From assembly GCF_003725415.1 (NCBI RefSeq), contig NZ_RJQC01000002.1, positions 32,681 to 96,680 of the forward strand: a DNA stretch of 64,000 nt. Reading direction: 5' to 3'. Position 1 is the stretch's first letter. Every line of letters begins with the position of its first letter. The translations under genes were made by a program, and so were the position numbers. The notes beneath the pieces are model-generated. The model worked only from the letters and a program-made list of their open reading frames with translations, was not told the DNA's origin and searched no databases. Shown in pieces: positions 1 through 64,000 of the stretch. The DNA comes from Absicoccus porci. GTDB lineage: Bacteria; Bacillota_I; Bacilli_A; Erysipelotrichales; Erysipelotrichaceae.

Positions 1-6
1 AAATCG

Positions 7-23
7 CAATTCAAAATTGACCA
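7..23. repeat. Left-end inner inverted repeat of the IS21 element
   Basis: This 17-base stretch matches the reverse complement of 2371-2387 at 14 positions. IS21-family ends normally carry two or more transposase-binding repeats; only the inner left one is inside the window. Confidence 0.7.
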
Positions 24-80
24 GTTTTTTTATTATGCTTCTTTATGGTTTTTATAATCAAAAGGAGGCAAAAAAAGGAG

Positions 81-1544
81 ATGAAAACCATTATGCAAAA
101 GTATGAAATCATTCGATTGAAGAAAGAGGGGTGGAGCGATAACCGGATATCCAAAACATTTGGTGTTTCCAGAAATACGATTCGAAAGTACTGGAAATCC
201 TATTGCAGTAATTTGGATGAATTGCTGAAACTGGATCCAAATGTGGATACACGGAAAGTTATTGAAACTTTAATTGATGATCCTTCCTATGATTCATCAA
301 AACGGACTGCTAGAAAGTATTCTGAAGAAATGGATATTCAATTGCGCAAGATTCTTGCCGATGAAGAAAACAAGACCAGACTCCTGGGACCGGGTCATAA
401 ACAGGCCTTGAATGACAGACAGATCTACCAGCTGTTGATCAATCAGGGATTTGATATTGGTGAAACAACGATACGAAATCGGCTGCGAGTCATTAGAGAT
501 GAAAAAAAAGAAGCTTTTATTAAACAGAAATATGATTACTGTGACCGATTTGAATACGATTTTGGCGAAGTAAGACTGATTATCGATGGCAGGAATATAA
601 AAGGATACCTGGCCGTCCTGGTCTGTCCTGCATCCGGATTTCGCTGGGCCTATCTGTATCGCAATTCGAAGATGGATGTCTTCCTGGATTCACATGTACG
701 TTTCTTCGAGATGCTTGGTGGATCATTCAAGGAAGGTGTCTATGACAATATGAAGAATGTGGTCGCCCGTTTTATTGGAAAAAATGAAAAGCAACTGAAT
801 GAACAGCTTATAAAGCTGGCACTCTATTATGATTTCACCATCAATGTGACCAACTGTTTCAGCGGCAATGAAAAAGGGACCGTTGAAAGTGCTGTCAAAT
901 GGATACGAAATAAAGTATTCGCTTATAAATATGCGTTTGATACATTTGAGAATGCATGTGACTATCTGCAGGAAAAACTGGTTGAGATCAATAAGAATTC
1001 GAATATCGAAGAAGAAAAGAAACATCTTAAACCATACCGGCCAAGATATGAGACGGCCCGTATCACAAAAAACAGAGTGGATAAATATTCATTTGTTCAT
1101 ATCGACAATAACTGTTATTCCGTTCCGGAGGATCTGTGTCAAAAATGGGTGATCGCAAAGCTGTATCCAAATGATCTGATCATCATGTATAAGCAGGAGA
1201 TCGTTGCACGGCATGCCCGTATTGCCGGGAAAGGAAAAACGCGCATAGACATTCGGCACTATCTACACACGTTTTCCCGAAAACCTGGTTCGCTCTCGAA
1301 TTCTCTGGCATTGAAGAGCGAACCTGAACTAAAAAATATGTTCAATAAATATTATAAAGAAAAACCCAAAGTATTTATAGAAATACTTAGAAGATATTCC
1401 GACAGTGATCTGAAAACATTGCTCGAAGCACTTGAACCCAGACAACAGGAGGCAAAGATACAGCAGGCTGTCGATGATAAGACGATGGAACAGATCAACG
1501 AATTATGTGAAATGTTCATTGGAGGAAATCAATATGTCCATTAA
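81..1544 (+). CDS. istA: IS21-family transposase IstA
   Basis: DDE transposase that cuts and joins the element ends. The N-terminus holds a helix-turn-helix (KTFGVSRNTIRKYW). The catalytic core shows the first Asp in EYDFGEV, the second in YDNMKNVV and the Glu in GNEKGTVES, followed by the C-terminal beta-barrel region typical of IstA. About 487 residues is normal for the family. An in-frame ATG exists at 45, but the purine-rich AAAGGAGG at 61-68 favours 81 or 93; I chose 81. It overlaps istB by 11 bases, which suggests translational coupling. Confidence 0.93.
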   Translation: MKTIMQKYEIIRLKKEGWSDNRISKTFGVSRNTIRKYWKSYCSNLDELLKLDPNVDTRKVIETLIDDPSYDSSKRTARKYSEEMDIQLRKILADEENKTRLLGPGHKQALNDRQIYQLLINQGFDIGETTIRNRLRVIRDEKKEAFIKQKYDYCDRFEYDFGEVRLIIDGRNIKGYLAVLVCPASGFRWAYLYRNSKMDVFLDSHVRFFEMLGGSFKEGVYDNMKNVVARFIGKNEKQLNEQLIKLALYYDFTINVTNCFSGNEKGTVESAVKWIRNKVFAYKYAFDTFENACDYLQEKLVEINKNSNIEEEKKHLKPYRPRYETARITKNRVDKYSFVHIDNNCYSVPEDLCQKWVIAKLYPNDLIIMYKQEIVARHARIAGKGKTRIDIRHYLHTFSRKPGSLSNSLALKSEPELKNMFNKYYKEKPKVFIEILRRYSDSDLKTLLEALEPRQQEAKIQQAVDDKTMEQINELCEMFIGGNQYVH

Positions 1545-2292
1545 AGAATCAGCATATATACTACGTCTTCCATTCATTCGTAACAATTATGAAGAATGTG
1601 CCAAAGAGGCACGATTAAAAGACATGAGCTTTGAAGATTTTTTGGAAGAACTGTTAAAAAATGAAGTGGAGCTCCGAACCAGAAACAGCATAAAAACGAG
1701 GATAAGACGGGCAAAGTTTCCCTATCAGATGATCTTGCAGGATTATCAAAGAGAACATCTCAGCATAGAGATCCGACAAAAAATTCACGAACTGGAGACG
1801 CTTGAATTCATCGACAATAAGCAGAATATCATATTGATTGGCAATCCGGGAACAGGCAAAACAGCACTGAGCATCGCATTGGGAACAGAAGCATGTCAGC
1901 AGGGCAAGAAAGTATTGTTTGTAAGCATACCGACCCTATTGATAGAACTGAAAGAAGCGATGAATCAAAATCAAATAACGATGTACAAAAGAAAATTTGA
2001 AAGCTATGACCTGATCATACTGGACGAGCTGGGGTACTGCACATTCGACCAAGAACGAGGAGAGATATTGTTCAATCTGTTATCCAGCCGAAATGAAAAA
2101 GGAGCCATGATCATCACATCCAATCTGACATTTGATCGGTGGAATGAAGTTTTTAAAGACCAGGTATTAACGGGAGCAATCATTGACAGACTGGCATACA
2201 TGTCTTACCTGATTGACATGTCTGGAGATAGTTATAGAACTCTGGCAACAAAGAATTGGAATACAAAAAATGGTTCAACCACCAATCAATAG
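1534..2292 (+). CDS. istB: IS21-family helper ATPase IstB
   Basis: AAA+ ATPase related to DnaC that assists IstA in target selection and strand transfer. Walker A is GNPGTGKT and Walker B is LIILDELGY; an arginine-rich C-terminal part follows. The frame is open from 1432, but the ATG at 1534 sits 8 bases after GGAGG and overlaps the istA stop, so it is the natural start. The product of 252 residues is of usual size. Confidence 0.93.
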   Translation: MSIKESAYILRLPFIRNNYEECAKEARLKDMSFEDFLEELLKNEVELRTRNSIKTRIRRAKFPYQMILQDYQREHLSIEIRQKIHELETLEFIDNKQNIILIGNPGTGKTALSIALGTEACQQGKKVLFVSIPTLLIELKEAMNQNQITMYKRKFESYDLIILDELGYCTFDQERGEILFNLLSSRNEKGAMIITSNLTFDRWNEVFKDQVLTGAIIDRLAYMSYLIDMSGDSYRTLATKNWNTKNGSTTNQ

Positions 2293-2370
2293 CTATTAAA
2301 GTATTCAGAAAAAATCGAAGATATTCATCCTGAAATATGATGAAATATCTTCGATTCGAGAGTGAGTAGT

Positions 2371-2412
2371 TGATCAGTTTTCAATTGCGAAGTTGGTCAG
2401 TTTTCAGTTGAC
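2371..2412. repeat. Right-end double repeat of the IS21 element
   Basis: TGATCAGTTTTCAATTG (2371-2387) and TGGTCAGTTTTCAGTTG (2394-2410) are 23 bases apart and match at 15 of 17 positions. Together they form the transposase-binding right end; TGACA at 2408-2412 is the likely terminal sequence. Confidence 0.75.
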
Positions 2413-2519
2413 AAATACAAAACTATCATGCATTAATGAAAGTTTAGTGGCATTAAAAAACAATAAAGGTATTTACTAAATAATTAGAATTACATATCAT
2501 TTAAAAGAGGTGTATAAGA

Positions 2520-2711
2520 ATGTTAACAAGTCTTGCATTATTAGCCGTTGAACCGTTGTTATATATGATTTATCCTATATATCTCATAGGATTGATAATA
2601 TTTTTATGTTCTATACTTAATGGAACGGGAAAATGGGCATCAATAGTTTTACACATTGGAATATTCCTATTCATAGTTATGATAGTAGCGTTAATTATGG
2701 TAATTTTATAA
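2520..2711 (+). CDS. Small two-helix membrane protein, unrecognised
   Basis: A 63-residue, almost wholly hydrophobic product with two predicted membrane segments (about 12-33 and 41-62) separated by a short LNGTGKWA turn. A good ribosome site (AAGAGGTG) lies 7 bases before the ATG and a strong terminator follows, so it looks like a real single-gene transcript. I do not recognise the family. It lies between the IS element and integrase remains, so it may be cargo of a lost mobile element. A role as small toxin, holin-like protein or membrane regulator cannot be told from sequence alone. Confidence 0.55.
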   Translation: MLTSLALLAVEPLLYMIYPIYLIGLIIFLCSILNGTGKWASIVLHIGIFLFIVMIVALIMVIL

Positions 2712-2729
2712 GTTTAGTTTAAAAAAAGA

Positions 2730-2767
2730 GTTGTTGCAAAAATCGAAAAATCGCAACAACTTTTTTT
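2730..2767 (+). terminator. Intrinsic terminator after the small membrane gene
   Basis: The stem GTTGTTGC (2730-2737) pairs with GCAACAAC (2753-2760) and is followed directly by seven T residues. Confidence 0.85.
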
Positions 2768-3247
2768 CATTTTCCAAATAGTGGGCATTGGCTTATGCAA
2801 ACACCACGTTTTTTTTACCTTAATCATGGTTATAACTTGAAATGAAGAAAACAGAGAAAAAACAATTGTTTTGGGGCATACAAATTTTTAAAAATTCAAA
2901 AGAATTTCTATGTGATATCACAAATCAACGAGGTTCATCTAATTCATTTAGTTACTTGAAAGTTGCTTGTGATATATTTGCGTAATTTCACAATATACAT
3001 ATAACGCTCATACGGTTGATTTAAGAACAACTTTGAGCACTGAATACAAAATAGAAACCGTTTATATGTGCCCTATAAATCCTTTATACGAGCTTATACA
3101 CTTGTTTGTATGCGTTTATGTTCAAGTGAAACACAATCCCCCACAGTTGATAATTTGGGCGTTTTCTGCCCTCCCCATATTCATATTGATTCATTCCTAT
3201 AACGAGATGTGCATCTAATTATTTATTGCAAAAAACACACCACAGTG

Positions 3248-3287
3248 CTTGACCATGCTTAACCTTGCTTGACCTTGCTTGACCTTG
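3248..3287. repeat. Four tandem 10-bp iteron-like repeats
   Basis: The unit CTTGACCTTG occurs exactly at 3268-3277 and 3278-3287, with variants CTTGACCATG (3248-3257) and CTTAACCTTG (3258-3267). The array lies about 120 bases beyond the 3' end of the primase remnant. Iterons beside a rep/primase gene are typical of origins in phage-inducible islands and plasmids. Confidence 0.75.
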
Positions 3288-3305
3288 GTAAAGATAAAGA
3301 AGAAA

Positions 3306-3326
3306 GAAGATAGAAGATAGAAGATA
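3306..3326. repeat. Short purine-rich heptamer run
   Basis: Three perfect copies of GAAGATA follow the iteron array by about 20 bases. Such low-complexity purine runs sit in AT-rich unwinding regions of some origins. No independent support for a function. Confidence 0.5.
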
Positions 3327-3406
3327 GATAACCCATATATTGTGTGGTGTTGTGTTCCTCTTTTGTATTCGTGGTAATTGTCCACATATGATAAAAAGGA
3401 TGATAT

Positions 3407-4192
3407 TTAGCCATCCTCGTTATTTTCTGATTTTTCTTGTTCTTTTATCTGTAACATTTCCTCGTAAGTAGCTTTTGGAAGTCCTTTGGCAATTCTATTT
3501 TTATTGAATCCGCCCAATTCCCTTCCTTTTTGGGAAATTCCATAATTTACTAGGGCTTTATCTATGTATTGTCTTTTATCTGCCCAAAAATATTGTAATA
3601 GAGGTTCTGTAAAATCGGGCTCTACCCCGTTAATCTCGTATTCAAATAACCCATCAATCAAGTTAAATAGCAATCCCTTTTCATTCAATAATTTAAGCGT
3701 ATCTTTCCATCCATACAATAGTACTATTCCTTTAGGTGGGTGCATATTTTCATTCATACCGTCCATCCTTTCTATTGCACCAATAACGGTTGTTTCTAGT
3801 TCCTTTTTTGGTATTGGGGGAACACATAGGCGTTCATTTACCTCACGTATGTATGTTTCAATCACAGTATCTTGAACACCTTTGTTCTTTAATTTGCTTA
3901 TTTCACGTATCAAAAAATCATGTCGTTTACCGTCTGATATTGAATCATCTTTGTTAAAGGGAACGCTTTTATATTGCGCCCCCGTGTTTACATCATGTTT
4001 ATCAATGTTGTGATTCTTCAGATTCAAGAGTTTGTAAACAGATTCGTTAGCCCATTCTATAGGCAAATCGTTACCTATAGAATAGCCTTCTGTTGGGTAT
4101 ATAATGCTTTGGTGTCCCTTTGCGATTATGTCCACATCTTCTAATATATGAAGTCTTGTATTGTAAATTTTGTCTACGTTGTAGGGAAACAA
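3407..4192 (-). pseudogene. 5'-truncated primase (prim-pol/PriCT-1 type) remnant
   Basis: The frame has no proper start: it opens with a TTG at 4192, and an in-frame TGA lies just upstream. Residues about 1-45 resemble the C-terminal edge of a bifunctional primase-polymerase domain (EDVDIIAKG...IIYPTEGY). Residues about 88-140 match the PriCT-1 primase C-terminal pattern (RHDFLIREIS...NERLCVPPIPKKEL). The catalytic prim-pol part is missing. The cut end abuts the integrase remnant on the other strand, so a deletion joined the two genes. It was probably the replication gene of an integrated island or phage satellite and is now non-functional. Confidence 0.65.
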
Positions 4193-5128
4193 AAACTTTC
4201 AGATAATTCAAAAAGTACGTATTTAATCCTATATAACAAGCATATTAGGAGCACCATGGGAATTTATGAGATTGATAGTTTAATCTATAGGGATTGGCAA
4301 TATTTTTTTAACAATCTTCAAAAAAGTAAGCAGACTTGCATAATGATAAAGGCTATCCTATCAAACACATATAAATATGCACTAAAAAACGGCTTTGTTT
4401 CATCTAACCCTATAAAAGATATTGAAGTTATTGGAACGGATAAAAAACGTAATGTAAAACCTATTACACTAGATGAATTTAATAAAATTATTGATTACAC
4501 TTTAAAGCCTAATACAAACGGGGATATCCCTTTTAATAAACGTTCTTATGCGTGCTTGTTATGTATTGGATATTATTTAGGTTTGAGAATTAGTGAGGCG
4601 TTAGCATTAAACAAAAGCGATTTTGATATCACCAATGATACAGTAACAATCAATAAACAACTAGTTCATAACGGTTTAAAAAAAGAGGAATTTCATACAA
4701 CGGATAAAATGAAAACAAAATCATCTAAAACTATTTTGCCATTGCCTAAACCGTTAAAAGATGTATTAATACAATGGTTTGAACAAAATCCATATGAGAT
4801 TGCTTGCCCCGATGAATACGGCTTATATATAGAACCACGAATTATAGAACAATTTGTAACTAGAATGAGAAAAGAATTAGATTTAGACAAAAATTTCTGT
4901 TTCCATGCACTTAGACATTCTTTAGTCTCTAACCTTGTAACTAGTGGTGTAGACGTTGCCACGGCGTCAAAATTACTTAGACACGCTAATATAACGACCA
5001 CATTAAACACATATACAGAGGCTAGCAAAGAGGATATGAAAAAGGCTATTGAAGTAACTTTTAACAACGATTTTTACAAAAACGAGCACTATTTAAGCAC
5101 TGAAAGCAACTATAACGACTTAAATTAA
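4148..5128 (+). pseudogene. 5'-truncated tyrosine site-specific integrase
   Basis: The catalytic domain is complete: Arg in YYLGLRISEAL, HALRHS, LLRHANI and the nucleophile Tyr in LNTYTEAS. The core-binding domain begins only at about 4186 (KLSDNSKSTYLILYNKH). The first dozen codons from the ATG at 4148 are antisense to the primase remnant, and the N-terminal arm-binding domain of about 60 residues is absent. Such a protein would lack arm-site binding. It could still be translated, but I call it a remnant. The attachment site would be expected near 5129-5226; I could not find its partner. Confidence 0.72.
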
Positions 5129-5226
5129 TATAGAAATACTTTATATAAAGGTGATATATTTAAATACTCACTTAAAGTCTATTTAAATCATTCAGAATAG
5201 CTTTTGTTTATATTTTTTTAGTCATT

Positions 5227-6180
5227 TTAAAGCGCTTTCACTCTTTTTGCGATTTCATCGATACAATCTTTTGCTTGTTCCAACTGCCCAATTCGATCAA
5301 AAAAGCCATGATCCAAACCTTCATAATACAAAACTTCACAATTCGATAGTTTCTTTTCAAACGCCTGATTGCAAGGACGATAATAATCAAATTCCGCTTC
5401 AATCATCAATATCGGTGGAAAATTTGAAAGATCTTCTATATAAAGCGGAGATATATCCGGATCTTTTACGTCTTTATGTTCAGGTACATACATTTTTTTC
5501 ATATCTATGGCCAAATTACGGAATCGATACAATCGATTCTTAATAATAGAAATCTGCGTAGGCTCCATATCATAGTAACGATAATTCCAATGATTTTCTT
5601 TATATGTTGAAAGATCTAAGGCCGCATAAATTAAAAAGCCATAATCAATCTTTCGTCTTGCCATACAACAAGCCGCTAAATTTCCACCAGCACTGTCTCC
5701 ACCAATAATGACTCGATCCGCACGCAAAGCATCCACCCAATCCAAGACACCTAGACAATCTTCAATGGCACCTGGATACATGGTTTCCGGTGCCAAACGA
5801 TAGCCAACCGAAATAATGACCGCATCACTCATTTGTGCCATATATTTACATTGCGCATCTTTATCCTCGATTTGTCCACCAATAAAACCACCACCATGAA
5901 TATAAACAATGGCTTTGTGCTTTTCTCCTTTGGATTGATACATTCGTATTGGTACATAATGATCTTGCACACGAATATTCAAATCACGAATATCAATTGG
6001 TTCTGTAGTAATATCGATGCCAATGGTTGGATTGGCTCTTGCTTGCAGAACATCAATCTGTTCAGGTGTTGGATCATAATCATCATAAAAATCCAAATGC
6101 ATCTCTTTTGGCAATTCTCTTTCATATACTTTCTTTTCTAAAGCATGGGGTCTGGTTTCTTCTAATTTTATTTTTATCAT
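5227..6180 (-). CDS. Alpha/beta hydrolase, HSL-type esterase
   Basis: A carboxylesterase of the hormone-sensitive-lipase group. It shows the oxyanion motif HGGGF, the nucleophile elbow GDSAGG, the acid residue near EAEFDYYRP and the catalytic His in GLDHGFF. The product is 317 residues with no signal peptide, so it is cytosolic and acts on short acyl esters. I chose the ATG at 6180 because GAGG lies 8 bases before it; the frame extends to a TTG at 6201 with no better site. It is a lone gene facing away from the next one. The natural substrate is unknown. Confidence 0.88.
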   Translation of the reverse strand: MIKIKLEETRPHALEKKVYERELPKEMHLDFYDDYDPTPEQIDVLQARANPTIGIDITTEPIDIRDLNIRVQDHYVPIRMYQSKGEKHKAIVYIHGGGFIGGQIEDKDAQCKYMAQMSDAVIISVGYRLAPETMYPGAIEDCLGVLDWVDALRADRVIIGGDSAGGNLAACCMARRKIDYGFLIYAALDLSTYKENHWNYRYYDMEPTQISIIKNRLYRFRNLAIDMKKMYVPEHKDVKDPDISPLYIEDLSNFPPILMIEAEFDYYRPCNQAFEKKLSNCEVLYYEGLDHGFFDRIGQLEQAKDCIDEIAKRVKAL

Positions 6181-6405
6181 ACTTTTATCCTCTACCATCA
6201 ATATACTCCGAAATGGGATATTTTTATAATATTTTATTTATATTTACATTTGTAATTATATTTTTATTTTAATTCATGTTTTATTCTTTTTTATTTTGTT
6301 TTTATTCTTTTTGTAAATATTTATGTTGACATATAAAAATTGAGCTCCTATAATGAAGCCGTAAACAAAGATATATCTTGCTTAGAACATTTAGGAGGAT
6401 ACATA

Positions 6406-8082
6406 ATGAAAAACATTTTGAATATGCCCATCAACGAAATGGTTGACCTAGATTTTGATTGTACATGTGGCAAGCATCATACCTTTCCGGTTCATGACAT
6501 CGACATTAAAAAAGGAGCTATCAATGATTTACCAAAAATAGCAGCTCCCTTTAAAGATTCGTCCATCTTAGTTGTTTTTGACAATCATACATATGAAATC
6601 GCTGGAAAAAAGGCTGTTGAATTATTAAAAGCAAATGGGTTTTCCCATGTAAAAGAACTACTTTTTGATGTTGGTGATGATATTCTGCTTCCCGATGAAA
6701 AAACATTGGGACGCATCCTACAGGAAGAAGATCTAGACTGCGAACTTGTGATTGGTGTCGGATCCGGTGTAATCAATGATTCGTGCAAATTTGTAACTTC
6801 ACGTACCAAACTGCCATATATTATTGTAGCCACCGCACCTTCCATGGATGGATATGTAGCGGATGGAGCCCCCATCATTTCCCATGGCTACAAATATTCC
6901 CCTCTTGCCCATTTGACCTATGGTTTGATTGGTGATACCGACATCTTAAAAACCGCACCTCAAGATTTGATTCAAGCTGGCTTTGGTGATGTAGTTGGCA
7001 AGATCACGGCATTGACCGATTGGGATCTAGCCGTAAAAGCCAATGGCGATGATCGTTGTGACACTTGTGTCCAATTGGTTGATAAAGCTCTCGATAAATG
7101 TTTCTCTACTGTAGATGGTTTGCCACAACGAGATCCAGAAGCCCTCGGCAATTTAATGGAAGCCTTAACAATCAGTGGTGTAGCCATGGGTCTAGTCAAT
7201 ATTTCAAGGCCTGCATCCGGTGCTGAACATATGTTATCGCATTATTGGGAAATGGATTATATTGCTCGTGGATTGAATCCCAATCATCATGGTATCCAAG
7301 TTGGTGTTGCTACGCCTGTCATTGCTCGTATCTTTGAATTGTGTGAAGATATCTTACCAGCTGGTGTGATGGATTGGTGTGCATCTCCAGCAGAAATCAA
7401 GGCATTATTAAAAAAAGGTGGTGCTCCTACTTCACCAAAAGAGATTGGGATTGATAAAGATTTATTCCATCGCAGTATTGTCGAAGGCTACAAAGTACGT
7501 CCACGCTATTCCATCTTACAATTTGCGAAAGATCATGGACGCTTAGAAATCATTGCCGATATTTTAACAGAAGAAATTTATGGCAATGCCAAAAATATCG
7601 ATTATTCATCATTATTTAATAAGGAGGAAAGAAAGATGAAAATTGCATTTGGATGTGACCCTAACGCAACCGATTTTAAGAAAGAATTAATGGAATTCAC
7701 AAAAGGACTTGGATATGACGTTGTTGACTATGGCAGCGATGACCCCATCTACGCCAACGTAGCCTTCGCAGTCGCTAAAGACGTAGCTAATCATACATGC
7801 GATCGAGGCATCTTATTGTGTGGAACCGGAATTGGTGTATCCATTGCCGCCAATAAAGTCAAAGGCGCCTATGCAGCTTGTATTCACGATGTCTATCAAG
7901 CACAACGTGCCGAATTATCCAATAATGCCAACATCATTACGATGGGCAGCCAGATCATCGGCATCAACTTGGCCAAAGAATTGGTAAAAGAATATCTATC
8001 TTGCACATTTGATACAAACAGTCGTTCGATGCCAAAAGTACAACGCATCATCGATTACGAAAACGATTTGATTTCCGCCTAA
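6406..8082 (+). CDS. Glycerol-1-phosphate dehydrogenase (AraM/EgsA-like) fused to RpiB/LacAB-type isomerase
   Basis: Residues 1 to about 405 are an AraM-type sn-glycerol-1-phosphate dehydrogenase: VGSGVINDSCK nucleotide loop, TAPSMDGYVADGAP, metal ligands in AGFGDVVGK, GAEHMLSHYW and PNHHGIQVG. Residues 411-558 form a complete RpiB/LacA/LacB sugar-phosphate isomerase with LLCGTGIG; its first loop reads GCDPNA instead of the usual DHAG, so the substrate may not be ribose-5-phosphate. The frame runs through without a stop, but AAGGAGG at 7621-7627 lies 8 bases before an in-frame ATG (7636), so the isomerase may also be made alone. The start at 6406 follows AGGAGG. A SorC regulator follows and may control it. 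Confidence 0.8.
   Translation: MKNILNMPINEMVDLDFDCTCGKHHTFPVHDIDIKKGAINDLPKIAAPFKDSSILVVFDNHTYEIAGKKAVELLKANGFSHVKELLFDVGDDILLPDEKTLGRILQEEDLDCELVIGVGSGVINDSCKFVTSRTKLPYIIVATAPSMDGYVADGAPIISHGYKYSPLAHLTYGLIGDTDILKTAPQDLIQAGFGDVVGKITALTDWDLAVKANGDDRCDTCVQLVDKALDKCFSTVDGLPQRDPEALGNLMEALTISGVAMGLVNISRPASGAEHMLSHYWEMDYIARGLNPNHHGIQVGVATPVIARIFELCEDILPAGVMDWCASPAEIKALLKKGGAPTSPKEIGIDKDLFHRSIVEGYKVRPRYSILQFAKDHGRLEIIADILTEEIYGNAKNIDYSSLFNKEERKMKIAFGCDPNATDFKKELMEFTKGLGYDVVDYGSDDPIYANVAFAVAKDVANHTCDRGILLCGTGIGVSIAANKVKGAYAACIHDVYQAQRAELSNNANIITMGSQIIGINLAKELVKEYLSCTFDTNSRSMPKVQRIIDYENDLISA
7621..7638 (+). promoter_or_regulatory. Internal ribosome-binding site and ATG inside the fusion gene
   Basis: A full AAGGAGG with ideal spacing precedes ATG 7636 exactly at the domain border. 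It looks like the relic, or still-active start, of a once separate isomerase gene. An out-of-frame TAA lies directly before it. Confidence 0.7.
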
Positions 8083-8093
8083 TCAATCACTTG

Positions 8094-8116
8094 GGAGAGG
8101 TTCACTCTCCTTTTTT
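8094..8116 (+). terminator. Intrinsic terminator
   Basis: GGAGAG (8094-8099) pairs with CTCTCC (8105-8110), followed by six T residues. It ends the dehydrogenase-isomerase transcript before the regulator gene. Confidence 0.85.
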
Positions 8117-8169
8117 ATTGTTTGAAATTTGATAATTTCGTATAATTTTAATAAAAAGGGAGTGTTCGC

Positions 8170-9123
8170 ATGAAAAAAGTAGTAGATGATATTCGTTTGA
8201 TGACCAAAATCAGCGATATGTATTATAACCAAGGCATCAACAAACAAGATATAGCCAAGCAGCTACAAATTTCTCGTCCCATCGTGATTCGCATGTTGAA
8301 ATCCGCCGTAGACCTAGGCATTGTCGACATTCATATTCATAACTTAGACTTAATTCAACATTGGCATCTAGAAAATCAACTACAGAAACAATATAGCTTA
8401 AAAGAATGCATCATCATTGATGAACAACCCAACTCAGATGCCTTGAAACAATCCCTAGGAAAAACCGCATGTCAGTACCTCGACTACAACATTAAAGATC
8501 AGGATACGATTGGCATTTCCATGGGAAGTACCTTATATTATATGATCAATGCCATGAAACCCACTAAAAAAGATGTTACCATCGTTCCTTTGGTTGGCGG
8601 CCAGGGATCTATGGCTAACGATCTGCATTCCAATTCTCTAGCCCATGTTATGGCTCATCGATTGAGTGGCCAAGCCATTCCTTTATTGGCCCCAGCTCGT
8701 GTAGCCAATCGCCATCTACTTCAAGGTTTACTCAAAGAAGAAAGCATTACCTCCGTATTGACCTATGGCAATCATCTAGATATTGCGATCGTTGGTATTG
8801 GTTATCCCAACGAAAATGAATCATCCATCATGGCGACAGGTTATTATAAAGAACACGAAGTCGAAGAACTTTTAAGTAAAAAAGTAGTCGGTGAGGTCAA
8901 CATGCAATTTTATGATATCGAAGGAAAGACCGCACCATATAAAGCCTATAATAATGTGGTTGGTGTCAACATTCAAAAGCTAAGAAAAGTACCCCTATCC
9001 ATTGGCATAGGTGGTGGCACAAAAAAAGCCAATGCCATCAAAGGAGCCATTGCCGGTAAATACATCAATGTTTTGATTACCGATGTCTCTTGTGCCCAAG
9101 AACTACTCAAGGACGAATCCTAA
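8170..9123 (+). CDS. SorC/DeoR-type sugar-responsive transcription regulator
   Basis: 317 residues. An N-terminal helix-turn-helix (NKQDIAKQLQISRPIVIRML, residues about 22-42) precedes a SorC-type phosphosugar-binding domain with the GISMGSTLYYM loop and VPLVGGQGS. SorC proteins bind a phosphorylated sugar and control a neighbouring catabolic operon. The gene lies just after the dehydrogenase-isomerase gene, behind its own ribosome site (AAGGGAG), so that gene is its likely target. The effector cannot be named from sequence. Confidence 0.85.
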   Translation: MKKVVDDIRLMTKISDMYYNQGINKQDIAKQLQISRPIVIRMLKSAVDLGIVDIHIHNLDLIQHWHLENQLQKQYSLKECIIIDEQPNSDALKQSLGKTACQYLDYNIKDQDTIGISMGSTLYYMINAMKPTKKDVTIVPLVGGQGSMANDLHSNSLAHVMAHRLSGQAIPLLAPARVANRHLLQGLLKEESITSVLTYGNHLDIAIVGIGYPNENESSIMATGYYKEHEVEELLSKKVVGEVNMQFYDIEGKTAPYKAYNNVVGVNIQKLRKVPLSIGIGGGTKKANAIKGAIAGKYINVLITDVSCAQELLKDES

Positions 9124-9139
9124 AGACTCGCCCTTTTTT
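9111..9139. terminator. Weak hairpin between convergent sorC-like gene and manA
   Basis: GGACGAATC (9111-9119) pairs imperfectly with GACTCGCCC (9125-9133, two mismatches) and six T residues follow on the plus strand. Plausible but weak. Confidence 0.45.
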
Positions 9140-10034
9140 ATTCTATTTCTCGCCAATACGGATTTGGAGTAGCCATAATACAATCCGCTTGTCCATCAAT
9201 CGATACCGTTTCTTTTGGCATCAATAAAATACTCGTTCCTGGTTCCACTAAGGTATTATCGACTAAGATGCGTCCAGATAAAACCGTGCATACAGCCGCA
9301 ATATCACTTGGATTCGAAATATGATCTTGCATATGTTTATGCATAAGATCAAACGCATAGAAAGAAGCCCGTCGACCAGCATGAAAGGTTTGTTTGATTT
9401 CTTTATTCATCGGATTCATGGTTGCCAGAGCTTTTTCTACATGCAATGCTCGTTTGTTGCCTTTTTCATCGGTTCGATCATAATCATATAAACGATAGGT
9501 AATGTTGGTCGATTGTTGAATTTCATAAATCAAAGCACCACTTGTCAAACAATGAACCGTGCCAGCCGGCGTAAACAATAAGTCCTCACTCTTCACTGGA
9601 TATTTCTTTAATGCCTGATGAAAATCCTTTTTTGCGATTGCCTCTTTGATCGAATCTTTAGACTCCTCGACATTTTCCGCATAGACCCATCCTTTTTTGG
9701 GAGCTTCAATAAAATACCAAGCTTCACACTTGCCATATGGTTTCCCTTCTTGATCCTGTGCAAATCGATCGGTCGGATGGACTTGCACACTTACATCCAT
9801 TTTGGCAGCATCAAAACTCACAATGATTGGATATTCTTCCTTTGGCAATAATCCAAAAGCAGTCGGTGTTTTTTGAATCAATGTACGCAATGTCGTCTGT
9901 CCTACTGGACTATCGATTCCTTCAATAGCTGCACAAGAATAAACAATGCCCGTATGCGCACTCGTTGCTCCATACGCTTTTAAACGCTCATCTCCCCATA
10001 TTTTATCCATGGAAATGGTCTTTAAGATATACAT
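9138..10034 (-). CDS. manA: Mannose-6-phosphate isomerase, class I
   Basis: Zinc cupin enzyme interconverting mannose-6-phosphate and fructose-6-phosphate. Ligand motifs are visible: VQVHPTD, the Glu in KCEAWYF, and the His in PAGTVHCL; Arg in NITYRLYDYDR is the family catalytic region. The product of 298 residues matches the short Gram-positive type. The ATG at 10034 lies 5 bases after GAGGAGGG; the GTG further upstream overlaps that site and is rejected. It is a single gene convergent with the SorC-type regulator. Confidence 0.92.
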   Translation of the reverse strand: MYILKTISMDKIWGDERLKAYGATSAHTGIVYSCAAIEGIDSPVGQTTLRTLIQKTPTAFGLLPKEEYPIIVSFDAAKMDVSVQVHPTDRFAQDQEGKPYGKCEAWYFIEAPKKGWVYAENVEESKDSIKEAIAKKDFHQALKKYPVKSEDLLFTPAGTVHCLTSGALIYEIQQSTNITYRLYDYDRTDEKGNKRALHVEKALATMNPMNKEIKQTFHAGRRASFYAFDLMHKHMQDHISNPSDIAAVCTVLSGRILVDNTLVEPGTSILLMPKETVSIDGQADCIMATPNPYWREIE

Positions 10035-10166
10035 TTCCACCCTCCTCACATATTTATTTTATCTTTCATCAATATTGTATCTTTTATGAAAATGGTATAC
10101 ACTTTTCTTGCAGAAAATTCCTATTTTTTGTATAAATAAGACAACTGGTTTTTATTGACCTCCCAG

Positions 10167-10235
10167 TATAATCATAGGCAAGCACTTTTTATGATGAAAT
10201 AAAAGTACCAGTCTATGACCTGGTACTTTTTTTAG
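10167..10235 (+). promoter_or_regulatory. Promoter -10 and leader hairpin before the nucleoside hydrolase gene
   Basis: TATAAT at 10167-10172 predicts transcription from about 10179. AGTACCAG (10204-10211) pairs with CTGGTACT (10220-10227), followed by seven T residues, which is a full intrinsic-terminator shape 15 bases before the gene's ribosome site. The leader before the hairpin is only about 25 bases, too short for a known riboswitch. It may attenuate the operon or end a tiny transcript. Confidence 0.55.
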
Positions 10236-10247
10236 TTAGGAGACAAA

Positions 10248-11177
10248 ATGAGAAAAGTAATTATTGATTGTGATCCGGGTATCGATGATAGCTTAGCTTT
10301 GATGTTAGCTTTAAGCAGTCCCGAAATCGAAGTCATCGGTATCACCATCGTCTGTGGCAATACCCCTGTCGATATGGGATTTGAAAATGCTAAAAAAATC
10401 TTAAAATTCATTCATCGTTTAGACATTCCAATTTATAAAGGAGCTACCCAACCATTAAAAAAGCCCTATGTTGATGCTTTAGATACCCATGGCGCGGATG
10501 GCTTAGGCGAAAGCTTTCTGGATCCTGTTCCAGGATATGAACAAAAAATGGATGCCATCGAATTTTTATCCAAGACCCTGAAACAAGAACCATGTACCGT
10601 TATTGCGATTGGTCCCATGACCAATTTTGCCCAGCTCATTGCCAAAGATCCTGCTGCTTTTGAAGCTATTGACACGTTTATATCCATGGGTGGCACCTAT
10701 AAAGCCCATGGCAATTGTTCACCCGTTGGCGAATACAATTATTGGGAAGACCCCGAAGCTGCTAAAATCGTCTATGCCCATACCAAAATGATCCATATGA
10801 TTGGACTAGATGTGACCCGACAAATCGTATTGACCCATGAAATCCTTGATGCCTGGGAACCAAAAAATAAAAAAGTGACCGATTTTATTCGTAAAATCAC
10901 ATCCTTCTATTTTACGTTCCATTGGCACCAAGAACATTTAAAAGGATGTGTTATTAACGATCCTTTAGCCATTGCGTATGTGATTGATCCATCCATTTGT
11001 TCCGGTTTTAAAGCCTATACCGATATCGAAACTGACGGTATCACACGAGGAGAAAGTGTGGTCGATGCCTATGATTTCTATCACAAACCAGCCAACGCCA
11101 AAATTCTGACCCAAGTGGATGTATCCAAGTTTTTTACCTTATTTGAAAGTCGAGTGATTGATCATGAAGAAAATTAG
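10248..11177 (+). CDS. Inosine-uridine-type nucleoside hydrolase
   Basis: Hydrolyses the N-glycosidic bond of ribonucleosides to free base and ribose. The calcium-binding family signature DCDPGIDDSLAL is at residues 7-18, with further conserved parts GPMTNFAQL, the SMGGTY region and NDPLAIAYV near residue 240. At 309 residues it has the normal size. It starts after AGGAG and overlaps the ECF gene by 14 bases, so the pair is an operon for salvage of nucleosides or a released base. Which nucleoside is preferred cannot be told. Confidence 0.92.
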   Translation: MRKVIIDCDPGIDDSLALMLALSSPEIEVIGITIVCGNTPVDMGFENAKKILKFIHRLDIPIYKGATQPLKKPYVDALDTHGADGLGESFLDPVPGYEQKMDAIEFLSKTLKQEPCTVIAIGPMTNFAQLIAKDPAAFEAIDTFISMGGTYKAHGNCSPVGEYNYWEDPEAAKIVYAHTKMIHMIGLDVTRQIVLTHEILDAWEPKNKKVTDFIRKITSFYFTFHWHQEHLKGCVINDPLAIAYVIDPSICSGFKAYTDIETDGITRGESVVDAYDFYHKPANAKILTQVDVSKFFTLFESRVIDHEEN

Positions 11178-11709
11178 TACCTATCACGTTTGTGCCATTG
11201 CCTTTGCGATAGCCATCAACATCATTGGTGGCCAAATTGCACTCCTATTGCACTTGCCCATTTATTTAGATAGTATCGGTACCTTCTTTATTGCGGCCGT
11301 ATGCGGACCCATCTATGGTATGCTTCCCAATGCATTAAGCGGTGTGGCCATGTGGATGTTAGGCGATGTCTACTCACTCTATTATGCCCCAGTTGGCATC
11401 TTATTAGGTTTATTGACAGGTTTACTGTTTCATCGCACCAACAATGTATTCTTAACAAGTCTATGGATCACTTTACCTACTTCTTTGGTGAGTGCTTGTA
11501 TTACCGCCATCTTATTCGGTGGTATCACCTCGAGTGGATCGACCGTATTCGTACAGATCCTCGCCAAATTCATCGGCTTGACCCCTGCTTGTTTTATCGT
11601 TCAAGTCCTTACCGACTATTGCGATCGCACCCTTGGCTTGAGCCTTGTGAAAATTGTCATCAAACAAATGCCCGATCGCATTTTATTGAAACTAAAAAAT
11701 ACGGACTAA
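11164..11709 (+). CDS. ECF transporter S component
   Basis: A 181-residue integral membrane protein with about five to six hydrophobic segments and the GPIYGMLPNALSG loop seen in CD3073-like ECF substrate-binding subunits. Such proteins need the shared EcfA/A'/T module, which is not in this window. Coupling to a nucleoside hydrolase suggests a nucleoside, base or related vitamin precursor as substrate (inference). The ATG at 11164 is preferred over the TTG at 11158; it overlaps the upstream gene end. Confidence 0.82.
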   Translation: MKKISTYHVCAIAFAIAINIIGGQIALLLHLPIYLDSIGTFFIAAVCGPIYGMLPNALSGVAMWMLGDVYSLYYAPVGILLGLLTGLLFHRTNNVFLTSLWITLPTSLVSACITAILFGGITSSGSTVFVQILAKFIGLTPACFIVQVLTDYCDRTLGLSLVKIVIKQMPDRILLKLKNTD

Positions 11710-11722
11710 ACCGTATTTTTTT
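11698..11722 (+). terminator. Intrinsic terminator of the nucleoside operon
   Basis: AATACGG (11698-11704) pairs with CCGTATT (11711-11717) around ACTAAA, then a T run. The stem includes the stop codon of the ECF gene. Confidence 0.85.
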
Positions 11723-11942
11723 ATTCTTCTTCGTCTTTTACATGGATGCAATTACCACATAACATTCGCTATTTGATACCCCATCGAACCCAGTTGCCTA
11801 ATGATGCTTCACTAGACTTTATTCATTTCCTCTTTTCTTTTTTATGCCATATCCCCGATACTTTCCTTAAGTTTTCAATGAACACCAATCCATCCTTTGT
11901 GCAGAATCGTACCAAAGAAATAGTCTATGATTATGCTTTTGT
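11723..11942 (-). other. Possible decayed coding remnant
   Basis: Read on the minus strand, one frame gives a string ending LGNWVRWGIK-stop-RMLCGNCIHV with two in-frame stops and then a final stop before the ECF terminator. The CGNC ending and even composition resemble the tail of a lost gene, but the evidence is thin. No intact gene is visible in these 220 bases. Confidence 0.2.
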
Positions 11943-12626
11943 TCAAAACTCAATGTCATAAGCCATAAAATGTGTTTTTTTCAAACATAGGACCATTAAA
12001 TTAAACCAAGAAATACAAGAATCCAAAATAATGGAATCCGAAGTGATCACATTAGCCTTTTCATAAAGAATTAAATCCACATGTTGAACAATTTGCACAT
12101 CTACCATTGGATCCACATCATAGATTTTGGTTTTGAGTCGTCCTGAATTAGAAACCGGTGCATCTAAAAGGATATGGATGGTTCCAGGATGATAGGCATA
12201 TACCCATTCTAACAATAAAGCAACGGCTTGTTTGGTTTGTGGAATGATTCGATAGTTGCCACGTAAAGAGGCTAAATCCCGAACAACTCCATCCATTCCC
12301 AAAAATAGAGGGGAATGGTTTAATAATACTTCTAAAGTAATGATTTGATTGAATCCATCGATCCATACATCTTTTTTTCCAAAATCAAATACTTCTTTGG
12401 CTTTGCGATTGGTTAATTGTTTATCAGTCGCAACACTGCGTGCAACGGCCAATCGTTGCCGTTCGGATAAACAATAATGATTGCCCACAAAAGTAGAAGC
12501 TTGTTTACGATCATACCCCGCATTGATCAAATAGCACACGTCTTTTGCGGCTTTATGCAGTACGGGCATGGCCGTATCCGAAAAGTTTTTCTCATCATCG
12601 GGTACAAATCCTCTTCTAGCTTGCAT
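11943..12626 (-). CDS. DUF434 family protein
   Basis: A 227-residue cytosolic protein starting MQARRGFVPDDEKNF. It carries the DUF434 features: an N-terminal YLINAGYDRKQASTFVGNHY block, VWIDGFNQIITLEVLL, and LLDAPVSNSGRLK. The family is of unknown biochemical function. The ATG at 12626 lies 7 bases after GGGAG and overlaps the protease gene end by 11 bases, so both are one transcript. That coupling is the only clue to its role. Confidence 0.82.
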   Translation of the reverse strand: MQARRGFVPDDEKNFSDTAMPVLHKAAKDVCYLINAGYDRKQASTFVGNHYCLSERQRLAVARSVATDKQLTNRKAKEVFDFGKKDVWIDGFNQIITLEVLLNHSPLFLGMDGVVRDLASLRGNYRIIPQTKQAVALLLEWVYAYHPGTIHILLDAPVSNSGRLKTKIYDVDPMVDVQIVQHVDLILYEKANVITSDSIILDSCISWFNLMVLCLKKTHFMAYDIEF

Positions 12627-13899
12627 GTGCATTCTCCCATGCTTGAATATAAGAAATTCGTTGATACATACCTGGATGATCATAATACAATCGTTCAACA
12701 ATAGGATGTGGATTCACATCGATCAATTCATCACTGGATAATTGAGTAAACGTATCAATCAAAGCTTGTCCATACCCATGATTGACCGCATTTTTATCCG
12801 CTTCTTTTTCTTCTTTACAAGAAACAAAATTATGATAGATTCCAAGCACAAAGGATATAGGTGCAAAGCCATAAGAAAAAACCATGAAAGACAACACATA
12901 ATTGGTGTGTGACAAACCAAAAGATTGATTGATCCATGTATTCAAATCAACGATCGTTTGAGCATGAGGAATCAGCCAAACAAAGAAGAAAAACAACAAG
13001 ACCAAAAACGCATAATGAAGGTAATTCCAAATGTTTTTCTTATGTTTCAAATGACCAATTTCATGCAACAAGACCGCTAATAATTCGTCTTCACTGTTTT
13101 CTTGGATAAAGTTATCGGCAATCCCAAATTCACGGATCCATAAAAACTTTAATAAGAACGCATTCTTATCATTGGATTTTTTGGATTCGTCATAAATCTT
13201 GATATGTCGTACTTTTTTCTTAGCTTCCGATGCATAGGCTTCGATTTGAGAACGCAATGGTCCTTCTTCCATTTCCGTAAAGGTATATTTCTTTCGCATC
13301 ACCAACAAAGATAAAAAAGACATCGCAATCATTAAGAATAGATAAATCGCAAGAATGATCAAACAAAAGAGAAACGATTGACGATAAGAAATCGAAAATC
13401 CATTTGTCCATGTGGATAGATGGGTACACAAATAAATCAGCAGACCACCGACCACAAGCATCACAAAGGTTTCAAACACAAAATCTAAGACATGATCTTT
13501 GATCCAAGATGATTTGGTCTGTTTATTTAAACCATACTTCTCATCAATTTGAAACGTTTCATAATAAACAACCGGTATATCGATTCCTTCTTCGATCAGT
13601 TCCATAACCATATACGTTAAAAAAGCACTGAGATATGGATTGGCACCATCAAACCAAGTAAAGAAAGGGGACAAAATATAAAAAATACTGATTGCTAAAG
13701 TACCAAGACGTACCCAACCAGATAGTTTGGCATACTCCTTCTTATAGGATAAAAACTTAGCATACCGCGAGGGTGTATAAATCGTCGAAACCGCTTCTGG
13801 AAGTGGTTTTGATCTTTGTTTCCAAGTCAAATACGATATCCATCTTTGCCATAGAAAGGCAATGACAAGAAACGCAATTAAAATCATTTTTAAAACCAT
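12616..13899 (-). CDS. M48-family membrane metalloprotease, Ste24-like
   Basis: 427 residues with about six membrane segments. The zinc motif HEIGHLKH lies near residue 290, with the third ligand region KEEKEADKNAVNHG about 80 residues later. The N-terminal multi-span part and the EKYGLNKQT motif are those of CAAX-prenyl-protease-1/Ste24 homologues, which in bacteria act in membrane protein quality control. The frame extends upstream to 14145, but that part is non-coding in character; ATG 13899 sits 8 bases after GGTGGAG. It is cotranscribed with the DUF434 gene. Confidence 0.9.
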   Translation of the reverse strand: MVLKMILIAFLVIAFLWQRWISYLTWKQRSKPLPEAVSTIYTPSRYAKFLSYKKEYAKLSGWVRLGTLAISIFYILSPFFTWFDGANPYLSAFLTYMVMELIEEGIDIPVVYYETFQIDEKYGLNKQTKSSWIKDHVLDFVFETFVMLVVGGLLIYLCTHLSTWTNGFSISYRQSFLFCLIILAIYLFLMIAMSFLSLLVMRKKYTFTEMEEGPLRSQIEAYASEAKKKVRHIKIYDESKKSNDKNAFLLKFLWIREFGIADNFIQENSEDELLAVLLHEIGHLKHKKNIWNYLHYAFLVLLFFFFVWLIPHAQTIVDLNTWINQSFGLSHTNYVLSFMVFSYGFAPISFVLGIYHNFVSCKEEKEADKNAVNHGYGQALIDTFTQLSSDELIDVNPHPIVERLYYDHPGMYQRISYIQAWENAHAS

Positions 13900-14016
13900 A
13901 CATTCATCTCCACCTACAAAAATAGCACGTTCTGACGTGTTTTTCATTTTTTGTGCAATCTGCATTACAACTATATTTATATTGTGAACATATAGAACTT
14001 TATCTAAAAATAATAT

Positions 14017-14045
14017 TTGATTACTATTCAAAAAAGTATTAATAT
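14017..14045 (+). promoter_or_regulatory. Promoter of the candidate small RNA
   Basis: TTGATT (14017-14022) and TAATAT (14040-14045) are exactly 17 bases apart. The predicted start is about 14051, two bases before the first stem. Confidence 0.65.
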
Positions 14046-14050
14046 TTAGA

Positions 14051-14136
14051 ACTGTAATTGATGGCATATGACTGCAACAAGCAGTCCAATTACAAAGTGG
14101 ATCTGTTCCTGATTTGTGAACAGATTCTTTTTTATT
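14051..14136 (+). ncRNA. Candidate small RNA or structured leader, unrecognised
   Basis: From the predicted start the RNA folds into P1 (TGTAATTG 14053-14060 with CAATTACA 14087-14094), a nine-base bulge ATGGCATAT, and P2 (GACTGC 14070-14075 with GCAGTC 14081-14086, loop AACAA). A separate terminator hairpin ATCTGTTC (14101-14108) / GAACAGAT (14118-14125) with a T run follows. Promoter, two hairpins and terminator fit an 80-90 base transcript. It matches no riboswitch class I know. It could instead be an attenuator in a long leader of the surface-protein gene. Confidence 0.5.
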
Positions 14137-14223
14137 TGTATACAAATCGAGAATATGTTTAATGCATCAATATATTTTATTTATTGATATATTTCATTTT
14201 TTATATATGTTTAAGACGAAAAC

Positions 14224-14263
14224 TTTCATTTGTTATAATTGTTGTGATTTACAATAAATGAAA
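14224..14263 (+). promoter_or_regulatory. Promoter and flanking dyad of the surface-protein gene
   Basis: TATAAT at 14234-14239 lies between inverted arms TTTCATT (14224-14230) and AATGAAA (14257-14263). The dyad brackets the -10 box and the start site, the position of a repressor operator; the right arm merges with the ribosome site AAAGGG. Confidence 0.45.
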
Positions 14264-14273
14264 GGGATATACT

Positions 14274-15464
14274 ATGAAAAAATTCTTACAAGCACTCTTC
14301 TGTGCCGGACTGATTTTGGGTACGATGTCCCATCCGGTCTTGGCCACCGAAAATGATCCGGCTAGTTATGTTGGCCACTATTCAACCAATCAAAGCTTTG
14401 CGTTTGTGAACAGTCGTTATTACGATGGAACCAACTACGTAAAAGTATTTAACTGGGGCTGGGCTGCTGAATCTGATCAATATTATGTCAATGGCGACTG
14501 GACAGATCTAAACCACGTATATACACGAGAAGATTATACAACAGGGAAGCCAACCAATTTAGTCGGTTCGGATGGTGATGGTACCTTATCATCAGCGAAT
14601 GCCGGTACCTATACACTGATCAATATTTCAAATCTTTCGCCATTCGGTCCACAGGCCGATAACTATGTCTTTCCAAGTACGTTGAACAATATACCAACCT
14701 ACATTGAAATTTGGAAAGTAGCCCCTGACCTTACATTAACAAGTGACGTACAAGGAACGATCCAACGAGGACAAACCTTTACCCTCACATTGACGATCAA
14801 TAATGATTACAACAATTCGGAAGGTTTACCAACAACGAATCAAGTAAGTTTCTCTGTCAATAATGCCCAAGCATCGAGTGCGATTACTCAATCTGGAAAT
14901 ACGTATACGCAAACATTTATCGCAACCACAGATACTAGTGCAACTACGATAGAAGCTACGGCCGGTGTAACCGATACTGCAACCAATTATAAAGAAGGCT
15001 ATCAACAATTAACTTTGGACTTAGCTGCCATGCATTCGGTTTCCTATCAATTTGTCAGTGGTACCCAAGATAAAACCTTGCCACAAGAAGTCATGAAATT
15101 ATTACCAGAATCGACCACCGCACAAGAAGGAGAAACGGTTACAGCTACGCAACCAGAAACGACAAAAGTGACGGTGGATGATGGTGTATGGACATTTACT
15201 GGTTATGATGCCAATGAAAAAGTCATGGATACAGATATTACATTCACGGGTACATGGACGTTTACAGCCAATCCAAAACAAGCAACAACATCCAAAACCA
15301 ATAATGCTAACAATAACACAACGCAAACAAAAAATAGCGAAGGATCACAAACGAAAAAAACAGAAGGCACACAAACTGGTATCGAAACCCATGCAACGCA
15401 ATGGATCGTAACAGGTGTACTTGCTTTCGGTCTTCTATTGATACTACGAAAGAAACATGCCTAA
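14274..15464 (+). CDS. Secreted SHIRT-domain surface protein with C-terminal membrane anchor
   Basis: 396 residues. A signal peptide covers about 1-25 (cleavage near VLATEN). A region of about 220 residues ends in an Ig-like fold (SDVQGTIQRGQTFTLTL). A SHIRT domain lies at about 252-332, with SVSYQFVSGT, LPQEVMKLLP, WTFTGYDA and FTGTWTF. A Thr/Asn/Lys-rich linker follows, then a membrane segment ending RKKHA. SHIRT domains are rigid rod modules of cell-surface proteins. No LPXTG is present, but TQTGIETH stands where a sorting signal would be, so sortase attachment through a divergent motif is possible; otherwise the helix anchors it. Confidence 0.82.
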   Translation: MKKFLQALFCAGLILGTMSHPVLATENDPASYVGHYSTNQSFAFVNSRYYDGTNYVKVFNWGWAAESDQYYVNGDWTDLNHVYTREDYTTGKPTNLVGSDGDGTLSSANAGTYTLINISNLSPFGPQADNYVFPSTLNNIPTYIEIWKVAPDLTLTSDVQGTIQRGQTFTLTLTINNDYNNSEGLPTTNQVSFSVNNAQASSAITQSGNTYTQTFIATTDTSATTIEATAGVTDTATNYKEGYQQLTLDLAAMHSVSYQFVSGTQDKTLPQEVMKLLPESTTAQEGETVTATQPETTKVTVDDGVWTFTGYDANEKVMDTDITFTGTWTFTANPKQATTSKTNNANNNTTQTKNSEGSQTKKTEGTQTGIETHATQWIVTGVLAFGLLLILRKKHA

Positions 15465-15467
15465 GCA

Positions 15468-15494
15468 ACGGAGAAAGCAATCTCCGTTTTTTTC
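15468..15494 (+). terminator. Intrinsic terminator of the surface-protein gene
   Basis: ACGGAGA (15468-15474) pairs with TCTCCGT (15481-15487), followed by a run of T. Confidence 0.9.
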
Positions 15495-15503
15495 TGTTTA
15501 CAT

Positions 15504-15529
15504 AAAAAAAGGCACGTAATGTGCCTTTT
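15504..15529 (-). terminator. Intrinsic terminator of lysS
   Basis: On the minus strand AAAGGCAC pairs with GTGCCTTT around ATTAC and is followed by a T run (the A tract 15504-15510). Confidence 0.9.
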
Positions 15530-17446
15530 CTAGTACAATTTTGCTCCGGCTGGAATATGATCATCCACAAGCAATAGATGTAACTTTTCTTCACCTGCTT
15601 CTTTATGGATGGCACTGAGCAACATACCACAAGAATCAATACCCATCATTTTACGAGGAGGTAAATTAACGATTGCAATCGCTGTCTTACCAATTAAATC
15701 TTCTGGTTCATAATAAGTATGGATTCCACTTAAGATCGTACGATGTGTATCCGTGCCATCATCCAATGTAAACTGCAACAATTTCTTTGATTTTGGTACT
15801 GCCACACAATCTAAGATCTTCACTGCACGGAAATCACTCTTACTGAACGTATCAAAATCAACATATTCTTTAAATAATGGTTCAATTTCTACCTTTGAAA
15901 AATCAATCTTTTCAACAGGTGCTGATGTTGCTGCATTGGCTCGTTTCGCTGCTTTTGAATCCCCAACCAATTTCATATGAGGGAACAACAAGACTTCACG
16001 AATGGTTCTTTGATCAGTTAGTAACATCACAAAACGGTCAATTCCTAAACCTACACCACCAGTTGGAGGCATACCATATTCCAATGCTTCCACATAATCG
16101 GTATCCACTTCATTGGCTTCATCATCACCAAGATCACGAAGTTCCAATTGTTTCTCAAAACGTTCTTTTTGATCAATTGGATCATTCAATTCGGAGAAGG
16201 CATTGGCATATTCATGACCACAAATAAACAATTCATAACGATCTGTAAAACGAGGATCATCTACATTCTTCTTCGCTAATGGACTGATTTCAATTGGATA
16301 TTCATAGACAAACGTTGGTTGTTCAATAGTTTCTTCACAATATTTCTCAAAGAATAAGGAAATAATATGACCTACGGAATTATGTTTTTGTTCCAATTCG
16401 ATATCATGTTCAGCAGCTAATTTCTTTGCGTCTTCAAAAGACATTTCTTGTTTAAAATCAATACCTGTCTTTTCTTTAACGGCATCGCACATTGTTATAC
16501 GTTTAAATGGCTTGCTTAGATCCAATTGTGTTCCTTGGTATGTAATCACATTGGTTCCTAATACTTTTTCGGATACAAAACGGAACATACCTTCAATTAG
16601 ATCCATCATGCCATGCAAATCACTATAGGCAACATACGCCTCGACCGTTGTGAATTCTGGATTGTGCGTGGCATCCATTCCTTCATTACGGAACAAACGA
16701 CCAATTTCATACACACCTTCCAAACCACCAACGATCAATCGTTTCAATGGCAATTCTGTCGCAATACGTAAATAGAAATCCATATTCAAGGCATTGTGAT
16801 GGGTCACAAATGGACGAGCGGCTGCTCCACCTAAAATTGGTTGTAGAACGGGTGTTTCTACTTCCATCAATCCTTGACCATCTAAATATTCTTGGATTGC
16901 TCGAATGATTCTTGGTCTTGTGAGCGCAATTTTCTTTGCTTCTGGATTCATGATCAAATCCACATAACGACGACGATAACGTTCTTCGGTATCTTGTAGT
17001 CCATGGAATTTTTCTGGCAATGGACGCAAAGACTTCGCTAAATGCGTGTATTCCTTGGCACGTACCGACAATTGTCCATGATCCGTTTTCATAACGGTAC
17101 CTTCAATACCAACGATATCGCCAATATCATTCTTTTTGAAGATCTCATACATTTCATCGCCCAATTCATCTTTACGAACATAGATTTGAATATCTCCTGT
17201 CACATCTTGGATATTCATAAATCCGGCTTTTCCTTGACGACGTTTACGCATGATACGACCAGCAATCGTTACATGTACATCTAATTTTTCTAGTTCTTCC
17301 TTGGTATATCGATCATATTCTTCCGTGATTTGACCACAACGCGCATCTCGATCAAAACGACGACCAAATGGATCAATACCCATATCGATCAAATCTTGCA
17401 TCTTTTGACGGCGTACTTGTTCTTGTTGCGTAAGTTTTTGTTTCAT
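15530..17446 (-). CDS. lysS: Lysyl-tRNA synthetase (class II) with C-terminal tRNA-binding domain
   Basis: Charges tRNA-Lys. Residues 1 to about 500 are an ordinary bacterial LysRS: OB-fold anticodon domain, motif 2 around [15 protein letters not shown], motif 3 [14 protein letters not shown]. Residues about 529-638 form an added EMAP-II/MetRS-type tRNA-binding domain ([47 protein letters not shown]). Usual LysRS has about 490-505 residues, so this one is a fusion. The start at 17446 follows AAGGAG; the upstream open frame lies in the T-box leader. It is transcribed alone under the T-box. Confidence 0.95.
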
Positions 17447-17466
17447 GTCTTCTCCTTTTCTCTCAT

Positions 17467-17690
17467 AAAAAAAGAACATCTCATCCAAGGGACGAAATGT
17501 TCGTGTTACCACCCTATTTTGTTTAGAAATCACTTTCTAAACCTCTGCCACTGTCGATAAACAGTGCTTCCTTTAATGCAGGAACTACAAGCAGCTCCAA
17601 GGTTTTATTCCCCATCATCCTGTACTCTTTTCCACCAACCAAGAGTTCTCTAGACCATTATTGATCGGTACTCGTCCTTTTCATAGCCTT
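17467..17690 (-). promoter_or_regulatory. T-box riboswitch of lysS
   Basis: On the minus strand the T-box core AGGGTGGTAACACG is at 17515-17502. It is followed by the competing terminator GAACAT (17502-17497) / ATGTTC (17479-17474) and a T run ending at 17467. A long paired leader precedes it. An AAA triplet near 17603-17606 is a candidate lysine specifier. Uncharged tRNA-Lys should stabilise the antiterminator and allow lysS transcription. Confidence 0.92.
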
Positions 17691-17696
17691 ATGTGT

Positions 17697-17725
17697 ATCG
17701 TACAAAACCAAATCCACTTTGTCAA
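17697..17725 (-). promoter_or_regulatory. Promoter of the T-box-lysS transcript
   Basis: On the minus strand TTGACA (17725-17720) and TACGAT (17702-17697) are separated by 17 bases. The -35 box overlaps the stop codon of the preceding Sua5-type gene. Confidence 0.8.
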
Positions 17726-18324
17726 TCAGAGATTACGTTTTCTAATTCCGAAAGTGAAATAGGTCCTTCTCGTAATATAGCTAACTGCTCTTTTGTACAA
17801 TCCACGATCGTACTTGCCATACCTTGTTGACATTGGCCTTGGACGATGCCATCGATATTTGGCAGATTTTCTTTGGCCTGATCAAAAGTAATCGCTGCAG
17901 GACGTCCTGAAATATTCGCACTACTAACCAATAATGGTTTATTCAATCGCTGGATCACATTTAAAATAAACGGTGCATCCGGAATACGAACAGCGACGGT
18001 ATCCTTCCCATTCGTATATTCTTTTGATACATCTTCTCTTAAAGGCAAGATCAAAGTCAATGGGCCTGGTAAAAACGCATCAATGATCTTTTCGGTCCGC
18101 GCATCCACTTTCGCAATTTGTTTCATTTGCGAAGCACTCGCAACCATCATCGGAATGGGCTTGGTTTCCGGACGATGTTTGGCATGTTTTAAACGCGAAA
18201 GATCATTTAAATCTCCATAAACGACGCCCACACCATAAACCGTATCCGTAGGAATAGCTAAAACATCATGCGCTAAAAACGCATTCGCTACTTTTTGTGC
18301 ATCTTTTTGTGTATATATCTTCAT
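17722..18324 (-). CDS. Threonylcarbamoyl-AMP synthase, Sua5/YrdC/YwlC type
   Basis: Makes threonylcarbamoyl-AMP from Thr, bicarbonate and ATP, the first step of t6A37 tRNA modification. The 200-residue single-domain product shows IPTDTVYGVG near the N-terminus, the KHRPETKPIP basic loop, LPGPLTLIL, VAVRIPD and SSANISGRPA. Length fits the TsaC-like form without a Sua5 C-terminal domain. The ATG at 18324 lies 8 bases after GAGG. It is divergent from mnmE, another tRNA-modification gene, with only 37 bases between. Confidence 0.92.
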   Translation of the reverse strand: MKIYTQKDAQKVANAFLAHDVLAIPTDTVYGVGVVYGDLNDLSRLKHAKHRPETKPIPMMVASASQMKQIAKVDARTEKIIDAFLPGPLTLILPLREDVSKEYTNGKDTVAVRIPDAPFILNVIQRLNKPLLVSSANISGRPAAITFDQAKENLPNIDGIVQGQCQQGMASTIVDCTKEQLAILREGPISLSELENVISD

Positions 18325-18361
18325 ACTGTTAACCTCTTTCTATCTATGATAAAATAAAGAT

Positions 18362-19690
18362 ATGTTTGATACAACTATTGCGGCGATATCCACTGCACTA
18401 GCCCCCGGTGCGATTTCCATCGTTCGGGTATCTGGTGAAGATGCGATATCCATTGTCCAATCGATTTTTAATAAAGATATCACCAAGGCCAAATCCTATA
18501 CCATGCATTATGGCTATATCATTGATGAAAATAAACAACCTGTCGATGAAGTATTGGTTTCAATCTTTCGTGCGCCAAAAACATATACGCGTGAAGACAT
18601 TGTCGAAATCAATTGCCACGGTGGTGTATACATCACACGAAAAATATTGACCATGGTCCTCAGTCATGGTGCACAAATGGCCAAACCCGGTGAATTTACC
18701 CAACGGGCTTTCTATCATGGACGTATTGATCTATCCCAAGCCGAAGCAGTCGAAGATATGATCGAGGCCACCAATGATACTGCATCCAATATGGCCATCC
18801 AAGGTATTCGCGGTAGTGTAGCCGAATTGATCAAACCATTGATTGAAGATTTATTAAATATCATTGCACAAATTGAAGTCAACATTGATTATCCGGAATA
18901 TGAAGATGTCGCTCAATTAACTACCGAAGAATTATTACCCATGACCAAGACATGGCTTGAAAAGATCGATGCCATCTTAGCACGTGCCCAAAGTGGTCAA
19001 TTAGCGAAAAAAGGTATCGATACCATTTTAGTGGGTAAACCCAATGTTGGAAAAAGCTCTTTATTAAATGCTTTATTGGAAGAAGATAAAGCCATTGTAA
19101 CCGATATTGCGGGAACCACCCGTGATTTAGTGGAAGGACAGATCCATATTGGATCCGCACAATTTAATTTGATCGATACCGCAGGCTTGCATGCCTCGAC
19201 AGATCAAATTGAACAAATTGGGATTCAAAAAACCCAAGAAAAATTGAAACAAGCACAACTAGTAATCGTCGTATTGGATGGATCCAAACCATTGGATGCG
19301 GAAGATCAAAAATTATTAGACCAAACAAAAGAAAAGACACGCCTCATTGTCTACAATAAAAAAGACAAGTTGGAAACACAACAGGAAGGTATCTGGATTT
19401 CCGCACAAAATCATGAAATCGAACCTTTATTGGATGCCATGAAACAATTATTTGAAACCAATGTTGTCAATGAACATCCTTTATTATCCAGTGAACGACA
19501 GATTGGTTTGATCCAACAAGCCAAACAAGATATGTTGCATGCCAAGGAAGCCATGGAAATGGGCGTGGAACCCGATTTGGTTGAAATCGATATTCAATCG
19601 GCCCATGATCATTTAAAAGAAATCTTTGGAGAAGTCCATCGAGAAGACCTCATCGATACGTTATTTTCGAAATTCTGTTTAGGCAAATAA
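18362..19690 (+). CDS. mnmE: tRNA modification GTPase MnmE
   Basis: With MnmG it installs the carboxymethylaminomethyl group on wobble uridine. The product has 442 residues: an N-terminal folate-binding domain (about 1-115), a helical domain, and an inserted G domain with GKPNVGKSS, DIAGTTRD, DTAG and NKKD. The C-terminus is the family-wide FCLGK with its functional Cys. The ATG at 18362 has no clear ribosome site. A TATGAT-TAAAAT region lies only 7-17 bases upstream, so the mRNA may be leaderless. Confidence 0.95.
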   Translation: MFDTTIAAISTALAPGAISIVRVSGEDAISIVQSIFNKDITKAKSYTMHYGYIIDENKQPVDEVLVSIFRAPKTYTREDIVEINCHGGVYITRKILTMVLSHGAQMAKPGEFTQRAFYHGRIDLSQAEAVEDMIEATNDTASNMAIQGIRGSVAELIKPLIEDLLNIIAQIEVNIDYPEYEDVAQLTTEELLPMTKTWLEKIDAILARAQSGQLAKKGIDTILVGKPNVGKSSLLNALLEEDKAIVTDIAGTTRDLVEGQIHIGSAQFNLIDTAGLHASTDQIEQIGIQKTQEKLKQAQLVIVVLDGSKPLDAEDQKLLDQTKEKTRLIVYNKKDKLETQQEGIWISAQNHEIEPLLDAMKQLFETNVVNEHPLLSSERQIGLIQQAKQDMLHAKEAMEMGVEPDLVEIDIQSAHDHLKEIFGEVHREDLIDTLFSKFCLGK

Positions 19691-19717
19691 AAAGTTCTCG
19701 TTGTTGAGAACTTTTTT
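19691..19717. terminator. Bidirectional terminator between mnmE and niaR
   Basis: AAAGTTCTC (19691-19699) pairs with GAGAACTTT (19706-19714), with T residues on one side and A residues on the other. It serves the two convergent transcripts. Confidence 0.88.
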
Positions 19718-20261
19718 AGTGCTCTTTCCAAAAATCAACGGGTTCATAATCTTGTAGAGGCGCTAAGAAACCGGCATGATCTAATTCTGTTTGAATCAAA
19801 TCTAAGGTCTTTTGATCTTCAGCCGATATCGTATGATAATGATAACCAGCCGTCACATTCATCAATAAAGACGAATGCCCCCATTCGATTTCATGAAGAT
19901 AATTTTCTACATCGCGTCGTGATTTGATATTCAATGGCGCTTTTAATAACCCATACACACGATGATATACAAATACATCATCGATCTTACCACCAAGGTC
20001 TACAATCAAATTCATTTCTTCGCGAGCCTGCTCATTGGTATGATGAACTTTGAATACCCTTGTTGTTTCATTTTCCGCCAACAAGATATATCCTTTATTA
20101 GTCGATAAGATCTGCCTATTCTCAGCGCGTAATAAGGCAATATCCTGGACGACGACCTGACGAGAAACTTGCAGTTGTTTAGCCAATAAAGTACCAGAAT
20201 ATGGCTGTTCTTGTTTCGATAAAATGTGAATAATTTCTTCTCTTCGTTGTTTTCCCGTCAT
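19716..20261 (-). CDS. niaR: Niacin-responsive transcription repressor NiaR
   Basis: 181 residues. An N-terminal winged helix (SGTLLAKQLQVSRQVVVQDIALL) precedes a 3H domain whose three histidine stretches are visible: KVHHT, DVFVYHRVYG and GYHYHTIS. NiaR binds nicotinic acid and represses NAD synthesis and niacin uptake genes. It is the last gene of the nadB-nadC-niaR operon, 11 bases after nadC, so it probably represses its own operon and nadA through the operator at 22450-22483. Confidence 0.92.
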   Translation of the reverse strand: MTGKQRREEIIHILSKQEQPYSGTLLAKQLQVSRQVVVQDIALLRAENRQILSTNKGYILLAENETTRVFKVHHTNEQAREEMNLIVDLGGKIDDVFVYHRVYGLLKAPLNIKSRRDVENYLHEIEWGHSSLLMNVTAGYHYHTISAEDQKTLDLIQTELDHAGFLAPLQDYEPVDFWKEH

Positions 20262-20271
20262 TCTATACCTC

Positions 20272-21126
20272 CTACAAAGCGTGTAAATGTTTTAGAGATA
20301 CATCCAATATGGGTGCTGAATGTGTCAAAGCCCCACTTGAAATATAATCAACGGAAAGATCCTTGATCCGATCAATATTGGCTTTGGTTACATTCCCCGA
20401 AATTTCGATCTTTGCTTTACCATCGATCAAAGATATGGCTTGCGCCATCATATCATGATCCATATTATCTAACATGATGATGTCTGCACCAGCGGATACA
20501 GCTTCTTTGACCATGCCTAAATTTTCTACTTCCACCTCAATTTTACGTACAAATGGTGCATAGGCCCTTGCCATTTGAATGGCTTGTGAAACACCACCAG
20601 CCGCATCAATGTGATTATCCTTCAACATCACACCATCAGATAAATTATACCGATGATTATGACCACCGCCAACTTTAACCGCATATTTTTCAAAAATACG
20701 CATATTTGGCGTTGTCTTTCGTGTATCCAACAGCTGAATGGACGTTCCCTCTAATAACTTTGCCATCTGATGTGTATATGTGGCAATTCCACTCATCCGT
20801 TGTAAATAATTCAAAGCCGTTCTTTCACCGGATAATAGGACTCGAATGTCCCCTTTTACTTGTGCCAATACTTGTTGATCGTGAATGTTGTCGCCATCTT
20901 TGGCCTGCCACTCTACTTTCATGGTTGGATCGAGAAGGGTAAACACACGCTCGAAAACTTGAGCCCCACAAAGAATGCCATCTTCTTTCGCAATCAAGTC
21001 AACTTGGCCTTGTTTGGATGTGGGCATGACACAATTGGTCGATACATCTTCACTATTGATATCTTCTTCAAGAGCACTTTGGATCAAAGGATCCACGTGC
21101 AAACGCATTGTGATTGGATCAAACAT
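20272..21126 (-). CDS. nadC: Nicotinate-nucleotide pyrophosphorylase (quinolinate phosphoribosyltransferase)
   Basis: Converts quinolinate and PRPP to nicotinate mononucleotide. The 284-residue product shows LNYLQRMSGIAT, the RKTTPNMR substrate loop, VGGGHNHRYNLSDGVMLKDNH and the terminal barrel motifs (EVEVENL, IMLDNM, EISGNV, YISSGALTHSA). The start at 21126 follows AGGAGG. It lies 9 bases after nadB and before niaR in a de novo NAD operon. Confidence 0.96.
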   Translation of the reverse strand: MFDPITMRLHVDPLIQSALEEDINSEDVSTNCVMPTSKQGQVDLIAKEDGILCGAQVFERVFTLLDPTMKVEWQAKDGDNIHDQQVLAQVKGDIRVLLSGERTALNYLQRMSGIATYTHQMAKLLEGTSIQLLDTRKTTPNMRIFEKYAVKVGGGHNHRYNLSDGVMLKDNHIDAAGGVSQAIQMARAYAPFVRKIEVEVENLGMVKEAVSAGADIIMLDNMDHDMMAQAISLIDGKAKIEISGNVTKANIDRIKDLSVDYISSGALTHSAPILDVSLKHLHAL

Positions 21127-21135
21127 ATTTACCTC

Positions 21136-22410
21136 CTAAGCCATGACTTTGGTCTGAACCATATGCCGATAGGTTTCTTTCAAGACCGTCATGTTCGTAT
21201 AGTCTTTTTCTTGGACCTTGGCAAAAACCAAGGGATTATGCAACGTTTCATACGATGCACTGATTTCTTTGGCTGCCCTTTTAGCAAACACCAAAGACTC
21301 CAACAAAGAATTCGAAGCCAATCGATTCTTACCATGCACTCCATTGCAAGCTGTTTCGCCAATCGCATATAAATGATCCATCGAAGTCTTCGATTGTTTA
21401 TTGACTTTGATACCACCCATAAAATAATGTTGCGCAGGAACAACTGGAATCGGTTCTTTTTCCGGATCATACCCCATTTCCAGACAATGTTGCACAATAT
21501 GAGGAAAATGACTAATCAATTGTTCATGACCAATGGGACGAAGATCTTCCCAAACATGATCGGTTCCATCCTTTTTCATTTGTGCTTTGATTTTTTCCGT
21601 CAAAACATCACGTGGTAATAATTCATTGGTAAATCGTTGCATGTTCTTGTCATACAACAATGCCCCTTCCCCACGCACACTTTCACTGATCAAAAAGGAA
21701 CGATCCTTTTCATTGGGTGAATAAAAAGTGGTTGGATGAATTTGCACATAATTGATATTCTTTAATGCGATGTGATGTTTGATAGCTAAGGCAATACCAT
21801 CTCCTGTTAAATGACGGAAATTGGTAGAATGACGATAAACACCACCCACACCACCGGTGGCCAACAGCACATAATCAGCCGATACTTTTTCAATGGTACC
21901 ATCCGCTTTCTTCATGATGATGCCATAACAAGTATTCTTTTCTTCCACCAAATCAATCATAGTCGTATATTCCAACAACGTGACATTGGGCAAAGTCATG
22001 ACCTTTTTCAATAGATTCTTGGTGATTTCTTTTCCCGTTTCATCTTCATGAAACAAGATACGCTTATGTGTATGCGCTCCTTCTCGGGTAAAATCCAGTT
22101 TACCATTGGCATTCTTATGAAAGTGGACACCATAGCTAATCAATTCATGGATCACATTTTGACTCGATCGAATCATGATATCGACCGATTCTGGATCATT
22201 TTCATAATGCCCTGCCTTCATCGTATCTTCAAAATAAGATTGATAATCTTGCTCATTTTTCAACATGCAGATGCCACCCTGCGCTAAAAAAGAATCACTA
22301 CTTTCGGCATCTGATTTTGTGATGATAAGAATTTGTTTATTTCTAGACAATTGTAAAGCCGCATATAATCCGGAACAACCACAACCTACAATGCAAATAT
22401 CTGTTCTCAT
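21136..22410 (-). CDS. nadB: L-aspartate oxidase
   Basis: Flavoenzyme oxidising aspartate to iminoaspartate for quinolinate synthesis; in anaerobes fumarate can accept the electrons. 424 residues: FAD-binding GCGCSGLYAALQL at the N-terminus, ESSDSFLAQGGI, LATGGVGGVYRHSTN, HPTTFY, and the terminal NGVHGKNRLASNSLLE. The true start is the ATG at 22410; the frame extends upstream through the promoter and operator, which rules that part out. It is shorter than E. coli NadB (540) because the C-terminal helical part is reduced, as in several Firmicutes. Confidence 0.94.
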   Translation of the reverse strand: MRTDICIVGCGCSGLYAALQLSRNKQILIITKSDAESSDSFLAQGGICMLKNEQDYQSYFEDTMKAGHYENDPESVDIMIRSSQNVIHELISYGVHFHKNANGKLDFTREGAHTHKRILFHEDETGKEITKNLLKKVMTLPNVTLLEYTTMIDLVEEKNTCYGIIMKKADGTIEKVSADYVLLATGGVGGVYRHSTNFRHLTGDGIALAIKHHIALKNINYVQIHPTTFYSPNEKDRSFLISESVRGEGALLYDKNMQRFTNELLPRDVLTEKIKAQMKKDGTDHVWEDLRPIGHEQLISHFPHIVQHCLEMGYDPEKEPIPVVPAQHYFMGGIKVNKQSKTSMDHLYAIGETACNGVHGKNRLASNSLLESLVFAKRAAKEISASYETLHNPLVFAKVQEKDYTNMTVLKETYRHMVQTKVMA

Positions 22411-22438
22411 GTTTTGTCCTTCTTTCCTGACAGTGGCC

Positions 22439-22506
22439 ATTATATTCTTTGTCAAGTCCATTGTCAAGACAATAGACTTGACAGTATTGACAAGCCTTTC
22501 TATAAT
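22439..22506. promoter_or_regulatory. Divergent nadB/nadA promoters with nested NiaR-type operator
   Basis: On the plus strand TTGACA (22478-22483) and TATAAT (22501-22506) are 17 bases apart (nadA). On the minus strand TTGACA (22467-22462) and TATAAT (22444-22439) are 17 bases apart (nadBC-niaR). A 34-base palindrome, 22450-22483, covers both -35 boxes; its halves match at 15 of 16 positions and it has an inner ATTGTC-AA-GACAAT dyad. A dimeric or tetrameric repressor here would shut both directions at once. Confidence 0.85.
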
Positions 22507-22533
22507 GTCATTGTTTGCCAAGGAGTTAAAAAA

Positions 22534-23451
22534 ATGAATACAAAAGAAATGCAAGATGAAATCAAACGCATCAAAAAAGAAAAAGATATGCTGATATTGG
22601 CCCATGCCTATCAAAGTCAAGATATATTAGAAGTTGCCGATTATATGGGTGATTCTTATGGATTAAGTGTCCAAGCTTCAAAAACCCATCACCAAAATGT
22701 CGTCATGTGTGGTGTTCGCTTTATGGCCGAAACCGTAAAGATCTTATCGCCAAATAAGCACGTTTATTTAGCCAATCGCTATACAGGTTGTCCTATGGCC
22801 CAACAAATGACCAAAGAAGATGTGTTGATGTTAAAAGAAAAATATCCGGAATATGCGGTCGTTGCTTATATCAATACCACTTCAGAATTAAAAACGGTTG
22901 TCGATATGGTTGTCACTTCCAGCAGTGCCGTGCGTATATTAAAAAAGATGCCTCAAAAAGACATCTTGTTTATTCCAGATCCAAATTTAGGTTCCTGGGT
23001 TGCCAAACAACTACCTGAAAAAAACATCAAGACCTTCCAGGGTGGTTGTCCAACCCATTGGCGCATCTCCAAAAAAGATGTGGAAAGAGCACGCAAAGAA
23101 CATCCTCATGCAGAAATATTAGTGCATCCTGAATGTAAACCAGAAGTCACCGCATTGGCCGATTATGCAGGAAGTACCACAGGGATCATGAAATATGCCA
23201 AAGAAAGTGATAAAAAAGAATTTGTAATTGGTACCGAAAACAGTATCGTCCAACATCTACAATTTGACTGCCCGGATAAGAAATTCTATTGTTTATCAGT
23301 CGAATGTGTATGTCACAATATGCGTCAAACCACACTGGTCGATGTCTACAATACCATCACCGGTAAAGAACAAGAAGAAATCCTTTTGCCGGAAGATATC
23401 ATGCAAAAAGCCAAAATTGCGATCGATCGAATGGTCGAGGCCGGAAAATAA
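22534..23451 (+). CDS. nadA: Quinolinate synthase
   Basis: [4Fe-4S] enzyme condensing iminoaspartate with dihydroxyacetone phosphate. The 305-residue product contains LAHAYQSQDI, the cluster cysteine in MCGVRFMAET, a second in HPECKPEV and the third in VECVCHNM, plus the phosphate loop in AGSTTGIM. The ATG at 22534 follows AAGGAG by 8 bases; the upstream open frame covers the operator and is not coding. It is divergent from nadB and coregulated through the shared palindrome. Confidence 0.95.
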   Translation: MNTKEMQDEIKRIKKEKDMLILAHAYQSQDILEVADYMGDSYGLSVQASKTHHQNVVMCGVRFMAETVKILSPNKHVYLANRYTGCPMAQQMTKEDVLMLKEKYPEYAVVAYINTTSELKTVVDMVVTSSSAVRILKKMPQKDILFIPDPNLGSWVAKQLPEKNIKTFQGGCPTHWRISKKDVERARKEHPHAEILVHPECKPEVTALADYAGSTTGIMKYAKESDKKEFVIGTENSIVQHLQFDCPDKKFYCLSVECVCHNMRQTTLVDVYNTITGKEQEEILLPEDIMQKAKIAIDRMVEAGK

Positions 23452-23459
23452 TAAAAAAA

Positions 23460-23500
23460 AACACCAGAGAGTCCATGAATAAAGGACTTCTGGTGTTTTT
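23460..23500. terminator. Strong bidirectional terminator
   Basis: ACACCAGA-GAGTCC (23461-23474) pairs with GGACTTCTGGTGT (23484-23496), with A residues before and T residues after. It serves nadA and the convergent nitrilase operon. Confidence 0.92.
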
Positions 23501-23509
23501 ATTCAAAAC

Positions 23510-24289
23510 TTATTCGTACCATTCCGTGTGCCGAAGATTTAAATACGGACGAGATTGACGAGCTTGTTTGGCTTGATCCAAATCAATATCTACGCTCAAT
23601 AGCTCCTCTTCATAGCCGGCTTGGGCAATCGTATTTCCATCCGGATCACAGACCAAGGATTCACCCGCAAAATGCATTTGATCCTCTTTTCCTGTGCGAT
23701 TGCACATAGCCACAAAACAACAGTTTTGAAACGCTTGGACCCGAATCTCTTGTTCAAATAATTCCATTGGTTCCGCTTTGGTGTTGGCCGTTGGAATCAA
23801 GATCAAACCCGCGCCTCTTAAGGCTTCGGTACGAATGCTTTCCGGATAATGCCGATCGAAACAAACCACGATCCCGATATCACCAAACACATGAAAGCCA
23901 TCATTGGCTGGTGTGTAATAATCTTGTTCGTAAAATTGATCTACTTGTGCAATATGTACCATCTTTTGACAACCTATGATCTGACCTTCTTTGTCAATCA
24001 AAAAACTGGCATCATATTTTTTATCCTCTTCTCGAAAATAAAAATTTGGACAAGCCATGATTTGATATTGTTTACACAATTCACGAAATTGGGTAAATAT
24101 CGGATTCTCTATATCGATTGCGTTTGGATCCATATGACGATATTGAGCAAAAAAAGGCGACATTTGAACTTCGGGATAAACAATCAGATCCACTTTTTGT
24201 TGTCCTGCTTGTCGCAACAAAGACAAGCTCTTATCCACATTTTCATCCCAATTCTTTGACATCTGCATTTGTGCGAGTGCTATTTTCAT
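23510..24289 (-). CDS. Carbon-nitrogen hydrolase (nitrilase superfamily)
   Basis: 259 residues with the Glu-Lys-Cys catalytic set: Glu in IVYPEVQM, Lys in GCQKMVHI, Cys in VVCFDRHYPE. It is most like the omega-amidase/N-carbamoylputrescine amidase branches, which hydrolyse small amides, but the substrate is not fixed by sequence. It is the last gene of a four-gene operon (EamA transporter, DUF308 protein, HAD phosphatase, this hydrolase), ending at the shared terminator. Confidence 0.88.
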   Translation of the reverse strand: MKIALAQMQMSKNWDENVDKSLSLLRQAGQQKVDLIVYPEVQMSPFFAQYRHMDPNAIDIENPIFTQFRELCKQYQIMACPNFYFREEDKKYDASFLIDKEGQIIGCQKMVHIAQVDQFYEQDYYTPANDGFHVFGDIGIVVCFDRHYPESIRTEALRGAGLILIPTANTKAEPMELFEQEIRVQAFQNCCFVAMCNRTGKEDQMHFAGESLVCDPDGNTIAQAGYEEELLSVDIDLDQAKQARQSRPYLNLRHTEWYE

Positions 24290-24317
24290 ACGCTATCCTT
24301 TGTCTATTTCTAGACTC

Positions 24318-25127
24318 CTACATCGCATATCCCATCATAAAATCGGCCCAACCATCTTGATCACAAGGCTTTTTTGTGATGATATCCGCCACCGATTTCG
24401 TATCTTGCGAACCATTTTTCATACAAACACCCAAACCACTATATGCCAACATCGAATTATCATTCGATGTATCACCAAAAGCCATGACTTGATAAGCTGG
24501 TATTTGTTTCAATTCACAATATTTCTTGAGTGCAAATCCCTTGTTGGTATGCTTATTCGCAAATTCATATAAGGTCGATTGCGTTTTAAAGCCTTCATAT
24601 CCAGATTGGATCGGATGGGCTTTAAAATACGCTTCTACATCTGCCATTTCATTTTCGGGTACTCGGAACATGATTTTCGCATTCTCCGTTCGATACAAAT
24701 ACGAAATGTCATCGACCTTCTTGACCTTTCGATTAGAAGAAGAAGCCGAAACCTGAACCATCTCATCTTCTTTAACACAAACGACCACACCTGGTTCATA
24801 AATAATGGGATTGCCATGAAACGGTTTCATCAAATCAATGGTTTCTTTGATCCACTCTGGTTTCATCATATAGTAACTATATTCCTGGTTGGTTCGACAA
24901 TCACGCAAACTTGAACCATTCATCCCAATCATCATATCAACATCAATGCCCCAGTTTTCAATCATAAAGTCTAGATCCTCTAAGGGACGACCACTGGCTA
25001 AGCCAAATAGGATTCCTTTGGCACGCAATAATTCAATGATCTTTTTTGCTGGTTTAGACAGCGAAGCATGCGGTACGATCAGCGTATTATCAATATCACA
25101 AACAACGAATTTAATGTTTTTCTTCAT
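24318..25127 (-). CDS. HAD-superfamily hydrolase, Cof type
   Basis: 269 residues. Motif I is DIDNT near residue 11 (DxDxT), motif II is GLASGRP, motif III lies around the NKGFALKKY lysine and motif IV is FGDTSNDNSM. A C2-type cap sits between, as in Cof/YidA sugar-phosphate or FMN phosphatases. The start at 25127 lies inside the end of the upstream gene (17-base overlap). Substrate unknown. Confidence 0.9.
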   Translation of the reverse strand: MKKNIKFVVCDIDNTLIVPHASLSKPAKKIIELLRAKGILFGLASGRPLEDLDFMIENWGIDVDMMIGMNGSSLRDCRTNQEYSYYMMKPEWIKETIDLMKPFHGNPIIYEPGVVVCVKEDEMVQVSASSSNRKVKKVDDISYLYRTENAKIMFRVPENEMADVEAYFKAHPIQSGYEGFKTQSTLYEFANKHTNKGFALKKYCELKQIPAYQVMAFGDTSNDNSMLAYSGLGVCMKNGSQDTKSVADIITKKPCDQDGWADFMMGYAM

Positions 25128-25695
25128 CTTCCACTTTCTCCTTTGGCATTTCTTGTATCGTCTTTTTATGGAAAGATCGAACGACCATTGACGATAAAAA
25201 GACACTGATACATCCAAATATGCCAGCAAACATAAGAATACTATATGTATATTGTTTCAATTGTCCGGTAAAGGCAAAAATCGATAAAAGGATCATCAAT
25301 AACGAAAATATAAGATCCAACAACCATGCCTTACTTTTCAAGGCATACATCTGCACACTATTTTGTAGAATAAAAATACTCTGGATCAAAGAAAACAACT
25401 GCATATATTCTTTGACATTTCTCGTCATATCATTGATACGAATCAATCCAACCAATCCCAATAGGATCAATAAGACCCCTAAGGTAAACCCATAATCCGA
25501 CATGTGTTGATACGATTTGCTCAGAAAATACGAAACGATCTCATAAATCCCGATGCCCCATAAGACGATACAAAAGACATAACACAAACTACTGAATTGC
25601 ACATTTTTGGAAAACAACATGGCTGCACCAATGAGGATACTTGCCACCGCTGTGATGGCTTGTAAGATCGCGCCATTATTCTTGAACCGTTTCAT
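25111..25695 (-). CDS. DUF308/HdeD-like membrane protein
   Basis: 194 residues with six predicted membrane helices in short hairpin pairs and a charged C-terminus (KKTIQEMPKEKVEDEE). This resembles the HdeD/DUF308 family of small membrane proteins of unknown function. I chose the ATG at 25695, 5 bases after GGAGG; the one at 25707 overlaps that site. It overlaps both neighbours, so it is translationally coupled. Confidence 0.7.
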   Translation of the reverse strand: MKRFKNNGAILQAITAVASILIGAAMLFSKNVQFSSLCYVFCIVLWGIGIYEIVSYFLSKSYQHMSDYGFTLGVLLILLGLVGLIRINDMTRNVKEYMQLFSLIQSIFILQNSVQMYALKSKAWLLDLIFSLLMILLSIFAFTGQLKQYTYSILMFAGIFGCISVFLSSMVVRSFHKKTIQEMPKEKVEDEEKH

Positions 25696-26551
25696 TCTCT
25701 CCTCCATGGGTATTCAAATACCATTTTACGATAGCTGTGCCAATGATCAACACATAACCAATCAAGCTCATTCGATCCGGCCATTCATGGAAAACCAAAA
25801 AGCCCAATATCGCTGCATAGATCACTTGTGAATAATCAAAAACCGATATTTCTTTGGCCGGTGCAAATGTATAAGCAGCCGTCACACTAAATTGGCCCAA
25901 AGCAGCTGAACAGCCTGCTAAGATCAAACACAATAATTGGATAAATGTCATCGGTTGATAATCCATGAGCATCGGGATCAAACAGACAATCGATGAAAAG
26001 GCCGAAAAAACAAAGACAATCAATGGTCCTGGCACATTATGCTTTCCTAATTTACGCACAAAAGTATAGGCCGTTCCTGCACACATGCCACCAATCAATC
26101 CCACAATAGCTGGTAATGAGGCCAATCCTGCGGTTGGCTTGACCACAAACATGGCGCCGACAAACGCAACAATGACCGTAAGGATATCCATGGAATTGGG
26201 TCTTTCACCCAAAATAAAAATAGACATCAAGACCGCAAAGAAGGGACTCATCTTATTTAAGATATTCGCATCGGGCAATGCCAAACGACTGATTGCCCAG
26301 AAATTAAAGATCAAGCCAATCGTACCAAACAACGATCGCAAAAATAACGGCAAATAATCCCTTTTATCGACATGCAACGATCCTTTGTATCGAACCAAAG
26401 AAACACTCGCAATCAAGACCGCTACGATGTTTCGGAAAAAGGCCTTCTGCATCGTTGGCACATTTCCTGCCAACTTCACAAAAAAGCTCATAAACGCAAA
26501 GCCTAAAGCGGCCAATAATATAAATAAAATTCCCTTTACATGATCATTCAT
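25676..26551 (-). CDS. EamA/DMT-superfamily transporter
   Basis: 291 residues with ten predicted membrane helices in two EamA repeats (about 5-140 and 150-285). Family marks include FAFMSFFVKL, the PFFAVLMSIFILGERP end of repeat one and GFLVFHEWPD in repeat two. Such proteins mostly export amino acids or related metabolites. The ATG at 26551 has no good ribosome site of its own; a short upstream reading frame overlaps it, so coupling is possible. Confidence 0.9.
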   Translation of the reverse strand: MNDHVKGILFILLAALGFAFMSFFVKLAGNVPTMQKAFFRNIVAVLIASVSLVRYKGSLHVDKRDYLPLFLRSLFGTIGLIFNFWAISRLALPDANILNKMSPFFAVLMSIFILGERPNSMDILTVIVAFVGAMFVVKPTAGLASLPAIVGLIGGMCAGTAYTFVRKLGKHNVPGPLIVFVFSAFSSIVCLIPMLMDYQPMTFIQLLCLILAGCSAALGQFSVTAAYTFAPAKEISVFDYSQVIYAAILGFLVFHEWPDRMSLIGYVLIIGTAIVKWYLNTHGGENETVQE

Positions 26552-26615
26552 ACGTAGATTTTAAACCTTTCAACAAAATAAAGAAAGGTGCCACCCTCCT
26601 TACTGAAACGCGCAT
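26544..26615 (-). CDS. Possible 23-codon upstream reading frame before the EamA gene
   Basis: Starts MRVSVRRVAPFF and ends by overlapping the EamA start by 8 bases. It lies about 25 bases after a TATAAT box (minus strand, 26648-26643). Its DNA contains AGGGTGGCACC (26597-26587), which resembles a T-box core, but there is no room for stem I. It may couple translation of the transporter or be chance. Confidence 0.3.
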   Translation of the reverse strand: MRVSVRRVAPFFILLKGLKSTYE

Positions 26616-26670
26616 ATTTTTACTTCTTTTGCGCATATGCCCATTATAGCACAAAGGCCTAGCATTTCTG

Positions 26671-28092
26671 CTAGACCGACTCATTTTCAAATACTTCTTG
26701 CATCGATGGTACCCTTTCTTTATTGGTTTGTTCTTCATATTCTTTCAAAGATGCAATGGCTTCTTTGGACATCGGAATCAAAACGATCATATTAAAGATC
26801 GTCATCAAACCAATGCCAATATCTCCCAAATCCCATACAAAAGTATAGGTTGCTAGTCCACCAATAAACAATTGGGATAAAGCCAATACCTTATAGATAG
26901 TTTGTGGCATCCAACGATCCCCAAAAATATAGGCGATATTGCTGCGAGCATAATACAAAATTCCAATAAACGTTGAGAAACTAAACAACCACAAGACAAT
27001 CGCAATAAAGATGACACCCACTTGACCAAAATGATAGGACATCGCACTCTGCAACAAATCCATACCTTGTAGTCCATTGATCACTGCATGTGGCGCAGTC
27101 AACATGATCATAGCTGTACACGTACAAATCACGATCGTATCAATAAAGACACTTAAACTTTGGAGCATGCCACTCTTGACCGGATGCGAAACATGACTAG
27201 TAGCTGAAGCACAAGGCGCAGATCCTGAACCAGCTTCATTGGAAAATAAACCACGTTTGACACCATTCATCAATACGGCACCAAAACCGCCCGCAACCAT
27301 TTGTTTCAAACCAAACGCTTGAACAAATATTTCATGGATGACCGAAGGAAGCGATGTGATATTTCGAACCATGACATAAATTGTCAAGCCAAAATAGAAA
27401 CAAGCCATGATTGGTACAATCACATCCAATACTTTGACTGTCATGTTTTTTCGTAAAACGATACAAGCCGCTAAAGCGACCAAGATAACCGTCGTATAGA
27501 TAGGTGGAATATGAAATGCATTTTCAAATGCCGAAGAGACCGAATTACCAACAACTTGACTAATGCCAAACCAACACAATAAACCCGAAAACGCAAATAC
27601 GATGGCAATGATACTTTTCTTTTTCTTGGTCTTGCGGGTAAAGAAAGCATGAATATAATAAGCAGGACCCCCACGATAGCCACCATACAAAGGATCTCGT
27701 TCATGATAGAGTTGTGCCAATGTGGCTTCCACAAAAGCTGTTGAAGAACCAACAATAGCCGTTAACCACATCCAAAAAACGGCACCGGCACCACCGGCAC
27801 TGATAGCAGCGACAACGCCGACTAAATTTCCCATACCCACACGAGTAGCGGTCGAAACGATCAAACCTTCCAATCCCGAGATGGCATGAGCTTCTTGATC
27901 TTTCTTTTCCATGGTGATCTGGATCATATCTTTAAAATGACGAATGGGCAAAAAACGCGTCCGAATTGTAAAAAAGATACCCGCAGGAATCAAGATCAAC
28001 ACCAATAAGGATAATCCAACATGAAAGTGAGGCAAGGAAATGGTAATCAAATCGCCCCACAAGAAATTATAAATAAACTGTACAAACGCCAT
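26671..28092 (-). CDS. Sodium:alanine/glycine symporter (AGCS family)
   Basis: 473 residues with about eleven helices. Signature parts include TRFLPIRHFKDM, GMGNLVGVVAAISAGGAGAVFWMW, DPLYGGYRGGPAYYI and FSNEAGSGSAPCASAT. It couples Na+ influx to uptake of alanine, glycine or related small amino acids. The ATG at 28092 lies 5 bases after AAGGTG. It is divergent from a LysR gene that probably controls it. Confidence 0.95.
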   Translation of the reverse strand: MAFVQFIYNFLWGDLITISLPHFHVGLSLLVLILIPAGIFFTIRTRFLPIRHFKDMIQITMEKKDQEAHAISGLEGLIVSTATRVGMGNLVGVVAAISAGGAGAVFWMWLTAIVGSSTAFVEATLAQLYHERDPLYGGYRGGPAYYIHAFFTRKTKKKKSIIAIVFAFSGLLCWFGISQVVGNSVSSAFENAFHIPPIYTTVILVALAACIVLRKNMTVKVLDVIVPIMACFYFGLTIYVMVRNITSLPSVIHEIFVQAFGLKQMVAGGFGAVLMNGVKRGLFSNEAGSGSAPCASATSHVSHPVKSGMLQSLSVFIDTIVICTCTAMIMLTAPHAVINGLQGMDLLQSAMSYHFGQVGVIFIAIVLWLFSFSTFIGILYYARSNIAYIFGDRWMPQTIYKVLALSQLFIGGLATYTFVWDLGDIGIGLMTIFNMIVLIPMSKEAIASLKEYEEQTNKERVPSMQEVFENESV

Positions 28093-28183
28093 AGTTACAC
28101 CTTGACTTTCTCATGGTCCAATATAAAATAAAAATATATATTTGTACAATTAATAGTCTTTATAATAAGCATTGAAAATTCTT

Positions 28184-29080
28184 ATGGACACAAAACTGAT
28201 TCAAACTTTTATCACCGTAGCTGAACTCAATAGTTTTTCAAAAGCTGCCAAAAAACTTGGGTATTCCCAGCCGACCGTTTCGCAACAAATCCATCAATTG
28301 GAAAATGAACTCCATGTTCCCCTGTTTGAACGTGTTGGTCATACAATCAAGTTGACCGAACAAGGCCATCAAAAACTCATGATGGCACAAGCCATTCATC
28401 ATGAAATGCAAGTCTTTATTACGCAAAAGGAAGATACCTATCAAGGTTCTGTCCACATTGCGATGGCTGATTCTTTATGCGATCCTCTCATCACCAAACA
28501 CTTTCAACAATTTCATGAAGAATACCCACATATCGATTGGATCATCACCACAGGAGGTACCTTTGATATGTATTCGATGATCGATCACAATCAGGTCGAT
28601 ATCGTCTGTACCTTGGATGATCATTTATACGATATGACCCACTTAGTAACCAACGAAGAAAAGATTCCATGTCATTTTGTCGCATCCAGCCATCATCCGC
28701 TCGCAAATCAAAAAATGATTTCGGTTGAGCAACTCATCCAATATGATTTTATCTTGACGGAAAAGAATATGAGTTATCGTCGCAAATTAGATACGCTTCT
28801 AGCTCAAAAACAACTCGAAATCAAACCCATCCTAGAATTTGCATCAACCCAAGATATTTGTGAAATCATTACGCAAAATGTTGGTATATCCTTTTTACCT
28901 GATTTTGTCGTTGAACCTTACATTGAAAAACATGAAATTGTCTATTTAGACATTCCTGAAATTCAACTCCATGTCTGGAAACAAATCTTTATCCACAAAG
29001 AAAAATGGATCAGTCCCGTTTTGCAGGCAACAATTGATTATCTTTCCAACATTCATCTACAAAAAAAGAACTCGGATTGA
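28184..29080 (+). CDS. LysR-family regulator, probably of the symporter gene
   Basis: 298 residues. The N-terminal winged helix is typical (SFSKAAKKLGYSQPTVSQQI), followed by a periplasmic-binding-like effector domain (about 90-290). The ATG at 28184 is preferred to the TTG at 28172. No ribosome site is clear, and a TATAAT-like box at about 28160 leaves a leader of only about 15 bases. The divergent arrangement with the AGCS gene is the classic LysR target layout; the effector may be the transported amino acid. Confidence 0.88.
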   Translation: MDTKLIQTFITVAELNSFSKAAKKLGYSQPTVSQQIHQLENELHVPLFERVGHTIKLTEQGHQKLMMAQAIHHEMQVFITQKEDTYQGSVHIAMADSLCDPLITKHFQQFHEEYPHIDWIITTGGTFDMYSMIDHNQVDIVCTLDDHLYDMTHLVTNEEKIPCHFVASSHHPLANQKMISVEQLIQYDFILTEKNMSYRRKLDTLLAQKQLEIKPILEFASTQDICEIITQNVGISFLPDFVVEPYIEKHEIVYLDIPEIQLHVWKQIFIHKEKWISPVLQATIDYLSNIHLQKKNSD

Positions 29081-29092
29081 GTTCTTATTTTT
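29061..29092. terminator. Terminator between convergent LysR and CM-SK genes
   Basis: AAGAACTC (29067-29074) pairs with GAGTTCTT (29079-29086), with A residues before and T residues after, so it can act both ways. Confidence 0.85.
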
Positions 29093-29897
29093 CTTTTGCT
29101 TCTTTGTCACGATCAAACGCAATTAATTTCGCGATGATTTCATCACAAATCTGATCGGTGCTCTTACCATCGGTCGCAACAACCACATCGGCTACCGCCA
29201 GATATTTATCTTTACGTTGATTCAACAAATCGGAAATAAATTCGACATTCATATGGTTATTTAAAATTGGTCTTTCATCACTATCTTTGACACGTTCCAA
29301 AATGGTTTCTGGTGTGGCAGTCAATAAAACGATACGACCATTCTTCTTCATGTGATCGGCATTATCGGCACGAAGGATGACACCACCACCACAAGAAATG
29401 ATGCCTTGTTTGACTTTTTGTAGTTCAATCAAACAGTTCGATTCCAAATTACGGAAGTAGATTTCACCATATTCATCAAAAATCTCGGAAATCGACATAC
29501 CTTGTTTCTTCACGATCATCTCATCCATTTCGATTCGATGCATTTCCAATTTACGTTCCAATTCGCTTGCGATTGTCGTTTTTCCAGCACCCATGAAACC
29601 AATCAAGAAGACATTATAATCAAATAAAGCCTTGGCTTGAACACGACGAGAATTCTTCATGATATATTTGAAAACATCCAAGATTTCTTCTTCAAATTCA
29701 TTATCTTTTAAATATTCCTCTAAAGCCTTGGTTTGTTTCGCTTCTTGTTCCGGTTGAAGAATCGGAATTCCGGTTGCTTTTTTATACGCAATGATGTCTT
29801 GAATCAATACCATTCGATCCGCTAAGGCATCGATGATACGCATATCGGTATCACCAATCTTCTCACGAATTTCTTCCAATTGTTTTGTATCACTCAT
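29085..29897 (-). CDS. Bifunctional chorismate mutase-shikimate kinase
   Basis: 270 residues. Residues about 1-88 are an AroQ-type chorismate mutase (LEEIREKIGDTDMRIIDALADRM, QDIIAYKK, QPEQEAK). Residues about 92-262 are a shikimate kinase: P-loop GFMGAGKTT, the shikimate-binding Asp-Glu region MDEMI, FRNLESN, SCGGGVI and DERPIL. The two activities are the fifth shikimate-pathway step and the prephenate branch point, not consecutive steps. The gene closes the hydroaromatic-acid island and would draw shikimate into chorismate. It has its own promoter (29963-29940). Confidence 0.92.
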   Translation of the reverse strand: MSDTKQLEEIREKIGDTDMRIIDALADRMVLIQDIIAYKKATGIPILQPEQEAKQTKALEEYLKDNEFEEEILDVFKYIMKNSRRVQAKALFDYNVFLIGFMGAGKTTIASELERKLEMHRIEMDEMIVKKQGMSISEIFDEYGEIYFRNLESNCLIELQKVKQGIISCGGGVILRADNADHMKKNGRIVLLTATPETILERVKDSDERPILNNHMNVEFISDLLNQRKDKYLAVADVVVATDGKSTDQICDEIIAKLIAFDRDKEAKEK

Positions 29898-29910
29898 AAT
29901 CTTTCACCTC

Positions 29911-29968
29911 AAAAAAATAGCCACGTTTATGTGGCTATCATTATACCTTATCTCTATTTTTCCGACAA
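29911..29968 (-). promoter_or_regulatory. dctP terminator overlapped by the CM-SK promoter
   Basis: On the minus strand TTGTCG (29968-29963) and TATAAT (29945-29940) are 17 bases apart. The hairpin ATAGCCAC (29938-29931) / GTGGCTAT (29924-29917) with seven T residues (29917-29911) follows. Transcripts arriving from dctP form the whole hairpin and stop. Transcripts starting at about 29933 lack part of the first arm and can pass into CM-SK. Confidence 0.7.
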
Positions 29969-29975
29969 GTTGGAT

Positions 29976-30989
29976 TTAGCGATTGGCCTCTTTCATATAA
30001 GCATGAACTAACGAAGCATCCACTTGTTTTTCAATCGCTACATACACTTTTTCACTTCGCGTATCCATTTCGGCTTGGGTGGCACTATCCAATGTAATAA
30101 TTTGGGTGCCACTATCCTTGATGGTTTGAATACGTGAAGCAATTCGCTTATCCGATTGTTTACGAGCATACTCTTTCGCAATTCGTGCAGCTTGACGAAT
30201 GATCTTTTGTTGGTTCTTTGGCAAAGACTTCATAAATTCACTCGAAACCGTTAAAGAAATCAAATGTGGCAAGTGATTGGTTTCCACTACATAATCTTGT
30301 TGCTCATACAATTTATTCGAAACAATGACTTCATATGGATTTTCTTGGGCATCAATCGTTCCTTGCTGTAAACCAATGTAAACTTCCGAAAAAGTCATTG
30401 GTGTTGGACTGGCTCCTAATTGTTTCCAGAACATCATATGATAGGAATTCTCCATTGTTCGAATCTTTTGTCCTTTAAAATCATCGATGGACGTGATCTT
30501 TTTATTGGTGGACATGACACGGAAGCCTTGATCGGCATATCCTAATAATTCATAACCGCCTTCGTTGTAGACTTTCTGGATTTTTGCCATAAATTCGGAA
30601 TCATCAATAGCTGTTCGTACCAAGTTAATATCATTATAAACACGAGGCATATCAAAGACGGCAATATCTGGCATGAAAGTGACTTGTGGTGCTGTATTTT
30701 GAACCACAAAAGGAATATCTCCATCCTTTTGACTTTCCAATAATTCACGATCCCCACCCAAAACACTATTGGGATACACTTGGATTTTCATCTTACCCTG
30801 ACTCAATCGTGAAACTTCTTGTGCAAACTTTTCTGCATAAATCTGGGTAACGGTATCTTCTGGACTCGATGTTCCCAATGGCCAAGCATATCGTTGTGTA
30901 CCCGTACTGGCTTGGGTACCACAACCAGCTAAGGAAAGCGATAAAATACCGCTTACTACAAGGGCAGTTAATTTTTTTAATCGTTTCAT
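29976..30989 (-). CDS. dctP: TRAP transporter substrate-binding lipoprotein (DctP)
   Basis: 337 residues. A lipoprotein signal with lipobox SLAGC places Cys near residue 23 at the membrane. The TRAP pattern is clear: YPNSVLGGDRELLES, FKGQKIRTMEN with the carboxylate-binding Arg, and GLQQGTIDAQENP. DctP captures a carboxylate outside the cell and hands it to DctQM. The neighbours argue for a hydroaromatic acid such as shikimate or quinate (inference). It ends the dctQ-dctM-dctP operon. Confidence 0.94.
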   Translation of the reverse strand: MKRLKKLTALVVSGILSLSLAGCGTQASTGTQRYAWPLGTSSPEDTVTQIYAEKFAQEVSRLSQGKMKIQVYPNSVLGGDRELLESQKDGDIPFVVQNTAPQVTFMPDIAVFDMPRVYNDINLVRTAIDDSEFMAKIQKVYNEGGYELLGYADQGFRVMSTNKKITSIDDFKGQKIRTMENSYHMMFWKQLGASPTPMTFSEVYIGLQQGTIDAQENPYEVIVSNKLYEQQDYVVETNHLPHLISLTVSSEFMKSLPKNQQKIIRQAARIAKEYARKQSDKRIASRIQTIKDSGTQIITLDSATQAEMDTRSEKVYVAIEKQVDASLVHAYMKEANR

Positions 30990-30995
30990 TCTGTT

Positions 30996-32291
30996 CTACC
31001 CTCCTAATAAACATAAACTGATTTGTGGCACAAATGTAATCAATAATAACGCAATCAAGAAGATACCAATCATTGGCATCGCCTTACGAGCAATATCCAT
31101 GACTGGCACTTCCGTTAGTGAACTAGCTACAAACAAGTTGACGCCAATTGGTGGTGTCACAAAACCGATGGCTAAGTTGACGACCATCATGACACCAAAA
31201 TGAATTGGATTCATACCTACTTGCGTGACAATTGGCACTAGGATTGGTGACAAGATCAAAATCGCTGGAGTTGTATCCATGACCATACCAACCACCAACA
31301 AGAAGGCATTGATCACCAACAATAAAACAACCTTGTTTGTAAAGTGGGATAAGATCCAAGCACTAATGGTTTGTGGCACTTGCATCAATGTCAATACACG
31401 CGAGAATGCCACGGCCGCAGCCAAGATAAATAATATAGGTGCATACGTATGGACTGCTTCCACAAAAATATGCCAAATATCTTTCCACTTCAGTGTTTTA
31501 TAGACAAATAAACTAATGATCAACGCATAGAATACGGAAATAACAGCAGCTTCGGTTGGTGAAGCAATTCCGGAATAAATACATCCCAAAATAATCACCG
31601 GACTCAATAAAGCTAAAAAGCCGTCTTTGAACACTTTCATAAAACCAGCTTCATGCAATTCTTGGACTTTCGTATTGATCTTTTCTTTATCTTCGCCGTG
31701 TCGTTTACAGTAATAAACGCAATATGCCATCAATAAGAACCCAATCAATAAACCAGGCACGATACCGGCAATGAACAAATTACTGACCGATTCCCCACTG
31801 GCCATCGCAAACATGATAAATGGAATGCTTGGTGGAATAATAACACCTAAACCACCAGCTACCGCAACGATCGCAATGGAAAATTTCTTTTCATATCCCA
31901 GTTCCAACAAAAATGGAATGGTCATTGAACCAACGGCTGCCACCGTAGCCGGTGCCGAACCGGAAATGGCCCCATAAAATAAGCAGGTCACTACGACAGC
32001 ACAAGGAATACCAGCTGTTAAATTGCCTAAAAAATACGCAAAAATATCAAATAATTTCTTTGAAATTTGTCCATGTGCCATGATGATACCGGCCAACACA
32101 AACATGGGTACGGCCAATAGTGGAAAGCTATCGATTCCACCCAACATGGAACGAATCACAAAACTACCACTTGCGGTAAAACTTGGATCAAACAAGCCGG
32201 GTAATACTGCAACAATGCCCAATGAAATAGATATCGGTACAGCAATCAATAGACAAATGGCAAAAATTATAAATACGACTCCTACTGACAT
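30996..32291 (-). CDS. dctM: TRAP transporter large permease (DctM)
   Basis: 431 residues with about twelve membrane segments, of the ion-transporter superfamily. Family motifs include GSAPATVAAVGSMTIPFL, GVIIPPSIPFIMFA, SPTEAAVISVFYAL and the late TPPIGVNLFVASS. It forms the ion-coupled channel with DctQ. The stop of dctQ lies next to its start, so the three genes are one operon. Confidence 0.95.
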   Translation of the reverse strand: MSVGVVFIIFAICLLIAVPISISLGIVAVLPGLFDPSFTASGSFVIRSMLGGIDSFPLLAVPMFVLAGIIMAHGQISKKLFDIFAYFLGNLTAGIPCAVVVTCLFYGAISGSAPATVAAVGSMTIPFLLELGYEKKFSIAIVAVAGGLGVIIPPSIPFIMFAMASGESVSNLFIAGIVPGLLIGFLLMAYCVYYCKRHGEDKEKINTKVQELHEAGFMKVFKDGFLALLSPVIILGCIYSGIASPTEAAVISVFYALIISLFVYKTLKWKDIWHIFVEAVHTYAPILFILAAAVAFSRVLTLMQVPQTISAWILSHFTNKVVLLLVINAFLLVVGMVMDTTPAILILSPILVPIVTQVGMNPIHFGVMMVVNLAIGFVTPPIGVNLFVASSLTEVPVMDIARKAMPMIGIFLIALLLITFVPQISLCLLGG

Positions 32292-32292
32292 A

Positions 32293-32841
32293 CTACTTAC
32301 CCTTTTCCTTTACTGTATCGCTAATTTCATCCGCCAATGTTCCTTCTTCTGGAAAATCCACATCCTTCTTCAATACGATTTCCATATTGATGAACCAACG
32401 CTGGATCAAACGAATGCCTGTTAAGATGAAACAAAAGAAAGGTGCTGCTTGGACATAATACATGGGAATGCCGCATGCAGGTGATAACTGACCACTTTCA
32501 ATGGTTGCCACCAAATAACGATAGGCATAGGGAATCAATACCCCAAAGAAGAGAATGGAAATTGTCAAGTTCACAACTTTAAACATAGCCTCTCCACGTT
32601 TTGGAAACATTTTGATAAAGTGATCGATCTTGATCGAAATACACTTTCGCGTACAAAGACTGACACTTAAAAAAGCAGACCAGATAAATAAATACCGGGT
32701 GATTTCTTCTGACCACGACAAAGAAACACCAAGTAAATAACGCGAAATCACTTGCATGCCCATGATCACTGCCATCGCAATCAGAAGGAGCACCATCAGT
32801 ATTTCTTCGAGATTTTCTTCTAAATACTTCAGAACTTTCAT
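32293..32841 (-). CDS. dctQ: TRAP transporter small permease (DctQ)
   Basis: 182 residues with four membrane helices. The DctQ pattern is seen in MQVISRYLLGVSLSWSEEITRYLF, followed by a conserved charged loop and the late IPMYYVQAAPF. It stabilises DctM and contacts DctP. It is the first gene of the TRAP operon and starts a few bases after an AGG-rich site; the aroD terminator lies upstream. Confidence 0.92.
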   Translation of the reverse strand: MKVLKYLEENLEEILMVLLLIAMAVIMGMQVISRYLLGVSLSWSEEITRYLFIWSAFLSVSLCTRKCISIKIDHFIKMFPKRGEAMFKVVNLTISILFFGVLIPYAYRYLVATIESGQLSPACGIPMYYVQAAPFFCFILTGIRLIQRWFINMEIVLKKDVDFPEEGTLADEISDTVKEKGK

Positions 32842-32880
32842 CCTACTTTCCTCTCTGACTAATAATTAAATTATACTTAA

Positions 32881-32917
32881 ACAAAAAGCACATGTCACGC
32901 AGAAGATGACATATGCT
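32881..32917 (-). terminator. Intrinsic terminator after aroD
   Basis: On the minus strand AGCATATGTCA (32917-32907) pairs with TGACATGTGCT (32897-32887), with one G-T pair, followed by a T-rich run. It separates the aroE-MFS-aroD transcript from the TRAP operon. Confidence 0.85.
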
Positions 32918-32927
32918 TCCTTGCTTT

Positions 32928-33689
32928 TTACAGACTCTTATGAATCAATGTTAAGATCGTATTTAGATCTTCGGCATTCATTTGACCAGGTGCTGATACT
33001 TTGCCAACCGCACCAAAGGTAGCTGCCGAACCAAATACCTCACCACACAAACGTGAAATTAATCCCGTACCTGCCATGGACATGGTGATAATTGGCCGAT
33101 CTGCATAATTTGTTGCCATCTCTTCAGTAGCTGCTAATAATGTCAATACATCCTTTTTATTATTTGGCATTACCGCGATCTTTGGGATATCGGCGCCTTG
33201 TTCCTGCATCTTGCGTAAACGCGAAACAATATCTGCTTGATCTGGTGTCTTATCAAAATCATGATTGGAAGCTACGACTTTTACATTGTTTTGATGAGCA
33301 ACCTCAATGATTTGTGCTACATAGTCATCACCAGTAAAAGCTTCTACATCCACTAAATCAACCAAACCCGTTTTGGCAATGTTTTGATTCAATTCCACAT
33401 AAGCTTCTGGCTCAATGGCTTTTTCGCCACCCTCTTTTGCGGTACGGAAAGTAAACAAGATGGGTGTGTCTTGCAAGACATCACGTAAAGCTTGCGCTAC
33501 ATCCTTGACTTGATCAAAATCAAATACACCTTCAAACCAATCTACTCGCCATTCCACAATGTCTAATTCAACATTCGCAAATGACTTGGCAGCAGCAATA
33601 ATTTCATCTTTTGTTTGGCCAACAATTGGCACGATGATCTTCGGAAGACCTTCGCCAATTGTGACATTTTTTACTTGTACTGTATTCAT
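32928..33689 (-). CDS. aroD: 3-dehydroquinate dehydratase, type I
   Basis: Interconverts 3-dehydroquinate and 3-dehydroshikimate through a Schiff base. 253 residues. The active site is visible: Glu and Arg in VEWRVD, His in ASNHDF, the Schiff-base Lys in PKIAVMP, Arg in GLISRLCGE and Gln in SAPGQM. It starts 4 bases after the MFS gene, in one transcript with a carrier and a YdiB-like dehydrogenase. This setting argues for quinate/shikimate use rather than only for biosynthesis. Confidence 0.95.
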   Translation of the reverse strand: MNTVQVKNVTIGEGLPKIIVPIVGQTKDEIIAAAKSFANVELDIVEWRVDWFEGVFDFDQVKDVAQALRDVLQDTPILFTFRTAKEGGEKAIEPEAYVELNQNIAKTGLVDLVDVEAFTGDDYVAQIIEVAHQNNVKVVASNHDFDKTPDQADIVSRLRKMQEQGADIPKIAVMPNNKKDVLTLLAATEEMATNYADRPIITMSMAGTGLISRLCGEVFGSAATFGAVGKVSAPGQMNAEDLNTILTLIHKSL

Positions 33690-33693
33690 TTTT

Positions 33694-34905
33694 TTATCCT
33701 TGTTCTACCGAATCAACCATTTTCGTATAACGTAAGTTTACATACAATCCCAATAATACACCAATACCAGTGATCACGATATTCATGACCATGACTTGGC
33801 TCGGTGCCATTTTGGAAGCAGCCGTTAAGATCGTATAGTTACATAAAGAAGAAGCAATCATGACCAATGCCGTTACAGTTCCTTTGATTTTTGGGAACAA
33901 CATATTACATACCGAAGTCGCAATCTGAAGCAATCCACCAGCTCCAGCCCAACCAATAACGAAAGAACCAAGGATCATCAAGCTTTGTGTCTTACCAATC
34001 AACACAACGATCATAGTGATCAAGCAGATGGCAGGATACACCAAGATAAAACGAACATCTTTGATCTTACGTGTTAATAAGGCCGTCACGATCAAGGCAA
34101 GGATCGTACCAGCGGAATAATACGTTTGCATGATGGAAGGATTGGCCCAACCCACATTTTCGACTGCAAAGTTTTGCGCACAATTTAACCATAACTGGAA
34201 TGTACCCGTACAAGTGAAACCAATCAAGATCATCGCAATGGATTCCAAAGAGAAATGCGTATGTTTTAAACTTTCTACTAAGCCTTCCTTCTTGCCTTCG
34301 GCTTTTTGATCAGCATCTGGCAATGGGAAGATCATTACTAGTACAAATAGAATAAGGTACGCAATACCACAAATCCAGAATAAACGATTATACGATGTCA
34401 ATCCAGCAGCTGTTGTTGAAACTGTCACACCTAAGAAGAAAGGCAACAACATTTGCGAAATCGCAATAAAGAATTTGATTCCCATTGTTGCGACACCTGG
34501 TGCCGAATAGAAGATTTCGGTAACAGCTGGATAAATTCCTGTATCCAAGAAAGAGTTGGCAATACCACCAACAATGGCACAAATATACGCAATTTGATAT
34601 CCACCATTTGGACCGGCATTAAACGCAAAAGCCAAACCAATCAAGTAAATCGCATACGAAGCACTACCAATCGCAGTAGAAATACGACGTCCCAATTTAT
34701 CCGATAATGGACCGGCGAATGGTAAAGCAATCAATCGTCCCAAACCAAGTGCTGCCGAAATAGCTGTAATGGCCATGGCTTCCACTTGCCATGAAGCCGC
34801 AAGTGCATCTTTGATCAATGCTTGTCCTAAAACAGAGCATCCCACACCATGGATAAAGTAATTCAAGTACATGATCAATGCACTAGGCAAATATTTTTTC
34901 TTCAT
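33694..34905 (-). CDS. MFS transporter, YdiN-like
   Basis: 403 residues with twelve predicted helices. The loop after helix 2 reads GPLSDKLGRR, the major-facilitator signature. I recall similar MFS proteins beside ydiB and aroD in enterobacteria (YdiN), so a hydroaromatic acid is a fitting substrate, but this is inference. The ATG at 34905 follows AAGGGAG. A second carrier besides the TRAP system would allow uptake under different ion gradients, or product export. Confidence 0.88.
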   Translation of the reverse strand: MKKKYLPSALIMYLNYFIHGVGCSVLGQALIKDALAASWQVEAMAITAISAALGLGRLIALPFAGPLSDKLGRRISTAIGSASYAIYLIGLAFAFNAGPNGGYQIAYICAIVGGIANSFLDTGIYPAVTEIFYSAPGVATMGIKFFIAISQMLLPFFLGVTVSTTAAGLTSYNRLFWICGIAYLILFVLVMIFPLPDADQKAEGKKEGLVESLKHTHFSLESIAMILIGFTCTGTFQLWLNCAQNFAVENVGWANPSIMQTYYSAGTILALIVTALLTRKIKDVRFILVYPAICLITMIVVLIGKTQSLMILGSFVIGWAGAGGLLQIATSVCNMLFPKIKGTVTALVMIASSLCNYTILTAASKMAPSQVMVMNIVITGIGVLLGLYVNLRYTKMVDSVEQG

Positions 34906-34935
34906 TTATTTGTCTCCCTTTTTCTCTCTCTTTTA

Positions 34936-35811
34936 TTATTCGTATTTAATTCCTAAGACTTCTTTCATGTGTTCGATTGGCATATCATGACCTGTCCACA
35001 TTTTGAAACCAGCAGCCCCTTGGAACAACATCATGCCAAATCCATTCATTTTCTTGCATCCAACTTCTTCTGCCATTTCCAAGAATCTTGTTTTGGCTGG
35101 CGCATATACTGTATCCGTTACGATCAAATCAGGACGTAGATACGAAGTATCTGGCAACCAAGTTTGTCCTTCCAATGGTTTCATTCCCATACCAGTTGCG
35201 TTTGCCAATAAATAGGAATCGGCAATTTCACGACGCAAAGCTTCTTTATCATCTAAATCAAACAATTGTGCATGACAGTTTGTCTTTTCATTGATTTTCT
35301 TTACTGTTGCTTGAGCATTTTCCCAGAATTTATCATGACGATTAAAGATGGAAATTTCTTTTACACCATCCAATGCTGCTTGGATTTCAATGGCAGTAGC
35401 AGCACCACCAGCACCAGCAATCGTCATTTTCTTACCAATGACATCGATATCATAGTCTTTCAAAGATTCCATATAACCAATTCCATCGGTGATATGTCCA
35501 GTCAATACACCATTATCATTTGTGATCGTATTGACCGCTCCACATAATTCAGCAGCTGGTGATAATTTATCCAAATATTGTCCAACCACGGTTTTGTTTG
35601 GCATGGAAACATTGGAACCAACCATTTTCAATGCACGCAATCCTTTGATGGCATCTTCCAAAGTGCTGTTATCTACTTCGAAAGCCAAATATGCATAATC
35701 AAGTCCTAAATATGCGAATGCTTCATTATGCATTGCAGGTGAACTTGAATGACGAATGGGATAAGCCATTAAACCAATCAATTCTGTGTGTCCTGTTAAT
35801 CTTTCAGTCAT
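34936..35811 (-). CDS. Quinate/shikimate dehydrogenase, YdiB-like (first copy)
   Basis: 291 residues. Substrate-binding HSSSPAMHN, catalytic Lys in VSMPNK and Asp in ITDGIGY are present. The Rossmann loop GAGGAATA is followed by FNRHDKFW, close to the FNRRDEFF stretch of YdiB that accepts NAD as well as NADP and allows quinate. It heads an operon with the MFS carrier and aroD, and a TGTTA-N6-TAACA dyad lies in its leader. It would oxidise quinate or shikimate, or reduce their keto forms. Confidence 0.9.
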   Translation of the reverse strand: MTERLTGHTELIGLMAYPIRHSSSPAMHNEAFAYLGLDYAYLAFEVDNSTLEDAIKGLRALKMVGSNVSMPNKTVVGQYLDKLSPAAELCGAVNTITNDNGVLTGHITDGIGYMESLKDYDIDVIGKKMTIAGAGGAATAIEIQAALDGVKEISIFNRHDKFWENAQATVKKINEKTNCHAQLFDLDDKEALRREIADSYLLANATGMGMKPLEGQTWLPDTSYLRPDLIVTDTVYAPAKTRFLEMAEEVGCKKMNGFGMMLFQGAAGFKMWTGHDMPIEHMKEVLGIKYE

Positions 35812-35834
35812 TTTCTTTCTCCTTTTGTCTCACA

Positions 35835-35850
35835 TGTTAAAAATTTAACA
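35835..35850. promoter_or_regulatory. Dyad TGTTA-N6-TAACA in the aroE-like leader
   Basis: A perfect 16-base palindrome just downstream of the predicted start site (about 35854, minus strand) and 24 bases before the start codon. The same arms and spacing occur at 36943-36958. The position fits repression by roadblock. Confidence 0.65.
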
Positions 35851-35860
35851 ATCCATGGGT

Positions 35861-35941
35861 ATTATAATCTAGCCATCTTTGCATTTCTAATATCATTTTT
35901 GTTGGAAATCAGTACATTCAATGTATTAATGATGATATAAT
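35861..35941. promoter_or_regulatory. Divergent promoters and LysR box between aroE-like gene and lysR
   Basis: TATAAT on the minus strand (35866-35861) lacks a good -35 box, as is common for activated promoters. TATAAT on the plus strand (35936-35941) serves lysR. TACATTCAATGTA (35913-35925) is a perfect T-N11-A dyad, the LysR-type binding signature, placed 10 bases before the lysR -10 box and within reach of both promoters. Confidence 0.65.
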
Positions 35942-35959
35942 TGTTGCAGGAGAAACATT

Positions 35960-36847
35960 GTGACATTAAATCAAATATTATATTTTCATCGTGCTGCTAC
36001 ATTGGAACACTTCAATTTGGCTGCTGAAAGTCTACATATTTCGGAACCCTCCCTTTCGCGATCCATTTCTTCCTTGGAACAAGAACTAGGAACATCTTTA
36101 TTTGAAAAGAAGGGTCGAAATGTATCATTGACCAAAGCCGGGCGACTTTTTTTAGAGCAAGCCACCATTATCTTGAATGATATCAGTACCGCTCGTATGC
36201 GGATGCATGAATTTACTGAAAGTGGCGGACATGTCGTCATTGCGTATGTAGCACCACTGGCCCATTGGTTTTTACCTTCTTTAGTCAAACATTTCAAACA
36301 ATCGGTGGATAATCGCAATATCCAATTTAATTTTTATGAAGGATATACCGATGCGAACATCAAAGGACTTCGTGAAAAAAAATATGATTTGGTGTTTGGT
36401 TCCAGTAAAGAAGATCAACCCGATGTCACTTTTATTCCAATCTTGAAACAAGAAATGGTTGTTTTATTGCCAAAAGATCATCCCATGGTCAATGAAAAAT
36501 ATCTTGATCATACGATCTTTTCAAAATATCCCGTCTTGTGCTACGATCCCAAAACGGGTTTAGGAAAAACAACCGTGAATTACTTCAAAGAATATAATGT
36601 CCATCCCAATATTACGAGTACCTTTCCAGATGAAGACAGTTTGGCTGCCTTTGTTGCGGATGGTTTTGGCATTGCCTTGGCCAGTGACTCCAAACCCATC
36701 TATCGGGATGATATCGTAATCAAACGATTGATCCCGGAAGAACAATTTATGCATACGATATATATGGCTTATTTAAAGCACGCGGTGCAAATGCCCGCGG
36801 TACGAAAAATGATCGAGTATGTCAAAACAAATGCAGGAGCAATGTGA
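35960..36847 (+). CDS. LysR-family regulator of the hydroaromatic-acid island
   Basis: 295 residues with a GTG start 7 bases after GGAG. The helix-turn-helix is HFNLAAESLHISEPSLSRSI, followed by the ligand-binding domain (about 92-290). It stands between the divergent aroE-like operon and the flavoenzyme gene, which it probably controls. A hydroaromatic acid or its keto form is the likely effector (inference). A terminator overlaps its stop codon. Confidence 0.9.
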   Translation: MTLNQILYFHRAATLEHFNLAAESLHISEPSLSRSISSLEQELGTSLFEKKGRNVSLTKAGRLFLEQATIILNDISTARMRMHEFTESGGHVVIAYVAPLAHWFLPSLVKHFKQSVDNRNIQFNFYEGYTDANIKGLREKKYDLVFGSSKEDQPDVTFIPILKQEMVVLLPKDHPMVNEKYLDHTIFSKYPVLCYDPKTGLGKTTVNYFKEYNVHPNITSTFPDEDSLAAFVADGFGIALASDSKPIYRDDIVIKRLIPEEQFMHTIYMAYLKHAVQMPAVRKMIEYVKTNAGAM

Positions 36848-36861
36848 GATTGCTCTTTTTT
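36837..36861 (+). terminator. Intrinsic terminator of the LysR gene
   Basis: GAGCAAT (36837-36843) pairs with ATTGCTC (36849-36855) and a T run follows; the stop codon lies in the loop. Confidence 0.85.
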
Positions 36862-36920
36862 AATAGTTTTTTTGTACTAATTTTGAACAAAATAAGAATT
36901 AGACATTCATTCCCCGGTTC

Positions 36921-36958
36921 TTTACACTTGTATATGGTTAATTGTTAGTATTTTAACA
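36921..36958 (+). promoter_or_regulatory. Promoter and dyad of the flavoenzyme gene
   Basis: TTTACA (36921-36926) is followed 18-19 bases later by a TTAGTAT -10 region. TGTTA (36943-36947), six bases, TAACA (36954-36958) overlaps that -10 box, so a bound protein would block polymerase. The dyad has the same arms and spacing as 35835-35850. Confidence 0.6.
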
Positions 36959-36974
36959 AGCAAGGAGAGGAAAA

Positions 36975-38975
36975 ATGAAAAGTAAGTATTCACACATTTT
37001 TTCACCATTTACAGTACAACGCATGACAACAAAAAATCGTATTGTCATGACGCCAATGGGTACAAACTTTGGTGAACATAGTGGCGAAATGAGTTTTTTA
37101 CACATTAATTATTATGAACAACGTGCCAAAGGTGGCGTTGGTTTATTAACTGTTGAAAATGCGAGTGTCTATTCCCCTCAAGGATCCAACGGAACGACAC
37201 AATTACGCATCGATCGTGATGAATTTATCCCTCGTTTATTCAATTTATGCGAGCGTGTTCATAAACATGGAGCATGCATTTCCATCCAATTAAATCATGC
37301 CGGTGCCAGTGCTATGTCATCTAGAACGGGAGAACAACCTGTATCTGCTTCTAATATTCCAAGTAAAGAAGGTGGCGAAATTCCTCGTCCATTGGAAAAA
37401 GATGAAATCTATGTGATCGTCAAAAAATATGGAGAAGCCGCAAAGCGTGCACAAATTGCTGGTTTTGATGCCGTAGAGATCCATGCTGGACACTCTTATT
37501 TATTGAGTCAATTCTTAAGTCCATTGACAAACAAGCGTACCGATGAATTTGGTGGTAGTGCGGAAAATCGAGCTCGATTTACACGTTTAGTCATCGATGA
37601 AGTACGTAAACAAGTAGGTCCTTTCTTCCCAATTTTCGTACGTATCAGTGCCGATGAATTCTTAGATGGTGGAAACACATTGGATGATTGTATCGATTAC
37701 TTACAATATTTCGGTGACAATGTCGATGTGTATGATGTATCGGCCGGCTTAAATGGTTCCATTCAATATCAATTGGATGCCAACTATATGCCTGATGGAT
37801 GGCGTTCGTATATGGCACGTCGTGTCAAGGAAGCCTATGGCAAACCAGTTGTAACCGTTGGAAACATCCGTGATCCTCAAGTTGCTGAAGATATCTTAGC
37901 TCGTGGCGATGCCGACTTAATCGGTATGGGACGTGGTTTGATTGCCGATCCGGACTGGGTCAACAAAGTAGAATTTGGTCATGAAGACGATATTCGCAAA
38001 TGTATTTCTTGTAACGTTGGTTGTGCTGGCCATCGTATTGGTTTGAATCAGCCTATTCGTTGTACCGTCAATCCAGCTGTAAACAGTGGTGCCGATTACT
38101 ATAAACACAAAGTCAATAAACCTTGCAACGTAGTTGTTGTCGGTGGTGGAACCGCTGGTTTAGAAGCGGCTTGTACCGCTGCAGAAGTAGGTTGTACAAC
38201 TTTCTTGATTGAAAAGAGCAATCAATTGGGTGGTCTTGCATCAATCATTTCTAACATTCCAGATAAAACGAGAATGAAAGACTTCCCTAAATATTTAATT
38301 CATCGTGCTTCCAAGCTCCATAATTTATTCATTTTTAAGAATACCGAAGCCAATGTAGATTTGGTTAAGAACTTGAATCCAGATATCATTGTTAATGCAA
38401 CCGGTTCAAGCCCAACTTTACCGCCAATTACAGGTCTTCATGATTTAGTAGACAGAGAAGGTACACGTGTTGCGACTGTATTAAAGATGATCGAACGTAT
38501 GGATACCTATCCAGAAGATATGAAAGGTCAGAAAGTCGCTGTTGTTGGTGGCGGTGCCGTTGGTCTAGATGTCATGGAATACTTCACCGAAAAAGGTGCC
38601 GATGTTACCATGATTGAAATGTTACCAATCATTGGTAATGGTTTAGATCCTGTCACAAAATGTGATACACAAACCAAAATGAAGAAATACAACGTGAAAC
38701 AAATGACGAAGACAGCACTTCAAGAAGTACACAATGATAAATTCGTTGTGAAGAATCCAGAAGGCGAAATTGAAGATGTACCATTTGATTATGGCTTCAT
38801 TTGTTTAGGTATGCGTGCAAGCACTCCAGTTTTAAAAGACTTAGAAGAAGCATATGCCGATACCAATGTGGAAGTTTATAATATTGGTGATAGTAAACGT
38901 GCTCGTCGTATCATTGAAGGTACAACCGAAGGACGTAACGTGATCGAAGTATTAAAACGTCACGATTTCATGTAA
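36975..38975 (+). CDS. NADH:flavin oxidoreductase, Old Yellow Enzyme/2,4-dienoyl-CoA reductase type
   Basis: 666 residues in three parts. Residues 1 to about 345 are an FMN barrel (MTPMGTNF, IQLNHAGA, EIHAGHSYLLSQFLSPLTNKR, GMGRGLIADPDW). Next comes a Cys cluster for [4Fe-4S] (CISCNVGC, then Cys in PIRCTVNP). The C-terminal FAD/NAD part has VVVVGGGTAGLEAA and VAVVGGGAVGLDVMEYF. This is the FadH/BaiCD layout, which reduces C=C bonds next to a carbonyl. In this island 3-dehydroshikimate, a conjugated enone, is the tempting substrate (inference). It is a single gene behind AGGAGAGG. Confidence 0.9.
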   Translation: MKSKYSHIFSPFTVQRMTTKNRIVMTPMGTNFGEHSGEMSFLHINYYEQRAKGGVGLLTVENASVYSPQGSNGTTQLRIDRDEFIPRLFNLCERVHKHGACISIQLNHAGASAMSSRTGEQPVSASNIPSKEGGEIPRPLEKDEIYVIVKKYGEAAKRAQIAGFDAVEIHAGHSYLLSQFLSPLTNKRTDEFGGSAENRARFTRLVIDEVRKQVGPFFPIFVRISADEFLDGGNTLDDCIDYLQYFGDNVDVYDVSAGLNGSIQYQLDANYMPDGWRSYMARRVKEAYGKPVVTVGNIRDPQVAEDILARGDADLIGMGRGLIADPDWVNKVEFGHEDDIRKCISCNVGCAGHRIGLNQPIRCTVNPAVNSGADYYKHKVNKPCNVVVVGGGTAGLEAACTAAEVGCTTFLIEKSNQLGGLASIISNIPDKTRMKDFPKYLIHRASKLHNLFIFKNTEANVDLVKNLNPDIIVNATGSSPTLPPITGLHDLVDREGTRVATVLKMIERMDTYPEDMKGQKVAVVGGGAVGLDVMEYFTEKGADVTMIEMLPIIGNGLDPVTKCDTQTKMKKYNVKQMTKTALQEVHNDKFVVKNPEGEIEDVPFDYGFICLGMRASTPVLKDLEEAYADTNVEVYNIGDSKRARRIIEGTTEGRNVIEVLKRHDFM

Positions 38976-38983
38976 AAAAGAAA

Positions 38984-39018
38984 ATGGATCATATCTTAGA
39001 TATGATCCATCTTTTTTT
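38984..39018. terminator. Bidirectional terminator
   Basis: ATGGATCATATC (38984-38995) pairs with GATATGATCCAT (38999-39010); T residues follow and A residues precede. It ends both the flavoenzyme gene and the convergent dehydrogenase gene. Confidence 0.92.
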
Positions 39019-39892
39019 ATTCCGCAAAGAATTTTTCTTTCACTTCTTTTACTGGCATATCCATACCGGTATACAGCTTGAAGGCGGCTACGCCTTGCCA
39101 TAGTAACATGCCCTTACCACCAACGGTTTGACAACCATGAGCTTTGGCATCTTTTAATAATTTGGTTTCCACTGGATTGTATACTGTATCGGCTACAACC
39201 AAGCCTTCATGGAAGACCGACATATCTTCAACAACAGATTTATCATCCATTGGTTTCATACCAACGATCGTGGCATTGACTAAGATATCACTATCTAAGA
39301 TTTCTTTCTTAAATGCTTCTTTATCTGCCAAATCAATCACATTCACTTTACATGCAGGAACGGCATCCATGATTTTTTTCGCCGTTTCTTCAATACGTGG
39401 GAAGAAAGCATCCTTGATATTGAAGATGGAGATTTCACGTGCGCCATCCAAAGCTAACTGGACTTCAATGGCTGTAGCTGCTCCGCCGCCTCCAACAATG
39501 GTAATTTTCTTATCTTTTACTTCGACACCATGATCACGAAGATTATTATTGAAACCTTCCCCATCGGTAATATGGCCAACTAACTTGCCATCTTCATTGA
39601 CAATCGTATTGACCGCGCCAATGATCTTAGCAGCTGGAGAAAGTTCATCGACATTCTGAGCTGCCGCAATTTTGTCAGGCATCGTGACATTACATCCACG
39701 CATGTGGAAGGTCCGCATGGCTTGTAAGGCTTCCGGTACTTTATCTTCTTTGATATCGAAGGCAACATAGACATAATCCAATCCCAATCGTTCAAAACTG
39801 TAATTATACATAGCCGGTGACCCCGAATGGCCAACCGGCGATCCAATTAACGCTAATAATCCTGTTTTTCCTGAAATTCTGTCTGTTGTCAT
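39017..39892 (-). CDS. Quinate/shikimate dehydrogenase, YdiB-like (second copy)
   Basis: 291 residues, a diverged paralogue of 34936-35811. Substrate residues are kept (HSGSPAMYN, VTMPDK, ITDGEGF). The cofactor loop reads GGGGAATA then FNIKDAFF: the Arg that helps hold the NADP phosphate in AroE-type enzymes is replaced by Ile, suggesting NAD preference. Having two such enzymes allows one for quinate/dehydroquinate and one for shikimate/dehydroshikimate. It is a single gene with its own promoter region, convergent with the flavoenzyme gene. Confidence 0.9.
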   Translation of the reverse strand: MTTDRISGKTGLLALIGSPVGHSGSPAMYNYSFERLGLDYVYVAFDIKEDKVPEALQAMRTFHMRGCNVTMPDKIAAAQNVDELSPAAKIIGAVNTIVNEDGKLVGHITDGEGFNNNLRDHGVEVKDKKITIVGGGGAATAIEVQLALDGAREISIFNIKDAFFPRIEETAKKIMDAVPACKVNVIDLADKEAFKKEILDSDILVNATIVGMKPMDDKSVVEDMSVFHEGLVVADTVYNPVETKLLKDAKAHGCQTVGGKGMLLWQGVAAFKLYTGMDMPVKEVKEKFFAE

Positions 39893-39992
39893 AAACGTCT
39901 CCTTTTATTATGTAGGTACATCATATCAAATAGAGAATTCGATTTCCATTGATTTTGAAAATATTTTCATTTTCACTTTCAATTTTGTTACA

Positions 39993-40397
39993 TTATCGCG
40001 TAGAAAGAGAAGCCAAAAAAGCCAAGTAACATCCAAAATCGCCACAACGCTTCCGGAAATACTTTCCATCTTTTTCGTAGCCAATGCGATCTCGCCATGC
40101 ACAACGGTATCCCATAGAACAAAGATAATTCGCTAATTCATCCAATCCGTAGATAACCGCATTGTGTTTTTTCGTACGTGTATCATTCATGGCATGGTTT
40201 TCTTCTTTCGTTTGTATCGCCCATTTGGTTCGAATATCAATATATTCAATGCTTGCCTCTAATAAAAGGCGATAATATTCTTTAGCGACCAAATCTTCTC
40301 CCATCTCAAAAATCATTTGATCATGGATTTGCGCTGCATCATCAATGCTTAAAGCCTCTGGCTCTCTATCATATGTATGAATTGTAAAAAATTCCAT
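39993..40397 (-). CDS. Hypothetical protein, 134 residues
   Basis: I do not recognise this family. The sequence is soluble and mixed-charge, with an acidic helical N-terminal half (DDAAQIHDQMIFEMGEDL, EYYRLLLEASIEYIDIRTKW) and a Cys/aromatic-rich tail (YLCSMGYRCAWRDR, RCGDFGCY). GGGTGA precedes the ATG at 40397; a GTG at 40406 is an alternative. It lies between the hydroaromatic island and the MetE-like remnant, in the same direction as both. Four Cys in the tail could bind a metal, but this is speculation. Confidence 0.6.
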   Translation of the reverse strand: MEFFTIHTYDREPEALSIDDAAQIHDQMIFEMGEDLVAKEYYRLLLEASIEYIDIRTKWAIQTKEENHAMNDTRTKKHNAVIYGLDELANYLCSMGYRCAWRDRIGYEKDGKYFRKRCGDFGCYLAFLASLSTR

Positions 40398-40439
40398 GTA
40401 AATCACCCATACTTATTATAGTCCTTTTCTTAAATAAAT

Positions 40440-40463
40440 TAAAAAAACCGCTGATATCAGCAG
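40440..40463 (-). terminator. Terminator after the MetE-like remnant
   Basis: A hairpin around GCTGATATCAGC lies next to a T run on the minus strand (A tract 40441-40446). The stem is short. Confidence 0.5.
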
Positions 40464-41577
40464 TCTTTCCAAACTTCTTCGGCAATTTCTTTGATCAATG
40501 CCAATTTCTTCCATTGATCCTCATCCGTAATCTTATTTCCCTCTTCGGTGGAAGAGAAGCCACATTGTGTTGATAAGCACAATTGATCCAATGGTACATA
40601 TGTTGTTGCTTCTTGGATACGTGCCTTCACTGCTTCCGGATCTTCTAATTCTGGGAATTTGGATGTAATCAATCCCAATACCACTCTTTGATTTTGGATA
40701 AATGATAATGGTCGAAAATCACCGGAACGATCGGAATCGTACTCAAGGAAGAAACCATCGACATGACAGTTTTTAAATAGAATATCCGCAACCGGTTCAT
40801 AACCACCACTTGAGAACCAAGTCGAACGGAAATTACCACGACAAATATGCATTGTAATTGTCATATCAGCTGGCTTTGCATCAATGATCTGATTGATCAT
40901 CTTAACATATTTGCGTCCTACTTCATCCACATTGATTCCTTTTTGGGCATAATTTTTACGCTTGGATGCATCACGAATTCACCCCATGACGTATCATCCA
41001 ATTGTAAGTAACGACAACCTAAATCATAAAATGCATGGACGGCTTTAATGTATGCTTTCGCTATATCATCCAATAATAAATCTTCATTATCTTTATAGCG
41101 TGCAATAGGTTGATATGTATCACTGGAACGAACACACGCAATCAAATGCAACATACTTGGTGAAGGAATGGTTTGTTTCAAATCTACATCTCCCGCAATG
41201 GATTTCAAATACGCAAAGTGGGATAAGAAAGGATGATCTGCAGGAAAATCCACTTTATCCGTAAACGTTAAAGTGGCTCCTTTTGGCTTATCTCCCTTGA
41301 ATTCAACCGACCAATTGGTTTGATCTACATGTTGAACGCCATCTAATTCTTCCAAGAAATCCAAATGCCACATTCTCCGGCGAAATTCGCCATCGGTCAC
41401 CGCTTTTAAACCAACAGCCTTTTCTTTTTCAACCAATTCTTTGATGACCTTATCTTCAACCGCTGTTAATTCATCTTTTGAAATTTCTCCATTCGCAAAT
41501 TGTGCGCGCGCTTCTTTTAAGTAGGCTGGGCGCAAAAAACTACCTACGATATCATAACGATATGGTCTTTGACTCAT
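40457..41577 (-). pseudogene. Cobalamin-independent methionine synthase-like (YxjG/YxjH type), frameshifted
   Basis: Two overlapping frames together cover one protein of about 375 residues. The 5' frame (41577-40918) has the N-terminal part (RYDIVGSFLRP, AVTDGEFRRRMWHLDF, LQLDDTSWGEF). The 3' frame (to 40457) continues with VDEVGRKY, MHICRGNFRS, DGFFLEYD and LSTQCGFSS, including zinc-ligand motifs. Adding one base near 40974-40975 restores the reading through CDASKRKNYAQKG, after the Phe of WGEF. The cause may be real inactivation or a sequencing error. The intact enzyme would make methionine with a methyl-folate donor. Confidence 0.85.
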
Positions 41578-41680
41578 ACTTCATTCTCCTTTTCAGTATC
41601 TTTACTTTACCGCAAAAGAAGATATTTGAATAATAGTTAATAATTAGCTCTTCCATAGTTTAAAACTATAACAACACAAA

Positions 41681-41707
41681 AAAGGAAAGAGCTTAACAGC
41701 CCTTTCC
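41681..41707 (-). terminator. Terminator of the dps-ahpC-glutaredoxin operon
   Basis: On the minus strand GGAAAG pairs with CTTTCC around the stop codon of the glutaredoxin-like gene and is followed by a T run (A tract near 41678-41683). Confidence 0.75.
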
Positions 41708-41989
41708 ATCTAAACCACAAGCTTGCCCTTCTGCAACTGGTTCTGCTTTTAAATAGCTTCGCCAATCTTGTAACCAAGTTCCATCATCTAAGATCAATGT
41801 AGGAATACCAATCTGTCCTTTTTTCTTGACCTCTTCATATTGTGGATCTTGATCTCGATGTTTTAGAAACATTTTTAAATTTGCCAGTGAAGCATTGATA
41901 TCAATAAATTCATAATCGATTCCGTGTTTATCACAGAAATTCTTTGCTTCGATGCAATGTGGACAAAGATTTGAACCAATGATTTTCAT
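41693..41989 (-). CDS. Glutaredoxin-like thiol protein
   Basis: 98 residues of thioredoxin fold starting MKIIGSNLCPHC. The CPHC redox motif is at residues 9-12, and the cis-proline region IGIPTLIL is present. The tail has two more Cys (GQACGLDGKGC), which is unusual and could add redox or metal-binding ability. The ATG at 41989 follows GGAGGT. It is the last gene of an oxidative-stress operon and could reduce the peroxiredoxin encoded just before it (inference). Confidence 0.85.
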   Translation of the reverse strand: MKIIGSNLCPHCIEAKNFCDKHGIDYEFIDINASLANLKMFLKHRDQDPQYEEVKKKGQIGIPTLILDDGTWLQDWRSYLKAEPVAEGQACGLDGKGC

Positions 41990-42045
41990 AGGATACCTCC
42001 TGATTTCACTATACCAAATATCCAAACATGGCTCTATTCAAATGC

Positions 42046-42609
42046 TCATAGTTTTCCTACAAGATCAATGCCTGGTCGCAATGTTTTTGATCCTGGTTTC
42101 CAATTCGCTGGACAAACTTCACTGCCATGTTTTCGAACAAACTGACAAGCTTCTACTTTTCTCAAAAGTTCTTCTGCATTACGTCCAACACTTCCAGAAC
42201 TCACTTCATAAGATACAATTTTTCCATCGGGATCAATAATAAATGTGCCTCGTTCAGCGACACCATCTGCTTCGATCAGAACCTGGAATGCTCTAGCAAG
42301 CTGATGGGTCGGATCCCCGATCATTGGATAGGTTACTTTGGCGATAGCTTCTGAATGATCATGCCATGCTTTGTGTACATACTCGGTATCACAAGATATG
42401 GCATAGATCTCACAGCCAATTTCTTTCAATTGTTCATAATGATCTTGTAGATCTTCTAGTTCGGTCGGGCATACGAATGTGAAATCTGCTGGATAAAAGA
42501 AGAATACATTCCATTTTCCTAGAAGCTGTGCTTTCGTGATTTCTTTAAATGTATCATCTACATATGCTTGGACCGAAAAATCGGAAACTTCAGTATTGAT
42601 CATTGACAT
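42046..42609 (-). CDS. ahpC: Peroxiredoxin AhpC
   Basis: Typical 2-Cys peroxiredoxin of 187 residues. The peroxidatic Cys is in FYPADFTFVCPTE (about residue 47), the resolving Cys in EVCPANW near the C-terminus. It detoxifies hydrogen peroxide and organic peroxides. No ahpF lies alongside; the glutaredoxin-like gene next to it is the local electron-donor candidate. It starts one base after the third dps stop, so it belongs to the dps operon. Confidence 0.95.
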   Translation of the reverse strand: MSMINTEVSDFSVQAYVDDTFKEITKAQLLGKWNVFFFYPADFTFVCPTELEDLQDHYEQLKEIGCEIYAISCDTEYVHKAWHDHSEAIAKVTYPMIGDPTHQLARAFQVLIEADGVAERGTFIIDPDGKIVSYEVSSGSVGRNAEELLRKVEACQFVRKHGSEVCPANWKPGSKTLRPGIDLVGKL

Positions 42610-42610
42610 A

Positions 42611-43021
42611 TCATTCCTCCATTAGTGATTGGGAGATCATCCAGATTGATTTACTATACGAAGTAATCAATTCATCCATGGTTGGCGATACCAAAACATC
42701 TCCTTCGGCTTGAATGGCTTTGGCCTGGTTGTACAATTCTGTAAAGTCAGCCTTAAGAGCAACCAGTACATCTTTACCAGAAACATAGCCATGTTCTGCT
42801 TCCTGGATCGTTGACAATTCCAGGAATTCCGAAAGTGTGGAAGCCGGTTCTTGTCCAACCATCAACATCGTTTCAGCAACAGTATCGATCTGTTGGGCGA
42901 TCTGGTCATAATACGATTCCAACTGTGTATGTAAAGTGAAGAAATTCAATCCTTTCACATACCAGTGATAGGCTTGCAACTTATGATAAAAAACTTCTAA
43001 ACTACTTAATAATTGATTCAT
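42611..43021 (-). CDS. dps: Dps-family ferritin, copy 1 (distal)
   Basis: 136 residues. Dps cages oxidise Fe2+ with hydrogen peroxide and store it, protecting DNA. The inter-subunit ferroxidase ligands are visible: His in AYHWYVKG, His in TLHTQLE, and Asp/Glu in QQIDTVAE. It is shorter than most Dps (150-170) and lacks a Lys-rich tail, so DNA binding is doubtful. The C-terminal third (GDVLVSPTMDELITSYSKS) differs from the other two copies. It is the third gene in transcription order, directly before ahpC. Confidence 0.93.
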   Translation of the reverse strand: MNQLLSSLEVFYHKLQAYHWYVKGLNFFTLHTQLESYYDQIAQQIDTVAETMLMVGQEPASTLSEFLELSTIQEAEHGYVSGKDVLVALKADFTELYNQAKAIQAEGDVLVSPTMDELITSYSKSIWMISQSLMEE

Positions 43022-43051
43022 ATTTATCTCCTTTCTGGCTTCTTGCCTCTT

Positions 43052-43462
43052 CTATTCTTCTATCAATGCTTGTGAGATCATCCAGACTGCTTTGCTATAG
43101 GATGCAATCAATTCATCCATGACTGGTGATACCGCCACATTTCCTTCGGCTTGAATGGCTTTGGCCTGGTTGTACAATTCTGTAAAGTCAGCCTTAAGAG
43201 CAACCAGTACATCTTTACCAGAAACATAGCCATGTTCTGCTTCCTGGATCGTTGACAATTCCAGGAATTCCGAAAGTGTGGAAGCCGGTTCTTGTCCAAC
43301 CATCAACATCGTTTCAGCAACAGTATCGATCTGTTGGGCGATCTGGTCATAATACGATTCCAACTGTGTATGTAAAGTGAAGAAATTCAATCCTTTCACA
43401 TACCAGTGATAGGCTTGCAACTTATGATAAAAAACTTCTAAACTACTTAATAATTGATTCAT
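43052..43462 (-). CDS. dps: Dps-family ferritin, copy 2 (middle, hybrid)
   Basis: 136 residues with the same ferroxidase ligands as its neighbours. Residues 1 to about 105 equal copy 1 (PASTLSEFLELSTIQEAEH). The tail NVAVSPVMDELIASYSKAVW equals copy 3. The switch lies within the stretch identical in all copies, about 43150-43245. The three proteins can probably co-assemble into mixed 12-mers. Confidence 0.93.
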   Translation of the reverse strand: MNQLLSSLEVFYHKLQAYHWYVKGLNFFTLHTQLESYYDQIAQQIDTVAETMLMVGQEPASTLSEFLELSTIQEAEHGYVSGKDVLVALKADFTELYNQAKAIQAEGNVAVSPVMDELIASYSKAVWMISQALIEE

Positions 43463-43492
43463 ATTTATCTCCTTTCTGGCTTCTTGCCTCTT

Positions 43493-43903
43493 CTATTCTT
43501 CTATCAATGCTTGTGAGATCATCCAGACTGCTTTGCTATAGGATGCAATCAATTCATCCATGACTGGTGATACCGCCACATTTCCTTCGGCTTGAATGGC
43601 TTTGGCCTGGTTGTACAATTCTGTAAAGTCAGCCTTAAGAGCAACCAGTACATCTTTACCAGAAACATAGCCATGTTCTGCTTCTTTGATCGTTGATAAT
43701 TCCAGGAATTCCGAAAGTGTGGAAATCGGTTCTTGTCCAACCATCAACATCGTTTCAGCAACAGTATCGATCTGTTGGGCAATCTGGTCATAATACGATT
43801 CCAACTGTGTATGTAAAGTGAAGAAATTCAATCCTTTCACATACCAGTGATAGGCTTGCAACTTATGATAAAAAACTTCTAAACTACTTAATAATTGATT
43901 CAT
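43493..43903 (-). CDS. dps: Dps-family ferritin, copy 3 (promoter-proximal)
   Basis: 136 residues, first in the operon. It differs from copies 1 and 2 by PISTLSEFLELSTIKEAEH in the middle, and from copy 1 also in the C-terminal third. The ferroxidase His, His, Asp and Glu are kept. GGAG lies 6 bases before the ATG. Its upstream region is shared with the divergent AraC gene and holds a PerR-like sequence. Confidence 0.93.
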   Translation of the reverse strand: MNQLLSSLEVFYHKLQAYHWYVKGLNFFTLHTQLESYYDQIAQQIDTVAETMLMVGQEPISTLSEFLELSTIKEAEHGYVSGKDVLVALKADFTELYNQAKAIQAEGNVAVSPVMDELIASYSKAVWMISQALIEE

Positions 43904-44026
43904 ATTTATCTCCTTTCAGGTTTCTCACCTTCTTTGTATTTATATAATATTCTTTAAATTCCATATTTTATAGTAATATTATCTTTATTTTTTGCATTAT
44001 TTTACATTTTATGGCAATATATATAC
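43904..44026. promoter_or_regulatory. Divergent dps/araC control region with PerR-like site
   Basis: Very AT-rich. TTATAGTAATATTAT (43968-43982) matches the PerR/Fur-type consensus TTATAAT-N-ATTATAA at 10 of 14 fixed positions. A peroxide-responsive site would suit dps and ahpC, but in such AT-rich DNA a match of this level can be chance. Confidence 0.35.
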
Positions 44027-44860
44027 ATGAAAACATTTACTTTTGAAACTCTTCCTGTCACTCTGGCAGAAAGAGAAATTAACACTACGATCCCTCATCA
44101 AGAATTAGCGCATTGGCACGATACTCTTGAACTCATCCAAGTCAAACAGGGACAAATGCATTGTCATGTCAACGAATCCGATTTCTTATTAAAAAAGGGA
44201 GATATCTGCATCATCAATCAGGATCAAGTACATCGCATTTATAGCGACGATACCTCTTGTCTTGTCCATACTCTTTCCGTTGACCCAATGATGTTGTCAT
44301 CCATTCATGAGTTGTATCACCAATTGATCTTACCTATTATTTCCGATCAAGATTTCACCCATATTCGTATGCATGGTCGCAATAGTCATGCCCACCTCAT
44401 TTCGAATTTAATGGATGATTTACAAATCTTGGCACAAGAAAAACCTTCTGGATATGCTCTCCAGGCCTTAGCCTATGTATCGATGATCTTGCGTCAGGTC
44501 TATATCGTACATAATGATGAACCGCTTGAAGCTGATCATGATGAAGATCTTCGAATCCAAAAGAAAATGGCTACCTTTATTTATGAACATTATGGCGAAG
44601 CTATCGGTCTGAGTGAAATTGCTCAAGCTGGTGGTATCAGCCGTTCCAAATGTTCGACTGTATTTAAAAAATATACGGAAACTTCACCCATAGACTTTTT
44701 AAATGCCTATCGTTTAGAAAAGGCGGCTGCCCTATTAAAAAACACGCATGCTTCCATTGCCGATATTGCTTTTTCATGTGGATTTAACCAACAAAGTTAT
44801 TTCAATCGTCTCTTTCTAAGAGAATATGGTATAACTCCAAAGGGCTATCGAAATGCATAA
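44027..44860 (+). CDS. AraC-family transcription regulator
   Basis: 277 residues. The N-terminal cupin (HWHDTLELIQVKQGQMHCHV, LLKKGDICIINQDQVH) is an effector-sensing domain. The C-terminal pair of helix-turn-helices is typical (GLSEIAQAGGISRSKCSTVFKKY, then SIADIAFSCGFNQQSYFNRLF). The first ATG at 44027 has no clear ribosome site. It is divergent from the dps operon and may regulate it or itself. The effector is unknown. Confidence 0.9.
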   Translation: MKTFTFETLPVTLAEREINTTIPHQELAHWHDTLELIQVKQGQMHCHVNESDFLLKKGDICIINQDQVHRIYSDDTSCLVHTLSVDPMMLSSIHELYHQLILPIISDQDFTHIRMHGRNSHAHLISNLMDDLQILAQEKPSGYALQALAYVSMILRQVYIVHNDEPLEADHDEDLRIQKKMATFIYEHYGEAIGLSEIAQAGGISRSKCSTVFKKYTETSPIDFLNAYRLEKAAALLKNTHASIADIAFSCGFNQQSYFNRLFLREYGITPKGYRNA

Positions 44861-44886
44861 AAAAAACAGGATGAGATCATCCTGTT
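44861..44886 (-). terminator. Terminator of the tRNA-Glu gene
   Basis: AACAGGAT pairs with ATCCTGTT and, on the minus strand, is followed by a T run (A tract 44859-44866). The araC gene on the plus strand also ends here. Confidence 0.8.
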
Positions 44887-44894
44887 AGTAACAA

Positions 44895-44969
44895 TGGTAG
44901 CATGTACGGGACTCGAACCCGTGATACAGCCTTGAGAGGGCTGTGGCTTAACCGCTTGCCGAACATGCC
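44895..44969 (-). tRNA. tRNA-Glu (CTC)
   Basis: 75 bases with encoded CCA. On the minus strand the acceptor arms GGCATGT and ACATGCT pair (one G-U). The anticodon stem CAGCC/GGCTG encloses the loop CTCTCAA with anticodon CTC. The T arm ACGGG-TTCGAGT-CCCGT is standard. It is isolated, with its own terminator. A CTC isoacceptor supplements the usual TTC tRNA. Confidence 0.92.
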
Positions 44970-45011
44970 ATGTGCCCATTTATTTTATCATAGACACACA
45001 AAATTGCAACG

Positions 45012-45551
45012 TTATTTATGATACAAGAAACAAGTTTCTTCATGCGAATTGATGATGCCACAAGCCTGCAAATACGAATAGATGATTGTCGTTCCCACAA
45101 ACTTCATCCCTCGTTTTTTGAGATCTTTGGAAATCTGATCCGATAGATCTGAACTTGTCTTTCCCGTTTCATAGATGGTTTTTCCATTGGTCCAATGCCA
45201 AAGATAGGCATCGAACGAATGCCATTCTTGTTGAATGGATCGATAGACTTTCGCATTTGTGATAGTAGCTTGGATCTTCAAACGATTGCGAATGATGTCT
45301 GGATCCAGTCGTAATCGTTCGATATCTGCTTGATCATAGTTCATAATCGTATTGATATCAAACTGATCAAACGCTTTACGAAAATTCTCACGTTTATTCA
45401 AAATAATTTCCCAAGATAAGCCCGCTTGAAAGGTTTCTAAAATCAATAATTCAAATAAATCCTGATCATCATGATGGGGCTTTCCCCATTCGTGATCATG
45501 ATAGTCTACATAAATTGGATTTTTTTCATTACACCAAAAACAACGATTCAT
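45012..45551 (-). CDS. tag: DNA-3-methyladenine glycosylase I
   Basis: Base-excision enzyme removing 3-methyladenine. The 179-residue product has the Tag zinc and base-binding parts: CFWCNEKNPIYVDYHDHEWGKP, FELLILETFQAGLSW and the late GMKFVGTTIIYSYLQACGIINSH. The ATG at 45551 follows GGAGG. That ribosome site directly follows the T tract of the ATP synthase terminator, so some read-through from atpC is possible. Confidence 0.94.
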   Translation of the reverse strand: MNRCFWCNEKNPIYVDYHDHEWGKPHHDDQDLFELLILETFQAGLSWEIILNKRENFRKAFDQFDINTIMNYDQADIERLRLDPDIIRNRLKIQATITNAKVYRSIQQEWHSFDAYLWHWTNGKTIYETGKTSSDLSDQISKDLKKRGMKFVGTTIIYSYLQACGIINSHEETCFLYHK

Positions 45552-45561
45552 GCTTTCCTCC

Positions 45562-45586
45562 AAAAAGGAGGATATTTCTATCCTCC
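45562..45586 (-). terminator. Terminator of the ATP synthase operon
   Basis: On the minus strand GGAGGATA (45586-45579) pairs with TATCCTCC (45574-45567) around GAAA and is followed by five T residues. The first arm contains the end of atpC. Confidence 0.9.
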
Positions 45587-45961
45587 ATATACACTAATTC
45601 GATTGATTGCTCGAGCTAAAGCTAACTGTGCCCGTTGCATATTGGTCTTCGGATCTTTCTTATCCAATCGATCTTGTGCTCGTTTAGCTGCTTGTCTGGC
45701 TCTTTCAATATCAATATCTTTTCGTCCTTCGATCGCATCGGTCAAAATCAAACAACGATCTTTTTCAAATTTAGTAAAACCACCAGCCAATGCATAGGGG
45801 GCTTCTTGTTTTAGATCCAGTCGACAAGGAACCAACGCCGCAAATAAAGGCGTATGATTCGGTAATAAAGTAATTTCCCCAACTACCGTTTTCATATGCA
45901 CACTATCCACATCACTTTCGAGATAGGTACCTCTGGGAGTTACGACCTTGATATGGATCAT
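45578..45961 (-). CDS. atpC: ATP synthase epsilon subunit
   Basis: 127 residues: N-terminal beta-sandwich (IHIKVVTPRGTYLESDVDS, GEITLLPNHTPLFAAL) and C-terminal helical hairpin (IDIERARQAAKRAQDRL). It sits on the central stalk and inhibits ATP hydrolysis. The ATG at 45961 is preferred: GGTGAG precedes it and the atpD stop ends one base before. A GTG at 45970 is possible but lacks a ribosome site. Confidence 0.94.
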   Translation of the reverse strand: MIHIKVVTPRGTYLESDVDSVHMKTVVGEITLLPNHTPLFAALVPCRLDLKQEAPYALAGGFTKFEKDRCLILTDAIEGRKDIDIERARQAAKRAQDRLDKKDPKTNMQRAQLALARAINRISVYGG

Positions 45962-45962
45962 A

Positions 45963-47372
<1,410 letters not shown>

Positions 47373-47380
47373 TTACCTCC

Positions 47381-48229
47381 CTATGATAAGGCATTGGCGC
47401 CACCAACAATATCAATGATCTCATTGGTGATTGCCGCCTGACGCGCCTGGTTATATGCCAACATCAATTCATCATGCAACTCATCTGCATTATCCGTTGC
47501 TGCTTCCATCGCCATACGACGAGACGCTTGTTCACTCGTTTTCGATTCTAGAAAACGCGCATAGACAGCTGATTTAACAGCCATCGGAATAATTTGTGCC
47601 AACATTTCATCTTGATCCGGTTCATAATCCGTCAACTGTTTGGCACCTTCTTGTACTTCTTCCTTTATTTCCTGTTTTTGAACCGGTAATACCGTTTCCA
47701 ACGTTGGAATATACGTTAACACATTCTTAAAATGCGTATACAAAACTTGAATTTTACCAATTTCGCCATTTTCAAAACGCTTCAAAGCATCATTCAATAA
47801 TTTGGAAATAATTTCATACGCATTATCCAAATTCATATTTTCAATGCCCTTATGCAAAACTTTATGATTGGCTTTTGCCCAGGTACAACCATTGGTACCA
47901 ATCATTACGATATCATCTTTCGAGTGTGTATCTAACATACGGAAGATATTCGCATTGTATGCACCACATAAACCCATATCCGACGTAAAGACAATAACGA
48001 AATTTGGTTTCTCTTTATTTTCTCTTAAATAGATGGAATCATCCGCACTCGAACGAACCGCAAAAGCCAATAAATCTTCCAAACCATTCGCATACTCTCG
48101 ATTTTCTTCCATCCGACGACGTTGTTTAGTCAATTCCGTACTCGCAATCAACTGCATAACACGCGTGATCTTACGGGTAGACTCTACCGATCGAATTCGC
48201 GACTGTATAGCTTGCCTACTCTGCGCCAT
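47381..48229 (-). CDS. atpG: ATP synthase gamma subunit
   Basis: Rotary shaft, 282 residues. Conserved N-terminal [20 protein letters not shown] and C-terminal [17 protein letters not shown]...[13 protein letters not shown] are visible. It overlaps the atpA end by 14 bases, suggesting coupling. Confidence 0.96.
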
Positions 48230-49751
48230 ACGAATGACCCTCAGCTACGGAAAAAACCTGACCAAACGCGGTTAACGCTGTATTGATCGTTTTTTCCAAT
48301 TCATCATCCAGTTGACCCTTTTGATTAATTTGATCCAAGATATTTGGATATTCTGCCTTGATATAAGAAAGCATATCCGTTTCATATTGACTCAAAGCAT
48401 CCATATCAATACTATCTACATAACCATGTTGCGCTGCATACAACACCATGACCTGTTCACTCACAGGCATCGGTTGATATTGTTTCTGCACCAACAAATG
48501 TTCCAAACGCGCACCATGATCCAAGATTTTCTTTGTGGTTGGATCTAGCTCCGAACCAAAACGTGCAAAAGCTTCCATTTCATGATATTGTGCCAAATCC
48601 AATTTCAAGGAACTAGACACCTGCTTCATAGCCTTGATTTGCGCAGCTGATCCAACCCGAGAAACCGACAAACCACTATCTACGGCCGGACGAATACCTT
48701 CATTAAACATATCCGTCTTTAAGAAAATTTGACCATCGGTAATCGAAATTACATTGGTTGGAATATAGGCGGAAATATCACCAGCCTGCGTTTCAATGAT
48801 TGGCAAAGCCGTTAAAGATCCATTGCCATAGTCTTCATTTAAACGAGCAGCTCGCTCTAATAAACGAGAATGCAGATAGAAAACATCACCCGGATACGCT
48901 TCTCGTCCAGGTGGACGACGAAGAAGTAATGACAGTGTACGATAGGCAACGGCATGTTTTGATAAATCATCATAGATGATCAAAACATCTTCGCCATTTT
49001 CCATCCATTCTTCTCCCATAGCACATCCTGCATAAGGTGCAATATATTGTAACGGTGCTGAATCCGAAGCCGTCGCAACGACAACTGTTGTATAGGCCAT
49101 CGCACCTGTTTGTTTCAATTTTTCGACAATTTGTGCAACCGTACTTGCTTTTTGACCAATCGCAACATAAATACATTTCACATCGGTATCCATTTGATTC
49201 AAAATGGTATCAATCGCAATGGCTGTTTTACCTGTTTGACGATCACCAATGATCAACTCTCGCTGACCACGACCAATAGGAATCATGGAATCAATGACTT
49301 TTAAACCTGTTTGCAGAGGAACCGAAACACTTTTACGCGTAATAACACCCGGTGCCACTCGCTCTACAGGACGTGTCTTTGTATACGCAATTGGTTCTTG
49401 TCCATCAATGGCTTGTCCCAACGCATTGACAACACGACCCAATAAACCATCACCAACAGGCACTTCCACAATATGACCGGTTCGCTTTACGGCATCGCCC
49501 TCTTTGATATCTGGATTTTCTCCCAATAAAACGACACCAACATTTTCTTGTTCCAAGTTCATGACCATGCCATACACATCGTGAGGAAACAACAACAATT
49601 CACTCATCATCGCATTACGAAGACCATAAACTGTCGCAATTCCATCACCAATACTGATGACCGTGCCACTTTCTGTCATTTCTAGATCCTGGTCGATATT
49701 TTGAATTTGGGCTTTGATCAATTTACTGATCTCTGCGGGATTTAAACTCAT
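48216..49751 (-). CDS. atpA: ATP synthase alpha subunit
   Basis: Non-catalytic nucleotide-binding subunit, 511 residues. [13 protein letters not shown] Walker A, the [10 protein letters not shown] region and [22 protein letters not shown] are present. The ATG at 49751 lies 5 bases after AGGTGG. Confidence 0.98.
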
Positions 49752-49761
49752 AGTACCACCT

Positions 49762-50292
49762 CTAGCTCTTCTTAATTTGTTCTTTCATTTCATTTGCCCT
49801 AGCCAATACCGTATTGTCTAACACAAAATCTGCCGTTTGAACTTTCAATCCAGCAATCAACTTCGGATCTACTTTCACATCCAGTTCAACCGTTTTATGT
49901 AAACGTTCTGACAAGACCTTCTTTAGATCTTCGACTTGTTTTGGATCCAAAGCAGCGGCCGAATAGACTTCGACCATCTCAATATGATGATACTTGTCAT
50001 AACATTTTTTATATGCTTCATATATTTCTGGAATATATGCACACAAGTCATGTTGATTCAACACACGAAGAAACCGAAAAACAATAGGATCTACATCTTT
50101 TTCAAAACAAGTTGATAAAATTTGTTCCTTTTGTTCTCGTTTGATCTTCGGATGTTTTAAAACTGCAACCAGCTTTTGATTCGATACCCATACATTGGAA
50201 CACGCTTTGAGTTGTTCCAAATACACATCATCTTTTTGTGATTCGGTACCAAGCTCAAATAAAGCCTGTGCATAAGGCATCATATCCATCAT
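49762..50292 (-). CDS. atpH: ATP synthase delta subunit
   Basis: Peripheral-stalk subunit, 176 residues: [10 protein letters not shown]-terminus, helical bundle, and C-terminal [29 protein letters not shown]. It overlaps atpF by four bases. Confidence 0.95.
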
Positions 50293-50801
50293 TGTTGATC
50301 TCCTGCCTTAGCCAGGAAATCATCAACGAACTTACGCTGTGTTGACTCATCCATTTCCTTATCTACCAGCTTTTTCGCTGCTTCAATGGCAACATCACTG
50401 ATAGCTTCTTTCATTTCATCCTGCGCCTTTAATCGATCCCGATCAATATCTTCCTGCGCTTTGGCTTTTATACGCGCAGCTTCCGAATTGGCCTGATCCA
50501 AGATTTCCTTTTTCTGTTGTGTCGCATTGACACGCGCCGTTTCAATGATCACATGCGCATCTTGCCCGGCATGTTGCATCTGTACATCGTACTTTTCTTT
50601 CTGTGCCAGTGCTGCTTTTTTTAGATTCTCACTCGAATCAATATTATCTTGAATCAAATCTTGACGCTTCTTCACAAAAGCTAAGATCTTATCCCAAAAA
50701 AAATGTTTCGCAAATAATACGATCAAAATCGTTGAAATCAACGTCATGATCATATCTTGCAGATTGATACGCAGGTAGTTCGCTACGTTAAAATCAACCA
50801 T
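50289..50801 (-). CDS. atpF: ATP synthase b subunit
   Basis: 170 residues: one N-terminal membrane helix (about 15-35) followed by a long charged coiled coil (KKRQDLIQDNIDSSENLKKA and on). It forms the peripheral stalk dimer joining Fo to F1. It lies 5 bases after atpE. Confidence 0.95.
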   Translation of the reverse strand: MVDFNVANYLRINLQDMIMTLISTILIVLFAKHFFWDKILAFVKKRQDLIQDNIDSSENLKKAALAQKEKYDVQMQHAGQDAHVIIETARVNATQQKKEILDQANSEAARIKAKAQEDIDRDRLKAQDEMKEAISDVAIEAAKKLVDKEMDESTQRKFVDDFLAKAGDQQ

Positions 50802-50806
50802 AAGAC

Positions 50807-51055
<249 letters not shown>

Positions 51056-51077
51056 TTATTGTCCTCCTTTTGTTTAT

Positions 51078-51785
51078 TTAGTCCGTTGGCGCTACTTGCT
51101 CTCCTAAAAAATAGGAACCCAACGTAAAGAAAATAAATGATTGAATGAATGCCGAGAAACAATCAAAATACATGTGCAAAAATGGCGTTGCGATATAACC
51201 AAGCACACCCCACGGCATCGTGATCTTCATCAATGTATAGACCAACATCATGATGATGTATCCTGCCAGCATGTTTCCAAACAAACGCATCGTCAAAGAA
51301 ATAACCGGTGCTACCTCACCAATCAAGTTCAATGGATACAAGAACCAAAATGGCTGTGCCCATTCCTTTAAACGCGATACCAAACCCGCTTTTTTAATAC
51401 CATAAAACTGTACCATCACGAATAAAGACAAAGCCAACGTTCCATTGAAACTTACATTGGATGTTGGATTTTGTAGACCCAAAAGACCCATTAAATTACT
51501 GACGATCATCATAAAAAACAACGTTCCAAAAATCGGCAAATACTCCAATGTTTTTTCCCGTAAGTTTGGTTTGATGACATACATGATCGCATTTAACATC
51601 TCTTCTGCTACATACACAACACCTGTTGGTTTCTTTGAAGGATCCGCTTGATCTATTTTTTTACCGGCCACATAGAAGAAAATCGCAAATAAAATGCATA
51701 AGCAAAACCACACCAAGATGGACTGTGGAATTTCCAAATGAAAACCACCGATTTGGATCTCTAACGCACTAATCTGCTCTCCCAT
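51078..51785 (-). CDS. atpB: ATP synthase a subunit
   Basis: 235 residues with five to six membrane helices. It has the essential Arg in SLTMRLFGNMLAGYIIM, PLNLIGEVAPV before it, and a C-terminal FLHMYFDCFSAFIQSFIFFTL. It provides the ion half-channels. It overlaps the end of the atpI-like gene by 17 bases. Confidence 0.96.
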   Translation of the reverse strand: MGEQISALEIQIGGFHLEIPQSILVWFCLCILFAIFFYVAGKKIDQADPSKKPTGVVYVAEEMLNAIMYVIKPNLREKTLEYLPIFGTLFFMMIVSNLMGLLGLQNPTSNVSFNGTLALSLFVMVQFYGIKKAGLVSRLKEWAQPFWFLYPLNLIGEVAPVISLTMRLFGNMLAGYIIMMLVYTLMKITMPWGVLGYIATPFLHMYFDCFSAFIQSFIFFTLGSYFLGEQVAPTD

Positions 51786-52140
51786 GATGATCCTCCTTTT
51801 CTATTTGTGCATAAGCCAAAAGACTGGCCTTATGCATTAAAAACCCGATTAATACACCAAGAATAGAAAGATGCATCCAAGCACAAATGCCTAAAATCAA
51901 ACCATACATGGCATAACGAGCCACATATCCCCTTTGTCCTTGTGCCTTTCCATCCTCAATGGATAAAGACTGCGTCAAATTGACAATCGAACGATATCCA
52001 AGCAATCCCATACCAAGACCAATTCCAATGCTGATAGCCACCATTCCACCAAAACAAAGCCAACCAATGAAAGCCGCTATGCTTCCAAATAGAATCGATG
52101 TGCGCACCACGAAATGGGTCATTTTATGCATCGCATCCAT
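51769..52140 (-). CDS. atpI: AtpI-family membrane protein
   Basis: 123 residues, four membrane helices, with the GLGMGLLGYRSI loop and a charged tail. It holds the AtpI position at the head of the atp genes, where it is thought to help c-ring assembly. It overlaps the upp stop (TAATG), so upp and atp genes share a transcript. Confidence 0.8.
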   Translation of the reverse strand: MDAMHKMTHFVVRTSILFGSIAAFIGWLCFGGMVAISIGIGLGMGLLGYRSIVNLTQSLSIEDGKAQGQRGYVARYAMYGLILGICAWMHLSILGVLIGFLMHKASLLAYAQIEKEDHHGRAD

Positions 52141-52760
52141 TACTTAGTACCGAAAATTCGATCTCCTGCATCTCCTAAACCAGGAATAATATATCCATGT
52201 TCATTCAAACGCTCATCCAAAGCCGCTAAATATAAATGTACATCTGGATGCGCTTTTTCCACCGCATTGACACCTTCTGGTGCACCAACCAAACAAACCA
52301 AACGAATCGATTGTGCTCCATGGGCTTTGGCCATATCAATAGCCGCAATACTGGAACCACCCGTTGCCAACATAGGATCCACAATGATGACTTCCGCTTC
52401 CGGAAAATCCTTTGGATACTTTTCAAAATACACCTGTGGTTTTAATGTTTCTTCATTACGGAACATACCGATATGAGCAACTTGTGCCGTTGGAATCAAA
52501 TCCATGATACCGGAAACCATACCCAAACCAGCACGCAAAATAGGCATAATCACAACTTTCTTTGCCAATTCCTGTCCTACATATGGTGCCATTGGCGTTT
52601 CAATCTGAATATCACGCGTTGGCAGATCACGAGTAACTTCATAAACCATCAAGCCACCAATTTCGTCCAAATTCTGACGAAAATCTTTTGTTCCTGTATC
52701 TTTATTACGCATGATCGTCAATTTATGACGAATCAATGGATGATCAATAACTGTTAACAT
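52140..52760 (-). CDS. upp: Uracil phosphoribosyltransferase
   Basis: Salvages uracil to UMP. 206 residues: [12 protein letters not shown] start, [18 protein letters not shown], and the PRPP loop [11 protein letters not shown]; the terminal [17 protein letters not shown] is diagnostic. It is the first gene of the ATP synthase operon, a pairing seen in several Firmicutes. Confidence 0.97.
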
Positions 52761-52787
52761 ATGTTCTTTTTCTCCTTACAATTCTAT

Positions 52788-52816
52788 ATTTTAAACAAAT
52801 AAAAAAGCGTTTTCAA
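52788..52816 (-). promoter_or_regulatory. Promoter of the upp-atp operon
   Basis: On the minus strand TTGAAA (52816-52811) and TAAAAT (52793-52788) are 17 bases apart. The -35 box overlaps the stop codon of the upstream metallohydrolase gene. No clear terminator separates the two transcripts. Confidence 0.65.
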
Positions 52817-53565
52817 TACAACACTTCTTGAATTGTGCACACATCAAACTGATGAGCAGCCCGCAAACGCATGCCCGCATGGGTAAATCCCTGCTTTCGA
52901 AACGCATCTTCCAATACATCCAATGCCAATTGCGGATGATTCGCTTCTTGCGAAATATGTGCTAAAATAATTTCTTTGGTCCGCGAATTGATCAACTGCA
53001 TCAAATTATGAGACGAATCTTCATTATTCAAATGTCCATCGTCCCCTAATATGCGCTGTTTGATAAACATGGGCCGACTGGTCTGCATCAATTTAGCCAC
53101 ATCATGATTGCTTTCAAAAATATAATAATCCGCATCTTGCAGATATTCTTTTGCTTCATTGGGAACAAAACCCGTATCTGTAATATATACTAACTTTTGC
53201 GTTTGCGTTTCAATCACGTAACCAACCGTTTTCGGTGCATCATGCGATAGACGAATGACCCGAATATGAAAATCACCCACATCAAATGTTTCATTCGGAC
53301 ACACGATATGATGATTGGAAAGATCATCTATATCACAATACGAATACACTGGCAAATGGGCCACATCTTTGATACGAGATACATGATCCTTATGTGTATG
53401 TGTAATCAAAACACCATCACACACATTGACATCCGCATCCACTTGGTCAAACGCTTTCGTTAGATATTTTTTGGTCGATCCACAATCAATTAAGATCTGC
53501 GCATGATCACTCCGAATCAAACAACTATTTCCCTTGGATCCCGAACACAATAAATCAATGCGCAT
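52813..53565 (-). CDS. MBL-fold metallohydrolase, YycJ/WalJ-like
   Basis: 250 residues. The metallo-beta-lactamase motif THTHKDH, a later His in RLSHDAP, TDTGF and a terminal His (ILAHIS) make a two-metal site. The opening LCSGSKGNSCLI is that of YycJ/WalJ, linked to DNA exonuclease/mismatch or cell-wall control. No walRK genes are adjacent here; it instead follows dnaB, overlapping its end by 11 bases. The ATG at 53565 follows AAGGAG. Confidence 0.9.
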   Translation of the reverse strand: MRIDLLCSGSKGNSCLIRSDHAQILIDCGSTKKYLTKAFDQVDADVNVCDGVLITHTHKDHVSRIKDVAHLPVYSYCDIDDLSNHHIVCPNETFDVGDFHIRVIRLSHDAPKTVGYVIETQTQKLVYITDTGFVPNEAKEYLQDADYYIFESNHDVAKLMQTSRPMFIKQRILGDDGHLNNEDSSHNLMQLINSRTKEIILAHISQEANHPQLALDVLEDAFRKQGFTHAGMRLRAAHQFDVCTIQEVLY

Positions 53566-54901
53566 AAATATCGTCTCCTTGATTGGCATAGTTTGTGAAT
53601 CGTGACAAACTCTTTTCAAATGCTAGATGAATCTTGCCAATCGCACCATTCCGATGTTTAGCCAATGAAAGATCAACCACTTCCGTATCACTCTCTTCTT
53701 CCTTATCCTTTTCATAATAGTTTTCGCGATATAAGAACATAACAATATCCGCATCTTGTTCAATGGAACCCGATTCACGTAAATCGGATAATTGCGGTTC
53801 ATGATCCGTTCGTTCTTCGACTTTACGAGATAACTGCGATAACGCAATGACCGGACATTCCATTTCTTTCGCTAAAATCTTCAAATTACGTGAAATATCC
53901 GATACCTCTTGTTGACGTGATTCTTGCCGACCACCCGTGATCAACTGTAAATAATCGATGACAATCAATGAAAGCTGACCATGTTCACTCTTTAATTTTC
54001 GACACTTTGAGAAGATTTGAGATACCCGGATACTGGATGTATCATCAATATAAATTTCACGCTCACTCAAATGCGAGGCCGCCGCATTTAACTTTGACAT
54101 ATCCGATTCACTCAAATGTCCACTACGCAACTTATCCGCAAAAACTCGGCTCTCACAACTCAATAAACGCTTCATCAAACTATCACTAGGCATTTCCAAG
54201 GAAAACATTGCTACACAACCCGGATTGCGTTTTGCCACTTGATTTAAAAAATTCAAAGCCAACGCCGACTTTCCCATGGCAGGACGAGCCGCTAAAATAA
54301 TGAGATCCCCCCGTTGAAAGCCATTGGTGATCGCATCCAAATCGGTAAATCCCGTTTTAATTCCAGTCACACCTTGATGATTGCGTAATTCATTCAATTC
54401 CGCAATGACTCGATTACTGATTTCTCGACTCGATTCAAATTCAGCACCTCGCCGAACCCGCGTCACATCCATGATAGAACGCTCCGCTTGATCTAAGACC
54501 GCATCGATATCACTACTATCGGTATAAGCTAAATTGGTGATTTCATCACTGGTCTGAATCAAACGCCGCAATTGTGCTTTATTCTTAATTTCTTCTACAT
54601 AAGAAGGAACGATAGAAGGACCAATCGCTGTATCCACTAAAGAAACAATGTAGTCCGCTCCCCCGGCACTTGCCAATTTATCTTGATCTTGAAGACGAGT
54701 CATTACCGTGATCTGGTCCACTGGTTTACCTTCTTCTTGCAGATCCATTATGGTTTGATACAAACGCTGATGCGCTGGCAAATAGAATTCTTCGGCTTCT
54801 AGATCCGCATCCAAACACATCGTGATGACTTCAGGCCACATCATCATAGCGCCCAACAGTGCACACTCTAAAGGTTGACTATTGGGTAACTCGCGCGCCA
54901 T
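53555..54901 (-). CDS. dnaB: Replicative DNA helicase DnaB
   Basis: Hexameric fork helicase of 448 residues. The N-terminal helical domain (NSQPLECALLGAMM) is followed by the RecA-like domain with ARPAMGKSALALN Walker A, LSLIVIDYLQLI Walker B, SQLSRKVEERTDHEPQLSDLRESGSIEQDAD and FLYRENYY. It starts 3 bases after rplI. Confidence 0.97.
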   Translation of the reverse strand: MARELPNSQPLECALLGAMMMWPEVITMCLDADLEAEEFYLPAHQRLYQTIMDLQEEGKPVDQITVMTRLQDQDKLASAGGADYIVSLVDTAIGPSIVPSYVEEIKNKAQLRRLIQTSDEITNLAYTDSSDIDAVLDQAERSIMDVTRVRRGAEFESSREISNRVIAELNELRNHQGVTGIKTGFTDLDAITNGFQRGDLIILAARPAMGKSALALNFLNQVAKRNPGCVAMFSLEMPSDSLMKRLLSCESRVFADKLRSGHLSESDMSKLNAAASHLSEREIYIDDTSSIRVSQIFSKCRKLKSEHGQLSLIVIDYLQLITGGRQESRQQEVSDISRNLKILAKEMECPVIALSQLSRKVEERTDHEPQLSDLRESGSIEQDADIVMFLYRENYYEKDKEEESDTEVVDLSLAKHRNGAIGKIHLAFEKSLSRFTNYANQGDDIYAH

Positions 54902-54904
54902 GGC

Positions 54905-55354
54905 TTACCCCTTTTGGCGAACTTTTACGACGATTTCGCCAATGACCTGATTGCGATACAGATCAACTTTGACACGCGTTGTTCCTAAACTTGAAATTGG
55001 TGCATCCAATAAAATTTTATGTTTATCAATTTGAATGCCCTTTTTTTGTAGAGCAGCCACAATATTCTTGGTCGAAACCGAACCAAACACTTGGCCATTG
55101 GCACCGGCATTCAACAAAAATTCAATCGGTGTATTTTCTAATTGTTCTTTGATGGCCTCTGCTTGTTTTTTCAATTCTGCTTCTTCTTCTTTGCGCACTT
55201 CCATTTGTTTGTCTAATACTTTTTTAGACCCCTTTGTATAAGCAACCGCATACCCATTCTTTATCAAATAATTACGAGCATACCCATCGCTTACTTCTTT
55301 GATCTCATCTTTTTTACCTAATTTACGAATATCTTTAAGCAAGATTACCTTCAT
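54905..55354 (-). CDS. rplI: 50S ribosomal protein L9
   Basis: 149 residues: N-terminal MKVILLKDIRKLGKKDEIKEV with DGYARNYLI, a long central helix, and a C-terminal domain. The start at 55354 lies 9 bases after AAGGAGG and gives the classic MKVIL N-terminus; the ATG at 55363 overlaps the ribosome site. It overlaps the gdpP end by 20 bases. Confidence 0.97.
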   Translation of the reverse strand: MKVILLKDIRKLGKKDEIKEVSDGYARNYLIKNGYAVAYTKGSKKVLDKQMEVRKEEEAELKKQAEAIKEQLENTPIEFLLNAGANGQVFGSVSTKNIVAALQKKGIQIDKHKILLDAPISSLGTTRVKVDLYRNQVIGEIVVKVRQKG

Positions 55355-57302
55355 CTTGTTCATCCTCCTTCTGTAATACTTCCAATAATATCGTTTTACA
55401 TTCGCTCGGCGTTAAATCATTTCGTTCAACAGCAGCGGCTGAAAAATGTCCACCACCTTGTAGTTTTTCCATGACTTTTTGTACATTGAAACGACCCAGA
55501 CTTCGAGCCGATACGGCTGTAACTTTTTCTTTACCTTTTAATGGTGCAATCACAAACGATGCCTGACAACCTTTGACCAAAGTCAACGATTGGGCCACTT
55601 TCGCTAACATCGTCTTATCTTGTGGCTCATCGACACTTACGACCATAAATCGGCCATATTGTTTCGCTTTACTAATCAAATGATTTTTCGTTCTAAATTC
55701 ATCAAAATTGACACAAAGGGCTTGTTCTGCCATCGAACTATTGGCACCCCACGAACGCAAAGCAGCTGCTGCTTCAAAAGTCCGTGAATCCGTATGGATC
55801 TTAAAGCGATTGGTATCAACCAAAATACCTAAATACATAATAGTTGCTTCAGTTTCATAGATAGGAATATGATTAGGCGTATTTTGCATCAATTCCACGA
55901 TCAATTCACAAGCCGAGCTAGCACCACTTTCTACATAGGCCAGTTTCGCATTCGAAACAAAATGATCTCCACGACGATGATGATCGATGACGATCACATT
56001 CTTACAAAGTTCTTCAAATTTCTGCGCACTGGAAATCGCTCCTACCCCATGATCGACCATGATCAATAAATCATTATCAAAATCCATCATCTCATACGCT
56101 TCATCTGGCGTAACAAACGTATGACGATCTAAGATGGTTTGATGATAATGATCCATCGTTTCTTGTAGCTGGGTATCCCGAGGCACATTCTTTAATGTGA
56201 TATACGCAGGTTTACCTAATGATTTCACCCATGCCGAAACACCTAACGCAGCTCCCATACAGTCAAAATCCGAATCCACATGACCCGCAATGAAGACTTT
56301 TGGTGCATCTTTGATCGAACTTTGAATGGTTTGGGCCATCGTATGGACACGCACCTTCGAACGACTAGAAGCACTCTCACTATTGCCACCAATATAGCGA
56401 ACCGAACCCTTCGCATTTCGGAAAGCCACTTGATCGCCACCACGGGATTGCGCTAATTCAATCAATTCATTGACCATGCGATCTAATTTTGTGAAATCCG
56501 TTGTTCCATACGCAAAAGCCATACTTAATGACATGGAAACATCCAATTTATTGGCTTCATCCTTGATTAGTTGCAAGATAGAGAAATTTTCGGCTTGTAA
56601 CGCCTTAAAGATTTCACGATTTAAAACCAAGAAGAAACGATCCGAACGCAATCGGCGAATCAAGATACCATGATCATGTGCCCATTGCACCACGGGAACA
56701 CGCAAATGCGTATTGATCAAAGCCATCATATCTTCACTTTCATAGCTTTGATACTCCATATAATTATCCAATTGGATCAAACCAACCACAATACTATTTT
56801 GTTCATAGATTTTTGATAACTTCTTATATTTCGTGACATCTCGCACAAACAGGACATTGGACTCATCGGCACGAATGATTTCATAATACGAATCTTGGTA
56901 TCGACCAATAATGGAATCGACCTTATCTTCAAACAAATGACGAATATCACGAATCCAAGCGGTTGCTTTTTTATTGATAATATCAATGTTACGTTTTTTA
57001 AAGAAATCCGATGCCCATGTAACAACATACTCATCATCATAGGTCAATAAACCAATATTACCGAAATCCAACGCATCTTTGGCATCTTTTCCTAAAAACC
57101 GCGAAATATCCACTTCTGTCTTGACGCCTTGTTTACGAACCGTCGACCAAAAGCCATAAAAAGCAATGAGGAAAAGAGCAATAATGGCCAGCAACATGAC
57201 AATTTCCCATAGATTGCCTCCATTGATCTCATAAACAATAAAAATGACAGAAGCAATACTAGCTAAAATGATCAATGAAGTCCATTTTCTAAAATCTTTC
57301 AT
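55335..57302 (-). CDS. gdpP: Cyclic-di-AMP phosphodiesterase GdpP
   Basis: 655 residues. Two N-terminal membrane helices (about 10-55), a PAS-like region, a degenerate GGDEF-like domain (about 170-300) and a DHH/DHHA1 phosphodiesterase. The DHH part shows GHVDSDFDCMGAA, MVDHG and IDHHRRGDHF, then GGGHFSAAA. It degrades c-di-AMP to pApA and so tunes potassium and osmotic control. It stands in the usual yybS-gdpP-rplI-dnaB order. Confidence 0.96.
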   Translation of the reverse strand: MKDFRKWTSLIILASIASVIFIVYEINGGNLWEIVMLLAIIALFLIAFYGFWSTVRKQGVKTEVDISRFLGKDAKDALDFGNIGLLTYDDEYVVTWASDFFKKRNIDIINKKATAWIRDIRHLFEDKVDSIIGRYQDSYYEIIRADESNVLFVRDVTKYKKLSKIYEQNSIVVGLIQLDNYMEYQSYESEDMMALINTHLRVPVVQWAHDHGILIRRLRSDRFFLVLNREIFKALQAENFSILQLIKDEANKLDVSMSLSMAFAYGTTDFTKLDRMVNELIELAQSRGGDQVAFRNAKGSVRYIGGNSESASSRSKVRVHTMAQTIQSSIKDAPKVFIAGHVDSDFDCMGAALGVSAWVKSLGKPAYITLKNVPRDTQLQETMDHYHQTILDRHTFVTPDEAYEMMDFDNDLLIMVDHGVGAISSAQKFEELCKNVIVIDHHRRGDHFVSNAKLAYVESGASSACELIVELMQNTPNHIPIYETEATIMYLGILVDTNRFKIHTDSRTFEAAAALRSWGANSSMAEQALCVNFDEFRTKNHLISKAKQYGRFMVVSVDEPQDKTMLAKVAQSLTLVKGCQASFVIAPLKGKEKVTAVSARSLGRFNVQKVMEKLQGGGHFSAAAVERNDLTPSECKTILLEVLQKEDEQDEGNLA

Positions 57303-57303
57303 A

Positions 57304-58176
57304 CTACTCCCTCGAGTCTAATTGATGTCGAGCACGCAAGCCGAATAAACAATCCAAAAGACCGGCTGCTACCCAGACAACATTCACAAATGGAATGAAT
57401 GCACCGATAATGGCAAAAAAAGCCCAATTTCGATGCGATTTTTGAATTACTTTATTCATAAAGTATAAAACACCGAAATAATCCAAGACCATGAGGTCTA
57501 AAATAACGATTACTTGGAGTAAATCGGTTATATCTACGCTTAAGTGTAACACATTCTGACTAAAAAGAAACAGAGCACACATCACGATGGAAAGATAACC
57601 AAACCAACGTGGTGGTAACATCTTGGTGATGGGTTTGATGGGTACCATATTGATCTTTAAACGAAGACAGATCATCAATCCAACCATATGGATGGCCAAA
57701 GCTTGCATGGTACCCAATACGATCACAAATAAGAAAACGATCACACGCAAATGTACTTGTGGAAATAAAGCTACGATTTCTTGAAAATCTGTATGCACAT
57801 TATAGCCAAAAATACCTGCCCACAAATAAATGATCAACGCACTCGCAAAAATCGATAAAATCGCCGTCAATAAAAAATTACTCATATGACTTCGTTTATG
57901 ATAAACGCCCGATCCATATAAGTAACCAATCAAGATAGCCGTCCAACTATAAAACCAAGTGGTAAAGCCACCAAATAAAAAAGTCATCAATATCATCGCG
58001 ATGGATACAATACCACCTCCATAGTTACCATACATCGACGTATAAATGAGAACGGGAAACGCAAAAAGCCAATTGGCAGACGTTTCAATCGTTAATGCTG
58101 TTTGTTGATTCAAGAATAATAATAAACCATAGATGGCACACATCATGGCGCCACGCGTTATTTGTTTTGTGTTCAT
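57304..58176 (-). CDS. YybS-family (DUF2232) membrane protein
   Basis: 290 residues with about eight membrane helices and no large soluble domain. The place between rpsR and gdpP is that of yybS in Bacillus. The function is not known; some relatives resemble S components or membrane chaperones. Its stop codon lies one base before the gdpP start. Confidence 0.8.
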   Translation of the reverse strand: MNTKQITRGAMMCAIYGLLLFLNQQTALTIETSANWLFAFPVLIYTSMYGNYGGGIVSIAMILMTFLFGGFTTWFYSWTAILIGYLYGSGVYHKRSHMSNFLLTAILSIFASALIIYLWAGIFGYNVHTDFQEIVALFPQVHLRVIVFLFVIVLGTMQALAIHMVGLMICLRLKINMVPIKPITKMLPPRWFGYLSIVMCALFLFSQNVLHLSVDITDLLQVIVILDLMVLDYFGVLYFMNKVIQKSHRNWAFFAIIGAFIPFVNVVWVAAGLLDCLFGLRARHQLDSRE

Positions 58177-58194
58177 GCTCTTATTTTACCATAA

Positions 58195-58222
58195 CATAAA
58201 AAAAGATGCTCATAGAGCATCT
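58195..58222 (-). terminator. Terminator of rpsF-ssb-rpsR
   Basis: On the minus strand AGATGCTC (58222-58215) pairs with GAGCATCT (58211-58204) and is followed by a T run. Confidence 0.92.
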
Positions 58223-58224
58223 CA

Positions 58225-58455
58225 TTAATCAACTACATAAGGCAATAAAGCCATTTGACGAGCACGCTTGATTGCTTTTGCAAGCATTCTTTGATATTTT
58301 GCACGTGTTCCTGTTACACGTCTAGGAATAATTTTTCCATTTGCATTGATAAAACGTTTTAACAATTCAACATCTTTGTAGTCAATGTATGTAATTTTAT
58401 TTTTTGTGAAGTAACAAACCTTTTTACGGCCCATACGTTGTTTTCTAAATGCCAT
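58225..58455 (-). CDS. rpsR: 30S ribosomal protein S18
   Basis: 76 residues with [21 protein letters not shown] and the [22 protein letters not shown] core. The true start is the ATG at 58455 after AAGGA; the longer open frame runs into ssb. Last gene of the rpsF operon. Confidence 0.97.
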
Positions 58456-58468
58456 GTTCATTTCCTTT

Positions 58469-58924
58469 CTAGAATGGTAAGTCATCACTCGCAATATCGA
58501 GTGTATCATTTTCATCAAATGAAGTATCGAAAGAAGAATCGACTGGTTGTTGTGGCTGACTAGGCATTGGATTTGGATTATACGTTGCCGCTGCCTGTTG
58601 CGATTGTGCACGCGATTCCAAGAATGTGAAATTATCAACAACAACTTCGGTCACATAGACACGTTGTCCTTGTTGATTCTCATAATTACGTGTTTGCAGA
58701 CGACCATCCACACCAATCAATGATCCACGATGTAAATATTGTGCCATGGTTTCCGCTTGACGGTTCCATGCAACACAGTTGATAAAATCAGCTTCGGGCT
58801 GACCTTCTCGACGAAAATTACGATCAACAGCCAAAGTAAACGATACCACCGACGTTCCACTTTGGGTTCTACGCAATTCCAGATCTCTTGTCAAACGACC
58901 TGTTAAAACGACACGATTGATCAT
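58469..58924 (-). CDS. ssb: Single-stranded DNA-binding protein
   Basis: 151 residues: N-terminal OB fold ([39 protein letters not shown]), a Gln/Pro-rich linker and the acidic tip DIASDDLPF that recruits partner proteins. Between rpsF and rpsR as usual. Confidence 0.97.
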
Positions 58925-58934
58925 AATCTACCTC

Positions 58935-59231
58935 TTACTTCTTTTCGTCTTCAGTTTTTAAAACCATAATACGGACAACACTGTTGCTGATACGAGCTAA
59001 ACGTTGATATTCAGCAATACCTGCATTGTTTGTTGTTACATTAACAACGGCATAATGTCCTTTTTTCATGTGATCGATTTCATACGCAAATTCTTTGATT
59101 CCCCAATCATCGAATGAATCAATGGTTCCACCATTTTCGGTGATTGTGTTGTTCAAACGATCCGTTACCTTTTGGAATTGATCGTCATCTAAAGATGCGT
59201 TGACAATGTACATGATTTCGTATTTTTTCAT
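58935..59231 (-). CDS. rpsF: 30S ribosomal protein S6
   Basis: 98 residues: KKYEIMYIVNASLDDDQF, the DDWGIKEFAYEIDHMKKGHYAV core and RISNSVVRIMVLK. The ATG at 59231 follows GGGAGGTG. It heads the rpsF-ssb-rpsR operon. Confidence 0.97.
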   Translation of the reverse strand: MKKYEIMYIVNASLDDDQFQKVTDRLNNTITENGGTIDSFDDWGIKEFAYEIDHMKKGHYAVVNVTTNNAGIAEYQRLARISNSVVRIMVLKTEDEKK

Positions 59232-59328
59232 GTGTACACCTCCCTTTGGTCTTTTGGTTTCTATGCGAAACAGAGAGCAAGCGCAAACTTGCTCTGTAAT
59301 AGTAGCACTTATTTTGTTTTGTTGTAAA
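59232..59328 (-). promoter_or_regulatory. Promoter and leader of rpsF
   Basis: On the minus strand TTTACA (59328-59323) and TACTAT (59304-59299, with an extended TGC) are 18 bases apart. The start at about 59292 lies at a hairpin AGAGCAAG/CTTGCTCT (59295-59274). The short leader may be a site for S6:S18 feedback, but I cannot match the known motif with confidence. Confidence 0.6.
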
Positions 59329-59331
59329 GGA

Positions 59332-60204
59332 TTATTTCAATTTCTTGTGCAATTCATCCGCTACTTTCTTCAATTCCACAAAATCTTCTTCCACTTGACG
59401 TTCAGGGAAGGCATTGGCTGCATGCGTATGTTGTAAATTCCGAAGTTTTTCCATGTTGTCATGGAAGGCATGCACACGATCGGATAGATCCGCCTTTTGA
59501 TTTAACCACTCGACAAATTCATCCTTATGTTCATCCCAATCAGCCACATACGCCAATCGTTTTTCTTTTTGTTTCGCACGCATATCATCCCACTTTGCCA
59601 AACGAACCGCTTTGTCTTGTTCAAATTGGGCTTGGAACGCTTCCATATCTTTTTGCATTTTTTCAATGACATGTTTCCGCTTGATCAAACTAATCAAAGT
59701 GAAGATACCATCGATCACAAAGATCACAGTAAATATTTGTACAAACGGTTCCACAAAGGACCAAGGCACTTTTTGTCCAGATGTATTCGCAAACATCGGA
59801 TGTACAATATACACCAACACCAACAACATGATTCCAAATAAGGTGCTATTCAATAAACAAACACGCCCATGAATATTGAACTTCTTATGGGAATAATCCC
59901 ACCAACGCATATGGAATAACTTTTCCATCAACCACGAAGTAAAATACTCCAAGATCGTACATAGTAAGCCACCCACAAAGAAAATCACAAACGGATTTGG
60001 CGTAACACTAGGCATATTTCCACCCAAAGGATATAAAGCAATCAAAGAACCCAATCCATAAATGGGAATATACGGACCATAAAAGAAGCCTCGATTCACA
60101 AAATGCCTTTTACCAATGCTCACATAAGTCGTTTCACATACCCAACCAATCATCGAATAAATAATGAAATAAAAATAGGCATAGATGAGATCTGCACCAC
60201 TCAT
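59332..60204 (-). CDS. Putative ABC-transporter-permease-like membrane protein (CmpB/DUF1113 family)
   Basis: 290 residues. Four to five membrane helices occupy 1 to about 185, with the family motif FIIYSMIGWVCETTYVSI and FVNRGFFYGPYIPIYGLG. The last 100 residues are a charged coiled-coil tail (KMQKDMEAFQAQFEQDKAVRL). The name comes from database tradition; transport activity is unproven. It overlaps the start of the gene before it by four bases (ATGA), so it belongs with the dehydratase-activase genes. Confidence 0.82.
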   Translation of the reverse strand: MSGADLIYAYFYFIIYSMIGWVCETTYVSIGKRHFVNRGFFYGPYIPIYGLGSLIALYPLGGNMPSVTPNPFVIFFVGGLLCTILEYFTSWLMEKLFHMRWWDYSHKKFNIHGRVCLLNSTLFGIMLLVLVYIVHPMFANTSGQKVPWSFVEPFVQIFTVIFVIDGIFTLISLIKRKHVIEKMQKDMEAFQAQFEQDKAVRLAKWDDMRAKQKEKRLAYVADWDEHKDEFVEWLNQKADLSDRVHAFHDNMEKLRNLQHTHAANAFPERQVEEDFVELKKVADELHKKLK

Positions 60205-61451
60205 TGGTTCTTCTCCTGTTTTGCTTGTTCATTCAAACGGGCATTGGCCATCATCAAACGAATTCGATTTTCTTGATTGACCTTCGATGCCGATGGATCA
60301 TAATCAATCGGTGCAATATTGACTTGTGGATATTCTTCCTTGATTTTCTTGGTCATTCCCTTGGCGACGATATGATTTGGTAAACATCCAAATGGCTGGC
60401 ACATGATGACATTATCAACACCAGATTTCACCAAAGAAACAACTTCACTAGTCAATAACCAACCTTCACCCATCTTTACCCCGGGATCGATTACCGATTT
60501 TCCATTGGCAATGACTTCACTAAAATCATCCGGTGGTGTAAAGGTACCATCTGCTTTCACCGCATCACGGAACGTTTTTTGCATACGCATGATGATATCC
60601 TTTGCCAACTGATAGAGATAATGCGTCTTGGCATGCATATGATAATAGTTGTAGTCGATGATGCCATTTTCAATGGAATACAACGCAAAATCCATAACAC
60701 CGGATAAAACCGGTTCAAAACCTTCTTGCATCAAATAATCTTCCAAATGTTGGTTACCTAATGGTGAATATTTCATATAAATCTCACCAACGATTCCCAC
60801 ACGAATCTTCTTCTCTTGGGTACGTTCTACCTTTTTGATACGATCAATCATGATGTTATAGATTCGTTTGGATTTACGATATTCCCCTGTTTCAAAGGTA
60901 CCAATCAATTCATCAACAATTTCATCAATGACACGTTCTGTATCCCCAGGATGTACTTCATAAGGTTGTACCTGATTTTTTAACCACATCAATGCATCAC
61001 CATACAAAGCACCATATACAACACGCAAGATCAACGGCAAGGTAAAATCAATGCCACTATCTTTTTCCAAACCCGACATATTGGCCGAAATAACGGGAAT
61101 ATAATCCCAACCTTCTTGTTCCAAGGCTTTTCGAAGCAACGATAAATAGTTGCTGGCACGACAACCACCACCCGTTTGGGTAATGGCCAAGGCCACATGA
61201 TTTAAATCATATTTACCACTTTTTAGAGCATCGATCATTTGACCAATAACCAATAAAGCAGGATAGCACATATCATTATGTACATGGGCTAAACCTTCTT
61301 GGCGAATATTGTCATTATCGGTTTCCAATACTTCCAAATGATAGCCATTCATCTCAAAAACAGGTTTTAGAAACTTAAAATGGATCGGCAACATACTGGG
61401 AACAAGGACCAAATGGTCTTTTTTCATATCCGAGGTATAATTCGTATGCAT
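60201..61451 (-). CDS. Acyl-CoA dehydratase activase-related protein, C-terminal-module gene
   Basis: 416 residues related to the 2-hydroxyacyl-CoA dehydratase/activase group. Visible parts are LVLVPSMLPIHFKFLKPVF, NDMCYPALLVIGQ, QTGGGCRASNY and the late CQPFGCLPNHIVAKGM; several conserved Cys could hold an Fe-S cluster. In many Firmicutes this part forms the C-terminus of one very large protein; here it is a separate gene starting one base after the stop of the activase gene. The substrate is unknown. The ATG at 61451 follows AAGGAG. Confidence 0.85.
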   Translation of the reverse strand: MHTNYTSDMKKDHLVLVPSMLPIHFKFLKPVFEMNGYHLEVLETDNDNIRQEGLAHVHNDMCYPALLVIGQMIDALKSGKYDLNHVALAITQTGGGCRASNYLSLLRKALEQEGWDYIPVISANMSGLEKDSGIDFTLPLILRVVYGALYGDALMWLKNQVQPYEVHPGDTERVIDEIVDELIGTFETGEYRKSKRIYNIMIDRIKKVERTQEKKIRVGIVGEIYMKYSPLGNQHLEDYLMQEGFEPVLSGVMDFALYSIENGIIDYNYYHMHAKTHYLYQLAKDIIMRMQKTFRDAVKADGTFTPPDDFSEVIANGKSVIDPGVKMGEGWLLTSEVVSLVKSGVDNVIMCQPFGCLPNHIVAKGMTKKIKEEYPQVNIAPIDYDPSASKVNQENRIRLMMANARLNEQAKQEKNQ

Positions 61452-61452
61452 A

Positions 61453-64000
61453 TTAAGCTCCTTTCTCTGCTTTTTCTTCAATGGCACCTTTTAACGAACG
61501 TAACCGAATTCGTACAGCACCTAAGTTATCCACCTCATCAATCTTGATTTGGGTATAGAATTTATCCGCTGATTTTAAAATAGATTTGACCTCATCGGTC
61601 GTTACAGCATCTAGACCACACCCAAAACTTACCAATTGGACTAAGTGCATATCTGGATTCTCACAGACATAGTGAGCAGCTTGATACAAACGTGCATGGT
61701 AGGTCCATTGGTTCAATACATTGGTTGGATGTGGTTCTTGTTCTGGCACGGATTCTTCCGAAACAACCACAAAACCCAATTGCGTCAATAATTGATTGAT
61801 TTGATGGTTGATCAATGGATCCAAATGATATGGACGACCACACAAAACGACAATTGGATAATGATTCTTACGGGCAAACTCTACCAATTCATTGTGCTTG
61901 ATATGGAGTTCATACATAAATTCATTGTAGGCATTGATACCTGCATGCAACGCAATCTTGATATCTTTTTTCTTAAAAGAAATGCCCGCTTTTTCAAAAT
62001 GAATTTGAATCGCTTGAATGAATTTCTTTTCATCATCAAACGACAAGAATGGCGAAACAAATTTCGTATCGCCTAGATCCATATTATTTTGGATCACTTG
62101 TGGATAATACGCCACAATTGGACAGTTATAGTGATTATCACCCAAATTTTCATCCACATTGTATGTCATACAAGGATAGAAAATGGTATCCAAATGATAA
62201 TTCAATAATTGTTGGATATGGCCATGCGTTACTTTCGCTGGGAAACAAGCCGTATCCGATGGAATGGTTTGTTGGCCTAACTGATAGGTTTTTAAAGTAC
62301 TAGGCAACGACCAGATCACCTGATAGCCCAAGGAATCAAAGAACTGGCCCCAGAATGGCATTAAATCATAATTATTCAAAACCAAAGGCATTCCAATCTT
62401 ATTCTTATGTTTATATTTGGTTCTTACCTTTTGGAGCATGGCCATCTTGATCTTATACATATCTGGCAACTCTACTTCGGCTTTATTTAATTTCAATGGA
62501 CGTTCGCATTTATTTCCGGCAATCAAACGAGAACCATCCGAGAAGGTATTGATCGTCAAAGCACAATGGTTAGTACAAAGATCACAAGCCCGACTTTCCG
62601 ATGTATGACTGAAATGATCCAATTCTTCTGCATTTAAAATAGCACTTGGGGTACGATGTAATTTTTGTGCATATAAAGCCGCTCCATACGCACCCATCAA
62701 ATGAGCAATACTTGGACGAATAACATTGTAGCCCAATTCTTGTTCAAACGAACGCAAAACGGCATCGTTTTGGAAGGTTCCTCCTTGAACAACGATATGT
62801 TTTCCAATCTCATTTTTATTACGTGTACGAATGACTTTATATAAGGCATTTCGAACGACGGAACGACATAAGCCAGCCGAAATATCTTCCACTGTAGCGC
62901 CATTCTTTTGGGCTTGTTTGACTCCACTATTCATAAATACCGTACAACGTGTACCTAGATCTACAGGATGTTTGGCTTTTAATCCCAATTTCGCAAAGGT
63001 CTTGGAATCATAGCCTAACGAATTCGCAAAGGTTTCAATAAAAGAACCACATCCTGAAGAACAAGCTTCATTTAAGACAATGTCATCAATGTGGCCATCA
63101 CGAATTTTAAAGCACTTGATATCTTGGCCACCAATATCCAGAATATAATCTACATCGGGATTAAATGTTTTGGCCGCGGTATAGTGAGCCAATGTTTCAA
63201 CGACACCACCATCCAAATGGAAAGCATGTCGCATTAATTCTTCACCATATCCAGTCGCATATGCACCATAGATACGAATATCCGGATTGGTCTTATATAT
63301 TTGTTTCAAATCCGCTAATACCACATCCAATGGATTTCCTTTATTGGAGGAATAGGAATCATAGAGGATTTCTCCGGATTCACCGATCAATGCCAATTTT
63401 GTGGTAGTGGAACCACTATCGATACCTAAATAGGCTTTACCTGTATATGTGGCCAAATCTCCATATTTGGCATCATGACTTTGATGCCGTTTTTTGAAGG
63501 CTTCATAATCGGCTTCGGATTCAAACAATGGTTCGGATTCGGACATTTCCATTGGTGCATGAACCGCATCAGATAGAATTTTCTCTAATTCGTCACGTGT
63601 ATATGTTTTATCGGCACAAAGAGCCGTTCCTAATGCCACATAGTGAATCGCGGTATCCGGACAGTTGATTTGATCATCACTTAAATGTAATGTTTCTTGG
63701 AAACGATCACGCAATCCAGATAAGAAGTATAATGGACCGCCTAAAAATAAGATGTTTCCTTCAATTTTATGTCCTTGTGCCAATGACGTTACCGTTTGGC
63801 CGACAACGGCTTGAAAGATACTGGCACATAAATCGCTTTTGGCAACCCCTTGATTGATCAATGGTTGAATATCACTTTTCGCAAACACACCACAACGCGA
63901 TGCGATTGGATAAATACGATGATAATGAAGACTAGCCTCATTCATCTCTTCCAAACTCATATTCAACAATTGTGCCATCTGATCAATAAACGCACCGGTA
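61453..64000 (-). CDS. Acyl-CoA dehydratase activase (BadF/BadG/BcrA/BcrD type with DUF2229), 5' end outside the window
   Basis: The frame is open to the right edge, where TGAFIDQMAQ is still inside the first ASKHA ATPase domain, so the start is missing. A second ASKHA domain follows (YLGIDSGSTTTKLALI, DIGGQDIKCF), with the cluster Cys in NEACSSGCGSF and CTVFMNSGVKQ. After GGTFQNDAVLRSFE comes a Cys-rich CDLCTNHC linker and a DUF2229 region (FPAKVTHGHI, FYPCMTYN, LCGRPYHLDP). Such activases use ATP to push one electron onto a dehydratase. The two-ATPase form has no settled substrate. Confidence 0.92.
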   Translation of the reverse strand, partial: TGAFIDQMAQLLNMSLEEMNEASLHYHRIYPIASRCGVFAKSDIQPLINQGVAKSDLCASIFQAVVGQTVTSLAQGHKIEGNILFLGGPLYFLSGLRDRFQETLHLSDDQINCPDTAIHYVALGTALCADKTYTRDELEKILSDAVHAPMEMSESEPLFESEADYEAFKKRHQSHDAKYGDLATYTGKAYLGIDSGSTTTKLALIGESGEILYDSYSSNKGNPLDVVLADLKQIYKTNPDIRIYGAYATGYGEELMRHAFHLDGGVVETLAHYTAAKTFNPDVDYILDIGGQDIKCFKIRDGHIDDIVLNEACSSGCGSFIETFANSLGYDSKTFAKLGLKAKHPVDLGTRCTVFMNSGVKQAQKNGATVEDISAGLCRSVVRNALYKVIRTRNKNEIGKHIVVQGGTFQNDAVLRSFEQELGYNVIRPSIAHLMGAYGAALYAQKLHRTPSAILNAEELDHFSHTSESRACDLCTNHCALTINTFSDGSRLIAGNKCERPLKLNKAEVELPDMYKIKMAMLQKVRTKYKHKNKIGMPLVLNNYDLMPFWGQFFDSLGYQVIWSLPSTLKTYQLGQQTIPSDTACFPAKVTHGHIQQLLNYHLDTIFYPCMTYNVDENLGDNHYNCPIVAYYPQVIQNNMDLGDTKFVSPFLSFDDEKKFIQAIQIHFEKAGISFKKKDIKIALHAGINAYNEFMYELHIKHNELVEFARKNHYPIVVLCGRPYHLDPLINHQINQLLTQLGFVVVSEESVPEQEPHPTNVLNQWTYHARLYQAAHYVCENPDMHLVQLVSFGCGLDAVTTDEVKSILKSADKFYTQIKIDEVDNLGAVRIRLRSLKGAIEEKAEKGA

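Follow-up and report, generated by a model that had tools for sequence, protein, structure and literature searches.

An OYE-type flavoenzyme encoded among quinate and shikimate genes is a candidate dehydroshikimate reductase

The window analysed here, a 64,000-nucleotide stretch of the Absicoccus porci genome, contains an intact plus-strand open reading frame (36,975–38,975) for a 666-amino-acid OYE-type FMN/[4Fe-4S]/FAD reductase, which we propose to be an NADH-dependent 3-dehydroshikimate C=C reductase. Profile searches identified its neighbours. Directly upstream on the same strand lies a gene for a LysR-type regulator (35,960–36,847), divergent from a minus-strand series of genes with short gaps between them: aroE1, for a dehydrogenase that the tree also places as YdiB-like (quinate/shikimate; 34,936–35,811); an MFS transporter with 28% sequence identity to YdiN of E. 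coli (33,694–34,905); aroD, for a type I 3-dehydroquinate dehydratase (32,928–33,689); the TRAP small membrane subunit DctQ (32,293–32,841), large membrane subunit DctM (30,996–32,291) and solute-binding protein DctP (29,976–30,989), the solved relatives of which have carboxylic acids such as sialic acid as ligands; and a chorismate mutase–shikimate kinase fusion (29,085–29,897). After the OYE gene, again on the minus strand, comes aroE2 (39,017–39,892), encoding a second YdiB-like dehydrogenase that falls into a separate clade of the tree and is a candidate for biosynthesis or for a final ketone reduction. The first-pass annotation had stated that genes for making dehydroshikimate flank the flavoenzyme, and the type I AroD, the two AroE-family genes and the kinase fusion bear this out. 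It did not mention the TRAP system (DctPQM), the MFS carrier or the LysR regulator; because these are present, the cluster looks like one for uptake and conversion as well as for biosynthesis. Further along the minus strand, a B12-independent methionine-synthase-like gene is represented by two open reading frames that correspond to its N- and C-terminal parts with the middle missing (40,457–41,577), probably a pseudogene or the result of a deletion, and three tandem, nearly identical genes for 136-amino-acid Dps-like proteins adjoin a peroxiredoxin-like gene (42,611–43,903).

Inspection of the two intergenic regions revealed a palindrome upstream of the OYE gene, TTGTTAGTATTTTAACAA (36,942–36,959), which we propose as a LysR operator, and a matching palindrome, ATGTTAAAAATTTAACAA (35,834–35,851), in the divergent region between aroE1 and the lysR gene. 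Between the end of the first (TTGTTA-N6-TAACAA) and the OYE start lie 15 bp; its near-perfect copy in the aroE1/lysR gap precedes the aroE1-MFS-aroD-TRAP operon. The genome (2.2 Mb) holds the exact motif TTGTTA-N6-TAACA at five distinct sites, and two of these belong to this cluster. This rarity is partly post hoc and has an optimistic chance rate, because it was inspection of these very regions that brought up the motif. Conservation in relatives is better evidence. In three related loci (L006, L020 and L022) the palindrome stands at both positions, as in the window; three more (L012, L018 and L026) have it before the OYE gene, L008, L011 and L019 have degenerate copies, and L007 and L027 yielded none. 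The shared sites suggest that the OYE gene is co-regulated with the genes for quinate/shikimate uptake and conversion.

A search of the genome placed its only AroE genes, its only type I dehydroquinase and its only shikimate kinase inside the cluster and found no type II dehydroquinase. With no other copies in the genome, the aro genes of the cluster also serve biosynthesis, and a purely catabolic set accompanied by separate biosynthetic copies is ruled out. Shikimate salvage without the upper pathway is likewise ruled out by a DAHP synthase and an aroB-aroC-aroA-tyrA operon elsewhere in the genome. That biosynthesis requires the single-locus AroD, AroE and kinase explains part of the neighbourhood without the OYE; it accounts for neither the transporters nor the second AroE nor the OYE itself. 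For a protocatechuate branch, inspection of the two PF01261 proteins of the genome, which read as endonuclease IV and as a sugar epimerase beside an aldolase, disclosed no AsbF/QuiC-like dehydratase.

The three-part FadH/BaiCD layout attributed to the flavoenzyme in the first-pass annotation is present in full. Profile searches delimit an OYE barrel (PF00724, residues 8–338, 269 bits), as in multidomain FadH/TMADH-type enzymes, and an FAD/NAD(H) domain (PF07992, residues 385–623). Between them, directly after the barrel, the alignment places the four cysteines of the [4Fe-4S] motif (C343-x2-C346-x3-C350-x12-C363; codons 38,001–38,063, plus strand), which are kept in at least 95% of the orthologues and paralogues aligned. 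The predicted structure (mean pLDDT of 84, with low confidence at residues 29–31 and 259–267) aligns over its full length with NCR, the 2-naphthoyl-CoA reductase (6qkg), and with FadH, the 2,4-dienoyl-CoA reductase of E. coli (1ps9), at TM-scores of 0.86–0.90; these two are the nearest solved full-length relatives both in fold and in sequence. An acidic residue after the second nucleotide-binding fold marks enzymes of this family that use NADH rather than NADPH; the nearly invariant E548 in the alignment suggests the same cofactor preference here. The best NCBIfam match is to BaiCD (NF041087), full length at 488.8 bits, far under the curated equivalog cut-off of 825 bits, and we rejected membership on that basis; the window also differs from BaiCD clusters in having no bile-acid genes near the OYE gene. 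The same genome encodes four further OYE-family proteins (on C1, C9 and C10), three of which are full-length FadH-type proteins with 30–32% identity to the window enzyme; all four are without aro neighbours within the regions read.

At the end of barrel strand 4, the alignment reveals a His-x2-His-x-Tyr arrangement, HAGHSY (residues 170–175; codons 37,482–37,499, plus strand), in which H170, H173 and Y175 align with His164, His167 and Tyr169 of the ketone/aldehyde ene-reductase YqjM, and G172 and S174 are clade-specific. In YqjM, these counterparts hold the substrate ketone and donate a proton. These residues support an enone-type active site, in line with the first-pass annotation. YqjM and the thermostable OYEs are 39–41% identical to the window barrel, but YqjM is without Fe-S and FAD/NAD domains, and its Cys26 and Lys109 correspond to G29 and S112. 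FadH and NCR, by comparison, share the three-part fold and the Fe-S motif at 25–27% sequence identity, and NCR is without the His/His pair in the alignment; both act on CoA thioesters. Both the His pair and the surrounding aro genes speak against a FadH-like 2,4-dienoyl-CoA reductase function for the window enzyme.

The orthologues of the window OYE form one clade of 38 sequences in the phylogenetic tree (support 100/100) on a long stem. Some eighteen barrel residues never vary within this clade and differ in the aligned paralogues, including T30, N31, N62, R78, N107, S112, R117, S174, S225, E228, Q266, D268 and R299. The signature is nearly unchanged in Listeria, Klebsiella and Paenibacillus, the Klebsiella exceptions being Gln at position 43 and Asp at position 228. 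As positioned by alignment and by the secondary structure of the ligand-free predicted model, its residues lie mostly after the C-terminal ends of the barrel strands, that is, on the catalytic face, and they are strongly polar (T30, N31, N72, T74, R78, N107, S112, R117, S225, E228, Q266, D268 and R299). A hydroxylated cyclic keto acid would fit a pocket that is polar and has a pair of residues for binding a ketone.

The genomic company of the clade is equally distinctive. A scan of genome contigs recovered 22 orthologues with at least 52% identity, and almost every one has AroE, AroD, MFS and TRAP genes as neighbours. With 24 paralogues as the control set, an AroE gene lies within 2.5 kb of the OYE gene for 34 of 40 clade members versus none of the paralogues (Fisher P = 2 × 10−12, a value that ignores shared ancestry); the corresponding counts are 26 of 40 versus 0 of 24 for AroD within 9 kb, and 20 of 40 versus 0 of 24 for a nearby TRAP DctM permease. 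Across 316 genomes of the order, OYE matches are bimodal: 18 stand at 52% identity or more (orthologues, 52–82%), the remainder at 38% or less, and the sole exception in the gap between is one degraded copy. Within the family of the window organism, a YdiB-like AroE is found in 16 of the 17 genomes that have the OYE versus 5 of about 256 that do not (P = 1 × 10−20, again ignoring shared ancestry). The recurrence of the linkage in the distant lineages Listeria and Klebsiella is free of that limitation. The gene is both co-inherited and clustered with enzymes that make dehydroshikimate, as the proposed 3-dehydroshikimate C=C reductase would be.

Variation among the loci is informative about the core of the module. 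Listeria has OYE-AroE-AroD with a LysR gene, and in Klebsiella a LysR gene follows OYE-AroE-MFS-AroD. In two genomes, the operon is reduced to MFS-OYE-AroE-MFS-LysR, without AroD, which indicates that OYE and AroE are the core. Six of the 40 orthologues have no nearby AroE; they comprise two on Paenibacillus plasmids, one in another member of the Bacilli, one in Cellulosilyticum and two on contigs that end close by. The two Paenibacillus copies (L114 and L115) retain the complete pocket signature and sit beside a phosphotransferase-family gene, with no aro genes near. In Faecalibacillus intestinalis (L025, 8,998–11,567), stops or frameshifts interrupt the OYE orthologue as well as the AroE1 next to it, which suggests joint loss. 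The window OYE shares 87–88% identity with Lachnospiraceae copies versus at most 82% with copies from its own family, and these values suggest that the cluster was transferred between gut Firmicutes. The Listeria monocytogenes (L110, 2.9 Mb) and Klebsiella pneumoniae (L112, 5.4 Mb) records used here are listed as plasmids and are evidently chromosomes.

The associated dehydrogenase has a phylogeny of its own. A single AroE1 clade, placed next to E. coli YdiB (branch support 84/86), unites the OYE-associated proteins of Erysipelotrichaceae, Lachnospiraceae, Halanaerobium, Listeria and Klebsiella; E. coli AroE falls outside on a long branch, so that AroE1 is of the YdiB type. It is 50% identical to YdiB, which is a quinate/shikimate dehydrogenase, and its best solved match is 3tnl, the Listeria enzyme. 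AroE2-type copies form separate clades, many of them beside the kinase fusion. Holdemanella and Faecalicoccus relatives possess, besides AroE1, a more divergent AroE that branches further out in the tree. AroE-like proteins of about 430 amino acids with extra sequence were seen at three other loci (L014, 4,410–5,732; L024, 6,554–7,816; L028, 5,368–6,651), with a DAHP synthase near those in L014 and L024; these are likely to be biosynthetic AroE fusions in Erysipelotrichaceae.

Taking together the architecture, clade, conserved pocket, neighbourhood, co-occurrence and common operator-like palindrome, all obtained directly here, we infer the substrate, product, direction, cofactor and division of the AroE steps from chemistry and context. 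We think it probable that the OYE serves specifically to reduce dehydroshikimate, as part of a module for quinate/shikimate reduction. Quinate and/or shikimate would enter through the TRAP and MFS carriers; AroE1, being of the YdiB type, would oxidize quinate to 3-dehydroquinate or shikimate to 3-dehydroshikimate, yielding NADH; and AroD would dehydrate dehydroquinate to dehydroshikimate. Electrons from NADH would then pass through FAD and the [4Fe-4S] cluster to FMN, and the OYE would reduce the C1=C2 bond, conjugated to the C3 ketone, by adding a hydride to C1 and a proton to C2. The predicted ketone product, 3,4-dihydroxy-5-oxocyclohexane-1-carboxylate, is a described compound (PMC9171043), and an AroE may convert it to dihydroshikimate. 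The net consumption of one NADH per quinate or shikimate would make the module a fermentative electron sink. What the first-pass annotation observed is confirmed. Its interpretation is partly supported and considerably strengthened: the functional tie to dehydroshikimate chemistry, which it had proposed from context, is upheld by the conserved neighbourhood, the co-occurrence, the shared palindrome and the recurrence in Listeria and Klebsiella.

The same genes could also work with a different division of labour, in which the OYE reduces shikimate, a cyclic 2-enoate, directly to dihydroshikimate while AroE and AroD act in parallel. Enoate reductases have the same OYE/Fe-S/FAD architecture, those of clostridia reducing acyclic enoates, and operons that hold OYE and AroE without AroD would suit imported shikimate as the substrate. 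However, the AroE that adjoins the OYE at 34 of the 40 loci is most simply explained if it makes the OYE substrate, the His170/His173/Tyr175 triad is of the ketone/aldehyde ene-reductase type represented by YqjM, and dehydroshikimate is the more activated alkene; we consider direct reduction of shikimate unlikely. If anything less likely is a reductase for general enone detoxification or redox balance that has no particular link to shikimate and would owe its neighbourhood to the transfer of a biosynthetic aro cluster. The association with AroE is absent from the 24 paralogues and recurs in Listeria and Klebsiella, and the pocket signature hardly varies within the clade, unlike that of a detoxification enzyme. 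Such a role would accord with the promiscuity of the OYE superfamily, with AroD, AroE and shikimate kinase having no other copy in the genome, and with the Paenibacillus orthologues that lack aro genes nearby; against it, AroE1 is an extra copy in the Holdemanella and Faecalicoccus relatives, and in Faecalibacillus the degraded OYE lies beside a degraded AroE1.

Dietary chemistry suggests another substrate. Plant quinate occurs largely as caffeoyl esters and related flavoenzymes reduce cinnamates, so that the OYE might act on hydroxycinnamates such as caffeate released together with quinate from chlorogenic acid. This we hold to be very improbable: no esterase gene recurs among the neighbours in the 23 relatives compared, the two reduced operons retain only AroE and MFS carriers, and the single GDSL hydrolase downstream in Listeria innocua lies at a position that a LysR gene occupies in L. 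monocytogenes.

A related gene arrangement is known from E. coli, in which the ydiM-ydiN-ydiB-aroD stretch, like the window, sets MFS transporters, a YdiB dehydrogenase and a type I AroD side by side but, unlike the window, is without an OYE. A search of 5,426 E. coli genomes with the Klebsiella OYE-AroE-MFS-AroD segment gave no close match. In Listeria, lmo0489-lmo0490-lmo0491 (OYE-AroE-AroD) includes a direct orthologue, which has 57% identity and the same pocket signature and shares an operon with AroE and AroD; no TRAP system lies alongside. The lmo0489 product was described in 2023 as an OYE homologue with a substrate yet to be elucidated (PMC10269891), and the title of a 2020 paper cited in PMC9324987 has Listeria making protocatechuate from dehydroshikimate with QuiC2.

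The first-pass annotation knew of no described pathway of this form. As a statement about genes this holds, since our literature search, with Whiting and Coggins 1974 and the Listeria QuiR/QuiC2 papers outside its reach, found no gene assigned to quinate/shikimate reduction in lactobacilli. As a statement about chemistry it does not: according to a statement in PMC13204703, lactobacilli convert quinic acid through shikimic to dihydroshikimic acid as a hydrogen acceptor, and PMC8149962 cites Whiting and Coggins 1971 for quinate/shikimate reduction by these bacteria. The net chemistry reported by Whiting and Coggins in the 1960s–70s, known as physiology and enzyme activity, is the same as that proposed here. 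Among the genomes identified by name, none with an orthologue was a lactobacillus. The pathway is new only in part: novelty appears to lie in the assignment of a gene, its spread across taxa and the signature that sets the clade apart.

We see an even prospect that the clade represents the missing gene of the reductive quinate/shikimate pathway, an NADH-dependent dehydroshikimate reductase that, with a YdiB-type dehydrogenase, makes up a portable electron-sink module in gut Lachnospiraceae and Erysipelotrichaceae, Listeria and Klebsiella, and that could take the first step from dietary quinate and shikimate to saturated cyclohexane carboxylates, which the host aromatizes to benzoate and hippurate. 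If so, a gene would be available for a fermentative reaction known since the 1960s–70s, and lmo0489 of Listeria and its Klebsiella counterpart would gain a substrate. The shikimate pathway would have a reductive exit at dehydroshikimate, beside the known dehydration to protocatechuate. Presence of the clade would also mark those gut bacteria for which quinate and shikimate from the diet serve as hydrogen acceptors, and it would become testable which microbes begin the quinate-to-hippurate route of people and animals.
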